Source: Thermomucor indicae-seudaticae (Eukaryota > Mucoromycota > Mucoromycetes > Mucorales > Lichtheimiaceae). From it: DNA of 64,000 bases. Each line of letters begins with the position of its first letter. Position 1 is the stretch's first letter. The DNA lies in contig JSYX01000032.1 of NCBI GenBank assembly GCA_000787465.1, forward strand, positions 43,810 to 107,809, in the 5' to 3' direction. The notes under the pieces are model-generated. The model made no database searches and was not told where the DNA came from. It worked only from the letters and a program-made list of their open reading frames with translations. The position numbers and the translations under genes are program-made. Below, piece after piece: positions 1 through 64,000 of the stretch.

Positions 1-109
1 TGTGCGCCACCAGCTGAAGTGAGGTCTGGATATTCAACCTGTCCAAAAAGTTTTCGTAAATGTTGATGAACTCCGCCAGGTCAGACAGATCCAACCGCAG
101 CTCTGCCAT
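1..109 (-). CDS. N-terminal fragment of an unidentified protein, cut by the window edge
   Basis: An open frame runs from an ATG at 109 to the window edge without a stop. It encodes about 36 residues beginning MAELRLDLSDLAEFINIYEN, an amphipathic helical start. The remainder lies outside the window. I do not recognise the family. The codon choice and length of the open stretch are consistent with a first exon, but a chance frame cannot be excluded. Confidence 0.4.
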   Translation of the reverse strand, partial: MAELRLDLSDLAEFINIYENFLDRLNIQTSLQLVAH

Positions 110-558
110 TGGGCATCTACTGTGAGCTCTAAGTCAAATTGCCAAGAGAATATCAGCTTCATCCGTGGTATATAGGGAACCAGCACGAACTGTACAAATG
201 ACGTAGCAGCAGATATCAGTTTCGTGATATATTTTTCTTTAAAGGATTATTTCTCATTGAAAACTGAAAAGGCACGCCAGCTGCTCTTTGAGCAAAAGAG
301 TCACTTGACGTGGGTTGCGTTGCGTTAGTGTGAATTTAGCAGGTTTGAAAGAAGCGGCCTCGGTTTATTAAAACTTTTCCATTAAATCGCGCCAGTCTCT
401 TCCCTCGTCCAAAAGAACTCAAGAAGACAATCACATGATAGTATGTAAGAAAGATACCAGATGTTATTTCGATAGACTTGTTGGATATTAGTGTTAACTA
501 TTTCTCTAAAACTATTCCAAGTTCCGGAAGACTAAGAAGGTGGTGTTCCGTGGGTATC
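110..558. other. intergenic: 5' flank of edge gene and 3' flank of first small-peptide gene
   Basis: No coding frame is supported. A stretch at about 404-450 (cgtccaaaagaactcaagaa) recurs downstream of the third peptide copy near 4750, so this part belongs to the tandem repeat unit. Confidence 0.5.
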
Positions 559-866
559 CTAATGGTGGTGGTGGTGGTCGCCAGCGACAACGTGTGTGTC
601 AGCATCGCGGTCGTTGCTAGTCAAAATACCGTCTTGCAAGACATTGTTGAGCTACATGAAAACGATCGGGTTAGCGAGCTTTTTTGATCATCTCTTTAAC
701 ATGACGCAAAACTAACCAGACCACTGGCGCCACCGTCGTTGTTGTTGCCGCCCACAACAACATCCTGGTCATCGTAGTAATGGTCGCCATGGTGGTGGTG
801 GTGTCGTTCGGCGGAGACGGCAGCTGCGAAAAGAGCAAACAAAGCAACAATGGCAGAGAACTTCAT
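559..866 (-). CDS. small secreted Asp/His-rich peptide, tandem copy A (80 aa)
   Basis: Two exons, 717-866 and 559-651, join around a 65-base intron (GTTAGT donor, TGTAG acceptor) to give 80 residues. Residues 1-19 (MKFSAIVALFALFAAAVSA) are a classic signal peptide with cleavage after AxA-type VSA. The mature peptide has a His run after ER, a DHYYDDQD stretch, a GGNNNDGGASGL block, an LxxxLQDGILTS block and a C-terminal DHHHHH. The exons match copies B (2759-3043) and C (4931-5211) in intron position and block order, which strongly supports a real gene. The Asp/His content suggests metal binding, but that is inference. No known family was recognised. A TATA element is found about 75 bases upstream. 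Confidence 0.8.
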
Positions 867-939
867 GCTTGATGATTGATTGGTTGGTTTGGATAGAAGA
901 GGATGAGTGAATATCGGTATTCTGCTGATTTGAGACGGC

Positions 940-950
940 CCATATTTATA
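940..950 (-). promoter_or_regulatory. TATA box shared by the three peptide genes (copy A)
   Basis: On the minus strand the sequence reads TATAAATATGGGCC. The same element appears at 3119-3130 (copy B) and 5287-5298 (copy C), each 75-90 bases upstream of the start codon. Its retention while flanking DNA has diverged suggests that it is functional. Confidence 0.6.
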
Positions 951-2758
951 TTTTTCTTAGCTTTTACTTTCCATCAACGCTATAAGCGCTCTATGTAATA
1001 AACCTATTTCGAGGATAAATTAAAAGGAACAAACAATATCCATTTGCGATGGCTTGTCGACTCTGTCTTTCTGTCAGAACAAATGTCATGCATACAGGAA
1101 ATTCCATGGCTATGTAGGGGTACACGGGCCACCTTTACGAATGCACTTTATCCCTGTAACACGTGGGGGTTTTCACAAGACACTTCCTCAACGTGCAGAT
1201 CCGATGTTATCGCGCTTGTATCGGACAAAGTCATTGAGTAAAGCGCACCGGACCTTAGTACTATCATTTTTCTTGCTAGTGTATACAGGCCAAGACAAGT
1301 CTATCTAGAGAATATGTCCTAGTAATTTCTATTCATTGACCCTGTAAAAGTAAAAGTCTGATCGTGGTTACTGATTTTTCAGGGTCTACTGACGAGTTAT
1401 GCACCCCCCTGAAGATTAAAGTAGCCGCTTGCTATAATCGCCATCCCCGAAAAGCCAGAATGTGATCACTAAATGGGAAATATCACGTTATAACAACTAA
1501 AGTTTGAAGAAGCGTGCGCTGTATAGATTATGCATGACATCTACATTGAATTTCGAATTGCTTGACAGTTATTGTAACACACAGCTTCGTCTTTATCTCT
1601 ACGAGTATCTCGAGAACAAAAGAACTATTGGACAACGATTGTGTGATTGTTCACGATGAAGCAAAACCGACGGAACATACCGAAGTTGCTAATTAACACG
1701 AAAGTCCCGGAAATATGTAACTCGGAGAATGCTTGTCATTGCATCTATAGTAGGATCGCTTCTGTTGCGTATCGCACCGACTATCGTTGGAATATGTGGT
1801 AGTTTCTGCAATCTCCTTGGATGAATAATTAAACCGATGGCACTGGTATGGAGGGGCAAGTTACGGGAAACGGCTCCATAGAGCAACCGGCGAAGCTAGT
1901 CATTGGATATCGAAATACGAACAGAGAAACTGAATCGATGCAAGCAAAATAAAAGTAATGCGTCGTTTCATTGGCTTCTAGTACAGCATTATTGGACCTC
2001 AAAATGATCATAGACAGTTACATCGAGTTAGAAAAATTGACCGTTAGCTCGAGCTGATCGCTACAAAAGAATCACCAAAGTTTGCCCGTAACTGAAATGA
2101 GGATCCGCCTTACCCCACCATAACCTGCTATGTGCCCGTCCAAAAGAATAAGAAGCTTTGTGTTCGCGATTTCTGTCGTCTCGCTTGAGGGCATGGGTAG
2201 ACATAGCGCAGACATGTAAGCTGAACGCAAATTCGATTTAGTGATATTGTCGAGCGCTTACTATAGTTAGCTCTCAGAGCGCTTTCTCTTTCAGGTCTGA
2301 TATGTCACTTGTCTCTTTCCCAGAAGACCATACAAACATTAGGATCGCTCATTTGATGACTGCAGGCGTGGTAAGCGCTGGTTCACTCGAAATATACAGA
2401 AAAACGATGATTGAAAAGAGTGAGAACCCACAGGAATGTCGGTAAGGGCGTCCGATCTTTCCTAGCAGATATCACTAAATGGAGTGCCCATTGCAGCAGG
2501 TTTGGAAAAATCAAACTCAAGTTGCCCGACTATTTCCTCAGATTGAATGAGTTTCTCTTACTGTCAAAGAGAGCTCAAGCAGTCAACCATCATGACGATT
2601 CGTCTCCTATGCGTTCCACAATAGTTTATAGCAGAAAGAAATGCCATTTACTTAGATAAACCTTTTTGGGAATCAAAACTAATGATTCATCTATGACTAG
2701 ACAAAGAGATAAGATTCCCAAGTTCCAAATGGATGAGGAAGCGTGTTCCGAGGGTATC
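951..2758. other. non-coding spacer of the tandem array
   Basis: Upstream flank of copy A and downstream flank of copy B. Only short chance frames are present. Blocks at 1126-1290 and 2040-2160 match the corresponding part of the next unit. Confidence 0.6.
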
Positions 2759-3043
2759 CTAATGGTGATGGTGGCGGTCGCCAGTAACAACGACGGTGTC
2801 ACCATGGCGATCTTGGCTCGTCAAGATACCGTCTTGCAAGAGACCGTTGAGCTAAATAGATAAATAAAGCGAGCGGGTTAGTGAGGCCCTTTCCAATCAT
2901 CTTTTGAAGGTAATACAAAAACTTACAATGCCATTGGTGCGGCCATCGTTGTTGTTGCCACCCACAGCAACGTCATCATGGCGGTCGGCAGAGACAACAG
3001 CAGCGAAAAGAGCAAAGAGAGCAACAATAGCAGAGTACTTCAT
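2759..3043 (-). CDS. small secreted Asp/His-rich peptide, tandem copy B (69 aa)
   Basis: Exons 2927-3043 and 2759-2851 flank a 75-base intron (GTAAGT donor, TTTAG acceptor). The 69-residue product starts with signal peptide MKYSAIVALFALFAAVVSA, followed by DRHDD, VAVGGNNNDGRTNGI, LNGLLQDGILTSQDRHGD and a C-terminal DRHHHH. It lacks the His run and DHYYDDQD insert of copy A near the mature N-terminus. Family and role are unknown; the fixed architecture points to a secreted Asp/His-rich, possibly metal-binding, peptide (inference). Confidence 0.8.
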
Positions 3044-3130
3044 GGTTGATGATTGTAGTGTTGTTGATGTCTATAGAAAAGGATGAGTGAATATCGGTCC
3101 TTGGCTGACTCAACATGGCCCATATTTATA

Positions 3131-4930
3131 GTTTTGATTTTGCATGCACATGAGTTCTGTAAGCAATACAGACCAACCCATTTCGAGCATAAATAGGACA
3201 AGGAGCAAGTAATACAGCTTCGAAATGGTTTATTGATCGAACTTTTCTTTCAGAGCAAACGATGCGGATGTACAGGGAACCTTTGAATATGTAGGGGGTG
3301 CACACGGGCCACCTTCACAAATGTCACTTTATCCCTTTAGCACATGGAGTTTCCGTAAGGCTTTTCATCAGCCTCCAGCCCATTGATCCATGCCATCGTC
3401 CTAGTTTTGAGCAACCTCGTTGAATAACATGCGGGTGACCTTAGCACTATCGTCGTTGATGCTCATGTATTGAGGGCCCAAAACAAGTCTCTTCAGAGAA
3501 TGAACCCTACTAATCGCCATTTCTGGGACACTGCAAGAACAAGTCCCCTGATCGTTATTATTGATTTTTGAGTTCAGGTTCAGGGTTTATTTACCAGCCA
3601 TACGCTCCTGAAGACAATAGTAGCCCCGTTACAATGATCATCCCAGGAAGACCAAACAAGGGTGATCCTTGGATGGAAATGTCACTAGATACATCGACTC
3701 TGCAATTATGGAAGCACACAGCTTTGTTATTTCTAACAGCAATTCAATGGCAAGTGAATTCAGCAGCTATCATGTCATTGAAACAAGCTGATTAAACATG
3801 TTGACTTCACTGCATATCTACATGGAAACCTAGCAAAGACGCAATGTGGAAACGAATCCGGATAACGCTTGCTAATCATACCCAGTATTGCTTACTATTC
3901 AATATTGCATCATAGTGCCACGGCTGTCACTGGAATATGCAGCATCTTCGCAAACACTCGAGAAGGATCTAACTGACCTCATTGGTAGGGAATGAAAAGG
4001 CTAGGGGAAACTAGGCTTCGTGGCTACCGGCGAAACCTTGTTATTGGGGAAATCAGGATACAAGAGAGGGACTTGGATAATCAAACGAAGCATAACAAGA
4101 GAAATCCGTCATCCCATTGTTAGCACGATTGACCGTTAGATTGAGCTGATCGCTCCAAAACCAACATCGCCGACCATTGTATAGTTTCCGCGAATGCATT
4201 CCGACTAAAATGCCGTAAGATTCGCGATGTATCATATGCTTCTACGCCCGGAGTGCGGGCATCCGAGTATTCGGTTCAGGGCATCTCGCCCTGGTCAGTA
4301 AGACTATTCTAATTAGCCAGTAAACACAGCTTAGACTCTGGTGGACACCCCAGTTGGAGTTATTTGTTTTGTTCACTCGTCCTGGCGTGAATGACTTGGA
4401 AGCATCGCAACTGCCACGGCTGACTTTCACGCGCTCATCTCAACGTGCTTAATGCGGAAAACACGCTCAAAATGGTTGTTTGGTGCTCGATCCAGCCGAT
4501 AAAGGAGAAAGCTTATGCACTTAGAAGATATCTCAAGATCGCTTATTTCAGAGTGATGAATGTAGACCATGGTTAGAGCGGTCGCTTATCCGACAATCCG
4601 ACCGAGCGAAAAGCATGCAAGGACCTGGCAGCCCAGTCAATGCGACTTGGAGATATTGAACCTGGAGATTGAGCGTCCCGAACCAAGAGACATTCCCGAT
4701 ATTCGTAGCAAACCAAGTTACTAAACTCTTCCTTCAACTTCCTAGCATGTCCAAAAGAACTCCAATAGACAATCATCAATCGTAAAAATATATAGTAGGG
4801 AGAAAGTAAATCGTGTATTTTTTCGACAAAAGAAACCTATTGGACATCAGGACTAGCTATTACTAAAGCCAGACAGGTATTCTCAAGTCCCGTATGAGCA
4901 AGGAAGAGTGCTCCGTGGGGGGAGAGGGTC
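3131..4930. other. non-coding spacer of the tandem array
   Basis: Upstream flank of copy B and downstream flank of copy C. No supported gene. Blocks near 3306, 3440 and 4134 match the other units. Confidence 0.6.
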
Positions 4931-5211
4931 CTAATGGTGGTCGCCATTGACAACGTGGGTGTCACCTTCACGGTGGGTGCTGGTCAAAAGACCATCTTCC
5001 AAGAGATCGTTGAGCTAAATGAATGAATAAATAAATGTCGTGTTAATGAGGTCCTTTTCCAATGCATCTCTTGCAAGGTAATACAGAAACGTACAAGGCC
5101 ACTGGCATGACCGTCGTTGTTGTTACCGCTCACAGAAATATCGTCCTCGCCGCCAGCGGAGACAACAGCAGCGAAAAGAGCAAAGAGAGCAACAATAGCA
5201 GAGTACTTCAT
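4931..5211 (-). CDS. small secreted Asp-rich peptide, tandem copy C (66 aa)
   Basis: Exons 5095-5211 and 4931-5014 are separated by an 80-base intron (GTACGT donor, TTTAG acceptor). The 66-residue product has the same signal peptide as copy B, then GGEDD, ISVSGNNNDGHASGL, LNDLLEDGLLTSTHREGD and a short DHH tail. The C-terminal His run seen in A and B is reduced to two residues, so the His content differs most between copies while the signal peptide and Asn/Gly block are nearly fixed. Confidence 0.8.
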
Positions 5212-5298
5212 GGTTGATGACTGTAGTGTTGTTGATGTGTATAGAAAAGGATGAGTGAATATCGGTCCTTGGCTGGCTCAACATGGCCCATATTTATA

Positions 5299-6219
5299 TC
5301 TGCGACGTTTGCTTTACATCGGCTCGATAAGCGGAAGAAGCCGAACCATTCTAAGGATATATTAAATTCAACGAGGGGCAAACGATCTACTTCAAAATGT
5401 GTCTTTCGGCAGAAATGAAGTTCATGGATATGCAGGCTATGTAGGGAGCACACGGGCCATCTTCTAATGTACTTTATTCCCGGGGCACGTACAGTCTCCA
5501 CAAGACTCTCTGACTATATACAGATTCATTCATTGTCTTATGCCACCTTGCTCGCTTTAAGCAATGTCATTGAAGAAAACGGTTGATCTTAGTACTACCG
5601 TCTTTCTTGTAGTGTATACAGGTTAAACAAAGAGTGAATCCCAATAATTGCGATACTTTGGCCCCCCTGACCGTTGTTATTGAACTTTAAGATTAGTTCT
5701 GCAGTCTCTATATGGACCAGCTTCACGGATAATACAGCGGTCCAAAATTCTATTACTCCTTGAGAGTTCTTCTCCATTAATCGCTTCAATTGTTATATCT
5801 CAAAACAGTCCAGTCGCGTAAGACTCCACAGCCGGAAAGGGAAGTTGAGGAGGTGTGGTTCAAGATACAACGACTAAGTTGTGCAGTTGGGTATTACCAA
5901 AAGCTCGGGTACAATACATGCGTCGAGGAGTGTTATTCATCATTTCCTTAAAGAATTGACGCTTACTATATGCTGACGACAGCAAAAGTACGGGACAATA
6001 ATTTGACACTTCATTTTTCCCTGAATTGTCACCTGCTACGCGCACAAAGGCATGGGCGTATCCTGCAGATCGATACTCAAAGTGACGCTCCTGCACCATC
6101 AGTTCGGGCTGTCATCGCCCCTCAAACGGGAAACACACTGGATGCGTTATCGCGCCAAATGATTGAAAGGACTTTATACATGCTCTTGTTGCTGATAGGA
6201 AAGAGGAATGATCATGCTG
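5299..6219. other. end of tandem array and spacer to TUL1
   Basis: Repeat-unit similarity fades by about 5850 (last match around the ttagtactaccg...gtgtatacagg block at 5590-5630). No gene is supported between there and the TUL1 stop. Confidence 0.5.
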
Positions 6220-8989
6220 TTAACATGCTGGAAGGTAAGACCTACACACCGGACACTCCAGTTTTATCCGCATCCACTATTATAAAAACAGAACGAACAG
6301 GATTAGACAGTTTTGCCATGTTCAGTTTCAAACTTGGAGACTTTACCCTCTCCAGACATTCAGTGTGGAATAAGTGCTGGCAAGGCGTCAACATATACTG
6401 CGCTCTGCCCAATACATTCAGACCAGCAGGACCGGCAGGAGTTGTGTCCACGGGAAGCATACATATAGCACAGTCTCGCGGATGTAACCTTAAAGGCCCA
6501 TTATCGCTCTGACCATGTCCGGTTTCTTCGTCGTCAGCTGGGAGGATTGGATGGTAGTTATATGTCTGCGGAAGGTACTATACGAAGATATCGTAAGCAA
6601 AATATCTTGAAAACAATAGTACTTGGTAATCACCTTTTCAGGAACGAAAAACCTTGGACCCAGAGCGTCCTGCAGGAAAAGTATAATGACTTGGAGTGCA
6701 ACATATGCAACCAAGAGCCAAACCCATGGTGATGGCTCTCGACCGATCACATTGTACGGACATGCGTAGAAGTCTGACAGAAAGCACATAGTCAACTTAT
6801 GGTCTATTGCGACGGTGGTACAAACTTACATAGCGGTATTGCAAGCCTTGTTATACTCATTCCAAGCACATACCGGCGGCTTAATGGGCGTCGACAGCCT
6901 CGCAAAACGTTTCTCATAATTTGTGGTATCCAAAATGAATGGAAGCCAAGTCCAAGCACGAAGGTAATGAGGTTTTGCACGAACGCAGAGCGGATCTCTG
7001 TCTGGTAGAACAGGAAAAGCCCGAATAGCAGAAGAGCATCTTCATATTGAGACGTGAAAGGTTATACTTCATCCTCAATAAAAGATATATCAGACACTTA
7101 CAAAGTCGATAGTATATGGAGCTGATGTCCCGTCGCGGATCAGGGGCAGTTGGCGAAGGTCTGGCTGGCTGTTGACTATTAGCGAGAGGCAGAATAGGCT
7201 CTTGCTGGCTCCGCGTCTCGTTGTTATTCTCCTCTGACGAAGACCGCAAGCTTTCTGGGCGTTGAATCCTCCAAATGACCAAAAGATACCGCATACCGAA
7301 TACTGCAACGAGAAGAAAGTTGAAGAATGCAGCAGCAGCAAATGGCAAGAAAACAGTTTCAATAACCACGCCCGTCGTCAAATGCAACAAACAAAGGTAG
7401 CTGTCCATCATTGCTTGCATGGCGATGGTCCAGTAGGATACATTGGAAACGCTCTGGTTGGAGTTACCAGTTACCTTGAATGTAATAATAACAAAGTGTA
7501 CTTTTTAAGGACTTACCGAGGGTGTGGGCGTAAATTCCATTTGATGAATGAGCACTGATATCTGTATCAAAGCCAACACAATTGCCATGGCGGCATATGA
7601 TATTGCTTTACTGTAGTATTTCTCGATTTTTGTTCCTTCGCCGTCTTTGACAGCAAGGGACAAACCGCAATTATGCGAGTACATCATCATAGAGATCTCG
7701 GGCGACGGCGGACTGATAGTACTCACACCTTGCGGGTTCTCCAACTCTGTGAGTACAAATGGCCGTATTAGAATAAGAATTGATGGTGTTATTCACTCAG
7801 GCACCCAACCTTTTTCATATTCTAATAGCTGCCAAAGTTTGATATCGCTCGGTAGTGGATGTAGTTGTCCGAATATTTGAAACACACAATCGAAAGCTAC
7901 CGACATTGGTCGATCTGCGTAACAATAACCGACTCTATCAGCACATTCTCTGAAAAAGTCTGTTTGATAGGAATACCATGGTCATCAACGGTTTGGCTTC
8001 CCCATGCTGCCATTTCGTCCAATTCATCAATGCGTTGCTCTATTTGTTCAAACAGCACCGATCTCGCTTGAATCATAGACTCGTTACTGGGCAGCATGTG
8101 CAACAAGTCTATAGAGCGGAAGGCCGTGCTACGGGAATGGCATTTAGCATTTCTCTCAATGAATAGGTTTGCAATGGATTGCTTACCCATCTGGAACGCC
8201 CATCACATATATCGTACCGTTACTCAGGAAATGGACGCCTTCCGCCAGCAGTAAGGCGCCATAACCACCCTTCGCATCATCTTTTAGTCTTAAATAGCCC
8301 TACAGACAGAGACGTCAGTGCCACGAAACGCCTCATACAGCAAAGCCAGACTGACAAAGCGAATATTACCTCGATGTAATTTACGGCGTCATCCTTCGTC
8401 TTTGTCGATTTAACATTAAATGTAAACGAGCCCTCCCCTGTGGATTCGAAAAAGCTACCGCGAGCTTCTTGCTGCGCAGTGATGTTACTAGCCTTATCGT
8501 CGTGTGGCACGGTGACATTATGGTTGGTAAAGTGACCTGTCACGGCAATAGAGAGCGTTTAGAACAAAGAGAGACAAAGACCCATACAGACTCTTCTAAC
8601 GCAATACCTCGGAAGACTCCGGTGATGTTGTGGTAAAAGCGGGAATTCGGTCCTTGAGTGGCAATCGCTCCAAGTTCGCTCAGTTGCGACTCTAAACTTG
8701 TTGGTAAAGGCTAGGTACACAACCGATAAGCTGAATGTATACCAAATGCTCCAAGAGGTAAGAACCTTCTTACGTGAGTGACATTAACACCAAAGGTGAC
8801 ATTTCCAAGCGCTTCTTTCTCATGACGAAGGCTGTCAAGTACATCTTCAATCGTTGGTCTTCCTTGCCGAGCTGCCTCGTCCTCAGAAAAGTTTATGAAC
8901 AATAAAGAAAGGACAAAAAGTAGCAAGTAGAACGTGGACCGATTCATAGCCTGTCTCTGAACAATGCGCACATTTTCCGGCGAGTCCAT
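6220..8989 (-). CDS. TUL1: transmembrane RING E3 ubiquitin ligase, TUL1/Dsc1/FLY type
   Basis: Multi-exon gene read on the minus strand. It begins with a signal peptide/anchor (STFYLLLFVLSLLFINF). A long lumenal region follows with several N-glycosylation sequons (NVT, NIT, NGT). A multi-pass membrane block comes next (segments around IVLALIQISVLIHQM, FAAAAFFNFLLVAVFGM, WVWLLVAYVALQVIILFL). The C-terminal RING-H2 reads DCAIC...C-QHLFH-TEC...ECPVC, with the last intron (6277-6346) inside it, and the protein ends LPAC. This order and the terminal RING are diagnostic of yeast Tul1/fission yeast Dsc1, the catalytic subunit of the Golgi/endosomal Dsc ligase, which degrades misplaced membrane proteins and, in some fungi, activates SREBP. 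The start is either M at 8989 or the later MNRSTF at 8944; the latter puts the signal peptide at the extreme N-terminus. Confidence 0.88.
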
Positions 8990-9377
8990 AAAGAAGACCT
9001 GACAAGGAAAAGGTGTCGACGCATTGAATTGCAGTTCCGATATCCAAGCGCTGTCGAGCGATGCTAAACTGATGCTGTGCGAGGACTATATGATATTACT
9101 CATCATCGTCGTTCATCCGCTGAACGTTTTTATCATAGAGTGGTTCAATATCAAGCGGTTAGACAGTTTCATTCTTAAAGCCGATCTTCACTTATGGCAT
9201 CAAATAAACCCATAACACTAAAGAAATCACTTCAGAATACTAAGTGATACTGTAGACATATGGCTTGTTAACAAAACGTACAATAGGTACAGATGGAATT
9301 GTGTGTTTATACAAAAATCTATAAGTGGAAGCGATATATTAATACAATGCCATTTGCAAACTTGTTTCTCTGTCCAT
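8990..9377. other. intergenic, promoter of TUL1 and 3' end of OCT1
   Basis: AT-rich spacer between the TUL1 start and the OCT1 stop. No gene or recognisable site was seen. Confidence 0.5.
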
Positions 9378-11853
9378 TTACACGTCGATGCCCCAGTCGC
9401 CAACAGTCCTCATAGCATTTTCATCACCGTCAGCTATCCGCTCGCCATCCTCGCCTCCTAACACGTCGGCGACACACTTCCAAGGGTCACGGGCACCACC
9501 CCATTTGAGAAGATTATCACGGAACGCAAGCCCTTGCTCGCGATCAAGCGGATTCTTTTCAAAGCATTTTTCCCAAATCCGTCGTGCCAGCGTCCGGTCA
9601 AAGAGGTAGGAATAGTAACCTGCACCGTACCCAAATAAATGACCAAACTGGACCGGCCACATCGTGCCGGGAACACTAGGGAACAAGCCAACTTCGTCTT
9701 GAAGGGAATGCCATACGTCAACGCTTGAAAAATGTGGATCCAAGACTGCTTCAGAGTGGTACTGTTGGTCAAGTAAAGCCATCAAGATTTGACTGTTCAC
9801 TTCAATGCCGTTAAATCGACGTCGTTGTTCGAGATAGACGTCTATTTCTTTCGGCGATAAGGCATCGTCTTTTGCAAATAGCGGCAGCACTTTCGGATGC
9901 CAAACAAAATGTTCCATCAAAATGGATGGAAGTTCCACAAAGTCAGTTGCACATCGTGTACCCGCCACGTTGTGATAATCGGTTCGTCCAAGCATTGAAT
10001 GCATAGCATGGCCCATTTCGTGGAATAGAGTCTCTACTTCAAACATCGACAGCAGAACAGAATTGCCGAAACCGCGAGAATCGGAAAAATCGCAAGTAAG
10101 TGCAATTACAGGTAGCTGATATCGTCCTTTTCGGTGACGGATTTCCTCTGATGGCTGAAAAGTTGGCGGGAAGAATCTATCGGCAGGTATCGATTGATTG
10201 GGAAACGCGTAGTAGATATCGTGTTCAGCATCGTCGTCGTCAACCCTTCGTGATGTTCTTACAGTATAATGCGCTGCATTGGTCGTTTTACCAGGACGTG
10301 CAAATAAATCACAATAGATGGTTCCGATTTTCCCTTCCCTTTCGCACACCACGTCGAGTTTTCTGACATCGTCATGCCAGGACTCTCCAGGCTGCAATAC
10401 CGCGGGTTCAAATTGAACGCCATAAAGATGTTTGAACAGACGCGATAAACCCTGAATGACGGATCCTACGGAAAAGTAAGGGACGAAAGGAGCAGCACCC
10501 TTGGAAGCTCTCTCGGTCGTGCTATACAGATGCATATAGAAATCACGATCCCACGCATTTATGGTGGGTTTTTCCTTTAATCCGAGAGCCTTTTGCTTCA
10601 TTTGCTGTAGTAGCATCATGTCACGCGAAAACGCTGGCGCTTGATGCTGCAGCAATGTGCGTAAAAACGCGTTCACATTCTCTAGCCCGTGCGAGTTAAT
10701 TATCAGTCTGTCACCGGGGCAGACGGTCTCACATACCAGGATCCTTGGCCATTTTATCTTGCAGATGCAGGTGTCCAAAGGATTTTTTCCCTACTAAAAG
10801 GGCGAGTTCTGCGCGCGTCTTCATTAACAGTTCTAAAACCTGGATACTCTCCGGACTGGCAGAATTCATAGCTTCATATAACTGTCTTCGAAGGTTTTCG
10901 TCGTTTGCATATTTCAGTATGATTTGACATTCCTGGGCATCCGTCGGTATATAGGCGAATCCATCGTCGCGCTTGTAAGGCTGAGTGATCGATCGACCGA
11001 AGCCACGAAGCGAATTCGGGTTAATCTTTACATGACTGATAGCACGCGGGTTCCTCTGAATGAACTCTCGTCCAAAATAGATGATTCTATCGGAAAGTTC
11101 CACAAACTGAGAGCGCTGGCTGCTTGACAGGTGAATGCCCGATTTTTCGAAATCACGCAGAAACACTACAGCTGCTGCATGTTCGTCAGGAGTAAATTGG
11201 CTAACAATCGACTTATCATCTAGGACCTGCGCCAAAACCTGTGCATGACATCAGTAACACCTCTGCCAAAATCTTGGCAAGTACGGTGAACATACTTTAT
11301 GCATTCTGGTGTCCGTGTTAAGCGTGTTCATATAATAACATAATTCTGCATAGGCTTTGTTTGCGGCTTCCATGATTTTTTCGTCCGGATGTGCGTTACG
11401 AATAAATTCGGCCATATCAATCACACTGCAAAGCGTATCTGAGAGGCGATCCAGATTTTTTACTACTCGCCGCATTTCCTCAGGGCCATTTTCGGGCGCC
11501 TTCCAGATTCGTTCAACAATGATCTGCGCTCTTTCGATAGCTTGTTTAGCTGCATATTCAAATCCTTCGACGCTAACAAAGTTTGGGTTCCCAAGTAGGC
11601 CAACTGATTTCGGCTTATCGACAACAGTACTGTAAGATAGTTTTCGGTGTTGGTCCCAGACATTCTGATCGTCGAACACTAAGCGCAAGTATTCGTCAGA
11701 TTCCGTCGCAGGGCAAATAGCGTCCTCCGCTCTTTGCAAAGTCGATGCACGACGGATCGTAGAATAATGCCAATTCCTCCGAAAAGAGTGGCCATGCAAT
11801 ACCCATCCGCAGCGCACTGGCTTAAAGAGATTCCGCAAAACCGAAATAGTCAT
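9378..11853 (-). CDS. OCT1: mitochondrial intermediate peptidase (M3 metallopeptidase)
   Basis: Three exons, 11296-11853, 10737-11238 and 9378-10681, join in consistent phase to 787 residues, close to the usual length of fungal Oct1. The N-terminus (MTISVLRNLFKPVRCGWVLH) is Arg-rich without acids, like a mitochondrial presequence. The M3 zinc site FHEMGHAMHSMLGR and the downstream block GTRCATDFVELPSILMEH are both present. Oct1 removes an N-terminal octapeptide from proteins already cut by the matrix processing peptidase. An upstream in-frame M at 11931 would add 26 residues and dilute the presequence, so 11853 is preferred. It is divergent from PAN1 with only about 150 bases between start codons, so the two probably share a promoter region. 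Confidence 0.92.
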
Positions 11854-12001
11854 TTCAATAAGTTTTGCAAAACTTGGACCTTGCCAGCGGAACGTGGTTC
11901 CGGGCTGACAGTCATTGTAGCGTCCAATCAATTTTGCTCTTCATCTTACGCTTTAAGTAACCAACTTGCTCTTCGACTTTTATCGACCCAGGCGCGAGGA
12001 A

Positions 12002-14536
12002 ATGGCAGGACCAGCAGCTGGTATGTCTTTCTGTGATGATGGAATACTCAGTGAAGCTTGCATGCTGCGTAGCACACTGGGAATGCTCGTTTGTTATAAC
12101 CGAGTGCAGACTTGCAGTAAACTCATTTCTCGAATCATCCGGCAGGCGTGCGATTAAGTTTTCTTGCTCAGGTGGATCAAGCCAAATATGAATCCCTTTT
12201 TACCCAGGCATCGCAAGACAACAAGTACATGTCAGGTAGCATAGTCGAGAAACCTAAGTTCTGAAGCCTCATTTTGTACTCAGTATTTGGCTCGCATAAA
12301 ATCCCACAGCGGCTTCAGCCAAGGATGTACTGTCACGATCCGGTCTTGATAGCGAAACTCTAGCGAGAATATGGTAAACCCGGTTTTCGAAAAATACAAA
12401 TCATGACGTCTTCGGCCTCTAACATGTCAATTCGCTTTATGAAAGGGATCTTTCCAACGTAACCCAGGAGGCCCGACTTACGTTTCCTGAATTTGCACTC
12501 GCCATGTACCTGACCTCCATGCGGATGGCCGGTCGTGATATACCGACAGCACTACCGGATTCTATTAGACAAGAGATTCAGTCAGCTGTCCGATCAATTC
12601 ATGCAACCGATACCGCAAGAGCCGTGGCAATGCAACCAACAGGAGCGACCGCAATACCTAACATACAGCTGCCCACAATGACAGGTTTCTCAGGTTCCGC
12701 GCCTCAACGCTCCTTATCTACGTCTATGGTAAATTCAATGCCAACGGGCCAGACAGTTCAGCCACAACCGACTGGCTACCCGGCGCTGCAGCCGATGATG
12801 ACAGGGTTACAGGCACCGTCGTCGAGCAGCTTGCAAGTACCGATGATCACGGGCGTCACACCCATGATGGGGAACAATATTCAAGTTTCGATGCCGACAG
12901 GAATGAATAGCAACAATATGGCCTTCATGAACAGGATGATGCCTGGCGCTGTTTTAGGAGACGCAAATGGTCAGCAGCAAAAGTTTGAGGCGGTTTCTAG
13001 TAACGTGAAGATACCGTGGGCAGTGACGGTTGAGGAGAGGCAGCGTTATTCAAAGATCTTTAAGGCTTGGGATACCGAGAACAAGGGCTACCTAACCGGG
13101 CAGAAAGCGAAAGAGATCTTTATGCAATCCGGATTACCACAGAACGTGCTTATGCAGATATGGTATTGCTCAAACACAGTGATCATCTTTTATGTGTCTA
13201 TTAATAATGCTCAATTGCTACAAACAGGAACTTGGCTGACCCAAACGATCATGGAAAGCTAAATGTCGATGAGTTCGCCGTCGCCATGCACCTTATTTAC
13301 CGCAAATTGAATGGCTATGACGTACCTACCTCATTACCTGCCGAGCTTATTCCACCATCGACACGTCAACTTAATGAAACTGTTACAGAAATCAAAAACT
13401 CAATCCTGCAAGATGTGGCTAGAAAGAGAGGCCTGAACAACTTTAGCTCGTCGCCAACATTGACACCGCCGAGTCATGGGGCAGCTGGAAGAACACGATC
13501 TGTCAGCCCTGCCCGTAAGAGCACAAAGGAGAAATATGTGGATGACAGCAATGACGATGTAGGATATGTCTCGAGTGCGCGGCGAATGGGACCAGATAGG
13601 AGCCGGTGGGTTCAGACAAAAGAGGGCGAGTCGTCACCAAGTGGATCACGTACAACGACAACTTCAAGTTACGGTTACCGCAGTAAAACAACCAGAATCT
13701 CGGATTTGCGTAAGCAGATCGCAGAACATAAGGACCGCATAAAGAAGTTAGAGGAGGAAGCCGTGGCAAGGAAAGCCAAACCATACAGTGAACTCAGCTA
13801 TACTGAGCAAAAAGACATTGATGATATTAAAGACAAAATTCGTGAATTGCAAGACGAGATTATCAAATCTGGTGGTGGCGACGATGCTGGAAAGCTTTGG
13901 GATGTTTACAGCGCCAAAACCACGGAACTGGCAGACATTACTGACCAAGAACGATCGCTTGAATCAGAAGTCCGGTATCTCATTGAGAATACCTTACGAG
14001 GACTCGTTCGACAACTGAAGGAAACGGAAAATGATTTGGCAGAAAAGAAAAAGCAGGTGGCAAAGAACAAGGCAGCCAAGGCTAGCAGTATGCCTGCACT
14101 TGACATTGTCGGCACCGGACCGAACGGTGAAGTCACAGAAAATGACAGGATACGCGCCAAAGCGAAGGCTATGGTGGCAGCCCGTATGGGAAAGATAACT
14201 GGAAAGAGCGCCAATGTGGATGTAACCGCAGAACTTGAGGCCATTGACCAAGAGAAGGCAGCATTTTTAGAACACGCCGACAGTATATCAGCGTTTCTTC
14301 AGGAGATGGAGAATTCTGTTGAAGCCATCCATATGGAAATCAGTCTTATTGGTTTGGATATCCGAAAACATGAGCAAGACAAAAAGAAGCTTGAGGAGCG
14401 ACGTCGTTTCGAGTTGGGAGAGAATGTCGCCGCAGATCTGAAAGCATTTATCCAGCAGCTGTCATTTGAAGCAGCGACAGCCAAAGCACCTGATGTAGAT
14501 CCTAGTTTCGAAAGCCGGTTCCCTTCCTTTGAATAG
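12002..14536 (+). CDS. PAN1: EH-domain endocytic/actin scaffold, Pan1-like
   Basis: Exons 12002-12088, 12172-12235, 12310-12373, 12446-13162 and 13228-14536 give about 746 residues. Two EH domains are seen: the first spans the small exons (KYESLFTQASQDNKYMS to LTFPEFALAMYL), the second is WAVTVEERQRYSKIFKAWD to VDEFAVAMHLIYRKL. Between them lies a Pro/Thr-rich linker with repeated PTG/TG motifs, two of which (VAMQPTG, VQPQPTG) fit the Prk1/Ark1 kinase consensus. The C-terminal third is charged coiled coil (ISDLRKQIAEHKDRIKKLEE onward). Pan1 links endocytic adaptors to Arp2/3-driven actin at cortical patches. The acidic Arp2/3-binding tail and long proline region of yeast Pan1 are not visible, so the protein is shorter than its yeast counterpart. 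The first exon is the weakest part: its donor would be the poor GTTTGT. Confidence 0.82.
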
Positions 14537-14861
14537 ATTTTGCCCACTGTATTGTCATCCACCAACACGTCTGCGAACTTCATTCGCGGTTTTCAGACCT
14601 GATTCTTTCCACCCGCCCTGCACTTAGATCGATTCCACTTCTCCTCTACTTCCTCCTTTGTTATACTTAATACAATATTTCAAGTCTGGATATTTCTATA
14701 GCTTCGTCGATTTGAGGTGCTCTCTGCATATATAGACTACCTTACTTTTGTATGGTTGGACCTTGTGTTGGCAGCGTGAATGCAATGTCCATAAAGTCCG
14801 CAAAAAGAAAAAGTTTTGGCGAAACGGCAGCGCTCATTGATAATCTTTCAGGTCTGCTGCC

Positions 14862-16607
14862 ATGAACGAACAAACGAAAACCTGCCAATCGCCGGATTGT
14901 GACAAGCCTGCCAAGCTGCAATGTCCCACATGCTTAAAGCTAAAAATTGAAGGATCCTACTTCTGCTCACAGGAATGCTTCAAGCAGAATTGGGCAAGTA
15001 ACGAGAAAGGCACGATGTAATATGTTCTTGTCCTGCCGAGCTGACCGTGCCTTTTTCTGTTTCAGGGCACCCATAAAGCTGTGCACAAAGCCAAGCGGGA
15101 AAGTAGGTATGGAATAGGTTAAACGGCCGTCCATGCTATATCAATATTTTATGGAACAGGCGAACCACACGATCCGTTCCCGAACTATCGGTATACCGGT
15201 CCATTGCGTGCCGTCTATCCGTTATCGCCGAAACGTGAAGTTCCGGACCATATTCAGAAGCGTAAGTAGTCCATTAGGATACCTGCATAACATATCAGCT
15301 ATTAATACCTGTTACTATAGCCGACTATGCTGTGACTGGTGGGGCAGTGCTCTAGAAGAGGAAAAAGAGATAGATATTAGCATATCTTCTCATATCGTAT
15401 GAAACGTAACAGGTATTCCGGTGTCGGAGCAATCTACGCGTGCTAGTTCAACAATAAAGTGTCTGAATGCCGAGGAAATCGAAGGAATGCGGAAAGTCTG
15501 CAAAGTATGGTTGAGGTTGCACACGGAATACTTGAAGGATATTAAACAAGAGGCTGTATAGATTGCCCGTGAAGTGCTGGATATCGGTGCTGCTGCTATT
15601 CGCCCGGGAATCACGACAGACGAAATTGGTACGATGGTGTTCTCGCCAAGCTTCCGTTGGAGATTTTCTTACCGTATTGCTTGTCAGACCGTATTGTCCA
15701 TGAAGCTACCATTGAGCGTGGCGCCTACCCTTCCCCGCTGAATTATTATAACTTCCCAAAATCTGTGTGCACGTAAGAGGGGGGGGACAGAGTTGTTTTC
15801 GGTTATGGTGATGCTAATATGCTGTTCTAGATCTGTAAATGAAGGTAATTGGAGCAAAAAGAAGTACATGGCTTGCCGCATGCGGACTTATCACTTTGTT
15901 GTGTAAGTCATCTGTCATGGCATTCCAGACAAGCGGCCGCTTCAGGAAGGCGATATCGTGAACCTGGATGTAACCTGCTACTATAACGGATTCCACGGAG
16001 ACTTGAACGAAACTTATCTTGTCGGTAACGTTGACGAAAAGGGTCGGAAACTTGTACAGACTGCCCGAGAGTGCCTTGAAAAGGCAATTGCGGCAGGTAA
16101 GTCATGAGCAGGTCGCGGTAAGGAAAAGGCAGAAGCTCACGTTTGCAATTATTGACTGCAGTGAAACCTGGTACAAAATACCGAGAATTCGGTAAAATCA
16201 TCGAAGCTCATGCAACAGCCAATGGATTCTCCGTTGTGCGTACGTTCTGTGGACACGGCATTAACCAGCTATTCCACTGTGCACCAAATGTCCCTCACTA
16301 TGCCAGTATGTTTGCTTAAACCGATTCAATTCCTTGTGGTCCTAATCTGGCTGCGTAGACAACAAGGCCATCGGCGTCTGTAAACCAGGCCACGTGTTTA
16401 CCATCGAACCTATGATTTGCGAGGGTACTTGGCGGGACGAACTCTGGTAAGCTAACGAACAAAGAATTGATCAAAAGAGAACTATTTGTCTTATGGCTAG
16501 TGAAAAGGCCGGATAATTGGACAGCTGTCACTGCTGATGGCAAGCGATCAGCTCAGTTTGAACACACGCTTCTTGTTACCGAAGATGGAGTTGAGATATT
16601 GACGTAA
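14862..16607 (+). CDS. MAP1: methionine aminopeptidase 1
   Basis: Gene of roughly a dozen small exons. The N-terminus carries the MYND-like zinc finger of type-1 eukaryotic enzymes ([17 protein letters not shown]...YFCSQECF). Linker [12 protein letters not shown]...PKREVPDHI and the pita-bread domain follow. Metal-ligand regions are recognisable: [47 protein letters not shown] and the C-terminal [12 protein letters not shown]. It removes initiator Met from nascent chains at the ribosome. The first intron (14994-15065) gives the family-like junction [10 protein letters not shown] only if its donor is GC (GCAAGT). Stop at 16605-16607 is 140 bases from the convergent trehalose-phosphatase gene. 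Confidence 0.92.
14994..15065 (+). other. GC-AG intron 1 of MAP1
   Basis: The sequence is AATTGG|GCAAGTAACG...TTTCAG|GGCACC. Splicing at the GC restores [10 protein letters not shown] in frame, matching the conserved end of the MAP1 zinc-finger region. The alternative GT donor two bases downstream (GTAACG) shifts the frame into an immediate stop. Confidence 0.75.
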
Positions 16608-16748
16608 AATGCTCGTACATTCTTGCTTTTTAATTTGCTTTGGTTCATGAGATGATGATGAGGGGTATATAGATACAACAATGTATTATACAAATAGAAA
16701 AAACGCTTAATGACGGAATGCTTTACAGATAGTGGCGATGGTTTTTGG

Positions 16749-19187
16749 TTATAGAGTGCTGGTAGGCTTCAGAGTAACGAGGGTGCCGAGGCAAGCCACG
16801 AATTCTTCAGGGGTATCGATATGCCATTGCGCTAATGTTTCTTTGTCTTGAGGGCCGATGGATACACAGTAAGCCCGTTGATGACGAAGTGCACGGAACA
16901 TGTCTTCGTCTGTGCGGTCGTCACCAGCGCACAAGATGAAATCAGGATTGACTTGCTGCTGTATCCGTTTGACGACTTCGCCCTTGTTGACCAGCAACGA
17001 CCGGACTTCGAGATTCATTTTTCCTCGCAGGATATCGACGCCTTTGATCTTTGTGAGTTCTTGATAGCACGCTTCGCACTGACGAAGCCTATAGCAAGTC
17101 GCAGTTAGTTTTCGACCGAGATTTAAACCGTTTTTTAAGCAACTTACGCGTCCTCTGGGTCGAGCGCATTGCGATAATGCCATGTAATAAAGGATTTCTT
17201 TTGTTCAACAACCGTGCCTGGCGTACGCGCAGAGACAGCTTCAAAGATGTCGAGGGCCTGGCTCTTCCAGCTCATGTCAGCATCTGCCAGCATGTCGATC
17301 CAAGATTGACCGGGCATCTTCATGAACGAGCCATGTTCGGCGCTCAAACCAAGGCCATGGATTGCGCCTAACCAAGCTTCGAGCGTTGCCTGATCACGAC
17401 CCGAGACTACCCAAACCACATTGTCAGGCTGGTCGCAGAGGGCCTGTAGGTGATGCAGGAGACTGGGCGTTGGTCGAGCGTCTTCAGGCTTCGGAACAAT
17501 CGGTGTCAGGGTACCGTCATAGTCAAACAGAAAGAGACGGCGTCCACGAGTCGATCGATATTGCTGAACAAGTCGTGCCGTGTTGAGAAGGCGCGGACCT
17601 TGGAGTTTCTTTAGGAACTCCTTTTGTGCGGATGGTAACGTTGTTGTTGCATGGCGGCTACTGCTGCTCTTTCTTTCCTGCTCCATAGCTTGTCGAATGG
17701 CTGATGCAACAGCTTCCGAGTCTGAGTGGTGCACAGCCCAGGTACCTTCTTGTTCGGCCATGGGTGTACCCTGCGATACAACAAGTGGTGCCGAATGGTG
17801 ACGGTCCAGGAAGGCCTGCGCAGCGACGGTGGCCATGGGATGCTGACCCATAACAAGGGCAACGTCCGCCGCAGTGAGGAGGGCATCATATTCCTCCGCG
17901 TCCAGTTCTTGGTGGTAAAAGTGGATAGGAACAAAGTCCGTGGAGCCGTACAACTGGTTGATCTGCCGAACGATATCAGGGACCGCATCGAGTGGTTCAG
18001 GTATCGTGTTGCTGGAGCATAAGTGGATGAAAACAACATCCTTGGAGAGTGCTTTGTTGGATGACAGGAAACGCTCGATGGCGGCAAGAGTCCGGAGTGC
18101 ACCGTCGCTGTGCGTCTCTTGACATAAGACGATACGCTTATCGGGAAAAAGTTGACGGATGGCTTTGGACCTGGATTCGGCAGCAAAGGATAAATGGTGG
18201 AAGAAGAGTGTGGTGGGCATTTTCATGACGGTTGTTGGAAGTGATGAAAGAGAAAGAAGGAGCGCGCAGGCGGATGAAAAGCGACGGATATCTTGTTCGG
18301 TCTTGGTTAAAATGAAAAAGAATGATCGACATGTTAGAAAAAGCTGCTGTCAATGGGATTGGCGGGAGATATCAAACCTGGAAGCCGATAAGATCGGCGG
18401 AGAGGATTCCCTGCAGGATGTGTTTATGTTCTATAAAAGGATATTCAGCAAGGGCGTACAACGGCTTCCCTCCCAATGAAATGGCACACTTACCAGGCAC
18501 TTTTAATAGATACTCCATAGAAGGAAAACGTGCGTACATTGACAAGCCAACGGATGCTCGCGGGAGCTTTCGGCGCAAGATAGCAGGGAGCAAAAGCAAT
18601 TGATAATCATGCACCCATACTGTAATTACGGAAGGTGAGATTACAAACCGTATCACTTGGCATCCGAAAAACTTACTGATATCTCGTTCCGTCTTGTATT
18701 GCTCAATAATCTTATCGGCGTATTGCTCATTAAGCTTCATATATCTTTTCCAAGCTTGTTGCTGGGACGTAATGTTGGCATTGGATGCGCAAAACAATGG
18801 GTCCAGGACTTGACAAACAATCAAGGTTAACTGGGGAAAATGTAAGATGAATGAGTAGGGTTAGTTACCATCGGTAACGTAGGCGCACGGCGTAGAAGGC
18901 CGCGTATCAACGGAGATAACGTATTGATCCTGGGCAAGAGAAGCGGCTTGGTGGATCACGTGCCAGGATGGAGGCCACATTGAGGTTTCGGCGGTAATAT
19001 TCCGTCGGCATTGCAACGAGGTAACGCCAACTGTAATATCTTCATCCTCGTCAACCAAATGTGTTGCGGGCGATCGTGGTGGTGAAGGTGGAAAGGCTAT
19101 ATCAAATGTAGCAGGAGGAAAAGGTACTGGGATGCCATTCGATGATGATGTGAGTACAGCGTGCAGAATTTTAGCATTAGTTGCCAT
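16749..19187 (-). CDS. trehalose-6-phosphate phosphatase-type protein with divergent synthase domain (Tps2-like)
   Basis: Six exons (18879-19187, 18677-18830, 18494-18619, 18378-18430, 17148-18301, 16749-17088) join in consistent phase to 711 residues. The N-terminal half is a GT20 synthase-like domain, recognisable by IIWVHDYQLLLLPAILRR and ILQGILSADLIGFQT. It is eroded: the GGL-type N-terminal glucose-phosphate loop is absent, and HTPFPS is replaced by MYARFPS. The C-terminal HAD phosphatase has all motifs: LFDYDGTLTP with both catalytic aspartates, VVSGR, and GDDRTDEDMF. It should therefore dephosphorylate trehalose-6-phosphate to trehalose, a stress protectant, with the synthase half only structural (inference). 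Yeast Tps2 is longer (896 aa). The exon 1 donor (GTTACC) is weak; the rest is firm. Confidence 0.85.
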
Positions 19188-20149
19188 GGTTTCTAATAGA
19201 TTTTTATGCAGGAATATGGGAAAATTTGCCGAGCTTTTTATAGTCTTCCAAGACCAAGCTGGTCAAAGTTTTGAGACTCAGAGCCAACGGCCCCCGATCG
19301 GTACCCACGCACACAGATATGGATTGATTTGCTTATCAAACCAAATTTGGAGATGACGTTTTTTGGAACAGATACGCTGATGTTTACTGATCTGCTAATT
19401 GAGACAAAATTGAGACAACCGAGGGTTGCGTTGACACTCAGTTAATAGCTTATTTTTCTTCGAATCCGTCTAAATTAGCGTACGGTGAACCATCCCCATA
19501 GTCTAACTGTCGTATTTAGACATTCAATAGCAGTAGAGAAGTCGGATATTGAATCCTAATAATGTTACCACGACTATGTTAGACTTCCTTCGAAGAATAA
19601 ATACCGTTCACACAGTACTCTTTCTTGCCTCAGCTTTATCAACAAACAACAAATACAACAGTGACGCTGTTCCTTTGTAATTGAGCTTCCTCCATTCAGG
19701 AGCAGCGTATCCGAACATGTCTCTGCTATTCTTGATGACTCGACTTGGCGCATATAAACAGCCTTTTCAGCTTCTTTCGATTGTCTTCCGTTCGATGTCG
19801 TAGAGACGAACCCTCTTCTTTCTTGTGATTTCTACAAGTCGCGCTTTTCACTCGCGCTTTGACTTTGCTTTTTTTGGATGCTTTTCTTTTTGTCTGCACA
19901 TGGATGGATTGAACAAATATGCGATGGACAATATACCCATCCATGCTTCAGAATCTATAGAAAAGTTATAAGTACAAATGCCTTTACCTGCACCTATGTC
20001 CAGTGTTTCTCAAGTCTGCCGAAGAATGTTAGCCAAACGTGAACGTCAGACGCACTGGGACTGTCAGGGAAGGACCACCTTTCACCAAGACAGACACAAG
20101 TGGCGCATTCAAGATATCATGGCGGGATGCGCCACTCCGTTTGCCACTG
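19188..20149. other. intergenic, promoter of the trehalose gene
   Basis: AT-rich DNA. A Lys-rich minus-strand frame near 19726-19944 has no recognisable features and is treated as chance. Nothing else was seen. Confidence 0.45.
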
Positions 20150-20860
20150 ATTGTCAGCATAATCTTTATAAATTACGCTCTTTCGAACCATCTCTTTGGA
20201 ACATCTTTTGCCATGGTGGACCAAAAACGCTGTCAGACAACAAAAGGTAACTGGATGTGTCAGGCTCGAGACATGCCTGTGCTGGCGATGGATATGGAAG
20301 GTGCCGATGGTCCTGAACGTATTGAAGATCGAAGCTTCGAACGGGAAGCTGCTTTGTTCTCCACTGCAACAAGTGGAGTGATTATCTTTAACCTTTGGTA
20401 ACGTCAAGTTGGCTTGCATGAAGGTGCCAATCTGGGTCTTTGGAAGATCTTCAGTTATTCCGGAACCGAAAGGGGTTAAGTTATCGAGTTTCGTTGGAAT
20501 AAGGGCATTTCGAAAGCGCATGGCAACGCCATTCACGAAAATTACGATGCTGGATCGAAAGACTTTCTTTCTCTGCTGCTTATTATCACTCCATCGTCAT
20601 TCGTAACGCAGTGGGGAGAAGACATCGGTATTGGTCCTTATCCGTGATTATGACGGTGAAACGCCTTTGGATAGTTTAGCCGGTTCATTAAAAGTAGGTC
20701 TGGACGAAATATGGACTGATTCATCCAATGTATTTTGGTAATTTTGGATCGTAATACAGTTAACAAACGCCTCGACCATGCACTTATGTAGCCCAAAGGC
20801 TTGAAAAATCAAGATCATTACTTTGACTTCATGTTTACCGCTTTGCCCTGTGAGAAGAGT
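20150..20860 (+). pseudogene. decayed SEY1/RHD3-type ER-fusion GTPase
   Basis: Translated fragments follow the Sey1/atlastin-like GTPase in order. [13 protein letters not shown] leads into QTTKGNWMC, then [14 protein letters not shown] (G3 region, normally DxEG), then [21 protein letters not shown] stop codon (TAA at about 20400) follows, after which homology resumes as RQVGLHEGANLGLWK. Further on come IRDYDGETPLDSLAGSLKVGLDEIW near 20640 and HYFDFMFTALP near 20820. The P-loop GxxxxGKS that should precede NHLF is replaced by IIFINYALS, so nucleotide binding is gone. With several stops and frame changes it cannot make a working Sey1. The functional copy is presumably elsewhere in the genome. 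Confidence 0.8.
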
Positions 20861-22850
20861 TAATCAAGAGATTGCTAGACTAAAGTGCAGGAAAGGTTGC
20901 GGATACAGCACCATCAGGTCGACTTGCCCCCAATTCAGCCTGTAGCTGATTTCCTTCCCCACCGTGTGTAAACCGACTAAACTTGGCTAGTAGCTCGTGA
21001 CGCGGTGAGACTTCTTTGATGCCTCTCTCCTCAATTAAGAATCTCATGCACATTCAATGGCGTAACCCAGCCGTTGCAGTGCGTTTAAGTTTGAGGGAAT
21101 CTCGGATCAGTCAAAAGCGCACTGTCTCAAGCAGTTTTCATACGAGTAAGTTGTCACCCCAAAACATTGAATGAGCCGATCTTTTAAAGAATGCTTGCAT
21201 ATGATCTTCAGCATGTGCAGATCACAGGTTACTTGGAAAGCCTGGACGGATAACAGTAGCCCAGTTTGGTTTTCCCATAAAAAGGGTCTTGACATGTTGA
21301 CGGTGACAATGTGTCTTGGAAGACACTGGAACAGCTTTCAAATATCAAAAGAGCAACGATTGACATAAGCTAGCTGAGTTAGCTGCCTTGATAAACCAAT
21401 AAGAAAAGCGGCCCCGTGGACCAAAGAACCAGTGTGCATGATGTCATGCCCAGTATAAAGAACATTGCTCTGAATACTATGAATATGTGGTCCCTGCTAT
21501 TGATGAACATATGTTATAAGGAACGTCCCCACTACTTTATTGCTATTTCATGTTCTTCTTCTTTGACAAGTAAAGACCGGTTTTTTGCCGCAGCCTGCAG
21601 CCTGCAAAAGGCACAGTTCATGAAAAGTATGATTTGTGGGATAGTAAGCTGTCCCTGTTTGATGACTAGGTGACCTTCTACAGTAGTTACATGGGTTCAG
21701 GCTCAGTTGCGGCGGGGGTTCTCTGACAATTTCCTGTACCGAGCTTTTGGGACTAACAATGGCCACATATCTGCAAGAGGGTTAGGCTTATTGGCGATTG
21801 CTACCAAGTGTCGAGACGGTGGCATTGCTTCTTTCCGCTGTGTGTTCAAGACATGTAGCAATGGTACCTGCTCCAAACTTTTCTACTTGCCAGGCAGTTG
21901 TCAAGAGATCGTTGCTAGCAGGAACAGCGTTCAGTTTGACAAAGGGACCTGGATCCAGCTTCGTCTGAGATAGATTTCTCGAATTTATCAGTTCGTTTGT
22001 CTTTTTCTCCATGCCATTATTGTCATAAAATATTCTTTCGTCCATTCATTTCCGTATATCAGTCTTTGTTCCCGTTCGCAAGTGAGACATTTTTTCTTGT
22101 TTTCACACTCAAAAAAGGGAAGAACAACGTCATTTCCTTTTCCGGGCTGATAAGCCATGGAAACTCATGGATCAAAAAATCAAGTGAAAACACCCCTCTC
22201 CTCCTCCTGTTAGAAAAAATACTTTAAATATGGAGTTATGGGGTCTCAGTCAAAGCATGCATGATATAAGGGGGGAGGAGGATAATCAATCGATATCAGT
22301 GTGTGGGAAAATGGAGATGTCCACAGTTATCGGTAAATTTTCTGTATGCGCACAATACAGAAATGGCTGGTCTTATCGATTGGAACGCAAATAAATGCAA
22401 TTACAGCAGATTCTTTTTCCTTGAAGGAATAATACATGTCTAGGTTGATTGTAATATAACAGTTGATCTCGACTGTACACTTAAATTTTATTGTCGAGAA
22501 ACTTACATCAAGGCGGTTAAAAAAGAGAAATCACTATGTAGAGAAAGGGGAACAGGCAGAATCTCATGTGCTGATAAGGTTAATTTGAATGATGTCACAT
22601 TTGCAAGAAGTGTCTTGCTTTTGGATCCAGGTACGGTAATGCGCCGTCATGCGACAGTGTCTGGATAAAACCGTGGCTCGCAGTGCTCAGCCAATCAAAT
22701 TTGGCCGATCTTTATCGATAAACCTGCTTAAACGTAACCCCGGCTGTTTCCGACTCATCGAAGACGTGTGCGCTCTTCAGTGAGAAGAACCTATATAATC
22801 TCCGAAATTCTGTCTCGTCCTTTTTCTTCACTATTTAAAACTAGCACAGC
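20861..22850. other. gene-poor interval and promoter of the F-box gene
   Basis: No frame of convincing composition or similarity. The first few hundred bases may be further decayed SEY1 sequence, but I could not align it. A possible TATA element (ctatataatc, about 22792-22801) and a pyrimidine-rich stretch precede the ATG at 22851. Confidence 0.45.
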
Positions 22851-23827
22851 ATGGCTACAGTGAATCCTTCTCATTCAAATATGATCCATACTCTGTTCAA
22901 TATCTGGTTCAGGTAGGTTATAAGCTCTCTGTCAGTACAACTGGTAAAAAAAGTTTGCATAAAACGCTGACTTGCAATTTCTGTCAAATAAGTTCTCAGC
23001 AAAAGGCTGGTTCCTTGTCAAAAGCTTGTCCCATCGAAAGCCTGCCTGTAGAACTGATCGAGATGATCACAGCGCACCTCGATACATCGAGTCTCTTCCA
23101 GCTATGCCGTGTCAATCGCTTTTTCCGCTCGTTCGCGCAGCCTCGCCTAGTGTCGCATGCGCAGCAAATTACAATGCGTCTCTGGATCCATCAGCCTCAC
23201 ATGGTATCACACAAGCCGCTTGATTTCCGGTGGTCCTCTTTCGACATCCAATCCAACAAGATGATCTTTGAACCTCAAGACCCTGCCGCATCCATGACGC
23301 TCCAATCTGCTCTTCCACCGCCTCAGATCGACGGATGCACCATCCTCATCAAGATATCCAATACTCGACGCATCTATAGCATTTCCTACAAGAATCGTGT
23401 CGTCACTGTACCCATTGAAGAAAACGCTTCTCGAACAGCAGGCTATCAACCACCACTTTGCCCTGGTGATGGCGGCTCCACAGCCTACGACTGCGCCTGG
23501 AACTTCTCCTATCACGTTAGCAGCGACACCGTGCACCGGTTAACACCCGTATCCTTCGAATGTGACACCGGGTTACTGGATCCAGAAGTCCTGATATCAT
23601 CATCGCGTGAGAAGGTCGTCGTGTCGTCACCACCGTCAGAATCAACTGCTCAAGAAAAGACGCAAGAAGAACTACAACACGACTCCAGGAAAAAAGCTGC
23701 CATGGCAGCATCATCATCACAAAGTGCTTCCGCTTTATCACCATCGTCATTACCGCCGTACCTGTCTCAAATCACAATCTATGCCTATGATACCATTACC
23801 TCCCTTTTCCACGCTTTACACGCATAA
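22851..23827 (+). CDS. F-box protein (298 aa)
   Basis: Exons 22851-22912 and 22993-23827 join around an 80-base intron to 298 residues. The F-box lies near residue 40: PIESLPVELIEMITAHLDTSSLFQLCRVNRFFR. The rest includes an FDIQSNKMIFEPQD segment and a NTRRIYSISYKNRVVTVP strand pair, then SYHVSSDTVHRLTPVSFEC, and ends with a Ser/Gln/Lys-rich linker and YDTITSLFHALHA. F-box proteins recruit substrates to SCF ubiquitin ligases through Skp1; the C-terminal recognition part is not of WD40 or LRR type and I cannot name its substrate. The gene at 56278-57003 has a similar layout and may be a paralogue. Confidence 0.75.
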
Positions 23828-24123
23828 AAACTTTTGTACATAGTGATTTTACCATCTGTAGTATAAAATAAATCCTTTCATTGACATGTGAATGATGAGA
23901 AAACGAATACAGGATTGGAAAAGGAAAGTCGCTTGTGTCGGGTCCCGAGTTCAAATGGGAAAAGCATGACATGAAACAAAAGGTGGAGTAAATGACCAAA
24001 ACAGGTTAAAGTGGGGCCCCATTTGACTGCATGTCTTCCTCTTGGCCGAACGACGACACATCGGTTGTATATAATGAGAATTGCAGTATATACAAGGTGA
24101 GTGGGAATAACTCTTGCTTCGTA
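23828..24123. other. intergenic between convergent genes
   Basis: 3' flanks of the F-box gene and of the small membrane protein gene. Nothing else was seen. Confidence 0.5.
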
Positions 24124-24327
24124 TCAAGATACGAGATAAATGCCGAGAGACCAGTCTTCGGACGAAAGAGGTGGTTGGCGATACTGTAACTTGAGCTTTT
24201 CCTGAGTGTTTTCGTCGTCTTCGTCGTCTAAGGATTTGTCGTCATCTCCTTGATGTCCTTTGCCTATGGCGTACGTGAGGAACTTTAAGAAAATCAAGAA
24301 AAAGATGATAGAATAATGGAGAGCCAT
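24124..24327 (-). CDS. small single-pass or secreted acidic protein (67 aa), unknown
   Basis: ATG at 24327 in a good context (ACTATGG) opens a 67-residue frame. An N-terminal hydrophobic helix, HYSIIFFLIFLKFLTYAIG, is followed by a strongly acidic stretch (DDDKSLDDEDDE) and a Gln/Pro/Ser tail. A TATA-like element (TTTATAAGCC, minus strand, about 24390-24396) sits 65 bases upstream. A longer frame from 24417 would bury the hydrophobic segment inside. No family was recognised. Confidence 0.4.
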   Translation of the reverse strand: MALHYSIIFFLIFLKFLTYAIGKGHQGDDDKSLDDEDDENTQEKLKLQYRQPPLSSEDWSLGIYLVS

Positions 24328-24590
24328 AGTTATTATGCGAATGGGAAAAGGAACAAGATGCTGTCCTTTCACGAGAGTAACGAGGAGGCTTATAAATTGG
24401 ACGGTGCGTAAACACACGTGTCCACATCATTCATGCACTATAATGTATATTTATGTGGCTCGAGTTTACAAACATCGGTTCCCTTTTTATGCCGCCAGAG
24501 GAGAAAATTCTTTATTATTGCTCTTTGTACGGGTACTCTGTAATACATGACAACGTTAGCCAATGTCCCGGTTGTAGACTTGCATAGTTG

Positions 24591-25737
24591 TTACTTGCCC
24601 AAAACATCGTCTTTCTTTTTCCAGACCTTCTTCTTCTTTTTTGTGGTTACATGCTCTGCCCACACTTCCACACAGTATTTCTTCTTGAATTTACGAATGA
24701 ATACGGGATCCCTGCAAACAGTTTCCGTTAGAAAGGCCAAAAATCTCCTGATCCTTGTTGTGTTGTCACTTGCCATAGTTCGGAAGCAATGCCTAGGTCC
24801 TTGCAGCAGCGCATCAGTGCATTACTCTTGCAGCCTTCCGATGCAGTGGGCAGGCCAGAGATGTCGAAAAAGTCTTGCTCACCGCGCGCTTGCGATACAA
24901 ACCTATTGATGTTGATCAATCGCTGTTTCAGAGAACATCGCGTGTTCTTCATTACCGTCCGTGACAGATAAGAGCGTATTCACGAGAAATGTTCTTTGGC
25001 GAAATAGAGTGTTCGCCTCGAGGTGCTAGTCCCCAACCTAGAAGTCTGTATTAGCGGTATTTGTTGCTGGGTGGATAGCAGTAATTGCAACATTTAACCT
25101 CCTGGTCCGAATGCTTTGTTGAGGATTCGACGATACTTTATCTCTGGAAGATAGAGCATGCCATCTAACACAACAACTGTAAATGCGATATACTAATGAA
25201 TGGCATTTTCGCCTATATCTACCGGGCTTAATCTCGATATCCTCGGGATTGATTGGCTGTAACAAGATCTCTGCAATCTCGGGTGGAAATGGTTGAGTGG
25301 ATAAGCCGTGAAAAGAAGTCGCCCAGTTATGTCCGTCTTTGGCATCAGGAAGTGGTTGATCGAAGTTCTCATTGCCGGGAAAGAAACTCATCTCATTCAA
25401 AGCATTTGCTTGCTGCTCGGTTGAAACTTCTGTCGATACTTCGGTTGATCCTGACTTCTCTTCGTCCTTAGACGACGGTGTGGTTATCTGCCGCACAGTA
25501 GACACCTTTTCTTTTGCCGATCCGATCTTGGACTTTGCTAACCGTGTTGTTGTTGAAACACATCGCTGAGCACTCAAGACGCGCAATTCTCGCTATTATA
25601 TGTAAAAAGTTCGTTATGCCGTGCCAAAAGTACACATTAATTCGAGAGAAGCGACGTACTCCCATAGACGGGAAAGCTCTTTTCAGCAATGCTGCTTGCG
25701 TTATTGGTTTTGGACTCAATCTTGTTATTGCTTGCAT
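24591..25737 (-). CDS. MGM101: mitochondrial genome maintenance protein Mgm101
   Basis: Six exons (25660-25737, 25223-25592, 25099-25164, 24956-25037, 24774-24902, 24591-24711) join in phase to 281 residues. The presequence [20 protein letters not shown] is basic. The family core is unmistakable: [89 protein letters not shown], and the basic tail [19 protein letters not shown]. Mgm101 is a Rad52-like single-strand annealing protein of mitochondrial nucleoids, needed for mtDNA recombination repair. The last intron (24712-24773) has a GC donor. The first exon was placed by phase and presequence character; exon 2 itself has no ATG start. Confidence 0.92.
24712..24773 (-). other. GC-AG last intron of MGM101
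   Basis: On the minus strand the sequence reads GAACTATG|GCAAGTGAC...TTTGCAG|GGATCC. Splicing here rebuilds [16 protein letters not shown], a conserved Mgm101 stretch. No GT donor nearby keeps the frame. The GCAAGT hexamer is identical to that in the MAP1 GC intron. Confidence 0.75.
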
Positions 25738-26489
25738 TGCTGACAGAGAGAGAAACAATAAGGCACTCCTCCGCTGCGTCAAGGAACCGAAAATTTTCTT
25801 TCTAGGGTTCACTGAAAAGCACTTCTCACCAATAACCATCACATATGACGGAAGACTGGTGCAAGAATTTACGTTAACATTATGTACTGTGGGATTCAAA
25901 TGCTGTCTTTCTAAGTTGCTTGACCAAGTAAACCTTTGTTTTGTTTGACGTCTAGCAGATGTTTTGGTGTAGTCAATCACCATCATACTTAGCCGACTGC
26001 AGCAGACTAGTCGTAGCATATAGTCGGAACACTTTGAAGTAGCTCCTGATTTCCCGTAGTCGTTTAGCCAGGCACTATTCGAGCTTTCTGATGACACCAA
26101 CCGAAATACTAGCTTCAGCGACCGGTTTTCGTATTTTGAAGACGAAGAAGATAAGGCATTCGGCCTTCGACCATGTGAATCTTTGACTTTCTGACTGCAA
26201 ATTCACTTCTGTCACTGTGTTAATAATACGTTCAATCAAACTGTGTTATGACATAGCCTTCTATACCGATGCTTATGGATCTGTTTTGGTGTTCCAAAGA
26301 GAAAATCTAGAACTTTATGATGATACTTGTGCGAACATCGTTTACCCAAATAGCCAAATGAAAAATGGAATTCGTGCAAAGTGTTCGTCGCCACCAGCGC
26401 TAATAGGTCTTTTCATCAGAGCAAAACAGACGGGAAAACCCAGTAATGGCGCGTGGGAAATCAGCTGATTGCAATCACATGCTTTCTTG
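25738..26489. other. intergenic upstream of MGM101
   Basis: Only chance frames. No supported gene or site. Confidence 0.45.
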
Positions 26490-27050
26490 ACCTTGGGAAA
26501 AGGTATAAAAAGCGAACTTGGTCCATTGCTCTGTATGCTCTTTAATCTTCCCTTTTCTTGCTGGGTCCAGTGCGTGTGGCAATTACTGTACTGCATACCG
26601 GCTTGTGAACTGTCAGGTACGTTTGAAAAACTGGATGTGCAAGGTGGATACTTTGCGGGGTCATTCCCCAGGTTACGGGTTGGACTCGGGTATGCTCCAG
26701 CCGGCTGGATGATGCCTACTCGACTTGGCTTGCCTTGTAGTAGTAGCTGTCCAGAACTGGTTCCGTATATGCCCCCCTCGACTTTCAACAAGGTGCGCAT
26801 TCGACCACATGCAACATGGTAGCCGTCTTCTCTAGGCACATTCAAATTTCTGATGCATGCTTGTCATTGTCCAAGTTTCTTCCCAGGGGAAGAAGTAGGC
26901 GCAGGATGATGCCTCGCTTGTGAGCTCAACGAAGAATGAATGGAACATTTTTTTTACTGTTTAACGACATTAACTTGTCGTTTAGCTGAATTTCTTCCAT
27001 CTGGTTCTTTGGGACCGCCCAATCCGAAAGAAAAATGGCACGTAACTGAT
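26490..27050 (+). repeat. diverged repeat unit, left inverted copy, with TATA box, short hydrophobic frame and 3' hairpin
   Basis: This interval is similar, in inverted orientation, to 33745-34135. Shared landmarks in order: GGTATAAA..GCGA at about 26502; ATGCTCTTTAATCTTCCC at 26535, which opens a frame MLFNLPFSCWVQCVWQLLYC; CCCAGGGGAAG..GTAGGCG at about 26884; and the hairpin GTTTAACGACATTAAC...TGTCGTTTAGCTGAATTT at about 26959-26993. The layout (TATA, short hydrophobic Cys-containing reading frame, 3' hairpin) suggests an old gene family or a non-autonomous element. Coding status is uncertain. Confidence 0.55.
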
Positions 27051-28783
27051 GCAAAGATGAGGTTCACTGGGCACTCTACAAACGATGCTTTTCAGCTGGT
27101 CTTGTCAGCGAAAACACAGGACTTTCGCAGCGTGACACCCTCTCAGCTGTGTAGCGCTGCGAACCCTCCCGCGAAAGTGGGTTTACCATGGACGTTGTCA
27201 TCTACTGAACATACCTATCTGGACAATTACGTTGAACACTACGCATAGTGCTTTTGTTTCAACGTATCTTACCATACTCCATCCATAAAGAACAGTTAGT
27301 AATGAATATTTCTATTACTAACAGCTCGCGTTTCTTTCTGGGCAAACGTAGTAGCGCCCATTTAGCAACGCAACCTCCATCCAGGCCATTTTTAGAAGAA
27401 GAAAGCTACTCTCAAAGGTCAGCTCAAGCACGTTTTGGACGACGTTTTCCATGGAATCAGGATCGTTACTACTAATACTGCCTCTAACTATTTATTTCAT
27501 TTCATGTTGATTTGGTGACGTTGCGATTCTTTCTTTGCACTTTAGCAGGCCAAGGTTTTTTTGTTAGGCTGGAGTAAAGCCGCAGCAGGCCAAGATCATG
27601 TGTAGTCATTCCAGACAACAGTGCCGTAGCCCGGTTAACACAAATCGGGGTATTAGGTGAGACGAGCAGTATCCAACCGCATCTTGACGGAAACACGCTT
27701 TCAAAACATGGATTTGACAAGGGTGACACAGGAATCAACAAGAAGGACAGACAATGAATCAAAAATGAACGTACCTCAAACGCATGAGACTGAATTGTCT
27801 GAAGTCCTCTTATCGTGTTATCGACACAAAATGTCGATAGTTCAAAGTTCTGCTGTGACAGGCCGACGACTGACTGCTTGGAACAAGTGACAACAAAGAA
27901 AGTGGTCTCCACTATGCATATTTGAGATGGAAAATGCTGCCAAGATAAGCTTCAATATAGGCACATTTCGGTTTGCTTTGTTTAAACTATATACTGTTAC
28001 TGTAAAGTGAGTTCCCGGGACAGGAGAAAAGGAAGACGGAGAGGCAACAAACAGTGTCCTTTATATATAAAAGCTCCACATCTGCATGTGAAAAACTGCA
28101 CGCTGGAAGGATTGAACGTTGCCAGCTTCTTGTTTCTCGTTCGAGAAGGTTGGTACCTGACACAAGTTTCATGGACGATTGCTTATTTTAGGTCGTGGGA
28201 AGAAGGGACAATCAAAACCAAGAGAGCGTGCAAAATTTCGCAATGGACTGGTTGTCTATTAACGCCAAACCTTACATCGTGGGCAAGAAACAGCACTCTT
28301 GTGAAATGGCACAAACTTTGAGCAGATGGAGAACATTTGCATATAACAAGAAGAGTATGCATAAAAAAGGGCGTTTAATGAGGATGTGCAGATGATAATT
28401 GCTATCATAGCTCTCCATATATCGTCTCCGGTAGACCCTTTTACGAATACACAGACTTCTTGAATGAGAAGGGTCGGACAGTCAAGGTTGTACAGAACGG
28501 AAGCGAACAGACCAGCATCGACAAAGCCCGCTTCAATTGACGACTGTAACACCTTCTGGCATTATCAGTCATGGATCAACTTTCAGGAAGATCGCTGTCT
28601 TCCTTGCATCTCATTCCCACACTCTTGTTATCCTTCTATCAGGAAATCATCATTTAGCCGCTCTCCGACCATGCTTTAAGTAATAATGTTATCTGTCCCG
28701 CCACCGCGCCCTTTTTGGATTTAAAATAAAGGAAAACTTTTCCAGCGCTTTCAATACCACCGACGCATCTTTTCTCTTTTCTG
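27051..28783. other. intergenic upstream of SPT23
   Basis: No supported gene. The last ~100 bases before 28784 are pyrimidine-rich, typical of a fungal core promoter. Confidence 0.45.
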
Positions 28784-31616
28784 ATGACGCTCTTCTCTTC
28801 TGCCCGTTCTCCATCGCCTTTACCAATGTTTGATGATGAGTTTGCCTGCGATATCTTTGAATCACACGCTTTCAACTCAGCCAGCGAGGAGGATGCCATG
28901 TTGTCGAGTCAGAGAAACCAAAACTTATCATCTCCTTCCAGCTTTTCACGTACTGAACCGGATTCTGATCTTTCTTCCTCATCATTATCGCCTCTTTGTC
29001 ATTATCAGAGCTTTATCGATCCTTCGGTGACTCGACTTGACGATACCGAAATGCCCCCTGTCGACGTCATTAACTCATTAAGTAATAACCGCACGACTCC
29101 GTCCACTTCGATGGTAGATACAGAATGCTACCTTCCGAGACTCAAACTGACCGGATACCATAGAACACAATGCCGTGCGATCAAAAACATTTCAAGCTAT
29201 CGAACTATCTCGATGGTAGCCGGTAAATAGAAGAAGTTCTCTGTCATCATCACTCTTTGTTGCCAAGCTGCTAACAACAGTTGCACAGACTCACGACAAA
29301 CTGTGCTCAACCAATATCGGAAGACGGGTACCCACATCTTTTCTTTTTTGTAACGTCAACATTTCAAAGGAAGAATAACGCGATTCTTGTTTATGCAGGC
29401 TACAGATCCGTGTGATTGGCGCGCCGAGTAAATCTAGAGTAGAAACGCAAATCCGACTGTGTATCCAATTGTTGACTTCAGCTGGTGCAACAAAAGTATC
29501 ATCATGGCCATATCTGAAACTTCCTGAGCGTTTGTTGGCTCGTTCACGCCTGAAGCGAAGTGCTCAAAAGACGGCCATAGAGCGTGGCCGGATGCTGTTA
29601 TCGGACGAATCAAGAATTCTATATTTAGATGCACGAGTGGCCTGCGCGACCAAGCCGAACGCGCCAGTCAAAGTCTGTGCAGGATGCATTCAACGCGAGG
29701 TAATATTTCACTCATATTTCAAGAAAATAGACGTGCTCATAAAGTATATGAATTTGAGCAGCGCAAACGAGCTGAACGGTCAAAGAATAGCAATAAGAAC
29801 CAAAACCAAGTGAAGAACCGTTCCATCATTGATGATATTCCGGAACAAGATAGGATCTTGCTTTTCAACTGTGGCCCGATGCTGAACTTCAGCTCTGGCG
29901 ATGCCATTTTGCCTACACGCATTACGTGCTATTGCAGACACCACAATGAAAAGCTCGGCTTTTGGTAAGTCCAAAATAGTCCTCAATTCGTATTGCCGTT
30001 TCTCCAACTTGAGGAACTTTTGTAGTATCCATTTCACTGCTAGAAATGACCAAGGCATGATTATTGCCAGTGGCGTTTCTCCTCCAATTCTTATTACCGA
30101 TGACCATAAGAGCTCTACGCAAAAAGGCCGAAAGCGTGTGCGGTCGGAGATTGAGCCTACCGAAGACAAGAGCAGAAGTCGGCAAAGAACAGAATCCTTA
30201 GCCTCAACGGCCTTGAACACGCCTGCGCCATCTCGACGAGGATCAGTTTCTGATAAGGGATCATCCGACCTTGGCCACCCATTGTTGGCCGATCCAGGTG
30301 CCCTTTCCGTTCTTGACAGTTTCACTGCCTTGCCGACTCCTAGCGAGGAAAGTGAACCATCCTGTCTATTTGGTGGTGCTGACCCGTCGTCCATCCAAAC
30401 CTTTTTCCCACTCGAGCAACAACCCGATCCAGCGCCGTCATCGTCAGAGCAAGATCGTGAGCAGCAACAGCAATCATCGTACGGTGGATCTGGTAGAAGG
30501 GCCAGTGTAGTGCCACAGTTGGAAAGGCTCGTGCCCCCACAAGGCCCCACGCATGGCGGCGTCGAAGTTACCATTCTCGGATCGGGTTTTTACCGAGGGT
30601 TAACATGCCTGTTTGGCGAACATGCTGCCGCAACCGTTTACTGGAACCCAAACACACTTGTTTGTGTCCTGCCTCCAGCGGCCCATCCAGGTCCCGTCGT
30701 GGTCTCATTCAAGCAGCATCCGCTGGTGCTAGACGGCCAGGAAGTGCCCCTATTTACTTATTATGACGCCAATGACCAAGCCTTGCTCGAACTTGCCCTG
30801 CAAATTGTCGGCCTGAAGATGACAGGCAAGCTGCATGACGCAAAGCACATTGCCATGCGTATTCTACATGGCGACTATTCACAATCGTCTTGTTCCCATA
30901 CGGGGAGCACCCTGGCTCCACAGCAATCATCATTCCTTTCGCACACGGGATCACTCGAAGAGAAGATCATTCTCGCGCTGCAGCAATTCGATATTTCGGA
31001 CGTAAGCCATACGAATGCCAGCAGACATACAATGCTTCATCTGGCGACGCTGTTGCAATACCAGCAACTGGTCGAAGAGCTTGTGGCTCGATGGCATTCC
31101 GGCTCGTCCCTTGACGTAAAAGATAGGAACGGATTCACGCCTTTGCAGCTGGCTTGCTGGAAACGCCACTTTGCGATCGCAAACATATTGATGCAAGCTG
31201 GTTCGGATCCGCATCTCGCATGTGGGTTGCTTGGAGGAAAAACAGCATGGGAGCTACTGAAGGAAGCAGACGACAGCACCTTTCGGTCTTTCCGCCGTCG
31301 ATCAAGCGGTCCTCTGCGACGTTACCATTGCTTTCAAGAATCGTCTATTTATAGCAGTTGTAACAGCAGCGTCAGTGACCTTTTGCTTGACGGGAGCTTC
31401 GAGCAAGACGTCTTTGGTGTCGCCAAAGGATCCAAGCCGGACCGCCGACTTTATGCGTTCTGGTTACCTTTATTGATTGGTAGGTGTGGGAATACGCCTT
31501 TAGATCATTTCGGAAATGCCAACCTTTCTCGTCAAGTGACCGTAGGTTTCCTTTATTCTCAGTTTTCAAATATCATTCCTACTATGCTCTACTCTACGCC
31601 TACATTTCGCACCTGA
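28784..31616 (+). CDS. SPT23: Spt23/Mga2-type membrane-tethered transcription factor (IPT/TIG plus ankyrin)
   Basis: Exons 28784-29215, 29406-29699, 29762-29964, 30026-31479 and 31546-31616 join in phase to 817 residues. The N-terminal DNA-binding-like region has the family blocks GAPSKSRVETQIRLCIQL, WPYLKLPERLLAR and KVCAGCIQRERKRAERSK. An IPT/TIG domain follows (VPPQGPTHGGVEVTILGSGF to PGPVVVSFKQHPL). Ankyrin repeats come next (HTMLHLATLLQYQQLVEELV, NGFTPLQLACWKRHFAIANI). The C-terminus is hydrophobic, RRLYAFWLPLLIG, as expected for the ER anchor. In yeast Spt23 and Mga2 are ER-bound precursors, cut by the proteasome after Rsp5 ubiquitination, that switch on the fatty-acid desaturase OLE1 when membranes are too saturated. 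The exact C-terminus is less certain because the 66-base last intron does not change the frame if retained. Confidence 0.88.
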
Positions 31617-33744
31617 TTAGTATATGGCCTTTTTCTTCTTTCTCAATGTACATTCATCTGCACGCATTGTCTTTTTTACTGCAATTGCATTTCCAAACAC
31701 AATCTCAGCACCGCACGGGCCAGTTTTGTACAACGAAAAGCGGCGTTCGCCAAATTTGTTCATGCTTCAGCCAAAGTTCAATAAAACAGCGATATGTAAG
31801 ACTAAGCAAATGTGCGAAGGGAATGAAAAGGCAACATGGCAAAGAGACAATCGAACAAAGTATACTGCCAAGAGTGTAACAGAAAATCCGTAATAGCCAT
31901 CGCTCCTTTTTCAATGCGACAAATATAACCGATGTTTTACGCTTAAAAACCCATTGATCACTCTCTTCCTTCACTTGGATAGCGGCTCTACCATCATCTG
32001 TTTACTGTCAAAAGCTCTGATATTTATTCCGATCGGTAACTCGACTGCAAAGGAAAGCGAGGCTAAAAGGGGGGTCTGGCTCTTTTCCTCCCATGATTGC
32101 CGCTTCACTGAGCATTTTAAGTACGCATGCAGCTGGGAAAGGGGGTTCGGGTTGCTCATACTCAAGTGACTAAGCTGCCTTGAGTTATCATACAATATGG
32201 GAGAGATCAAATCGCTGTCCTTGTACACATTAGCAAAAATATGCAATAAGGAAGTACTTATCACAGCATCATGGCCCAGGTACGCACCCTAGCCGTGCAA
32301 CCGAAGAACCAGTGGCAGTCTGGGGCAGTCGCTGACCAGAAGACACCTCATGCACTACTCGACGCTAAATGGCCCGTGCATCGAGATGGAATCAGTTACC
32401 TCCAGCGGCCTTGAGAATCTTGCTGCGAGCATGCCTTCTTCTTCCTATGTGGATATCTGGACGCCTGACTGTTGACGTCTTGTTGCTATTGTACGTCGTC
32501 TTGGTCCCCTGCTTTGTACATATTTCTCATAGTTATTGTTGTCTCTCTTTACCTCCTCCAAGAGGAGGCAAACGGAAGGGCAGACGAAGCAGATGCCCTA
32601 CACAATACAGTTTGCAAAAATCCTTGGCCCCGACAGGAATCCGGACCCATCCAGACTTGGTCCCTGTAAGGGATAAAGTCAATTGTCTAAGTGATGCTGC
32701 AATCCCTCTAAGGATGTTGCCAGCTATTGGACTCGCGTAACCGTAATCGGTGTTTGTAGCCATGCTTTCGACATTGCTATGACTGCGAGACCCGTTCTGA
32801 AACGGGAACGAAATTGGGCCCATCTTGATGCATTTTCGTTCCTGAAGCGGCCGTGTTATCAACACAATCTGGTTCCGAGCGCTGTCAGTACGGAATGCAC
32901 AAGCGGTCAGACTGAGTAGCTGCAAAAGCGCTTGCACGTTTTTTAGGATTGCCCTTGTCAAAGACGGTATACTCGATTCAAAACGCCAGAACGGATATCC
33001 TAATGTGGATGGACACGAAATACGTAATAGTCTAGATATAAAGTACATAATAAAGGACCCCAGGGATTTCTCTGGCATCTTTGAGACGGTATTGAACGTA
33101 TAAAGGCCTCGCAGATTATACCACTTGCACGTACAAAAGAAACACACTTGTCATTATTAAGCCAAGGGCTTTTCAAATGTTCCATTTGCGCTTGAGATTA
33201 AATAGGAAGCATTTCGCTGCACTTGCGCACATTGGAGAGGATGAACTTACTGCTTTATAGTAGGCCCGTTTTCTCACTTGTAGGACGTTCCGCGTCCAGA
33301 AATGAACCTTTGAAAACTTGGATGGCATTCTATACTTTATTGAGTGTGTGCCTATGGCTATTACCGATTTCATGGCAGGGCGTCAACAGCACCACAGGCC
33401 GGCCGGCCCCTTCACACGCCTCTGAGGCGTTGCCGACGGCTCACTCTAAGCAATATTAATTATTACCGTTTTTGATTCCAATACTGTGCGCGAACAATGT
33501 GCGACAAGATTGCTCACTGTAATCCAAACACACGATGATCGTGCAACGAGATCGCCCAGTTTAATTCTGATGCAATGATCCGTACATGACAGCGAGCATC
33601 GCCGCCGAGCGTTTGCTTACATGTTAACTCATGTGCTCCTGTTATATCTCGCAAACTGACTCATTGACTGATCGCCTAAATCTTGTGCTGGAAGTATGAC
33701 GCACGCAGGTTGAAGACTACTCTGCAGAGTGCAAGTTGTTTATC
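31617..33744. other. intergenic, possible dispersed repeat at 32530-32740
   Basis: No supported gene. Long chance frames overlap on both strands at 32369-33147. A block read on the minus strand as GGGTCCGGATTCC (about 32637-32650) resembles, imperfectly, an RNA polymerase III B box and could belong to a SINE-like repeat; this is weak. Confidence 0.35.
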
Positions 33745-34135
33745 ATTTTCTTTTTGATTTGTCGGCCCCGAGGGACCTGCAAAAAATTCAGCTTAACGAC
33801 AGGTTAATGTCGTTAAACGGTAAACAAAGAATGGATTGATTTCAATTTTACTGTGTCCTTCCTTCATGGAACTCATCACGAGCAGCGCTTCATGCTATGC
33901 CTACGACTTCCCCCTGGGTGGAACTTGAGCAAGAATGACCACCGTGTGCGAAGGGGGTGCAAGAAATAACTGAATGCCACAGGAACTAACATCATCCATT
34001 CAAGCAACACATGACAGCCATAAGAGCCTGCACACAGACACAGTAATTCACCCCGCAGTGACTCCATGAAACGAAGGGAAAATTGAAAGATGAAAAACAA
34101 AAGCACGGGCCAAATGCTCGCCTTTATACCTTTTT
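33745..34135 (-). repeat. diverged repeat unit, right inverted copy
   Basis: Minus-strand counterpart of 26490-27050. In order: GGTATAAAGGCGAGC at about 34120; ATG at 34106 opening MLFFIFQFSLRFMESLRGEL with hydrophobic and Cys residues; CCCAGGGGGAAGTCGTAGGC at about 33905; and the hairpin GTTTAACGACATTAACC...TGTCGTTAAGCTGAATTT at about 33786-33821. It is about 150 bases shorter than the left copy between TATA and hairpin. The two copies converge on SPT23. Confidence 0.55.
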
Positions 34136-35649
34136 TTTTCAGGGCCGATCGGGCATTCGATTGGATTATTTTGAATTAGCGCCGTTAGTGCTGCATAAAC
34201 ACGGGCTAAATGCCTAAAGCAGATTCATGCTGCGCAAAAGCAGCACCAAGAGGTTGCGCTGTAGCCCACTTTGATTGGACTCTCGATTACAGGGTCGCGA
34301 AACAAACAGTGAACTTTCAGTGAAACACTCAAGATCCTGCCTGACGGCTTCTGCTCATTGCAGTTCAAATGGTCGAACCAATGCCGATGAATCATTAGGC
34401 GAGGCTGCCACAAAGCGTAACTCGCTGTGAAGGGACTTACGCGCCTTTAGATTAAGAATAACCTGTCTGAGCAATCTATAACATAGGAGACAAGTGTTTC
34501 AGATACAGTGTGAGAAATAGCAGTGATATGCTATGAGGATAGCAATAGCGAGCGTGGCCAGCAAGCATCATTATCAGGGGCGTGGACTGCACAACGACGC
34601 AGCCTTAAGTATCGAGAAAGTCACTTTTAATAAGTCTGGCGCTGGCGTTAACATACGAGCACGGTCCCGTCATGCCCGCCGCCGTATATAGCATTGACTT
34701 TTTCAATAAACATGCTCTTTAAAGAGAACCATTATTCTCTGCAACTTCAACTATTACGTGTGCTCTGCACAGTTCCGAAAGTTGGAATACAAAATGCGCT
34801 CGTTGGAAAAGTGATCAAATTCTGCAGCAGAAGCAACGATAACAGATGGATAAGTAGATTACAGTGTTGGATATCCGTGTCCATGAGCTTGCTTGAAAAG
34901 GTTATCCAGTATTTTGGCATCAAACCGCGCTAAACAAGACTTTTATATTAACAGAGATCTTCTTCATGTTGACATATCTTTACCTCGACCAGCTACAACC
35001 AGCCATTTGTTTCAGTGAGACTTTTGTGTTCTTGCATTACATATGGAATGTCGTCGCCATGACAAACATCACACATCGTATAGCCAATCGAGACCTTTTA
35101 GGACTGTGGACCGAATGAACTCAATGTTATTTTGGTACGGTACGCCTCTCGTCCTTCTCAACGGCGCGCACAATAGATAGGAGCATCGGGAGATCCCGCT
35201 TTACGTAATCAACGCTTCAAGCTTTACGTAATAGGACCAGTGCCAGCCGCCTCTCTTCGTAAGATCACAGTCTGCTTAGATCCCGCTTACATGATTCATT
35301 CTTTTTCCCTAATCAGGCTACATTGAAATCAGTAACACTACTAAACTCTCGATGAAGCAAGCGCCACAAAAGGACATCGAGGCATTACAGGTTAAGACTT
35401 AACACTAAGTGAAAAATTGCTGGTCAAGTATTTGTTACAACTAAAGTATGAACTATATCTCTACGTATCAGCGTTGGGGTAGACAACGCGGAGTGGGGTG
35501 AAGAGCGTATGACACCTGAACTGTCATTGTTCCCCAACGACTGTTTCAATGCATATGTCGACTGCATTCAAAAAACGAAATGATTGGGAGAAATGCAAAG
35601 AGTGACTCGATAGGAAAAACAAATGTCTATAAGTGGTATCTTGTGATCA
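34136..35649. other. gene-poor interval
   Basis: No coding frame with convincing composition, and no site recognised. Confidence 0.45.
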
Positions 35650-36667
35650 TCATCGGAACATGCGAAGGTAGGCCAGGAACAATGCACCAGCACCGGTTAT
35701 GGTACCTGAAAGAACCCCATCAATCTCTCTTTCTTTCCAAAGCGTAGAAGCCACTTACCGATCATGTATTGCAATATTTGGAATTTAATCGCTTCCATTT
35801 GTGTCCGTAAACCAGCTATTTCACTTTCGATCCGTGTGTCGGTTTCCTTAATCTTGATTTCTTGTGCGCTGGCTTCGTCTCGTATCCGGCCTTTCTCCAA
35901 ATGCAGATCAAGCCTCACGTTGGCCTGCGTCCGTGTAATCTCTTCTCGTAGCTTTTGTCGCAGCTTCTCTACTTCTCCCTGTAATCGCTCATTCTCTGCT
36001 TTCATCATTGTAAAGTCGTTTTTCTCCAAGAGCTGTATTTCTGACTTTAGATGCGCGAAGTCGACTTTGTATGTATAGACTGTCTATATCGTCTCCTACT
36101 GTAAGAAACGTTTTTCAAATGATGCAGGTGCATAGTGGCTACCTTCTCCTGTTCTGCTTTGGTGACCATTCCTTTTGTTAAGTCATTCATACTATAATGA
36201 CGGTGAATAGTTGACGATATGCAAGCATCTCCTTCTAATTACCTTTCCGTGATTACTTCACGCAGAGAAGCCATTATGGCTTCGCTTTGCTCACGCGTAA
36301 ATCCTTCAGTTTCTAAACGTTCAACAAACTTAAAGGTGTCAAAATGGTAGCCAGACAATAGCCGAACACATTGATTATTCAATTTCGTGGTGTGTAAAAG
36401 GACTGTAGGAGAGCAGCGTGCAGAAAGCCGCTTCGCAGCTGGCCATAAGGTCAGCCATGAATAGTCTCGGAAGCGGCCTGTAGCAATGGGGTACCTTGCG
36501 AAATGACTGACATTTGGCTTAAGACGAAGTTGGTAAAGATAAACCAAATTTACGGGGCTCAGCCGGAGAAAAGAAAATGTTCCGTTTGATGGGGGCGAAA
36601 GCCGGCGTGTATATATTGTATTGTAAATGTACGCCATGCAGAGAACATGAACATGTGAAAAAACCAA
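35650..36667 (-). CDS. mitochondrial inner-membrane coiled-coil protein, MCUR1/CCDC90/Fmp32 family (DUF1640)
   Basis: Exons 36243-36667, 36143-36191, 35759-36083 and 35650-35705 give 284 residues from the first ATG. Family landmarks in order: FDTFKFVERLETEGFTREQS, TKGMVTKAEQEKTVYTYKVD, FAHLKSEIQLLEKNDF, then a long coiled coil (ENERLQGEVEKLRQKLREEI) and the C-terminal anchor YMIGTITGAGALFLAYLRMF. The N-terminal ~90 residues are variable and Arg-rich, consistent with a mitochondrial presequence; M at 36637 is an alternative start. Human relatives scaffold the mitochondrial calcium uniporter, and yeast Fmp32 assists cytochrome oxidase assembly; which role applies here is not shown by sequence. 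It is divergent from the OPI1-like gene with about 170 bases between starts. Confidence 0.85.
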
Positions 36668-36727
36668 AAAACTTGTTTTACATGTGCCTCATTTTTTTCC
36701 TTCCCCTTCTTTTCTTCTCTATCTCTC

Positions 36728-36776
36728 TTTTTCACACACACACACACACACGCACGTATACGCACGCACACACACG
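36728..36776. repeat. CA-rich microsatellite in a divergent promoter
   Basis: Alternating (CA)n with CG/TA interruptions (cacacacacacacacacgca...), followed by a CT-rich tract. It lies between the divergent MCUR1-like and OPI1-like start codons. Confidence 0.8.
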
Positions 36777-36838
36777 CCTTTATCTCTCTTTTTGCTGTCT
36801 CTCTTCCTTGCTGATCTCTGTGAATTAACAGCGACAAC

Positions 36839-38660
36839 ATGGCACAACCATCGCCCATGTCCATAACTCAACTATGTAATTCAGCTTCAACCAATGACGA
36901 CAATGAGGAACGACACCATTCTTCCCCATTGACAAGCGCAATGAGCATTGACCACAATGATCCAGACGTGAGACTTGCCGCTGAAGCATTGGGTGACATG
37001 GCGAAAGGTATTGAACAAACGGTGTTTAAAAAAACCTACAACCCCAAGAACCAGCCATTTTGTTAACCACGTGCCTCTCGATATTTTGTGTTTCACGTAG
37101 CCACGACAACACAGTCTGTTAACAGCAACAGTCGACCTATCATGCTTCCGCCGCTATCGACATACCCATCAGCACCGTCGACAACATCAAGCTCACCTCT
37201 ACCCACGCCGACCTCGTCTTCGCTATCCAATTCACGCCTTTCGTTTTCCAGCGACTCGTCCATGACAACGCAGGAGGATGAATTTGTATCCAAGCGCCAC
37301 TTGTCTCAGCATTTCATCCATCGTATGTCCGACTTACCACTCGTCAACTCAGCTTTACGTGCGTATGAAAACACGAAGCAATCGAACGGTATGGTCAGAT
37401 ACGGCGTGGAAATGGTCGAGTCGTTTGCTGCACCAATCTATGGCAAGTTTGGGAGAGCGACTCCATCTGAAGTGCCGGAGGTAGATCAGACTTTCTGCGT
37501 CATGCTCGAGTAGCAGAATGTTCATAGAGCGTTCCTTGTAGGCGAAAGAGCGCCTTCGACAATCATCTGTTACTAGCGTTGAACAACAAGAGGATGAAGC
37601 TGCGCTGGCAGCAGCTAGTGCTCTTGCTCGCGCATCATTGACGGATCATCACGAACCACGCGAAGGGCTCAGGAGACGCCGCACCGAGGAACCATGTGAC
37701 GACGTATTACGTATGTTTGCAAGCATGCATCGTAATTATTTGATCCATTAACATGTGGTTGCTATTCATAGACGGAAAGAAGTCTAGATCTCGATCAGCA
37801 TCCCGCTCAACCTCACCGCACCGGCCTTACACGGTCGCGGCCAACCCTGCCGCCGTGCGTCATCATCCTCAACCAGTTCCGCGCAGTCGCTGGCAACAGA
37901 TCGTCATGCATGCTGGCTCTGCAGCCGGAACCACAGCAGCCGTTGTGAGTGAGGAGAGCATGAAATGTCTTCGTTATTGTCTGAGTTGGCTTCAGGTGTG
38001 TTAAAATCAGGCGATCTTGTGTGATACTGCAATTATCTCATTTATCCTCTTCAATTTCCTCAGTATGCTACTCAGCATATTGAACGCCAAATGAATTTAC
38101 TGCGCCAGTTCTTGGTTTCATTGGCTACGGATGCTTCGAACGGGAACAGCAAATCCACAGCTGTTACGACAGCTTCATCCGCGTCTTCAACCTTATCAGC
38201 GATTAAGAAAGAAATTATTGGTACATTGCGGAAGGTTGTGGACGTAGTCAGTAAATATGCTGGATCCGGTCTTCCTGAGCAAGCTAAAGCTAGCGTGCGT
38301 AGCTTTATTCTTGCTCTACCTGGACGTTGGGCAACCTTGAACACTTCAACCACAGCGTCGCCCGCTGCGTCACCAGTGTTGGGTCCCCGTGCGCCTCCAC
38401 ACGTGCAGGAGACGTCCATCAAACTCCTGACTTTTGGGGATGAATCCTTGGTCATGTTGAACTCAGTGGCCAGAGTGTTTTCCGAGACTATTGAACGTGC
38501 CGAACTTTGGCTAGAACGGCTTCGAGTGGTCGGTGTTGCCGGACCGTCGGCGCATCGACAGCAGCAACCAAGACAACTTAAAGACAATAATGAACAGCCT
38601 TCCTCTGAACCCGCCATTCCGTTGAAAGAAAAGGAATCTAATAACATGGATACTACCTGA
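36839..38660 (+). CDS. OPI1: Opi1-family transcriptional repressor of phospholipid synthesis genes
   Basis: Exons 36839-37007, 37101-37480, 37542-37710, 37772-37995 and 38064-38660 give 512 residues. The N-terminal DPDVRLAAEALGDMAK is the conserved Opi1 start motif. A Ser/Thr/Pro-rich linker follows, then SDLPLVNSALRAYENTKQSNG and the helical Opi1 domain containing RYGVEMVESFAAPIYGKF. A basic Arg/Ser stretch (KKSRSRSASRSTSPH), SRWQQIVMHAGSAAGTTAAV and a helical C-terminus (EESMKCLRYCLSWLQYATQH) complete it. In yeast Opi1 sits at the ER bound to phosphatidic acid and Scs2, and enters the nucleus to block Ino2/Ino4 when inositol is plentiful. No FFAT motif (Scs2 binding) was recognised here. 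Confidence 0.88.
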
Positions 38661-39483
38661 TAATATTCTCCTTTGGCTATGCATATGATTTCCCTTCCCC
38701 CTCCACCCATTTCTACATTGATACCTATTGTCTCTCTCGCTTGTACAACCTCTCAAAAAACATGGCATTTCGTTATCGTCCCTCTACCTTAAGCAGCTAT
38801 ATCTGTTACCCAGGAGATGTAAAAAAAACCTTTTCTGGGAATTTGACACATCATAAGACCGACCATGTGATGTTCTGGTCCGAAGAGCCAGGCATCTCCC
38901 AAGTAGCCGCAAAATCTGGCAAAATGGCCGAGTCATCGTTTGGAGTTGTTTCATGACCTTTAATAATACCATGAAGCAAGACAGATCTCTCTGTTTGATA
39001 AACCATGACTCCCGCTGTAGTGACAAGAACAGTTCATTCTTTCAGCAAGCGGCACACTGAGTGGTACGAAGGATGATAGCAAACAGATAGGTGTGATTAT
39101 TGCACCCATTGAACACCTTTGATTACTATTAGAAAATCTGAATGCGTGTAGGCGACGTCGACCTCAAGGTATGATCGTTGCTCGTAAAAAGCTTTAGATT
39201 GCACCTTCACGTTTTGGATATTGTTGCACAATTAGTAGCTTTAAAGCTCGAACGCACGATTCATTTTCCGAGTTCCATGGATCATTGTTATCGCGAACCA
39301 ATCATAACGCCCTTTGTATAGATAACAGTTGGAAGATCAGCAATGGAGGAGCAATTGAGATAAATACAGGCAAGATAGATCCGATGAAATGATCTGATTG
39401 GCTGCTGATAACTATGATCGCGGCAAGATATATCTCTCTCCATCTTTTTCTTTTACTCTTTATCTTTTACTTTCTTAAACAAA
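38661..39483. other. intergenic, promoter of the GATA factor
   Basis: No gene supported. The last 170 bases carry a GATA cluster described separately. Confidence 0.5.
39316..39432. promoter_or_regulatory. cluster of GATA motifs upstream of the GATA-factor gene
   Basis: Within about 115 bases the plus strand shows TAGATAAC (~39318), GAGATAAA (~39357), AAGATAGA (~39372), CTGATAAC (~39415) and AAGATATA (~39425). The density is well above chance for this composition and it lies 50-170 bases before the start of a GATA zinc-finger gene, compatible with self- or cross-regulation. Confidence 0.45.
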
Positions 39484-40317
39484 ATGGCAAATCCTTCAAA
39501 TCAGCAACCACAACGGCGACGTAGAAAATCTGTAGTTCGATGCGCTCAATGCGGGGCCATGTTTCGACTTTCGCTGTGGAGCCGAGAGAGTGGGCAGGGA
39601 CCAGTATGCGATGCATGCAGCGGCATTACGGTACAGGAAGAAGATGAAGAAGTAGTGGAAGGAGAGCAGAAACCAGTGATTACTCGGACGCGGGGGCGTA
39701 AGCGGAAATCAAACAGCAACTTAGAACCCTCACCGATCTGCGCCAATTGCCAAACAACCAATACCCCACTCTGGCGACGGGATGCCAATGGCAACACGAT
39801 ATGCAACGCTTGCGGTCTTTATTACAAGCTTCATATGGTCCATCGACCCATCACCATGATGCGCACAGAAATCAAACGCCGGAAACGGTCATCAGACAAG
39901 AAGCGAAATAATAAAAAGTCATCGGATGAAGAAGACCGTGGCCAGACGCCACCCTTGAGCTTTGATAGCGATGGCACAGACATCCAAAGCCCAGTAGCAT
40001 CACCAAAACAACAACAAGTACAAGTAGAAGACGACGTGCCGTGTGGCCATACCATGGAAGATTTGCAAGAAAAGCGCAGGGCGCTGCAATATGAAGTCTC
40101 TCGGTTATCGGCCCTCTTGTCCGAAACAGTCGCCAAACTTTCGGACCTGGACGCCTCATTAGCCAATTACTCCTCCTCTTCTTCATCATCCTCGTCATGC
40201 CCGATTTGCCCCGAATTAGTTAAACCCGTCACCCATAACAACAACGATAACTGTATCCGCTTGCCACCTATTTCCTTTGTTACCATGGGCGCAGTGCCAC
40301 CTCCCTTTGAATTTTAA
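39484..40317 (+). CDS. GATA zinc-finger transcription factor (277 aa, no intron)
   Basis: Single exon of 277 residues. Residues ~20-45 form a divergent CX2CX18CX2C finger (CAQCGAMFRLSLW...CDAC). Residues ~82-106 form a canonical GATA finger, CANCQTTNTPLWRRDANGN...CNACG, with the usual basic tail (YKLHMVHRPITMMRTEIKRR) and a Lys/Arg-rich nuclear signal (RRKRSSDKKRNNKK). A leucine-rich coiled coil (LQEKRRALQYEVSRLSALL) precedes a poly-Ser run, and the tail is LPPISFVTMGAVPPPFEF. Fungal GATA factors control nitrogen, iron or light responses; the cysteine-rich spacer of iron regulators (Fep1/Sre) is missing, so I do not assign one. Confidence 0.88.
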   Translation: MANPSNQQPQRRRRKSVVRCAQCGAMFRLSLWSRESGQGPVCDACSGITVQEEDEEVVEGEQKPVITRTRGRKRKSNSNLEPSPICANCQTTNTPLWRRDANGNTICNACGLYYKLHMVHRPITMMRTEIKRRKRSSDKKRNNKKSSDEEDRGQTPPLSFDSDGTDIQSPVASPKQQQVQVEDDVPCGHTMEDLQEKRRALQYEVSRLSALLSETVAKLSDLDASLANYSSSSSSSSSCPICPELVKPVTHNNNDNCIRLPPISFVTMGAVPPPFEF

Positions 40318-41455
40318 TTAAATACGCTAACCTTTATTGAATAAGTAATAAAGATCATGTCACCTGACAGATGTAAAAAGAATGGAGTAGTTATGTTAGA
40401 AGAAAAAAGGGACAAGCCTTTGTTTTTTCCTGCTTAGCATGGAACGTATAGTCGCTTCCGGTCAGTGAAACCAGACACCTCCGGCGCGTCGAAAAATCGT
40501 CGTCTTCGTCGTTACCTTCATCATTAATTTGTTGCCATGGTACTTGGAAGAAAGGTCGGCCATCATTTGTCCTTTCCAACGACCGCCATAGAATACCGCA
40601 ACATCTCAGTGCCACGGTTTGTATGGAGCACATTGTCCTGACAGCCGGTATTGACAAACATGACAAAAGGGAACACGTGGTAACGTGCGCAGATACGAGA
40701 AATTCCCTGCTGGAAGACGTGTCGGCAACTCGCGTCTGGAAAAAGACTAAGCTTTATTTGCAGAGTGAAAGAAATCATGTGCTCACATATTGTTGTCCGT
40801 GATTTAGAATATGGCCATACCGGCCGCCAGACCTAGGTCAGTAAATCCGTAAAGACTTGGAACAGGATGGCGCTTGGGCCAGCGTCAGCAATGCAGTTGG
40901 ACCATGCATTGGATCGACGCTCCAGGAACGCTGATCGCTGACCGGGGTGTGTGTGTTCAGCGGTCGAAGAACAAGTGCAGCAAACCAAGATCAATCTATG
41001 GAATTAATTTCTGCCAATCTTCTCTTCCGCATCATGATTGTCGTACCGTACCCAAAATAGGAACTACGAGATTCGTTTATGGGATAACAGTAGCAGTCCT
41101 GGAAGAGGACCGTCGTCGTAAGAGTGGAGTGCTTGATATACAAGGCGATTTTTCACTTATTACGATAACGCAGAAGAATGTAGAGCTGTTGATCAGGAAG
41201 ACACCGATGAAGTAGGCGGTTTTGGCGTCACAGTGGATGACCATGCACTAACAAGCCGTCTTGCTAAATGATGGAAAAGAGAATTCGCACAGCTCCTGAA
41301 CCGAGAGAGGTAAATTCGCATATGATAGATCGTGCAAAAAGCTATCGATATCCCGAGTCGCGGTACAGGACAGGGTTCGATACACTTTTATGCCTCAGGG
41401 GAGGGAAAAACGGTACCCTGCATGTGTTGAAGGTCATTCAAAACAGGCATTTTTA
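40318..41455. other. gene-poor interval
   Basis: Two overlapping minus-strand frames at 40391-40778 look moderately protein-like but neither has a recognisable motif, and they would need a splice or frameshift to join. No gene is called. Confidence 0.4.
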
Positions 41456-42622
41456 TTAAGCTCGGGTATTAGCAGGTGATGGTGCTGGTGAACATAATAC
41501 ACGTCCTTTCTCAAGGATGGTGCACGCAGTATCGAAAACAACAAAGGGTGGACAGACACAGAATTCAATGATCCCAGATTTTAAGCCGTCTTCTTCTACC
41601 ATTAATGCAGGATTATATGGCTGAGATCCCTCCTCCACGACGGTGGCTACAATGTCCACCTCCTGTCCTTTCATTGCAAAGCCGAGTTCGACCGAGTGGT
41701 CTACGAGCTGCCGTACTTTGGTCTCGTACCTTTTGCTGGGATCTGTTTCTGATTTATCGTACTGGTGCATGTACGGGTAAGCGTTCTTTAGGTTATTGTA
41801 CAGTGTGTGCGCGTGGGTCTGAGCCGCTTTCTGGAGCGATTTGCGTATGTCGTCCTTGTCTGATAGGATGACGAGTGCCATTTCTTGCCGCAGTCGTGTG
41901 GCCATGTGTCGATCATAACTCCGTAGCCAGAGTTCTAGCTGGGTGTATTCTTTATGGACTGATAATCCAGGAAACACATTGGGCGTCATATTCTGCATTA
42001 AAAAGTCCATCATGTATTTCTCCGTGAGCATCCGGATCCGATTCAGGGGCAACGGGCTACCCATCCGTTCTATCGATTGTCCCAAGTTCAGCCAGAAGCC
42101 GCGCAACGCTAACGTTGCCCTGACTGGATCAACATTATCCAGCAAGTCGTCTGCAAGTTCAGAAATAAGCTGTTTCAACCACTTCAGCTTCTTGCCGATA
42201 CTTGTTAAGTCGTCGTCCGTTGCACGCAAAGACCGTAGATGCTCATTGTAGTTCTTTTGCAGTTGCTTTTGGTCTTCCTGTCTTTGTTGCAGCCGTTCTC
42301 GCATCTGGCTGATCCGCTCCGTCAGGGCTCGATTGTCCATTCTATACTGCTGCCGATCAATTTCGAGACTTTCCAGGTAATGCCGCTGCCGCTTAAGTTC
42401 AGCCTTTAACTTTGCCACCGTCTGTGTTGCCAAGTCTTCGGTGCTGCTTTGGGTGGTTACGCTGTCGCTCGACGCTTGCCGCTCGGTTCCAGGCACAGGC
42501 GCTTCATCAGCCTCATTCTCTTGAGGTCCGGCCGCAGGCTTTTCTGAACCATCAGCTGTGCGCGTTTAGGGTGAGTTTTGGTCTGTTGGAGGCGACTATA
42601 GCAGTAATGTCTTACTTGTCAT
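41456..42622 (-). CDS. unidentified coiled-coil protein (368 aa)
   Basis: A 7-base first exon (42616-42622, ATGACAA) joins a 1,100-base exon (41456-42555) across a 60-base intron in correct phase, giving 368 residues. The N-terminus is acidic and Gln/Ser-rich, then a coiled coil runs over residues ~45-115 (LKAELKRQRHYLESLEIDRQ, MRERLQQRQEDQKQLQKNYN). The rest is predicted helical and globular, with GFWLNLGQSIERMGSPLPL, YTQLELWLRSYDRHMATRL and YNNLKNAYPYMHQYDKS. The family is unknown to me. The long open frame, correct intron and balanced composition make a real gene likely. A cytoskeletal or trafficking adaptor would fit, but this is a guess. Confidence 0.75.
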
Positions 42623-43658
42623 GATGTTTATATTCTAATTCGAAAAAGAAAAAGTGCCTATGCCGGATTGGGCCTGTTATTCGGACAGTGGAACTGAACT
42701 TTCCTTTTTGGCTAAGGTGCTACTGGTAAACGAGAGCAAGAGCTTCCGCTGTGATTGCAAACTGAAAACTCGGCGATCCGTAGACGACAGTATGGGCCGT
42801 ATTTCGATATAGATTCACTAGGCTTTTAAGCTTTTCTCAAACAAAATGAGAATATCGGTCGGTTCCTGATGATGTAGCGGTAAGGCGGGCCTAAATTAAA
42901 GACAGAACGTCTTGAAACTTGGGGCGTCAATTCTGCCCGCGCTTGACCCAGCTTCACATGGTCAAAGAGACATATAAGTTGCTGTCATGACTATTCTGGC
43001 CCTTTCCAACAGCACTGATACTATGTAATGCTTCGGGAACGAGCTTTGAAACTTGCCCACTTACAGTTTATGTCTGAGAAACAATGGGATTCAAGCATAT
43101 TGGAGTCTCTCCTGTGGCACTGCCTTGATCTCTGACTCTTTGGAACAAGACCAAAAGGTCGCATAGAAAACCTGGTAAAAACTGGCCTCAACTTGGCGAA
43201 TAAACTATGCCCACCCTTAGTCAGTTGCATCTGGACAAGGAGAAATACCTATTCAATCAACCTGGATTATGCTTTATGAGCTCAAGCACCAGAAATTGAA
43301 AATGAACTTACACCACTGCTCTCGAGACGGCGAGAGGACTTTTTGGGTTTTTGATTGGATTTGAGCTGGAACGATCAAACCACGGCAAGCATCGGCATCA
43401 GGTTGTCCTTACAGGGTTTCGCACAACTTCGTCTAATCGAAAGGCCTGATGGAAGAGGTACCTTTCTTCAAAAATGGCCGAAAACGTGCCATAGCTATTG
43501 GGACTCGCGAGGGAAGATACACCGAGTTCGCACTAAGCTCTGACAGCATAGCAGTGCTCATCCATGTGCGTCCTTTGGGCACATTGCTATTTACCGCCTT
43601 TCTCTTCTGAGGAGAGTGTTACGTCTCCATGATTCCAAATGTGCGCTCAAATATGGAG
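42623..43658. other. gene-poor interval
   Basis: Upstream region of the coiled-coil gene. Only chance frames. Confidence 0.45.
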
Positions 43659-44073
43659 ATAAAGTCCGGCTCAAAAAGATCCACACTTCATAAAATCCTG
43701 AATAACTTCATTGGAGTTAGCGACAGACAGGAAAAAATTACATAATTAGAATCCTGACACCTTCGGATTTTTGGCAATGTTATTTTTCTCAGGGTCTCAT
43801 TAAGAAAAAGGGCAAGAAAAAGGGTATACTTGGAGGAGGAAAAAAATCTGAAAGAGAATCGTGTGTAAAAATTCAGGTTACGCAACTTTCTACTCTTCAA
43901 TGTCCTCTATTACTTGATCTGCTTCAAGTTCATCCTCCATCGCTTCTAACAAAGATTGCTCTTCATGTTCTTGAGCAAGTTTTGTTCTCCTTTTACGGGT
44001 GCTTAAAGGTCATTATAGGTGAAGTGAAAAATTAAGAAAAATGAAGTGTGGATCTTTTTGAGCCGGACTTTAT
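43659..44073. mobile_element. MITE with perfect 33-bp terminal inverted repeats
   Basis: 43659-43691 and 44041-44073 are exact reverse complements (33 of 33; key core GTCCGGCTCAAAAAGATCC). TA dinucleotides sit at both outer ends (TA|AAGTCC...GGACTT|TA), as expected for Tc1/mariner-like target duplication. The ~350-base interior is AT-rich and encodes no transposase. Length (415 bp) and perfect repeats suggest a recent, non-autonomous element. It ends 75 bases before the ATG of the following F-box gene. Confidence 0.85.
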
Positions 44074-44148
44074 TAGGTATTCTTTGAAAAGAAAGAGGCT
44101 CATAAATGTCCGTTTGCAGACATCTTCTTCCTGTTATTCAACGCTGAA

Positions 44149-46374
44149 ATGGATAGCGACATACTGCGTAGTGATTTTTTGGCAAAAGATGCTAAAGTGG
44201 CGTCTGCTTTCTACGAGTCGATACGGATTATTGTCCATTTGGGCTGCACTGACATTGTTAATCAGCGATTTGAGGACGCGCTTGAGCATTTCGACTCGGC
44301 CATCGAACAAGTTAATGAGAAGATTCTGGCGGTCATTTTCGTGCATCGTGCACATTGTTTCGAGGAATTGCAAGCATACGACATGATGCTTACTGAGGCC
44401 GAGCAGGTGATCGAGTACTTTCCAACATCAGCTCACGGTTATATGCAATGTGCTCGCGCAATGTATTGCAAAGGACAAACCAGGGATGCCCTGCTCGTTT
44501 ATCACGCCGAACTACAGACTGTACCTTCAGATGATCTTCTGTATCAGGCGATGGCCGCGTCCAAAGAGACTCTCGTCGCCGAGATCGATCGACATAATCT
44601 TAGCCAGCTGAAGCGACTTCCGTATGATGTTTTCTCGCTGATATTTTCTCAATTGCCAGTTATCAGCCGTGTGCGTTGCTCTATGACATGTAAAGGATGG
44701 AGGGACGCGCTTCTTAACTGGGACGGCATGTGGGCAAGCTTGGACTTTGAATATCTTAGCACTAGCCGCGTTGTAGCATGCATCTCGCAAGTAGATGGGC
44801 GAAACATTCGTAGCGTTTGTGTTCGTAATTGATTTGATGACCCAAATTCGCAAGTATTTGAACTGTTGCGTGAAAAAGAATGCAATCAGCTTCGACAATT
44901 AGGTAAAGGAGCTATGTAGAGCGGTAAAGAATACTGTTATTCCTGACGCAATCATTCAGAAATATCAAGACCTCACAAGGACGCACATCACCAACTGCTG
45001 TTGCTGCTGCAGTTAAACTTTCAAAGTCTGACTACACTTACTCTTGAGATTGATAATGGAGGAAGAGGATATAGTTTGCTTTGTCTGGCTCTCGAAGCAT
45101 GTGGAAATTTGGCTCGCTTAAAGTGCCACGGGAAGAGTAGTGGTTTATGGACTTGGAGCAAAAGCCGGATAAGTCTGCCGGATAGACCATTGAAGCTGAC
45201 GCACTTGCAATTCGAATGGGATCCAAGCAACGCTCTAACGGTATTGCGATCTATTCTGTCACGATCTCCAAGTTTGAAGTATTTTGCCACCGCATCCGAA
45301 AGTTTCGACATTGAGGAACTACAAGAAGTCCCGGCTATGGTACAGCAATACTGCCCATTATTGATTCAGTTTCATATGATGAAGTCGAAGGATCTTTTCA
45401 AGAATCCGGGACTTTGTTACATAGACACCGGCATCCAACACGTCGTTTCACTTGCTGACATGCGATTAGCCAAAGGTGAACTCGCACCATTGTTTTCCCA
45501 CTACTCACCAAACCTTGACGCTCTTCGCATGGATTTGACTTTAACTGTACAAGCTCTCGATGTATGGAATTCAGTAGCATTCGTTGGCCAGTTTCAACGG
45601 CTTAGCGAAATTGACTTCAGAGAAACAGACCTTGAAAACGTAGAGAGTTACTTAACCACTAATGATTACTACAGTAGAACTCGAAGCAAGATCCCGAACG
45701 ACCAAGATTTGGTCTTGAACAGCCAAGTCATAGCATCTATTATCCGGAAGTCGTCTTGCTTAAAGGTAGTGCGACTATCAGGATTTTACTTGGATGATCA
45801 GGTGTTCTCAGCACTAGGCGACCTTCGAAACCTGCGACGTCTTGATCTTTTGGAATGCAGAGGTGTAAAAGCGGAATCAATGCACAGACTTTAAGAACGA
45901 TCTACTGCTTTGGAGCACTTTTCGTACCAAGACGATGCGAGGCTGTTGGGCAGCATGCCATGGCAAGGGAGGGAATTTTATACTGAAGACATTGTGAGGT
46001 CTTTGGCGAACACTTCACACGAGGCACTTTGTAAAGTTGAATTGGTCTCGTCTACTCACTACGATGATGAATTGGTTGAATTTATCGAAAATATGCGCGG
46101 AACCAAGCTTGGACACTTGAACTTAGTGGGCGCTGCCATCGATGCAAATGATTTTCAATATCTTTTAAAAATTACCACACTCGTTCAATTTGACTTTGAT
46201 GAAGTATCCTTAACCGGAATCGGAAGAGAAGATCTAGACATCATATCAGCCTTGCAAGCTCGTCAAGGACCGATCTGCGTGACAATAATCAAGAAAAATG
46301 ATCCCAAAGGCATATGTGGAACGTATATCCGACGAAACAATGGACATGTTCAGTATTACCCTGCGAAAAAGTGA
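44149..46374 (+). pseudogene. F-box protein with TPR-like N-terminus and leucine-rich C-terminus, two in-frame stops
   Basis: One reading frame continues with good coding character from 44149 to 46374. It starts with a helical TPR-like region (RFEDALEHFDSAIEQVNEKI, AHGYMQCARAMYCKGQTRDA). The F-box (LKRLPYDVFSLIFSQLPVIS...CKGWRDALLNWDGMW) and a long leucine-rich region (LKLTHLQFEW, LRNLRRLDLLECRGVKAES) follow. The frame is interrupted by TGA at 44830-44832 (after RSVCVRN) and TAA at 45892-45894 (after SMHRL); homologous-looking sequence resumes in the same frame after each. A normal intron at about 44907-44959 keeps phase. If unspliced around, the first stop leaves TPR plus F-box only (227 aa). 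Probably a young pseudogene; a sequencing error at both sites or stop readthrough are less likely alternatives. Confidence 0.7.
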
Positions 46375-47170
46375 TTACGATGATTCCTCTAAAGCTGATC
46401 GCTTTAAGACAATGTTCTTTCTTATTGAATGTACGCACCATATTGAACTAGGAAAAAGTTTCCCACCTGTATCAGTATGTGCACGGTTTCGCCATAATCG
46501 CTGTTCCACACCCTCCAGCATCTTGTACATATGCATAGCTAGAGTATGCCTGTAGTATATCTGTGGCCAATACCTGTTCTGTAGCTCTCATACATGCAAT
46601 AACCAACATGCTCATTTGTTTTATGGCTTACAATATCTTCTCTGTGACCACACTAATACTTTTTCAGCTGATTTGCGCTCGCTAGGGTATGCGCCCTAAG
46701 GCCGCTGGTGCCCTCGCCTAAGCGACTGCTTTACCTGAGCACGTGACTTCCAGCTTTCCCCATTTCACCTTTTTGCACAGGAACGCCGGTTAAGACATGA
46801 GCGCGTTCCCGAGTGGTGGCGTGGAATAGCTAGTTAATTTCGTCCCTGCTACTCCCTCAGCGTTCATTGCGAGTTTCTTCTACGGTTGTCAGGCTTCCAT
46901 GATGAGTATGAAGCTGTCAAAAAATCACTTTTGACTTTGATAGCTTTTATCGTCTTATTGCCTGGCAGTGACCTTTTAATAGGCACGATTTCCCATAGGA
47001 ACAGGTGCCCTTGGCCGACAGCGTTTCAGTACAAGGTCTGTAGAATGAAGCTTAGTTTGTGTTTGACCAACACATTATTGTAAAAAGAAAGGACTGGGTG
47101 AAGTATCCATGGATGCCACAGCAAAAAGGCGATCAGTTTGTTTTCCATAACAGAAACGAAATCAATTAGG
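46375..47170. other. gene-poor interval
   Basis: No gene or site supported. Confidence 0.45.
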
Positions 47171-47775
47171 TTACGGTCTAGCCGCTTTCGGTAATGGCTG
47201 ATCTGTTGAGGCGGATGGCTGCTCTCTAGGCGGCAAATCTGGCGGGTGATCAGGAGGTGCTGCTGTTCGAGCTCGCGTATACAGGTATCGGCGCAAGAGC
47301 CGCGCATTCTTTGTATTGGCACGGTACAACATCGTCAACACGATGCCGAGAACAGGTATCATTCCAAGCTAGTATAGTAATTCATCGGAAACGTCATACC
47401 GTTTTCCACCAGCTCATGTGTATCTCCTTCTTACCATAAAGTCAACCGAAATATGATACAACATGGCTCGTCGAATAGAGTCTGGAAGTTCAGCTTGGCA
47501 GGCTAATCGATACATGGATAATGAGAAGCATACAGAGATAATCTTTCCAACTATTGGGATAAAGTCTTATTTGTCGGGCTTCGTCAGTCCATCTTTTTCT
47601 CCTATTGCCTGTTTGACTTTGCTTTACCAAGCAAAACATCGTAGCCGATCCAACAGCAGCATACTTTGAACATTTCATCAAACTGCTTTGCGCGTTTCTC
47701 ATATTTTTCAAGGATGCATGCATCGCGTTCAGGTAACTGAACTTCGACGTCTGCTGCTTTCCGAAACCACACCAT
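47171..47775 (-). CDS. DUF4112 family membrane protein (158 aa)
   Basis: Exons 47628-47775, 47435-47565 and 47171-47368 join in phase to 158 residues. It starts MVWFRKAADVEVQLPERD. A helix, LEKYEKRAKQFDEMF, precedes the first hydrophobic repeat YDVLLDFIPIVGKIISVCFS. The spacer AELPDSIRRAMLYHISVDFM leads to the second repeat LGMIPVLGIVLTMLYRANTK, then NARLLRRYL. The paired IP-V-G hairpins and the terminal YRAN-KN-LLRRYL signature are those of DUF4112, small membrane proteins of unknown function in bacteria and fungi. The tail is Pro-rich. It lies just downstream of SEC1 in the same orientation. Confidence 0.82.
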
Positions 47776-48052
47776 GGAAAACGAAGAAAATTGAAAGAAA
47801 GACGCGGCAGGTTCCGAAACCTTTGTGTTCCAGACAATGCGAAATTAGAAGACCGAACAACGTTTTGGTCAGCCGTTAAGCATTTTCATACGCTTCCTTT
47901 ATGTGATAAACGAACAAGGTGTGCAATTGTTTACGCCACGAAAATGTTGAAAATGCTCAAATATGTTAAATACAAATATATCCGGTAAGGCTTGTTAATT
48001 TAACTGGTATATTGGACGTTTAATAGCACTCATATATCAGAGGAAAGACATT

Positions 48053-50931
48053 CTAGTGTTTCTTCTTATGACTGGAACTCTTTGATGAATGGGAGTTTGC
48101 CGGGCTTCTTGACTGCTGAGGAGACAGATGGTGAACATTTGATGTGTAGGGAGGAACAACACTCTTCGGTGGTGGCGGCCGCTTGTTAAGCATGCTCAAG
48201 TCATCCACAAAACGATTGGGTGTTATGATGTGTGTAGAACCTAGTGCGATGAATACATCGTATCAAAAGTGTCGGCGCGATAAGATATTACACTTACCAA
48301 TATACACTTCTCGGTCATATGCTTGTGATAATTCGTACGCTGATCGCATTTCCGAGTAAGTCATACCACCAGCTATAAATATAATGACTGGCGGACCGGA
48401 TGGTGGTTTTGGTGGAGCCTGTCGTGTCCAAGAAAGAGTTATAGTCATATCCATCTAAGGCCCCTTGTTTTATACATGCTTACGTTCTTTCCGGTGGACT
48501 TTTTGTGCCATTGCGTTTTATATACTCGAAGTTGCAACCCTTCTTGCAAAGCGTGCGTGGGATCGCGCCTTTCATCTTCTGGACGCGGGACACGTAAAAG
48601 AGGGAATAAACTTTGATCTATGGTTTCTTTAATGTGTCCCTGCATCCAGCAGTTTAGAACAGTCTCATACAACTCTTACTATCCTATCAGAAGCGGCTCA
48701 CCTCAACGACACGTTTGACTACAGGAACATATCTTGACAAGTCAAATGGCACATCCTGCGTGCTCGTAATGCTTTCATGCTTTTTCCGATGTCGTTTTGA
48801 TTTCTCGCCCTGTTTATTAGCAGATTTCGATAATTGGACACCAAGATAGGAAAGGTTCTCAATTGCATCTTTGTATTGCTTGTCCAATCTCGCGTGCGCA
48901 AGAAGAAGATCGAGCTTTTCTGGATCCACTTTATCAGTTGTAGCCAGCCAAAGCAAAATCAGTCGCGTTTTTATAACTTGACTATTCGCGCGTTCAGCCG
49001 TTCTATTTCCACTTGCCGAGGCAACCCCACCATGGCTTACCTTGTGTATGGATCATCCAGAATAGGCACCAGTTCGTCCACCAAGTGTTTTGGTGTACTG
49101 CCATCTGGCGTCTCGCCACATGCCATATTCTGCCAAAGTCTCAGGGATTTCCGTGTTTTTTTGTAGTCATAAACAATCGTACCTGTTCTATTAAGCCGAT
49201 CGCCTCAAGGTTCTGGTCGCGGAATTCGGACATACAGTCGCTAGCAATAGTCATGTGCGCAGAAAACTACCAATAACATCTTCAGTAATCTATGAGCATC
49301 CACTTCAAATCCAAGAAAGCACCTTTGATTTCATTTCTTGAAAGTGAGGAAGGTTCGCGATGACGTTCTTCATATCGTTCAGACTACGAACAGAATTCTG
49401 CCTAGAACTGGTATAAGCACAAAGAAGTGGTTCCGCCATTTCACTTAGCTTACCCTCCAGTAGATCCTTGGTTTTCAGCAATGAAATTATTAAAATCTTC
49501 TATCAACTGTTCCGTGGTAATTGCAATATGAGTATGACGGATAGCTGTATAAACTTTGTCTTGATCGTTCAGTGTGGCTTCTTCATCCTTTGTCGTTCCA
49601 TCCTCCTGTGTAAACTCGTACGAGTATTTCAATCCGCTGGTTGTTTCTTCAACATTCAACAGATCAGCGACCATAGCCTGGTAAGTGAACTCGTGCAAAA
49701 GAGGGGCAATAGGATCGATGGTGCGGTCAAGAAGGATCAAAGTCCCACGAGGCATAGGAGGATCTCGCGGTGGCTAACTGCTAACTTAATACGTGCTTAA
49801 GTATGTAGCCAGGAATTGCATATACTTACGGGAAATTTAGGGTTAATCTTACAAAACTTGTCAAGCTGCGCCTGAAGACATTTCGCAAGATGCCAGGGTA
49901 TATTACGGTTCACCGTTCCTTGGACATCCAACGGACGATGGTATCGAATTAACGGGTTTTCGCCAAGAGAAACACAGACACATAAAAGCTGGAGAACCCA
50001 TCAACGCTTGTCCATGCAAAGCGAACTAGTATCTTTATACAAAATTTACCTGCTTAGCCATATCGTCCAAATCACCCTCGATCTTGCTTGCTGAATGAGT
50101 CCAATCGCTGCCCTCTTCTGCTTCACCAAACAACGTAAAGAACTTTTGCTCGTCATCCAAAGAGTATACGGCAGGTTCACGGACTGTATATTGTGGTTAG
50201 CCAACCCGTAGTGTCGTAAATTTGATCTTGTTGTTTACCGATAAAGTCAATGTACATATCCTTCAAGTTCTTGACATAATCCTGTACGTTTGCTTCCTTT
50301 AATCTTCGGGAAAGATCCTTGAAAAGATTATCATCCAGTTCTAAAATAAATACAAAATAGTTAGTGCACCTTTCCAAACCTTTTGTCCGTAATTGGTTAT
50401 ACCCTGAATGAAGTGTACATGTGCAGCAGCATACATGGGGCCATTGGGTCTTGCCAAATCGTCTACTAGACGCCGACATGAATCTTCGCACGGTGTAAGG
50501 ATATAAATTGCCTCAACGCTTGGATATGGTTGTCTTGGCTTTTCAATATTCTCCACAACTATGCGTTGACAAACTCGTTATTCTTCCATCCTCCTCAAAG
50601 ACAGTCTTTTGTACTTGCCGGTGACCTGTAAGCTATATTTTTAGCTGCCACAGCACCCCCCCTTTGACTGCTACCATGTCGCTATTCCTTACGTTTTCCT
50701 CGAGAATGTCGTACATTTTGCACGCCGAGTTCAATATTTTTAATGATAAGCTATCTACTACGACTAGTTTCCATCGTCCGCTCGGCTGCACGGACTTGAT
50801 GAGGTCCAGGAATCCTAGAGTCCAACCGATGAGTTGCCCTGACTCCGCGAGATGATTATCAAGACATGTTCAGGAGCCATACGTTTGCGTAGAATTTGGT
50901 CGATGGCGCTCCTCAACGGTATAGTGGACAT
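48053..50931 (-). CDS. SEC1: Sec1/Munc18-family protein, exocytic SNARE regulator
   Basis: Many-exon gene. Exon 1 (MSTIPLRSAIDQILRK) joins RFLDLIKSVQPSGRWKLVVV, then NSACKMYDILEENV and NIEKPRQPYPSVEAIYILTP, the classic SM-protein N-terminus. Domain 2/3 contains LILLDRTIDPIAPLLHEFTY and IAITTEQLIEDFNNFIAENQ; later blocks are LVLWLATTDKVDPEKLDLLL and PVIIFIAGGMTYSEMRSAYE. The C-terminal tail is Ser/His/Lys-rich (SSSHKKKH). The IFIAGG-TYSE motif and ENIEKRRQPYP-like N-terminus fit Sec1 better than Sly1, Vps33 or Vps45. Sec1 binds assembled exocytic SNARE complexes at the plasma membrane, so in a hypha it acts at the growing tip. Confidence 0.88.
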
Positions 50932-51483
50932 TGTTGGCTAGATTAGAACTGGGAGAGCGAGAAGCCAAAAAAAGAAAAGACCCGTAGTAAAGGGCTCAAT
51001 TGAGCATGTCCCCGCTTTGATCTTTCTGTCACCGACAGTATCGAAAAGGATTGTCTCGCTGAAAAGTATTCTACACAACTGCTGACACTAATCTTAATGA
51101 TTCGTTGCGCTTCTGGTGCTCTAAAGCATTGCTTCGTTAATATACGATAAACTGTGCCTAAGGTTCTCAAGAAGAAAGTTTACTTGCATGTTAATGGTAT
51201 GTTTGGCTATGTATGTACTACATCTCACTACGGGAAAAAATCATGTAAAAATATGCGAGGAATATGCGTTATGCAAAAACGTGTTCGTTGATTTTTCGTC
51301 CTTGTCACATACTTTTGAATGACGGATAGTGCTATCTGCTCTGGCCACGATAAATGTCTAATAGACAATTTTCTGTCACATATTTTTCCATATTTCATAT
51401 TGTTTCCGATGGTGTCTGATGTGGTTTGAGTGCATAAGAATAGAGGAACCAGCTTCCAAGGAGAAAAGCCTAGGTAGCGGATC
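50932..51483. other. intergenic, SEC1 promoter
   Basis: Nothing recognised. Confidence 0.45.
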
Positions 51484-51815
51484 CCGTTTGGGCTGCTTTT
51501 TTGAGCCATCACGGCAACAACGGCAGCGTCCAAGCCTGCGCCGTCACGAGAGAACAAAAGCTTGACGTTGTCAACGATATGATCTCCAAGCAGCTCTTTT
51601 CATGCCCGCGCCGTGTTGCTGTGGAAGCTCAGCAATTGTTCGTAAGGAGGACCGTCAATGGCTACCACGCAGTCAGCGTGCTCTGCAACGCAGCGACTTA
51701 AAAGAGCTGCAAGGCGGACAAGCCCGCAGCGCGATGCCCAGCAAGTCGGCACAGATATTTCACGATTCGACGATTCGTCAGAGTCGTATTAGGCACATGC
51801 ATAGCGTGTTTCAGC
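51484..51815 (-). pseudogene. C-terminal fragment of hexokinase
   Basis: Read on the minus strand, the end of the hexokinase fold is recognisable in order. TTLTNRRIVKYLCRLAGHR leads to AAGLSALQ, then a stop and frame change, then ADCVVAIDGPPYEQLLSF, then an in-frame TGA, then KELLGDHIVDNVKLLFSRDG and AGLDAAVVAVMAQ. These correspond to the VGTRAARLSA, VAIDGS and DGSG-GAA blocks of the large-domain C-terminus. The N-terminal glucose- and ATP-binding parts are missing; weak similarity may extend to about 51990. It is a truncated relic next to SEC1 with no coding capacity. Confidence 0.75.
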
Positions 51816-52122
51816 AGTAGGAAACGCTGAGTTTAATTCTAGAAAAATTTGAGCAAATGCCACGCTTTTTGTAGCTTTTGCTTCCAAAAAGGCGAAGGTT
51901 TTCGAGAACTCTACGTCTTCTTCCGGTCCAAACGTTTAGATATCGTCAACTGCTTTTCAATATAAGATAGCCAGAAAGAACAGTAATTCCGAACACTGCT
52001 CCCTAAACTTGCCATACCGCTGGTCATTTCCTGTAACCACCGAATTTTTTTAAACATTCTACCTGAATCCTGCACCATCGAATAATCGCCTAGAATTACC
52101 CGTCCCTTACGTTACGCAGACC

Positions 52123-55100
52123 ATGTCTTTGGAGCAAATCGAACAAGCAGTGATTTACGCGCTTGGACCGCAAGTGGATCCCAATTTGAAAGCACAGGTA
52201 TGTTGATCGCTTGCTTTCACGTCGTTCGTTAGGAGCCCTGGTGGCAAGAGACCACGTGGACCATATCATTTATGACTTTTGGTGTGGACGGTCTCGTACT
52301 CTTACTGCTGGAGGAAACCATGCGCTGCACAATTTGACTGATATCGGGTTTATGGATCAGGCGAACGCATACTGTGAGCAAGTCAAAAATGCTCCTGATG
52401 GATGGCAGATTTGTCTACAGCTGTTCATGAAGCAACCGAAGGCGTAAGGAATGAAGCCGGTCCATTGTAGACTGATAATTGAAAGCTGTATTCTGTAGAG
52501 TCGCTGAAGCTCGATTTTTTGCGCTGCAGGTGTTGGAAAATACACTCCAGAACAGGTAGCTAGTCAGGGGTCATAGGTGGATCTGACATATTCTGCTGAT
52601 AAGTGCTGTTTCAGATATGAGTCGCTGGATGCGAGCGCAGTCGAATATATCCGGCAGACTATGATGGAATATCTACAGCGAGAGTTTGTGGACAACACAG
52701 ATCTTGCATCTGAAGAATCTTGTATGTATTGCACGACAACATTGGAGACGGAGACTGATACTTACGCGATCGTTTATTATAGTCATCCGTAACAAAGTTG
52801 CTCAGTCTGTAACGCTCCTTTTTACACATGTATACCCCAGTAGCTGGCCAAGCTTCTTTAAAGATATGATGGCACTAGTGCAAACACCGTCTGGAAGCGA
52901 AAGCAACGAAAAAGCGGCTGATTTCTTTCTGCGACTTTGCATAAGCATTGATGAGGAGATTGCACGGTTAGACATTCCGCGAAACCGAGAGGAAGTTGTG
53001 CGCAACACAAATATTAAAGACACTATGCGAATGGGCGACATCCAGATACTGGCTTCTTTCTGGTTCAAGTTGCTGCTAGAATACAGAACTCGTAATCCTG
53101 GTATTGCGCAGTTGGCTCTGAAGAACATCGGGGCCTATATTGCTTGGATGGATATTTCGCTTGTTGTAAACGATCAAGTTATGAGTGTGTTGTACGAATT
53201 GCTTGGCGATGTTAACTTACGTATTGCCGCGTGCGAGTGTCTGGCGGACGTAAGTTTACCGTTGATTACTGCTTGCTGTCGCCATCTGATATTCTGTTGC
53301 TCAATAGGTCATCAGCAAGGGAATGTTGCCATTGGATAAGTTGAACATGCTTCAAATGCTTAATTTAACAGAGACACTGGGTCGCTTGGACTTGGTAGGG
53401 GTAGTAAAACTTCTTGCAAGACAGAGGTTGCTCATATGCTTCTAGTCTGATCCCGAGTTTGTTGAACATGTTGCACGCTTGACGAATGCTTTTGGTATCG
53501 AACTGTGCAAGATTTACACGGACAGCTCTGTACCCGACGACGGAAAGAGTAAGTTCATAGCTTGCATAAACAGTTATGTGGTTATTTAGGAACTTTGGTT
53601 AGATGCAACGTACAGCCTTATCGAGCAGACCCTTCCGTATTTGCTCAAATTTCTGGCGGATGAATATGATGACACTACCACTGCAGTTTTTGCTTTTGTC
53701 AATGACATGTTGAGCATCGTAAGTCATTCGATTTTCGGTGCGGTTACGATCGATCAAAGCTCATTATGTCCATAATATAGTTGAAAAAGCAAAAGAAGAA
53801 TATGCGACCACTTTCGCCTTCACAGCAAGAGTTCTTGGGAAATCTTCTGGGAGTTATCATTATGAAAATGAAGTATGATGATGAAACGGACTGGGGTAAT
53901 GAGGAAGACGAGCCTGAAGAGGAAGCTTTGTTCATGGAACTTCGAAAGGTGGGTCTTCGGACAGGCATCATTTAGAATATTTCAGCTTAATTTTGCCATA
54001 GAATTTGCGGATCTTTGCCGATCACATTGCAGCGATCAACGAAGAGCTGTATGTAGGTTACGTGCACTCGGTTGTCATGGATACTTTGACAAAGTACAAG
54101 ACTGGCGCAGACCTTGATTGGCGTACTGTAGAGCTTTGTTTGTATGTCTTGTACACGTATGGCGAAGCGCTACCGAAAGGTGCTATGGTTTTTGTCCCTG
54201 CAAACGATCCAAATTCACTGACTCCTTTGGGAGAGATGGTATCGGAAATGGTCTTATCAAGTACGTCTTAAACGGAGCAGATCACACTAGTTTGGCCTTT
54301 TACTGAATGATGTTGTAATCTGTTAGATATTTCTGCATACCCACATCCGTCGGCTGCACTACAATTCTTTGAAAACGTTTCGCGCTACTATCAGTTCTTC
54401 GAACATCGACCTGATCATCTGCCTCAAGTTCTGGCTGCATTCGTCGACGCTCGTGGTCTCCATCATCCCTTGAAGCAAATCAGATCACGTTGTTGGTACC
54501 TCTTTCACCGTTTCGTCAAGAACTTGAAGTCGAAGATGGGCCCATATGTGGAAACTATCTTGAACTCTATGGGCGATTTATTGGTTGTGCAGGCAGAACC
54601 TCCAGTGCAGACAAACACTGCAGACGGCATGCCGATCCCAGCTGCTTCAACTTTCGACAGTCAGCTTTATCTCTTCGAAACTGTCGGCATTCTTATTTCC
54701 CTCGAGGGAACAGATGCGATGAAAGAAACGGAATATCTCAAGATCGTATTGGAACCCTTGGTGGAAGGCATTCGAAAAGAAATGGAGCGAGGATATAACC
54801 CAGAAGATGAGCTCTATATGCTTCGTTTACATCATTATATCATGGCCATTGGCAGTGTGGCTAAAGGTTTGTGTCCAGGGGGGAACCCAAGGTAAAAATC
54901 TCTGACTAACTCCTGCACGCATGCGCCAGGCTTTCCAAATGTTCCAAAAGAATCCGGCTGCACGCAACCGTGGGCGGTCGTTTTCAAGCAAGCGACAGAG
55001 ATAATTTTGAGCGTTTTGCAATCATACAGTCAGTTTGAGACGATCCGCGATGCAGCCAGATATTCGTTTGCCCGATTTATTACTTGCCTCGGCTCAGAAG

Positions 55101-55949
55101 TTCTTCCATACCTTCCGGCACTGATTAATGGACTTCTCAACGAATGCCAAGTGACAGAATTGGTTGACTTTTTGCCGTTTATTGGACTCGTCGCACATAG
55201 ATTTAGGGTAAGGCGAGAGTTATATTACATGAAAATGACATGGAAGTCTGATGGATATGATCATATTGGTAGCCTATGATACAAAACATAGCTGACGAGC
55301 TGTTAATCCCGGTTGTTAAACGTGTTTTCGACTTCCTTAATGCATCGCCAACAGGAACCGACGAAGCGCTCCTGTTAGCAGACCTTCGAAAGGCGTACCT
55401 CAACTTCATTATCAGCCTCTTCAATTCAGAGCTAGAGGGCGTTTTCATAAGCGAACGCAACATTGGACATCTCGACACCATTTTGCAAACTATTCTTCAT
55501 TTTGCCAAAGACAACAATGACCCCAGTATACAGAAGATGGCCTTTTCTGTCTTCTTGAAGATGGTCACGGCCTGGGGAAGTGGAGCTGGTCTGGCAAGCT
55601 ACAATCATTTTGTGTATAATGAACTCATCCCTACCGTTTTCGCGGTACCAATGCAAGCATCATTTAATGTTGCTGACGGGCAGTCGTTGTTGGTTAGTTC
55701 TTTTCTTGACATGGAGTCTTTCTATTTACTTATTAACGGGCTCTCTACTATTAGGTTTTCGGAGAGATCGCGAGCATTCAAAAAATGCTCTATAATAAGC
55801 AGGGCAACGAGTTTTTAGAGTACATGAGTAATGTCTTCCTTCCGTCGATTCAATGCCCTCCAGAAACCGCACAAAGATATTGTCAAGCCCTTCAACAATG
55901 CGACAGCAGAGAATTTAAAAAGTATTTCCAGGTGAGCTTGCAGAATTAA
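52123..55949 (+). CDS. LOS1: exportin-T, nuclear tRNA export karyopherin
   Basis: Many-exon gene. Exon 1 is MSLEQIEQAVIYALGPQVDP, spliced to ANAYCEQVKNAPDGWQICLQ and AEARFFALQVLENTL, the importin-beta N-terminal fold. Then come SVTLLFTHVYPSSWPSFFKD (XPO1/importin-like), GDIQILASFWFKLLLEYRTR and GAYIAWMDISLVVNDQVMSV, which are highly typical of Xpot/Los1. C-terminal HEAT blocks include IRDAARYSFARFITCLGSEV. The gene ends LPSIQCPPETAQRYCQALQQ...KKYFQ, the usual Los1 terminus. It carries mature tRNA out of the nucleus with Ran-GTP. A stop six codons after KKYFQ closes the gene. Some junctions were not resolved base by base. Confidence 0.88.
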
Positions 55950-56277
55950 AAGGGATTGGCGATTGGCGGTTATGGTTAACAAGGGCTCTGTTAGTCATTT
56001 ATTTCGGAAGCAAAGAGCTGAAAAAACCGTCCCCCTTTTCCTTAATGTAATGCACTCCTACAGAGATATAATAAACATCGTCCAACCCGTTCCGTCATCC
56101 ATGGATAATACCGGAAAGTGCGCTTTTTCCTTGACATTTTCTTTTCCGCTTTGTGGGCTGCGAAACTTAGATATAACCAAAAGTTCGACCTAAGTGCGCT
56201 TTCGGCTAAAATTTGTCTCATTCGGGGTAATAAAGACCCAGGCTGGTCTGTGCGTGATTTTTAGGTGCTCCTTTACC
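55950..56277. other. intergenic between LOS1 and the following F-box gene
   Basis: No gene or site recognised. Confidence 0.5.
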
Positions 56278-57003
56278 ATGGCAGCTAATGCTGGCACTCT
56301 TGGAAAATTACCCCTTGAGGTCCTCGACAAAATTATACGTCATGTCAGTACAGAAGCACTTGTACGAGTGGGAAGGCTCAACAGCTGGTTCTCCGAGTTA
56401 ACGAAGCCCATTTTGACCGAGCGGATTCGAAATCAGTATTGCCATGAGGGTTGGCGAATTTATGCAAGTGGATACAGATGAATCGTTCAGGATCATCGTA
56501 TAATGATTGTACCTCTCTATCATATGTTAGCTCGACGTGGCTACTGATTCCAAGCACGGTCAAGTGGAAGAACTTGGCTTGCTCGGTGAACTGGTTTCGG
56601 TCGATCCTACTACGCTCGTTTTCGATGCCGTACCACTCGCTCTAGACGGACTTCATTCAGCACGGCCTGCATCAGAAGACAGTAGTAATACACTGAGCAC
56701 AACAATGGGACCATTGGAGTTGGCCTTGTATTTCGCAAACATACAACATGAACAAGGGACATGCCGGTTAGTCTCGGTCAATTCCGTTGCCCAGCTTACG
56801 CTGAACGTACAAGCAGAGGATCATGTTGACCGCCTGAGAAAAGCAGAGTTCACACAACATGTCAGTATCTTGTATCAAGTACAACGGCATGCTGGCGACA
56901 GCCGCATCGTTTTTCGACAGTTCCTTGTTGCCCCTGAATGGTGGTTGCTGCAACAGTCTCAGCCATATCACACTGAAATATGGCTTCAGCATAGCTTATG
57001 GTA
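56278..57003 (+). pseudogene. F-box gene with probable frameshift
   Basis: ATG at 56278 opens MAANAGTLGKLPLEVLDKII, an F-box (RHVSTEALVRVGRLNSWFSE). After NQYCHE, at the GGG of gagggttgg (about 56449), protein-like sequence continues only one frame over: EFMQVDTDESFRII, spliced to LDVATDSKHGQVEELGLLGE, PTTLVFDAVPLALDGL and so on to about 57003. No intron large enough explains the shift, so a one-base insertion is likely. The layout parallels the F-box gene at 22851. It converges on MSH1, about 50 bases away. Translation without the shift stops at about 56481 (67 aa). Confidence 0.55.
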
Positions 57004-57053
57004 AACCATTACACAGAACCCCAGAGGCACCATCCACAAATCGGTTGTTTCTT

Positions 57054-60042
57054 TCACAAGACGGGTACCTGAGGCCTTATTCCCTCCAAAGAGTTTCTCA
57101 TACTAGTAGCGGTATGCAACACTTCATCTGGTAAACCTGATTGTATACGTATAGCACATCTATTAGCTCAAATGCTATAAAAAACAAGGAGGCGATGTGT
57201 TTACCTGCCAGAGCAGCCACCTTTATACCATGGGACTGGCGACACACGCCAGGTTGAACCCGGTGCAAATAGGTGAAGCCGCCGTCGGGGGTCCCTTGTA
57301 GACTAGTCATGAAACATTTTGTGGCCCTAAAACCCGAGGCTGTGATCAAATCAGCCAGTTCGTGATAATGCGTTGCGAAGAGCGTACGGCAGCCGATGCG
57401 CGTTTCAAGATAATGCATAATCCCGTAAGCAAGCGACAGACCATCTGAGGTTGATGTCCCACGTCCCACTTCGTCCATGATGACCAGTGAACGCGAAGTT
57501 GCATGCTTGAGGATATTGGCCGTCTCCGTCATTTCTACCATGAAAGTCGACTGGTCTTGCGCTAAACTATCTGCGGCTCCGACTCGACTGAAAATGCTAT
57601 CTGTGATTCCTATCTCTGCAGATTGAGCGGGCACAAACGATCCGATATGAGCCAGCAGCGTTATAATGGCGTTTTGGCGTAAAAATGTGCTTTTGCCACC
57701 CATATTGGGACCCGTCAACAGCCAAATGCGCTGCTCAGACCCAAGATGGCAGTCGTTCTTGACAAAGTTGCGTCCTTTTCTGGCAAGATTTGCCTCTACC
57801 ACAGGGTGTCTGCCACCAATGATGACGGTCTCATTAGAGGCCGTCAGTTTGGGTCGTACGTAGCTGTAGTGTAATGCAGACCAAGCAAAGCTGGCGAGCA
57901 CATCGAGCTGTGCCAGTGTATAGCAGTTTCGGATGATAGAGCTTGACTGGGACAGCACCAAGCTAATTGTCTCCGTCAAAACTTCATTCTCGATTTCAGC
58001 AATTTGTGCATGTGTATTTTCCATGGAAATGGATAACGTGGTCCATTCATCCAACTGATATCTGTGCTTGCTTTTCGTTTTGTTGACGAGCGTAGCTTGA
58101 TAATGGCTTAAAAGTTTAGTCGCTTGGGATGCATTAATCTCGACAATATGCTTGTATGCTCCATTACTCGAAAGTGATACTGAATTGCCGCAGATGGCTC
58201 GTAAGCGAGACTGGAGAGCGTCGCGCTGAACGTAGAGTTCCTGGAGGTACCGGTGTAGATATTCAAGCTTCTCATTGTAATACGGATAAACAAAACCATA
58301 CGTTTGGTCCTTAGCTTCGCCAGAAGTAATCTTCTCGTGATCGAATGCCACAGTAATATGTTCAAAGACAGAATCCAGAGGATTTAGGAACCTTGCGAGT
58401 TCTTCAACGGCTCTATATATTTCTCCATGGCGTTCTCGGGTAGCAGGTGATACTCTTCTGCATGCTTCATTGAGTTCAGTCTGTATCTTTTTGACAGCTT
58501 GCAAAGTCCAGCCGATATCCAGCAATTCTTGGTGCTGACCTCGACCCAAAGCCAGTCGCTGAAGTGCCCGTTGCGCGTCAGCAATATGCCGTAATAGGTG
58601 ACGAACTTGTTCCAAAACCTGCCGATGCTGTACGAAAAATTCAACAACGTTCTGCCTTTTTTCGATGATGTCGACCGACGTTAAAGGAGAAGAGAGCCAT
58701 CTAGTCAAAAGCCGCGAACCGGCGCGACTCACTGTATGATCCATGGCAGCCAAAAGACTATCCGTCCGTCGACCTTCCCGAAGACTTCTAACGATTTCAA
58801 GAGATGACATTGCGGCGCTGTCAATCCGTAGTGTATCTGCGGTATCGACACGAACAGGTTTCCCAAGCTTCAGTCTTCCGTCTTTAAGCGTGCTATTCAC
58901 ATAGTCTAACAACGCCATACTAGCCGCTGTCTCTCCAGGACTGAATTCATCTATAGAATGGGTTACATGGTTGGATCCGAAGCTACAAGTTTCGATCATC
59001 TCATCCGGTGCATTAAGCATATCTCGTAATGCTTGCCGCCCTTCTGACGAGTTAAACGAGCTATCAGGCCAGTAACTGATCATGACGCTTGTGTCGGCTA
59101 ACAGCGCCCGCACAATAGGGTTGTATGCTGCCATTCCACCACCCTCTGCGACGTCTGCAAGCACATCATCCGATGGTTTGTTCGTTTCTGGCAAGATCAC
59201 TTCACGCGGCCGTATCCGAGCAATGTCATCTTTAAAAGTCTCTAATCTCGAGGATTGCGTGAAGAATTCCCCAACCGACACGTCCACCCATGCTAACCCA
59301 ATCGTATCCTGGCCTTCCCTAGACGATGGCTTGACGGCAAGCAGATAATTGTATGCATGCGAATCCAAGAACCGTTCCTCAATAACCGTTCCTGGCGTTA
59401 TAATCCGCGTGACACGTCGTTGAATACTGACTTCATCATCGCAAGTACTATTGTATTGTTCACATAAAGCGACACGGCAACCCAGTCGATTTACGAGAAT
59501 ATCGAGATATCGGTCGAGGGAACGGGATGGAAAGCCAGCAAAGTCCACTACTAGTCCACTGGCCATGGTCTTACGCGTTAACTTCAGATCCAACTGCGCC
59601 GCATAGCGTGTCGCGTGCGTGTCATAAAGCTTTGATCACTAACATGAGAAGAAGAAAGGCCAACATGCACGAGCTCTTTTGTGCTCACCTCGTAAAAGTC
59701 GCCTACTTGCATGAGAAGGACGCACAGCGGATACTTTTGTGTGTATTTACGAACGGCATCAATGACAACGGAACCACTAGTGTTCTGCTTTGGTTCCAGT
59801 GCGAGCTTGCACTTTTCGCTGCTTCCTTTTGATTCAGCTGGATCCGATCTAGGCATCAATGGCGATTCTTGTTTTGGCAGATGTTCGAATACTTCTTCCA
59901 GACGTCCACTAGTGACACGTTTGGCAGCGAGTGAAGTCGCACTTAATGATCGATGAATTCTTCCATTCAACGGGAAGGAATGCCATGATGCAGCTCTTGC
60001 GGCTCGCCTTAAAGAGCATGAGCATGAACGCAACCTGAGCAT
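57054..60042 (-). CDS. MSH1: mitochondrial MutS homologue Msh1
   Basis: Exons 59689-60042, 57205-59629 and 57054-57136 join in phase to 953 residues. The N-terminus is Arg/Ser-rich without acids (MLRLRSCSCSLRRAARAA), a mitochondrial presequence. MutS domain I contains LLMQVGDFYELYDTHA, in which the FYE mismatch-reading motif spans the first intron. Further blocks: VDFAGFPSRSLDRYLDILVN, ITPGTVIEERFLDS, GLAWVDVSVGEFFT, the lever/clamp region, and the ATPase with Walker A LTGPNMGGKSTFLRQ, TFMVEMTETANIL and Walker B LVIMDEVGRGTSTSDGLSLAY. The terminal exon adds the short LPDEVLHTATSMRNSLE helix. It repairs or stabilises mtDNA. Confidence 0.92.
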
Positions 60043-61150
60043 TTATTCAGGCCGTCAAAAAATTTTCACCACTTCGTTCTGGCTATGGCCTTGAAAGAAC
60101 ACTCCGTCCTCTGACTTTCCGGATTAATGCAGACCTTCAGAATGTATAATATTGAAAGCGTGGCGCATTCTCGTTATCGGGTCCTTTCTCTAGGGCAGCA
60201 CATAGATATCAAATAAGCGAGTTGGATGATGAACTCATGCTCTTCTCAAAAGCAAGTATTTCCTTTCAAAACTGCAAACCAGTGCCGCGCACATTACTTG
60301 TGAACTGCGGTGTAAAAGACTAGTCAATATAATACTGGCACGCGTTGTACGACCTCTGTGTACGATACTTACTTACAGAGATGAAGTTCTGGTAGGCCTT
60401 GTCGCAAAAGCAAAAGATGAATGTGCTATGGTAAAAGTTGTGCACGCAGGAGGCAATGAACAATTCGCAGGGACGTCGAATTCGGAAAGTGACTATGCAG
60501 GTCAAAAATGGAACGAGGCCTGACATTTGCCCACCAAGGACGGCAAAGATATAGTAAAGTGGCCTCATATAGCATCCTTAAGGCTCCAACATAGGGAAAA
60601 CAAGAGATGTCAGGCCGAAAACAGCATCATCGTTGTCGTGCCGAATTCAGTTGTCTTCTCAGCGTTTGTAGGTCTACAGGAGTTACAAGAACACCACATA
60701 CTATACTTACATAACTAAGCATCTAGATTTTGTTACCAACGATTGATGTGACTATGCGACGCTTTGTCAAATATCGCCAAAAATGTCAGTGACAAAATGA
60801 CAGATATCAGGGGCGAAATTGGCAAAATTGTAAGTCACACTTTTGCTGCGACGGAGCAATCAGAAAACACAGAGTGGTAAGACTGGCGATAGAACACTTA
60901 AAGTGGCGAGATAAATGCGAGGGATGTACAATTCAATATCCGGGATGTAATCAATAACTAAATAAAATGTAAAAAGATGATAATGACAAATGGGTAGACA
61001 CTAAATATGTAATAACAAAGTCTAATATCCTGAAAGAACACTAAAACTGTGGATTGAAATCAATAAGTCCTGTACATACGTCTAAAGTCTTGTAACCTTA
61101 ATCTGTACTTGTGTGAGAGTCTGTCCTTCGAGAGCCCCAGCTCTATCTCA
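60043..61150. other. AT-rich gene-poor DNA
   Basis: No coding frame of note. If the LTR call just to the right is correct, the lower-coordinate part would be remains of the element interior. Confidence 0.4.
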
Positions 61151-61151
61151 A

Positions 61152-61515
61152 CTCTGATACCAAGGAGTAAAAAATAAAACAGTTCTTTTATTTAAGAGAT
61201 AGAGTACATCATGATATATATTGAAATATTTTGCAGGGGTTGGAGCTCCTTGCATGCATTGAATTATCAGCCTAAAATCCATCACATTGCACAAGTGTTG
61301 TGGACATGGATAGTCAAATACAGTATGCTACGTAATTGGATTCTTCAGACCAACTCTTACTGATTTCTTTAGATATACGTATTTTAGTATCTCTTGTTTA
61401 AAACTTCCGTCAAGAGCTAGATTATAAAAAGGGAAACGTTTTATAGAAGAAAGAGATGTTTTCTATCGTTGTTCGAAACCAGTCTCTCACTTGACACAAG
61501 AACTAATGTGACAGC
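61152..61515 (-). mobile_element. possible LTR-retrotransposon end with primer-binding site
   Basis: On the minus strand TTGGTATCAGAG (61152-61163) matches the primer-binding site complementary to initiator tRNA-Met that follows the 5' LTR of many copia and gypsy elements. The DNA upstream of it on that strand (to about 61515, where TGTCACATTAG could be an LTR start) is AT-rich with TATA-like boxes, LTR-like in character. The LTR end reads ACTCC rather than CA, and no gag-pol coding follows, so this is at best a decayed remnant. Confidence 0.3.
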
Positions 61516-62384
61516 TTTTTCTTAATTACTAAAGGCGTCCTCTAAATCTCAACACTAATGACGCAAGCAGCGCGGAATGAGTCCTGTTTCGAGTTCCTTT
61601 AACCAGCATACGACACTTCGGCAACCATGGCCACAGAAACGTCAGAAATAAAGTTCATTTACGTACTGCTCCAGATTTTACCTCCCCAACCCTCTTATCC
61701 TGAGCTTCCTATCGAATAGTGATTTTGATGCCTGGTTCGACGAGACTGCTTGTTGTCGTGGTACCTGGAATCAGCAGAGACAGTACATCCAATCTAGCAC
61801 TTCGACTCTGAAACATCTTCTCTTATTCTGACCATACAACCATCTACAAGCCTTGCAGCAGCAACCCAGTACCGAACCGCCAAAGAACAGGATCGATAAA
61901 ACTTGGATGCCCTGCTAGTCTCAAAGTTGTCAAGAAATTGAGTGGTAGAGCATCCATTACATATACTTGGAAAAATGGGGCCATGACTGACAAACTCGCT
62001 AAGATACTGTTCGCTCTATATTACCGAAAGACGTGAAAAATGCCTGCAGACACACACTGACACCGTAATGGACTGGAAGGCTGTCAGAAGTATTGTCAGA
62101 CTTTACGCTGGCCAGCTTGGTGAGGTATGTACGACAACAATAGAAGTTTACGGGTAAGTATTAAACTGTTCTTTACACAGCTTGAAAATAGTTTGGAGGA
62201 CGATCATAAAGGCTTTTGATGCTCTGATCGTTCTTTTCAGCCAGACTACTTATCAGAATCTCATCAATAAATCAATAGCCCATTTTAAATGAACTTATCC
62301 AGGTCTGGCTTAAGTTCTGACGGAACTTATGATCGTAATTGTTTCAACTTGTGACGGATCACTGTGGGAAAGAATTGGGTGAAT
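61516..62384. other. gene-poor DNA upstream of the Fanzor relic
   Basis: A short frame from an ATG at 62068 (MDWKAVRSIVRLYAGQLGE then GTATGT) could be a degenerate upstream exon of the nuclease gene, but this cannot be shown. Confidence 0.3.
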
Positions 62385-62452
62385 TTCGGGTGAAAACCGG
62401 TTCTGGTGGTAACCGGTTTAAAGAGCTTAATGAGAACTCGTTTTCACCCGAA
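62385..62452. repeat. nested perfect inverted repeats at the 5' side of the Fanzor relic
   Basis: Outer arms TTCGGGTGAAAAC (62385-62397) and GTTTTCACCCGAA (62440-62452) are exact 13-base complements. Inner arms AAACCGGTT (62394-62402) and AACCGGTTT (62411-62419) are exact 9-base complements with an 8-base loop. The two structures overlap by four bases on the left, so they are alternative or cruciform folds. Confidence 0.8.
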
Positions 62453-63634
62453 GGTCATCCAATCCTTTTCCACAATGGACAACGTGAATTTTGGGCCAAG
62501 ACCTGTTGAAAATAGATTCGAGCCGCGCGCGACCATTCGTACAAACGGGATGGTGCTCGATATTCCCTATACTGATTGGGAAAGACGAAGACCCCTTTTC
62601 ACACGGCTGCTGCTACCTGAAATCAGAACTGTCCAAGAAAGGTCCCCACTCGACGTAACAATTACCAAGGCATCATCGGTGTCGACTTCGGGGAGACCTA
62701 TGCAGCTGCGACATTCTTTATGCCATTCGACGAAGCGCGCCAAGGTAGCCAACTTCTAACTAAGCGCAACGAATCGTATGGAAATATGACAAAGAATCGC
62801 ATTTGGCTCGAAAATCGTAAAACTTGAGTATGGCATACACGAAGTAGAAAAAGCGCTCTCAGAAGGTTCGCAACGTTCCACCTGGTCCAGGTATTACGAT
62901 TATCTGTCTGCATGGCAAAAAGATGGCAATGGAATCAAGCTGCACAATTTCTACCGACACAAGGCCGTTTTACGGAAAGCATGGGACACCCAAAAGTCGA
63001 TCATCTCATCCTTGGACAAGGCCTGTGACATGATCCTTGCACACGCATATCGTGATCAACATATACATAACGCCAAACCAACTGTTTCGGCTTGGGTTAC
63101 GACGGAATCACATGCAGGCACCGAAAAGGCGCACTGAGTCCCATGGACAGCAGACTCAGAGATCGGCTGGTCCAACAACTGAAAAATCATCCTTTGAAGC
63201 ATGCTATTTGTCGCATCGATGAATATATGACGTCCAAGCTTTGCTCTAGCTGCACGCAAAATGGAAAAGCAAGAATGATGAAGCACTTCGAGCGGGATGA
63301 CGGCTCCGCAAGTCTACATATACTGACATGCAACGTTGACGATGGCTGCTGTAACAAGATCATACACCGCGACGGGAATGCCGCTCACAACATTGCCACT
63401 ATCACCATGTCTATGGTCAAGCGTGGGCAGCGACCATACTGGTTCATTCGTCCGAGCAGGTGGATCAAGCCGAAGCTACCGGTTCTTTCTGCTCCTAGCA
63501 AGAGGAAACGACAAGGTCGACCCCCGGAAGCTAGTTCTTCATCTTCACAAGGCCCTGTCCCATCACATTCTAGCAGTCTTTCTCCGCGACGATCTCCTTT
63601 TCGCGGCTTATTCAAATTGAAGTCCAACTTCTAG
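62406..63634 (+). pseudogene. Fanzor (eukaryotic TnpB-like RNA-guided nuclease) relic
   Basis: Fragments in order match the TnpB/Fanzor fold. A strand block ATIRTNGMVLDIPYTDW comes first (~62530). RuvC-I IIGVDFGETYAAATFF, with catalytic Asp, is at ~62672. Bridge-like helices KNRIWLENRK and EYGIHEVEKALSEGS follow, then LHNFYRHKAVLRKAWDTQKS. GLGYDGITCRHRKGALSP is at ~63090. RuvC-II RIDEYMTSKLCSSC carries catalytic Glu and the first zinc pair; the second pair is CNVDDGC, and RuvC-III HRDGNAAHNI supplies the last Asp. The tail is KRKRQGRPPE plus a Ser-rich basic stretch, NLS-like. Reading frame changes at about 62620-62670, 62790-62822 and 63065-63090, with no plausible introns, so the gene appears broken by small indels. 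The typical N-terminal ~150-250 residues are not visible. All catalytic residues survive. Confidence 0.78.
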
Positions 63635-64000
63635 TCCACCTGCTAACCGTTGGATCGAGGTAACCATCGAATTTCCCTGGGTAAGTCACTCTTTTTATTT
63701 AGTGGTCACCTAGACACTTACGTCATTACTGTTGAAATTTAGAGAGATCCTTGCTACACGCAGCAGGCGCTCGCAACAATGGCGAACACGTCTAGAGTAG
63801 ATTACGAAAGAAAATGACAGATAGTAACGTGAAATTTAAACGGACTTTTCCCCTTGACATCTGTTGAATTTCAGACTGCTTCCTTGTTATCGACGTGAGC
63901 TGCAGCATAAAAGAGGATAGTGAAGTGGTCAAGTAACTGGTACATCACGTAGTGTATTCCACAGAACCTACAGACATTAGCGATTACAATAGTAATGCCG
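63635..64000. other. 3' flank of the Fanzor relic to the window edge
   Basis: No coding frame. Guide RNAs of TnpB/Fanzor elements usually derive from the region overlapping and following the 3' end of the nuclease gene, so this stretch would be the place to look; no obvious repeat or element end is visible before the window ends. Confidence 0.35.

Follow-up and report, generated by a model that had tools for sequence, protein, structure and literature searches.

The window analysed here is a stretch of 64,000 nucleotides that covers positions 43810-107809 of contig C31, at its right end, in a genome assembly of 24.8 Mb and 735 contigs; other copies in this genome are referred to by their contigs. 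Pfam matches on its main open reading frames (ORFs) identify a peptidase M3 (9378-11931, - strand), a trehalose synthase/phosphatase (17144-18824, - strand), an SPT23/MGA2-like protein (29901-31616, + strand), a GATA factor (39484-40317, + strand) and a MutS homologue (57098-60042, - strand), a set of host genes consistent with a fungal genome. There are no tRNAs in the window, and Rfam returns nothing there at gathering thresholds. To the right of these genes lies the relic of a mobile element of about 2.2 kb (61540-63750, + strand) with inverted ends that are common to its relatives. It contains the remains of a Fanzor.

The left end of the element recurs in C356, C102 and C51, and its right end in C290, C351, C356 and C65, with the last 11 nt also found as TAGAGAAATCC in C294. 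The left terminal inverted repeat, CTCTAAATCTCAACACTAATGACG (61540-61563, + strand), is complementary to the right one (63721-63744, + strand) with two mismatches over its 24 nt. The ends read CTCTAAAT...ATTTAGAG, with six extra nucleotides at the right. Inside the left end, the remnant of an ORF region (61627-62359, + strand) is shared at 76-85% DNA identity with Fanzor-less elements in C356, C491, C503, C102, C195, C206, C86, C51 and C351; these nine have in common with the window about 820 nt 5' of an inserted hairpin repeat. Two of the relatives' ORFs were scanned: that of C491 has no Pfam-type match, and that of C206 weakly resembles FAR1, the transposase type of MuDR/MULE transposons, below the cut-off (E 0.026). 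In C356, C351 and C51 the window-like parts are separated by a filler without Fanzor, and C491, C503, C195 and C206 carry the same filler over the stretch compared; C102 ends before it, and C86 has additional short matches to the Fanzor part. At the right, positions 63610-63750 are common to the window copy, C356, C351, C290 and C65. Because both the right end and the left part are shared with Fanzor-less elements, the Fanzor relic is seen to sit in a chimeric terminal-inverted-repeat element.

The inserted hairpin repeat (62360-62515, unstranded) is a MITE-like unit of 156 nt; more than 15 other contigs have matches to it. Its 45-nt arms are 82% complementary, and it folds as DNA with a z-score of -5.9. 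About a dozen of the matches are near full length, and several have a second partial copy some 200 nt away.

Transposase-free terminal-inverted-repeat elements carrying Fanzor1 are described from Mucor-type fungi in the available text of Bao and Jurka (ROr-4, PBl-3 and MCi-4; PMC3627910), along with MCi-2 copies that share a 6-kb 3' region. For the first three, 9-bp duplications are reported there, whereas no convincing target-site duplication was found in the window copy and C356, the only two read with both flanks. By eye, neither has a 9-bp duplication of the MuDR/MULE kind at the edge of the inverted repeat; with the left edge shifted 6 nt outward, the window copy agrees at 6 of 8 nt and C356 at 4. 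C321 was considered as an empty site and set aside, as its match to the right flank starts at 63754 and nothing matching the left flank was seen. Positions 63754-64000 match the start of C321 at 87%; both are contig ends, and so the match is either a repeat present in two copies or a break between haplotypes.

The Fanzor1 relic and its relatives

Four Fanzor-like segments on the + strand are spread over 62502-63634 in two alternating frames, so that the frame changes three times, at about 62.66-62.67, 62.82-62.83 and 63.09 kb. The first segment (62502-62660) aligns to C65 from query residue 491. The second (62672-62824) carries the RuvC-I motif GVDFGE at 62678-62695, with its Asp at 62684-62686, and is followed by the third (62829-63090). 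These three were identified by reading and alignment to C65, not by Pfam. The fourth (63092-63634) comprises RuvC-II, the zinc ribbon, RuvC-III and a Ser/Arg-rich basic tail, and closes with a TAG codon (63632-63634). Here we find IDEYMTSKLCSSC (RuvC-II Glu at 63221-63223), a second Cys pair placed by alignment A5 at 63329-63331 and 63350-63352, and HRDGNAAHN, with the RuvC-III Asp at 63371-63373. RuvC-I, RuvC-II, the two Cys pairs and RuvC-III thus stand in the correct order across the three frame changes, just as the initial annotation had it. Its statement that no catalytic residue is lost holds as well: the RuvC Asp, Glu and Asp and all four Cys can still be read. The tail (63440-63631), 3' of the zinc ribbon, includes KRKRQGRPP, has a similar counterpart in C290 and looks like a nuclear localisation signal.

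The same annotation put the inactivation down to about three frame changes. Three are indeed present, but they are not the only defect, as the copy is also 5'-truncated. With C65 as the query, 490 residues precede the point where the window's alignment begins, so at least 490 residues are gone, and by this alignment the N-terminal (REC/WED) half is missing. Position 62406, formerly taken as the start, is not a gene start: the ORF beginning there opens inside the inserted repeat, and Fanzor homology sets in at about 62502-62530. The element and its termini, along with the omega-RNA-like region and an EXO1-like partner described below, fall outside the interval first proposed.

Fanzor-family identity, for which a profile search had been suggested, is borne out by a match to a RuvC/TnpB family: the piece 63092-63631 matches PF07282 with an E-value of 1.7e-6 and 28.5 bits against a cut-off of 26.3. 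The pieces 62406-62756, 62672-62824 and 62829-63134 have no Pfam match above cut-off, the last showing a SapB_1 match below threshold (E 0.054). A profile of alignment A5, made from nine family pieces of this genome including the window's, finds 17 sequences in the PDB with E up to 1. SpuFz1 of Spizellomyces punctatus (8gkh) comes first at 3.8e-6, followed by LaTranC (4.3e-5 and 4.9e-5), a TnpB-like viral protein (1.8e-4) and PpFz1 of Parasitella parasitica (9cf0, 7.8e-4), with TnpB and others below. When C591 and the window ORF were each used singly as PDB queries, nothing came up at E 1 or below. In a protein database the C65 ORF had no match and A5 had one, P0001, which is near-identical to C591 and whose structure, predicted without an alignment, has a mean pLDDT of 33.

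The RuvC and TNB motifs of the window's family are shared with SpuFz1 as presented in the main text of its description (PMC10432273). A C-terminal motif, D-X(125,275)-[TS][TS]-C4 zinc finger-RD, is given as the Fanzor1 signature in the available text of Bao and Jurka (PMC3627910); by reading, it is found in the window across frames and in C294 and C591 within one frame. The window copy belongs to Fanzor1. That the piece is a chance match or an unrelated zinc-ribbon protein, as the three pieces without a Pfam match might suggest, is already refuted by the profile match and the genomic relatives and deserves practically no weight.

Genome-wide there are 37 PF07282 matches, the window site included. 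As to the expectation that an intact relative might exist, relatives abound, but none of the copies read is both complete and uninterrupted. The nearest by DNA is C290 (89%) and by protein C65 (59%). The longest open frames are 677 aa in C591 and 423 aa in C294, the latter cut by the contig start, and C65 has frames of 818 and 142 aa with a single stop between them. C65, C591 and C198 retain a long open N-terminal region, with no profile match to REC/WED. Over the block at 63.1-63.5 kb, the window copy and C290 differ with a dN of 0.058 and a dS of 0.171 (ratio 0.34); against C65 or C294, synonymous sites have reached saturation and pN is 0.20-0.33. These values do not show the copy to be young, as had been assumed. 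Judged by dN/dS, they would fit a lineage long under purifying selection in which the window copy died later. At least 12 of the 37 sites have less than 2 kb of contig 5' of them, and these repeats seem to break the assembly.

The right end of the element

Beginning at the last base of the stop codon, an omega-RNA-like stem-loop (SL1; 63634-63655, + strand) has 7-nt arms with one mismatch and an 8-nt loop. The adjoining SL2 region (63656-63680, + strand) is degenerate in the window, where alignments A1 and A2 show an insertion relative to the relatives. Diverged copies likewise have, shortly 3' of the stop, a stem closed by an 8-nt loop of about YGMYGACC, then another hairpin and a GTACRG|GTAAGT-like sequence. 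An arrangement of this kind is known from SpuFz1, whose omega-RNA lies between stop codon and right end and has two stems according to the main text (PMC10432273), and from PpFz1, a Mucorales Fanzor1 with an SL1 and a short SL2 (main text, PMC11423790); PpFz1 differs in having within RuvC an FRI insert that binds cyclophilin.

A covariance model built from eight copies, excluding the window's and including close relatives, finds the window SL1 with 31.4 bits (E 1.1e-6). At E values of 10 or less it gives 21 matches in 34 of 89 loci, the model's eight included, and the weakest of these are probably chance. Covariation of SL1 is shown by computation: over 13 typed copies in a sequence-only alignment it reaches 0.551 versus at most 0.20 for slid partners, and 82.4% of cells are paired versus 60.6% after shuffling (13 copies). 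Two of five covariation measures are not above shuffles; pairs changed on both sides number 4 versus 4.1, and further pair types 10 versus 8.0 (81/500). In none of six sequences does the right end fold clearly better than its shuffles (z +0.5 to -1.3), and the covariation term is small.

Searched as a pattern, SL1 occurs at 8 sites in the whole genome and at none in a reversed control. Four of the eight (C221, C244, C287 and C662) are outside the PF07282 list, and because they have the stem without such a match we consider them ghost candidates; Fanzor-less ghost elements also figure in the main text on SpuFz1 (PMC10432273). The common sequence of C221, C287 and C662 ends near ATGGACTGACC. A second pattern, for the window's subfamily, hits nine genome sites at up to 2 mismatches and none in the control. 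The right end keeps a putative omega-RNA-like module that is common to Fanzor-less elements.

Between SL2 and the end of the element lies an intron-like stretch of 62 nt (63681-63742, + strand) that runs from GTAAGT over CTTAC (63717-63721) to TTTAG. The right inverted repeat just reaches the candidate branch point, and the candidate acceptor falls within it. What follows would be a second exon made of the element's last 8 nt (63743-63750, + strand; AGAGATCC, in relatives AGAAATCC). The layout recurs in six of seven subfamily copies, a count that leaves out C51 and C508: each has a stretch of 59-68 nt ending in TAG|AGARATCC and then a differing flank, C109 being the copy without it. Introns of similar size and form can be read in the host M3 peptidase gene.

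Across subfamilies, G[TC]RAG follows SL1 in 15 of 19 copies versus 12% of random windows, with the window's subfamily represented in this count by C65 and C51 beside C294. The site is lacking in C508, C272, C244 and C51, and displaced in C640. A branch-like CTNA with an AG after it, within 45-112 nt, is present in 13 of 19 copies that all have a 5' site, versus a background of 69 out of 235 for the 5' sites on the window's + strand. Six of these 13 are the window's subfamily with C294, and outside it 7 of 13 pass. C591, C640, C40, C221, C287 and C587 fail, C587 by length, with about 42 nt under the limit of 45. By eye, C4, C64, C645, C198, C587 and C165 show an acceptor, a short stretch and then GTAAG again, and subfamilies of this type may have two introns. 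In the window's subfamily the acceptor falls inside the inverted repeat, with only C294 separating the two, and its conservation there could be due to the need of the inverted repeat for transposition.

It is plausible, going by these signals, that the omega-RNA is spliced and its scaffold thereby joined to the guide, although several copies do not fit. The strongest competing view is that the RNA is used unspliced, with a scaffold of about 110-120 nt, and that GTAAGT and TTTAG occur by chance or serve the mRNA only. The main text on SpuFz1 lends it weight, with a scaffold contiguous with the inverted repeat up to its end (PMC10432273), as do the several copies lacking a full intron. On the other side, C65 and C294 keep the stem-loops, the splice signals and the last 8 nt, but by eye not the middle, and the spliced length would come near the 52-nt trimmed SpuFz1 scaffold and the 75-nt omega-RNA of PpFz1 (main text, PMC11423790). 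We put the unspliced form at only slightly short of even odds.

An EXO1-like partner of the fuller copies

In C65 and C591, ORFs with XPG-like motifs are seen 5' of the Fanzor. The piece from C65 passes XPG_I with 30.3 bits at a cut-off of 24.9 and by eye has the acidic motifs VDFCC, IDGD, YEAD, EDGD and GNDY, which we take to be those of the EXO1 active site. A profile of seven XPG pieces (A6) matches EXO1 best (E 5.9e-10), then FEN1 (4.6e-4) and RAD2 (0.035). Exonuclease 1 and FEN1 thus share the XPG_I domain and acidic motifs with these relatives of the window copy, whereas here the XPG part belongs to a mobile locus present in many copies and is followed 3' by a Fanzor.

A genome search with the C65 piece yields 20 matches on 16 contigs. 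In C65, C4, C591, C198, C645, C134 and C368 the XPG match shares the strand of a PF07282 match and lies 3.0-3.9 kb 5' of it; the distance is shorter in C272, making 8 of the 37 PF07282 sites XPG-linked. In C165, by contrast, the interval examined at that distance (1.1 kb, 2.7-3.8 kb 5' of the Fanzor) belongs to another open frame without XPG similarity. A second PF07282 class in C174, C184, C415 and C16 (IDEYLTSQICPKC ... RNRDxMAALNI or similar) differs by eye from the XPG-linked one.

The two parts meet in C4, where one ORF (143576-144145, 190 aa) contains both the C-terminal XPG segment (IALHQ) and the one with which the Fanzor begins (SSVLSA); the later Fanzor ORFs of C4 stay in its frame, with single stops between. 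In C134, IALHQ in turn shares an ORF with the NDY motif. It is because this open frame of C4 bridges the end of the XPG part and the start of the Fanzor that we propose a fusion. Computation shows the XPG domain with its acidic motifs linked to the Fanzor in C65, and the bridging ORF in C4; that both form a single polypeptide would follow from reading a chain of ORFs. An EXO1-like XPG nuclease is probably fused to Fanzor1 in the window's family, with damage or introns in each copy.

One could instead see the EXO1-like gene as a neighbouring, separately transcribed transposon gene and the window as a plain Fanzor1 relic. The XPG parts of the copies read are frame-shifted or interrupted, by frame changes or introns, and nine of the 16 contigs have an XPG match and no PF07282 (C187, C354, C156, C8, C209, C300, C671, C551 and C524). 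There is also a viral precedent in the available text of Bao and Jurka (PMC3627910): the Tc/mariner elements PGv-1 and Mariner-2_PGv carry an extra nuclease beside Fanzor1 in one element, though as separate 3' GIY-YIG or restriction-type proteins and not as an XPG 5' of the Fanzor. We hold such an arrangement to be unlikely here, given that the open frame of C4 spans both parts with no intergenic gap, that the motifs matched keep the same order in seven loci (the full set only in C198 and C65), and that among the nine without a PF07282 match two contigs, C354 and C671, end less than 1.8 kb 3' of the XPG match. A further point against the fusion comes from C368, where a transposase-type helix-turn-helix ORF (2934-3368 of the locus, + strand; HTH_23 over cut-off), perhaps a nested transposon, separates the XPG match from the Fanzor match and runs on the strand opposite to both.

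How a live member might work

Taken together, the window copy is a real but dead, 5'-truncated Fanzor1, and alone an ordinary relic. Our main reading, to which we assign a probability of roughly 0.7, places it in a chimeric terminal-inverted-repeat element whose fuller kin would combine an EXO1-like XPG domain, a linker and Fanzor1 (RuvC, TNB), with a right-end scaffold that has splice sites.

A fuller member would make a single long protein that runs from the EXO1-like XPG nuclease through the linker to a Fanzor1 with RuvC and TNB at its end. Soon after the stop would come the omega-RNA-like scaffold (SL1 with its 8-nt loop, and SL2), in most copies with a 5' splice site at its 3' edge, and in the window's subfamily the element would end 8 nt past the 3' splice site. 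Transcription might pass through the right end into the flank, and splicing would remove about 60 nt and join a scaffold of about 50-57 nt, counted from SL1, to the flank as guide. In the window the flank usable in this way, if such an RNA were made, would be 63751-63770 (+ strand), as suggested by the SpuFz1 layout (PMC10432273). The Fanzor would then cut an empty or allelic target, and the attached EXO1-like domain would resect the 5' ends, which would favour copying of the element by homologous repair. Splicing, guide use and resection in a live member are deductions from sequence. An effector fused to its own end-resection nuclease and working with a guide RNA that the host spliceosome completes, its second exon running into the flank, is a combination we put forward tentatively and would not back at even odds.

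Bacterial IStrons offer another model: the element is spliced out of host transcripts, or mRNA and guide RNA are balanced by splicing. Splice signals with such a purpose would suit an acceptor at the very end of the element. The donor identified in diverged subfamilies, however, follows SL2 and is not near the left end, and we hold an IStron-like role to be quite improbable.

No report of an EXO1-Fanzor1 fusion or a spliced omega-RNA was found in the open-access literature searched. The main text on SpuFz1 has no XPG, exonuclease or intron, and 'splic' once (PMC10432273); that on PpFz1 makes no mention of intron, spliced, exonuclease or fusion (PMC11423790), and the available text of Bao and Jurka none of XPG, exonuclease or intron (PMC3627910). 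The available passages of a further paper mention viral 'candidate Fanzor flap endonuclease homologs' and describe no fusion (PMC11071296). What would be new in this family is the probable fusion of an EXO1-like nuclease to Fanzor1 and, perhaps, splicing of its omega-RNA; separate nucleases beside Fanzor1 were already known from viral elements (PMC3627910).

The paper on SpuFz1 (PMC10432273) describes the biological function of Fanzors as unknown. An EXO1-like domain would directly turn RNA-guided cutting into gain of the element via homologous repair. If the omega-RNA is spliced, it would be the spliceosome that attaches the targeting part, tying the guide of a mobile element to the RNA processing of its host. 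The EXO1-Fanzor1 fusion may be visible in public fungal proteome annotation.
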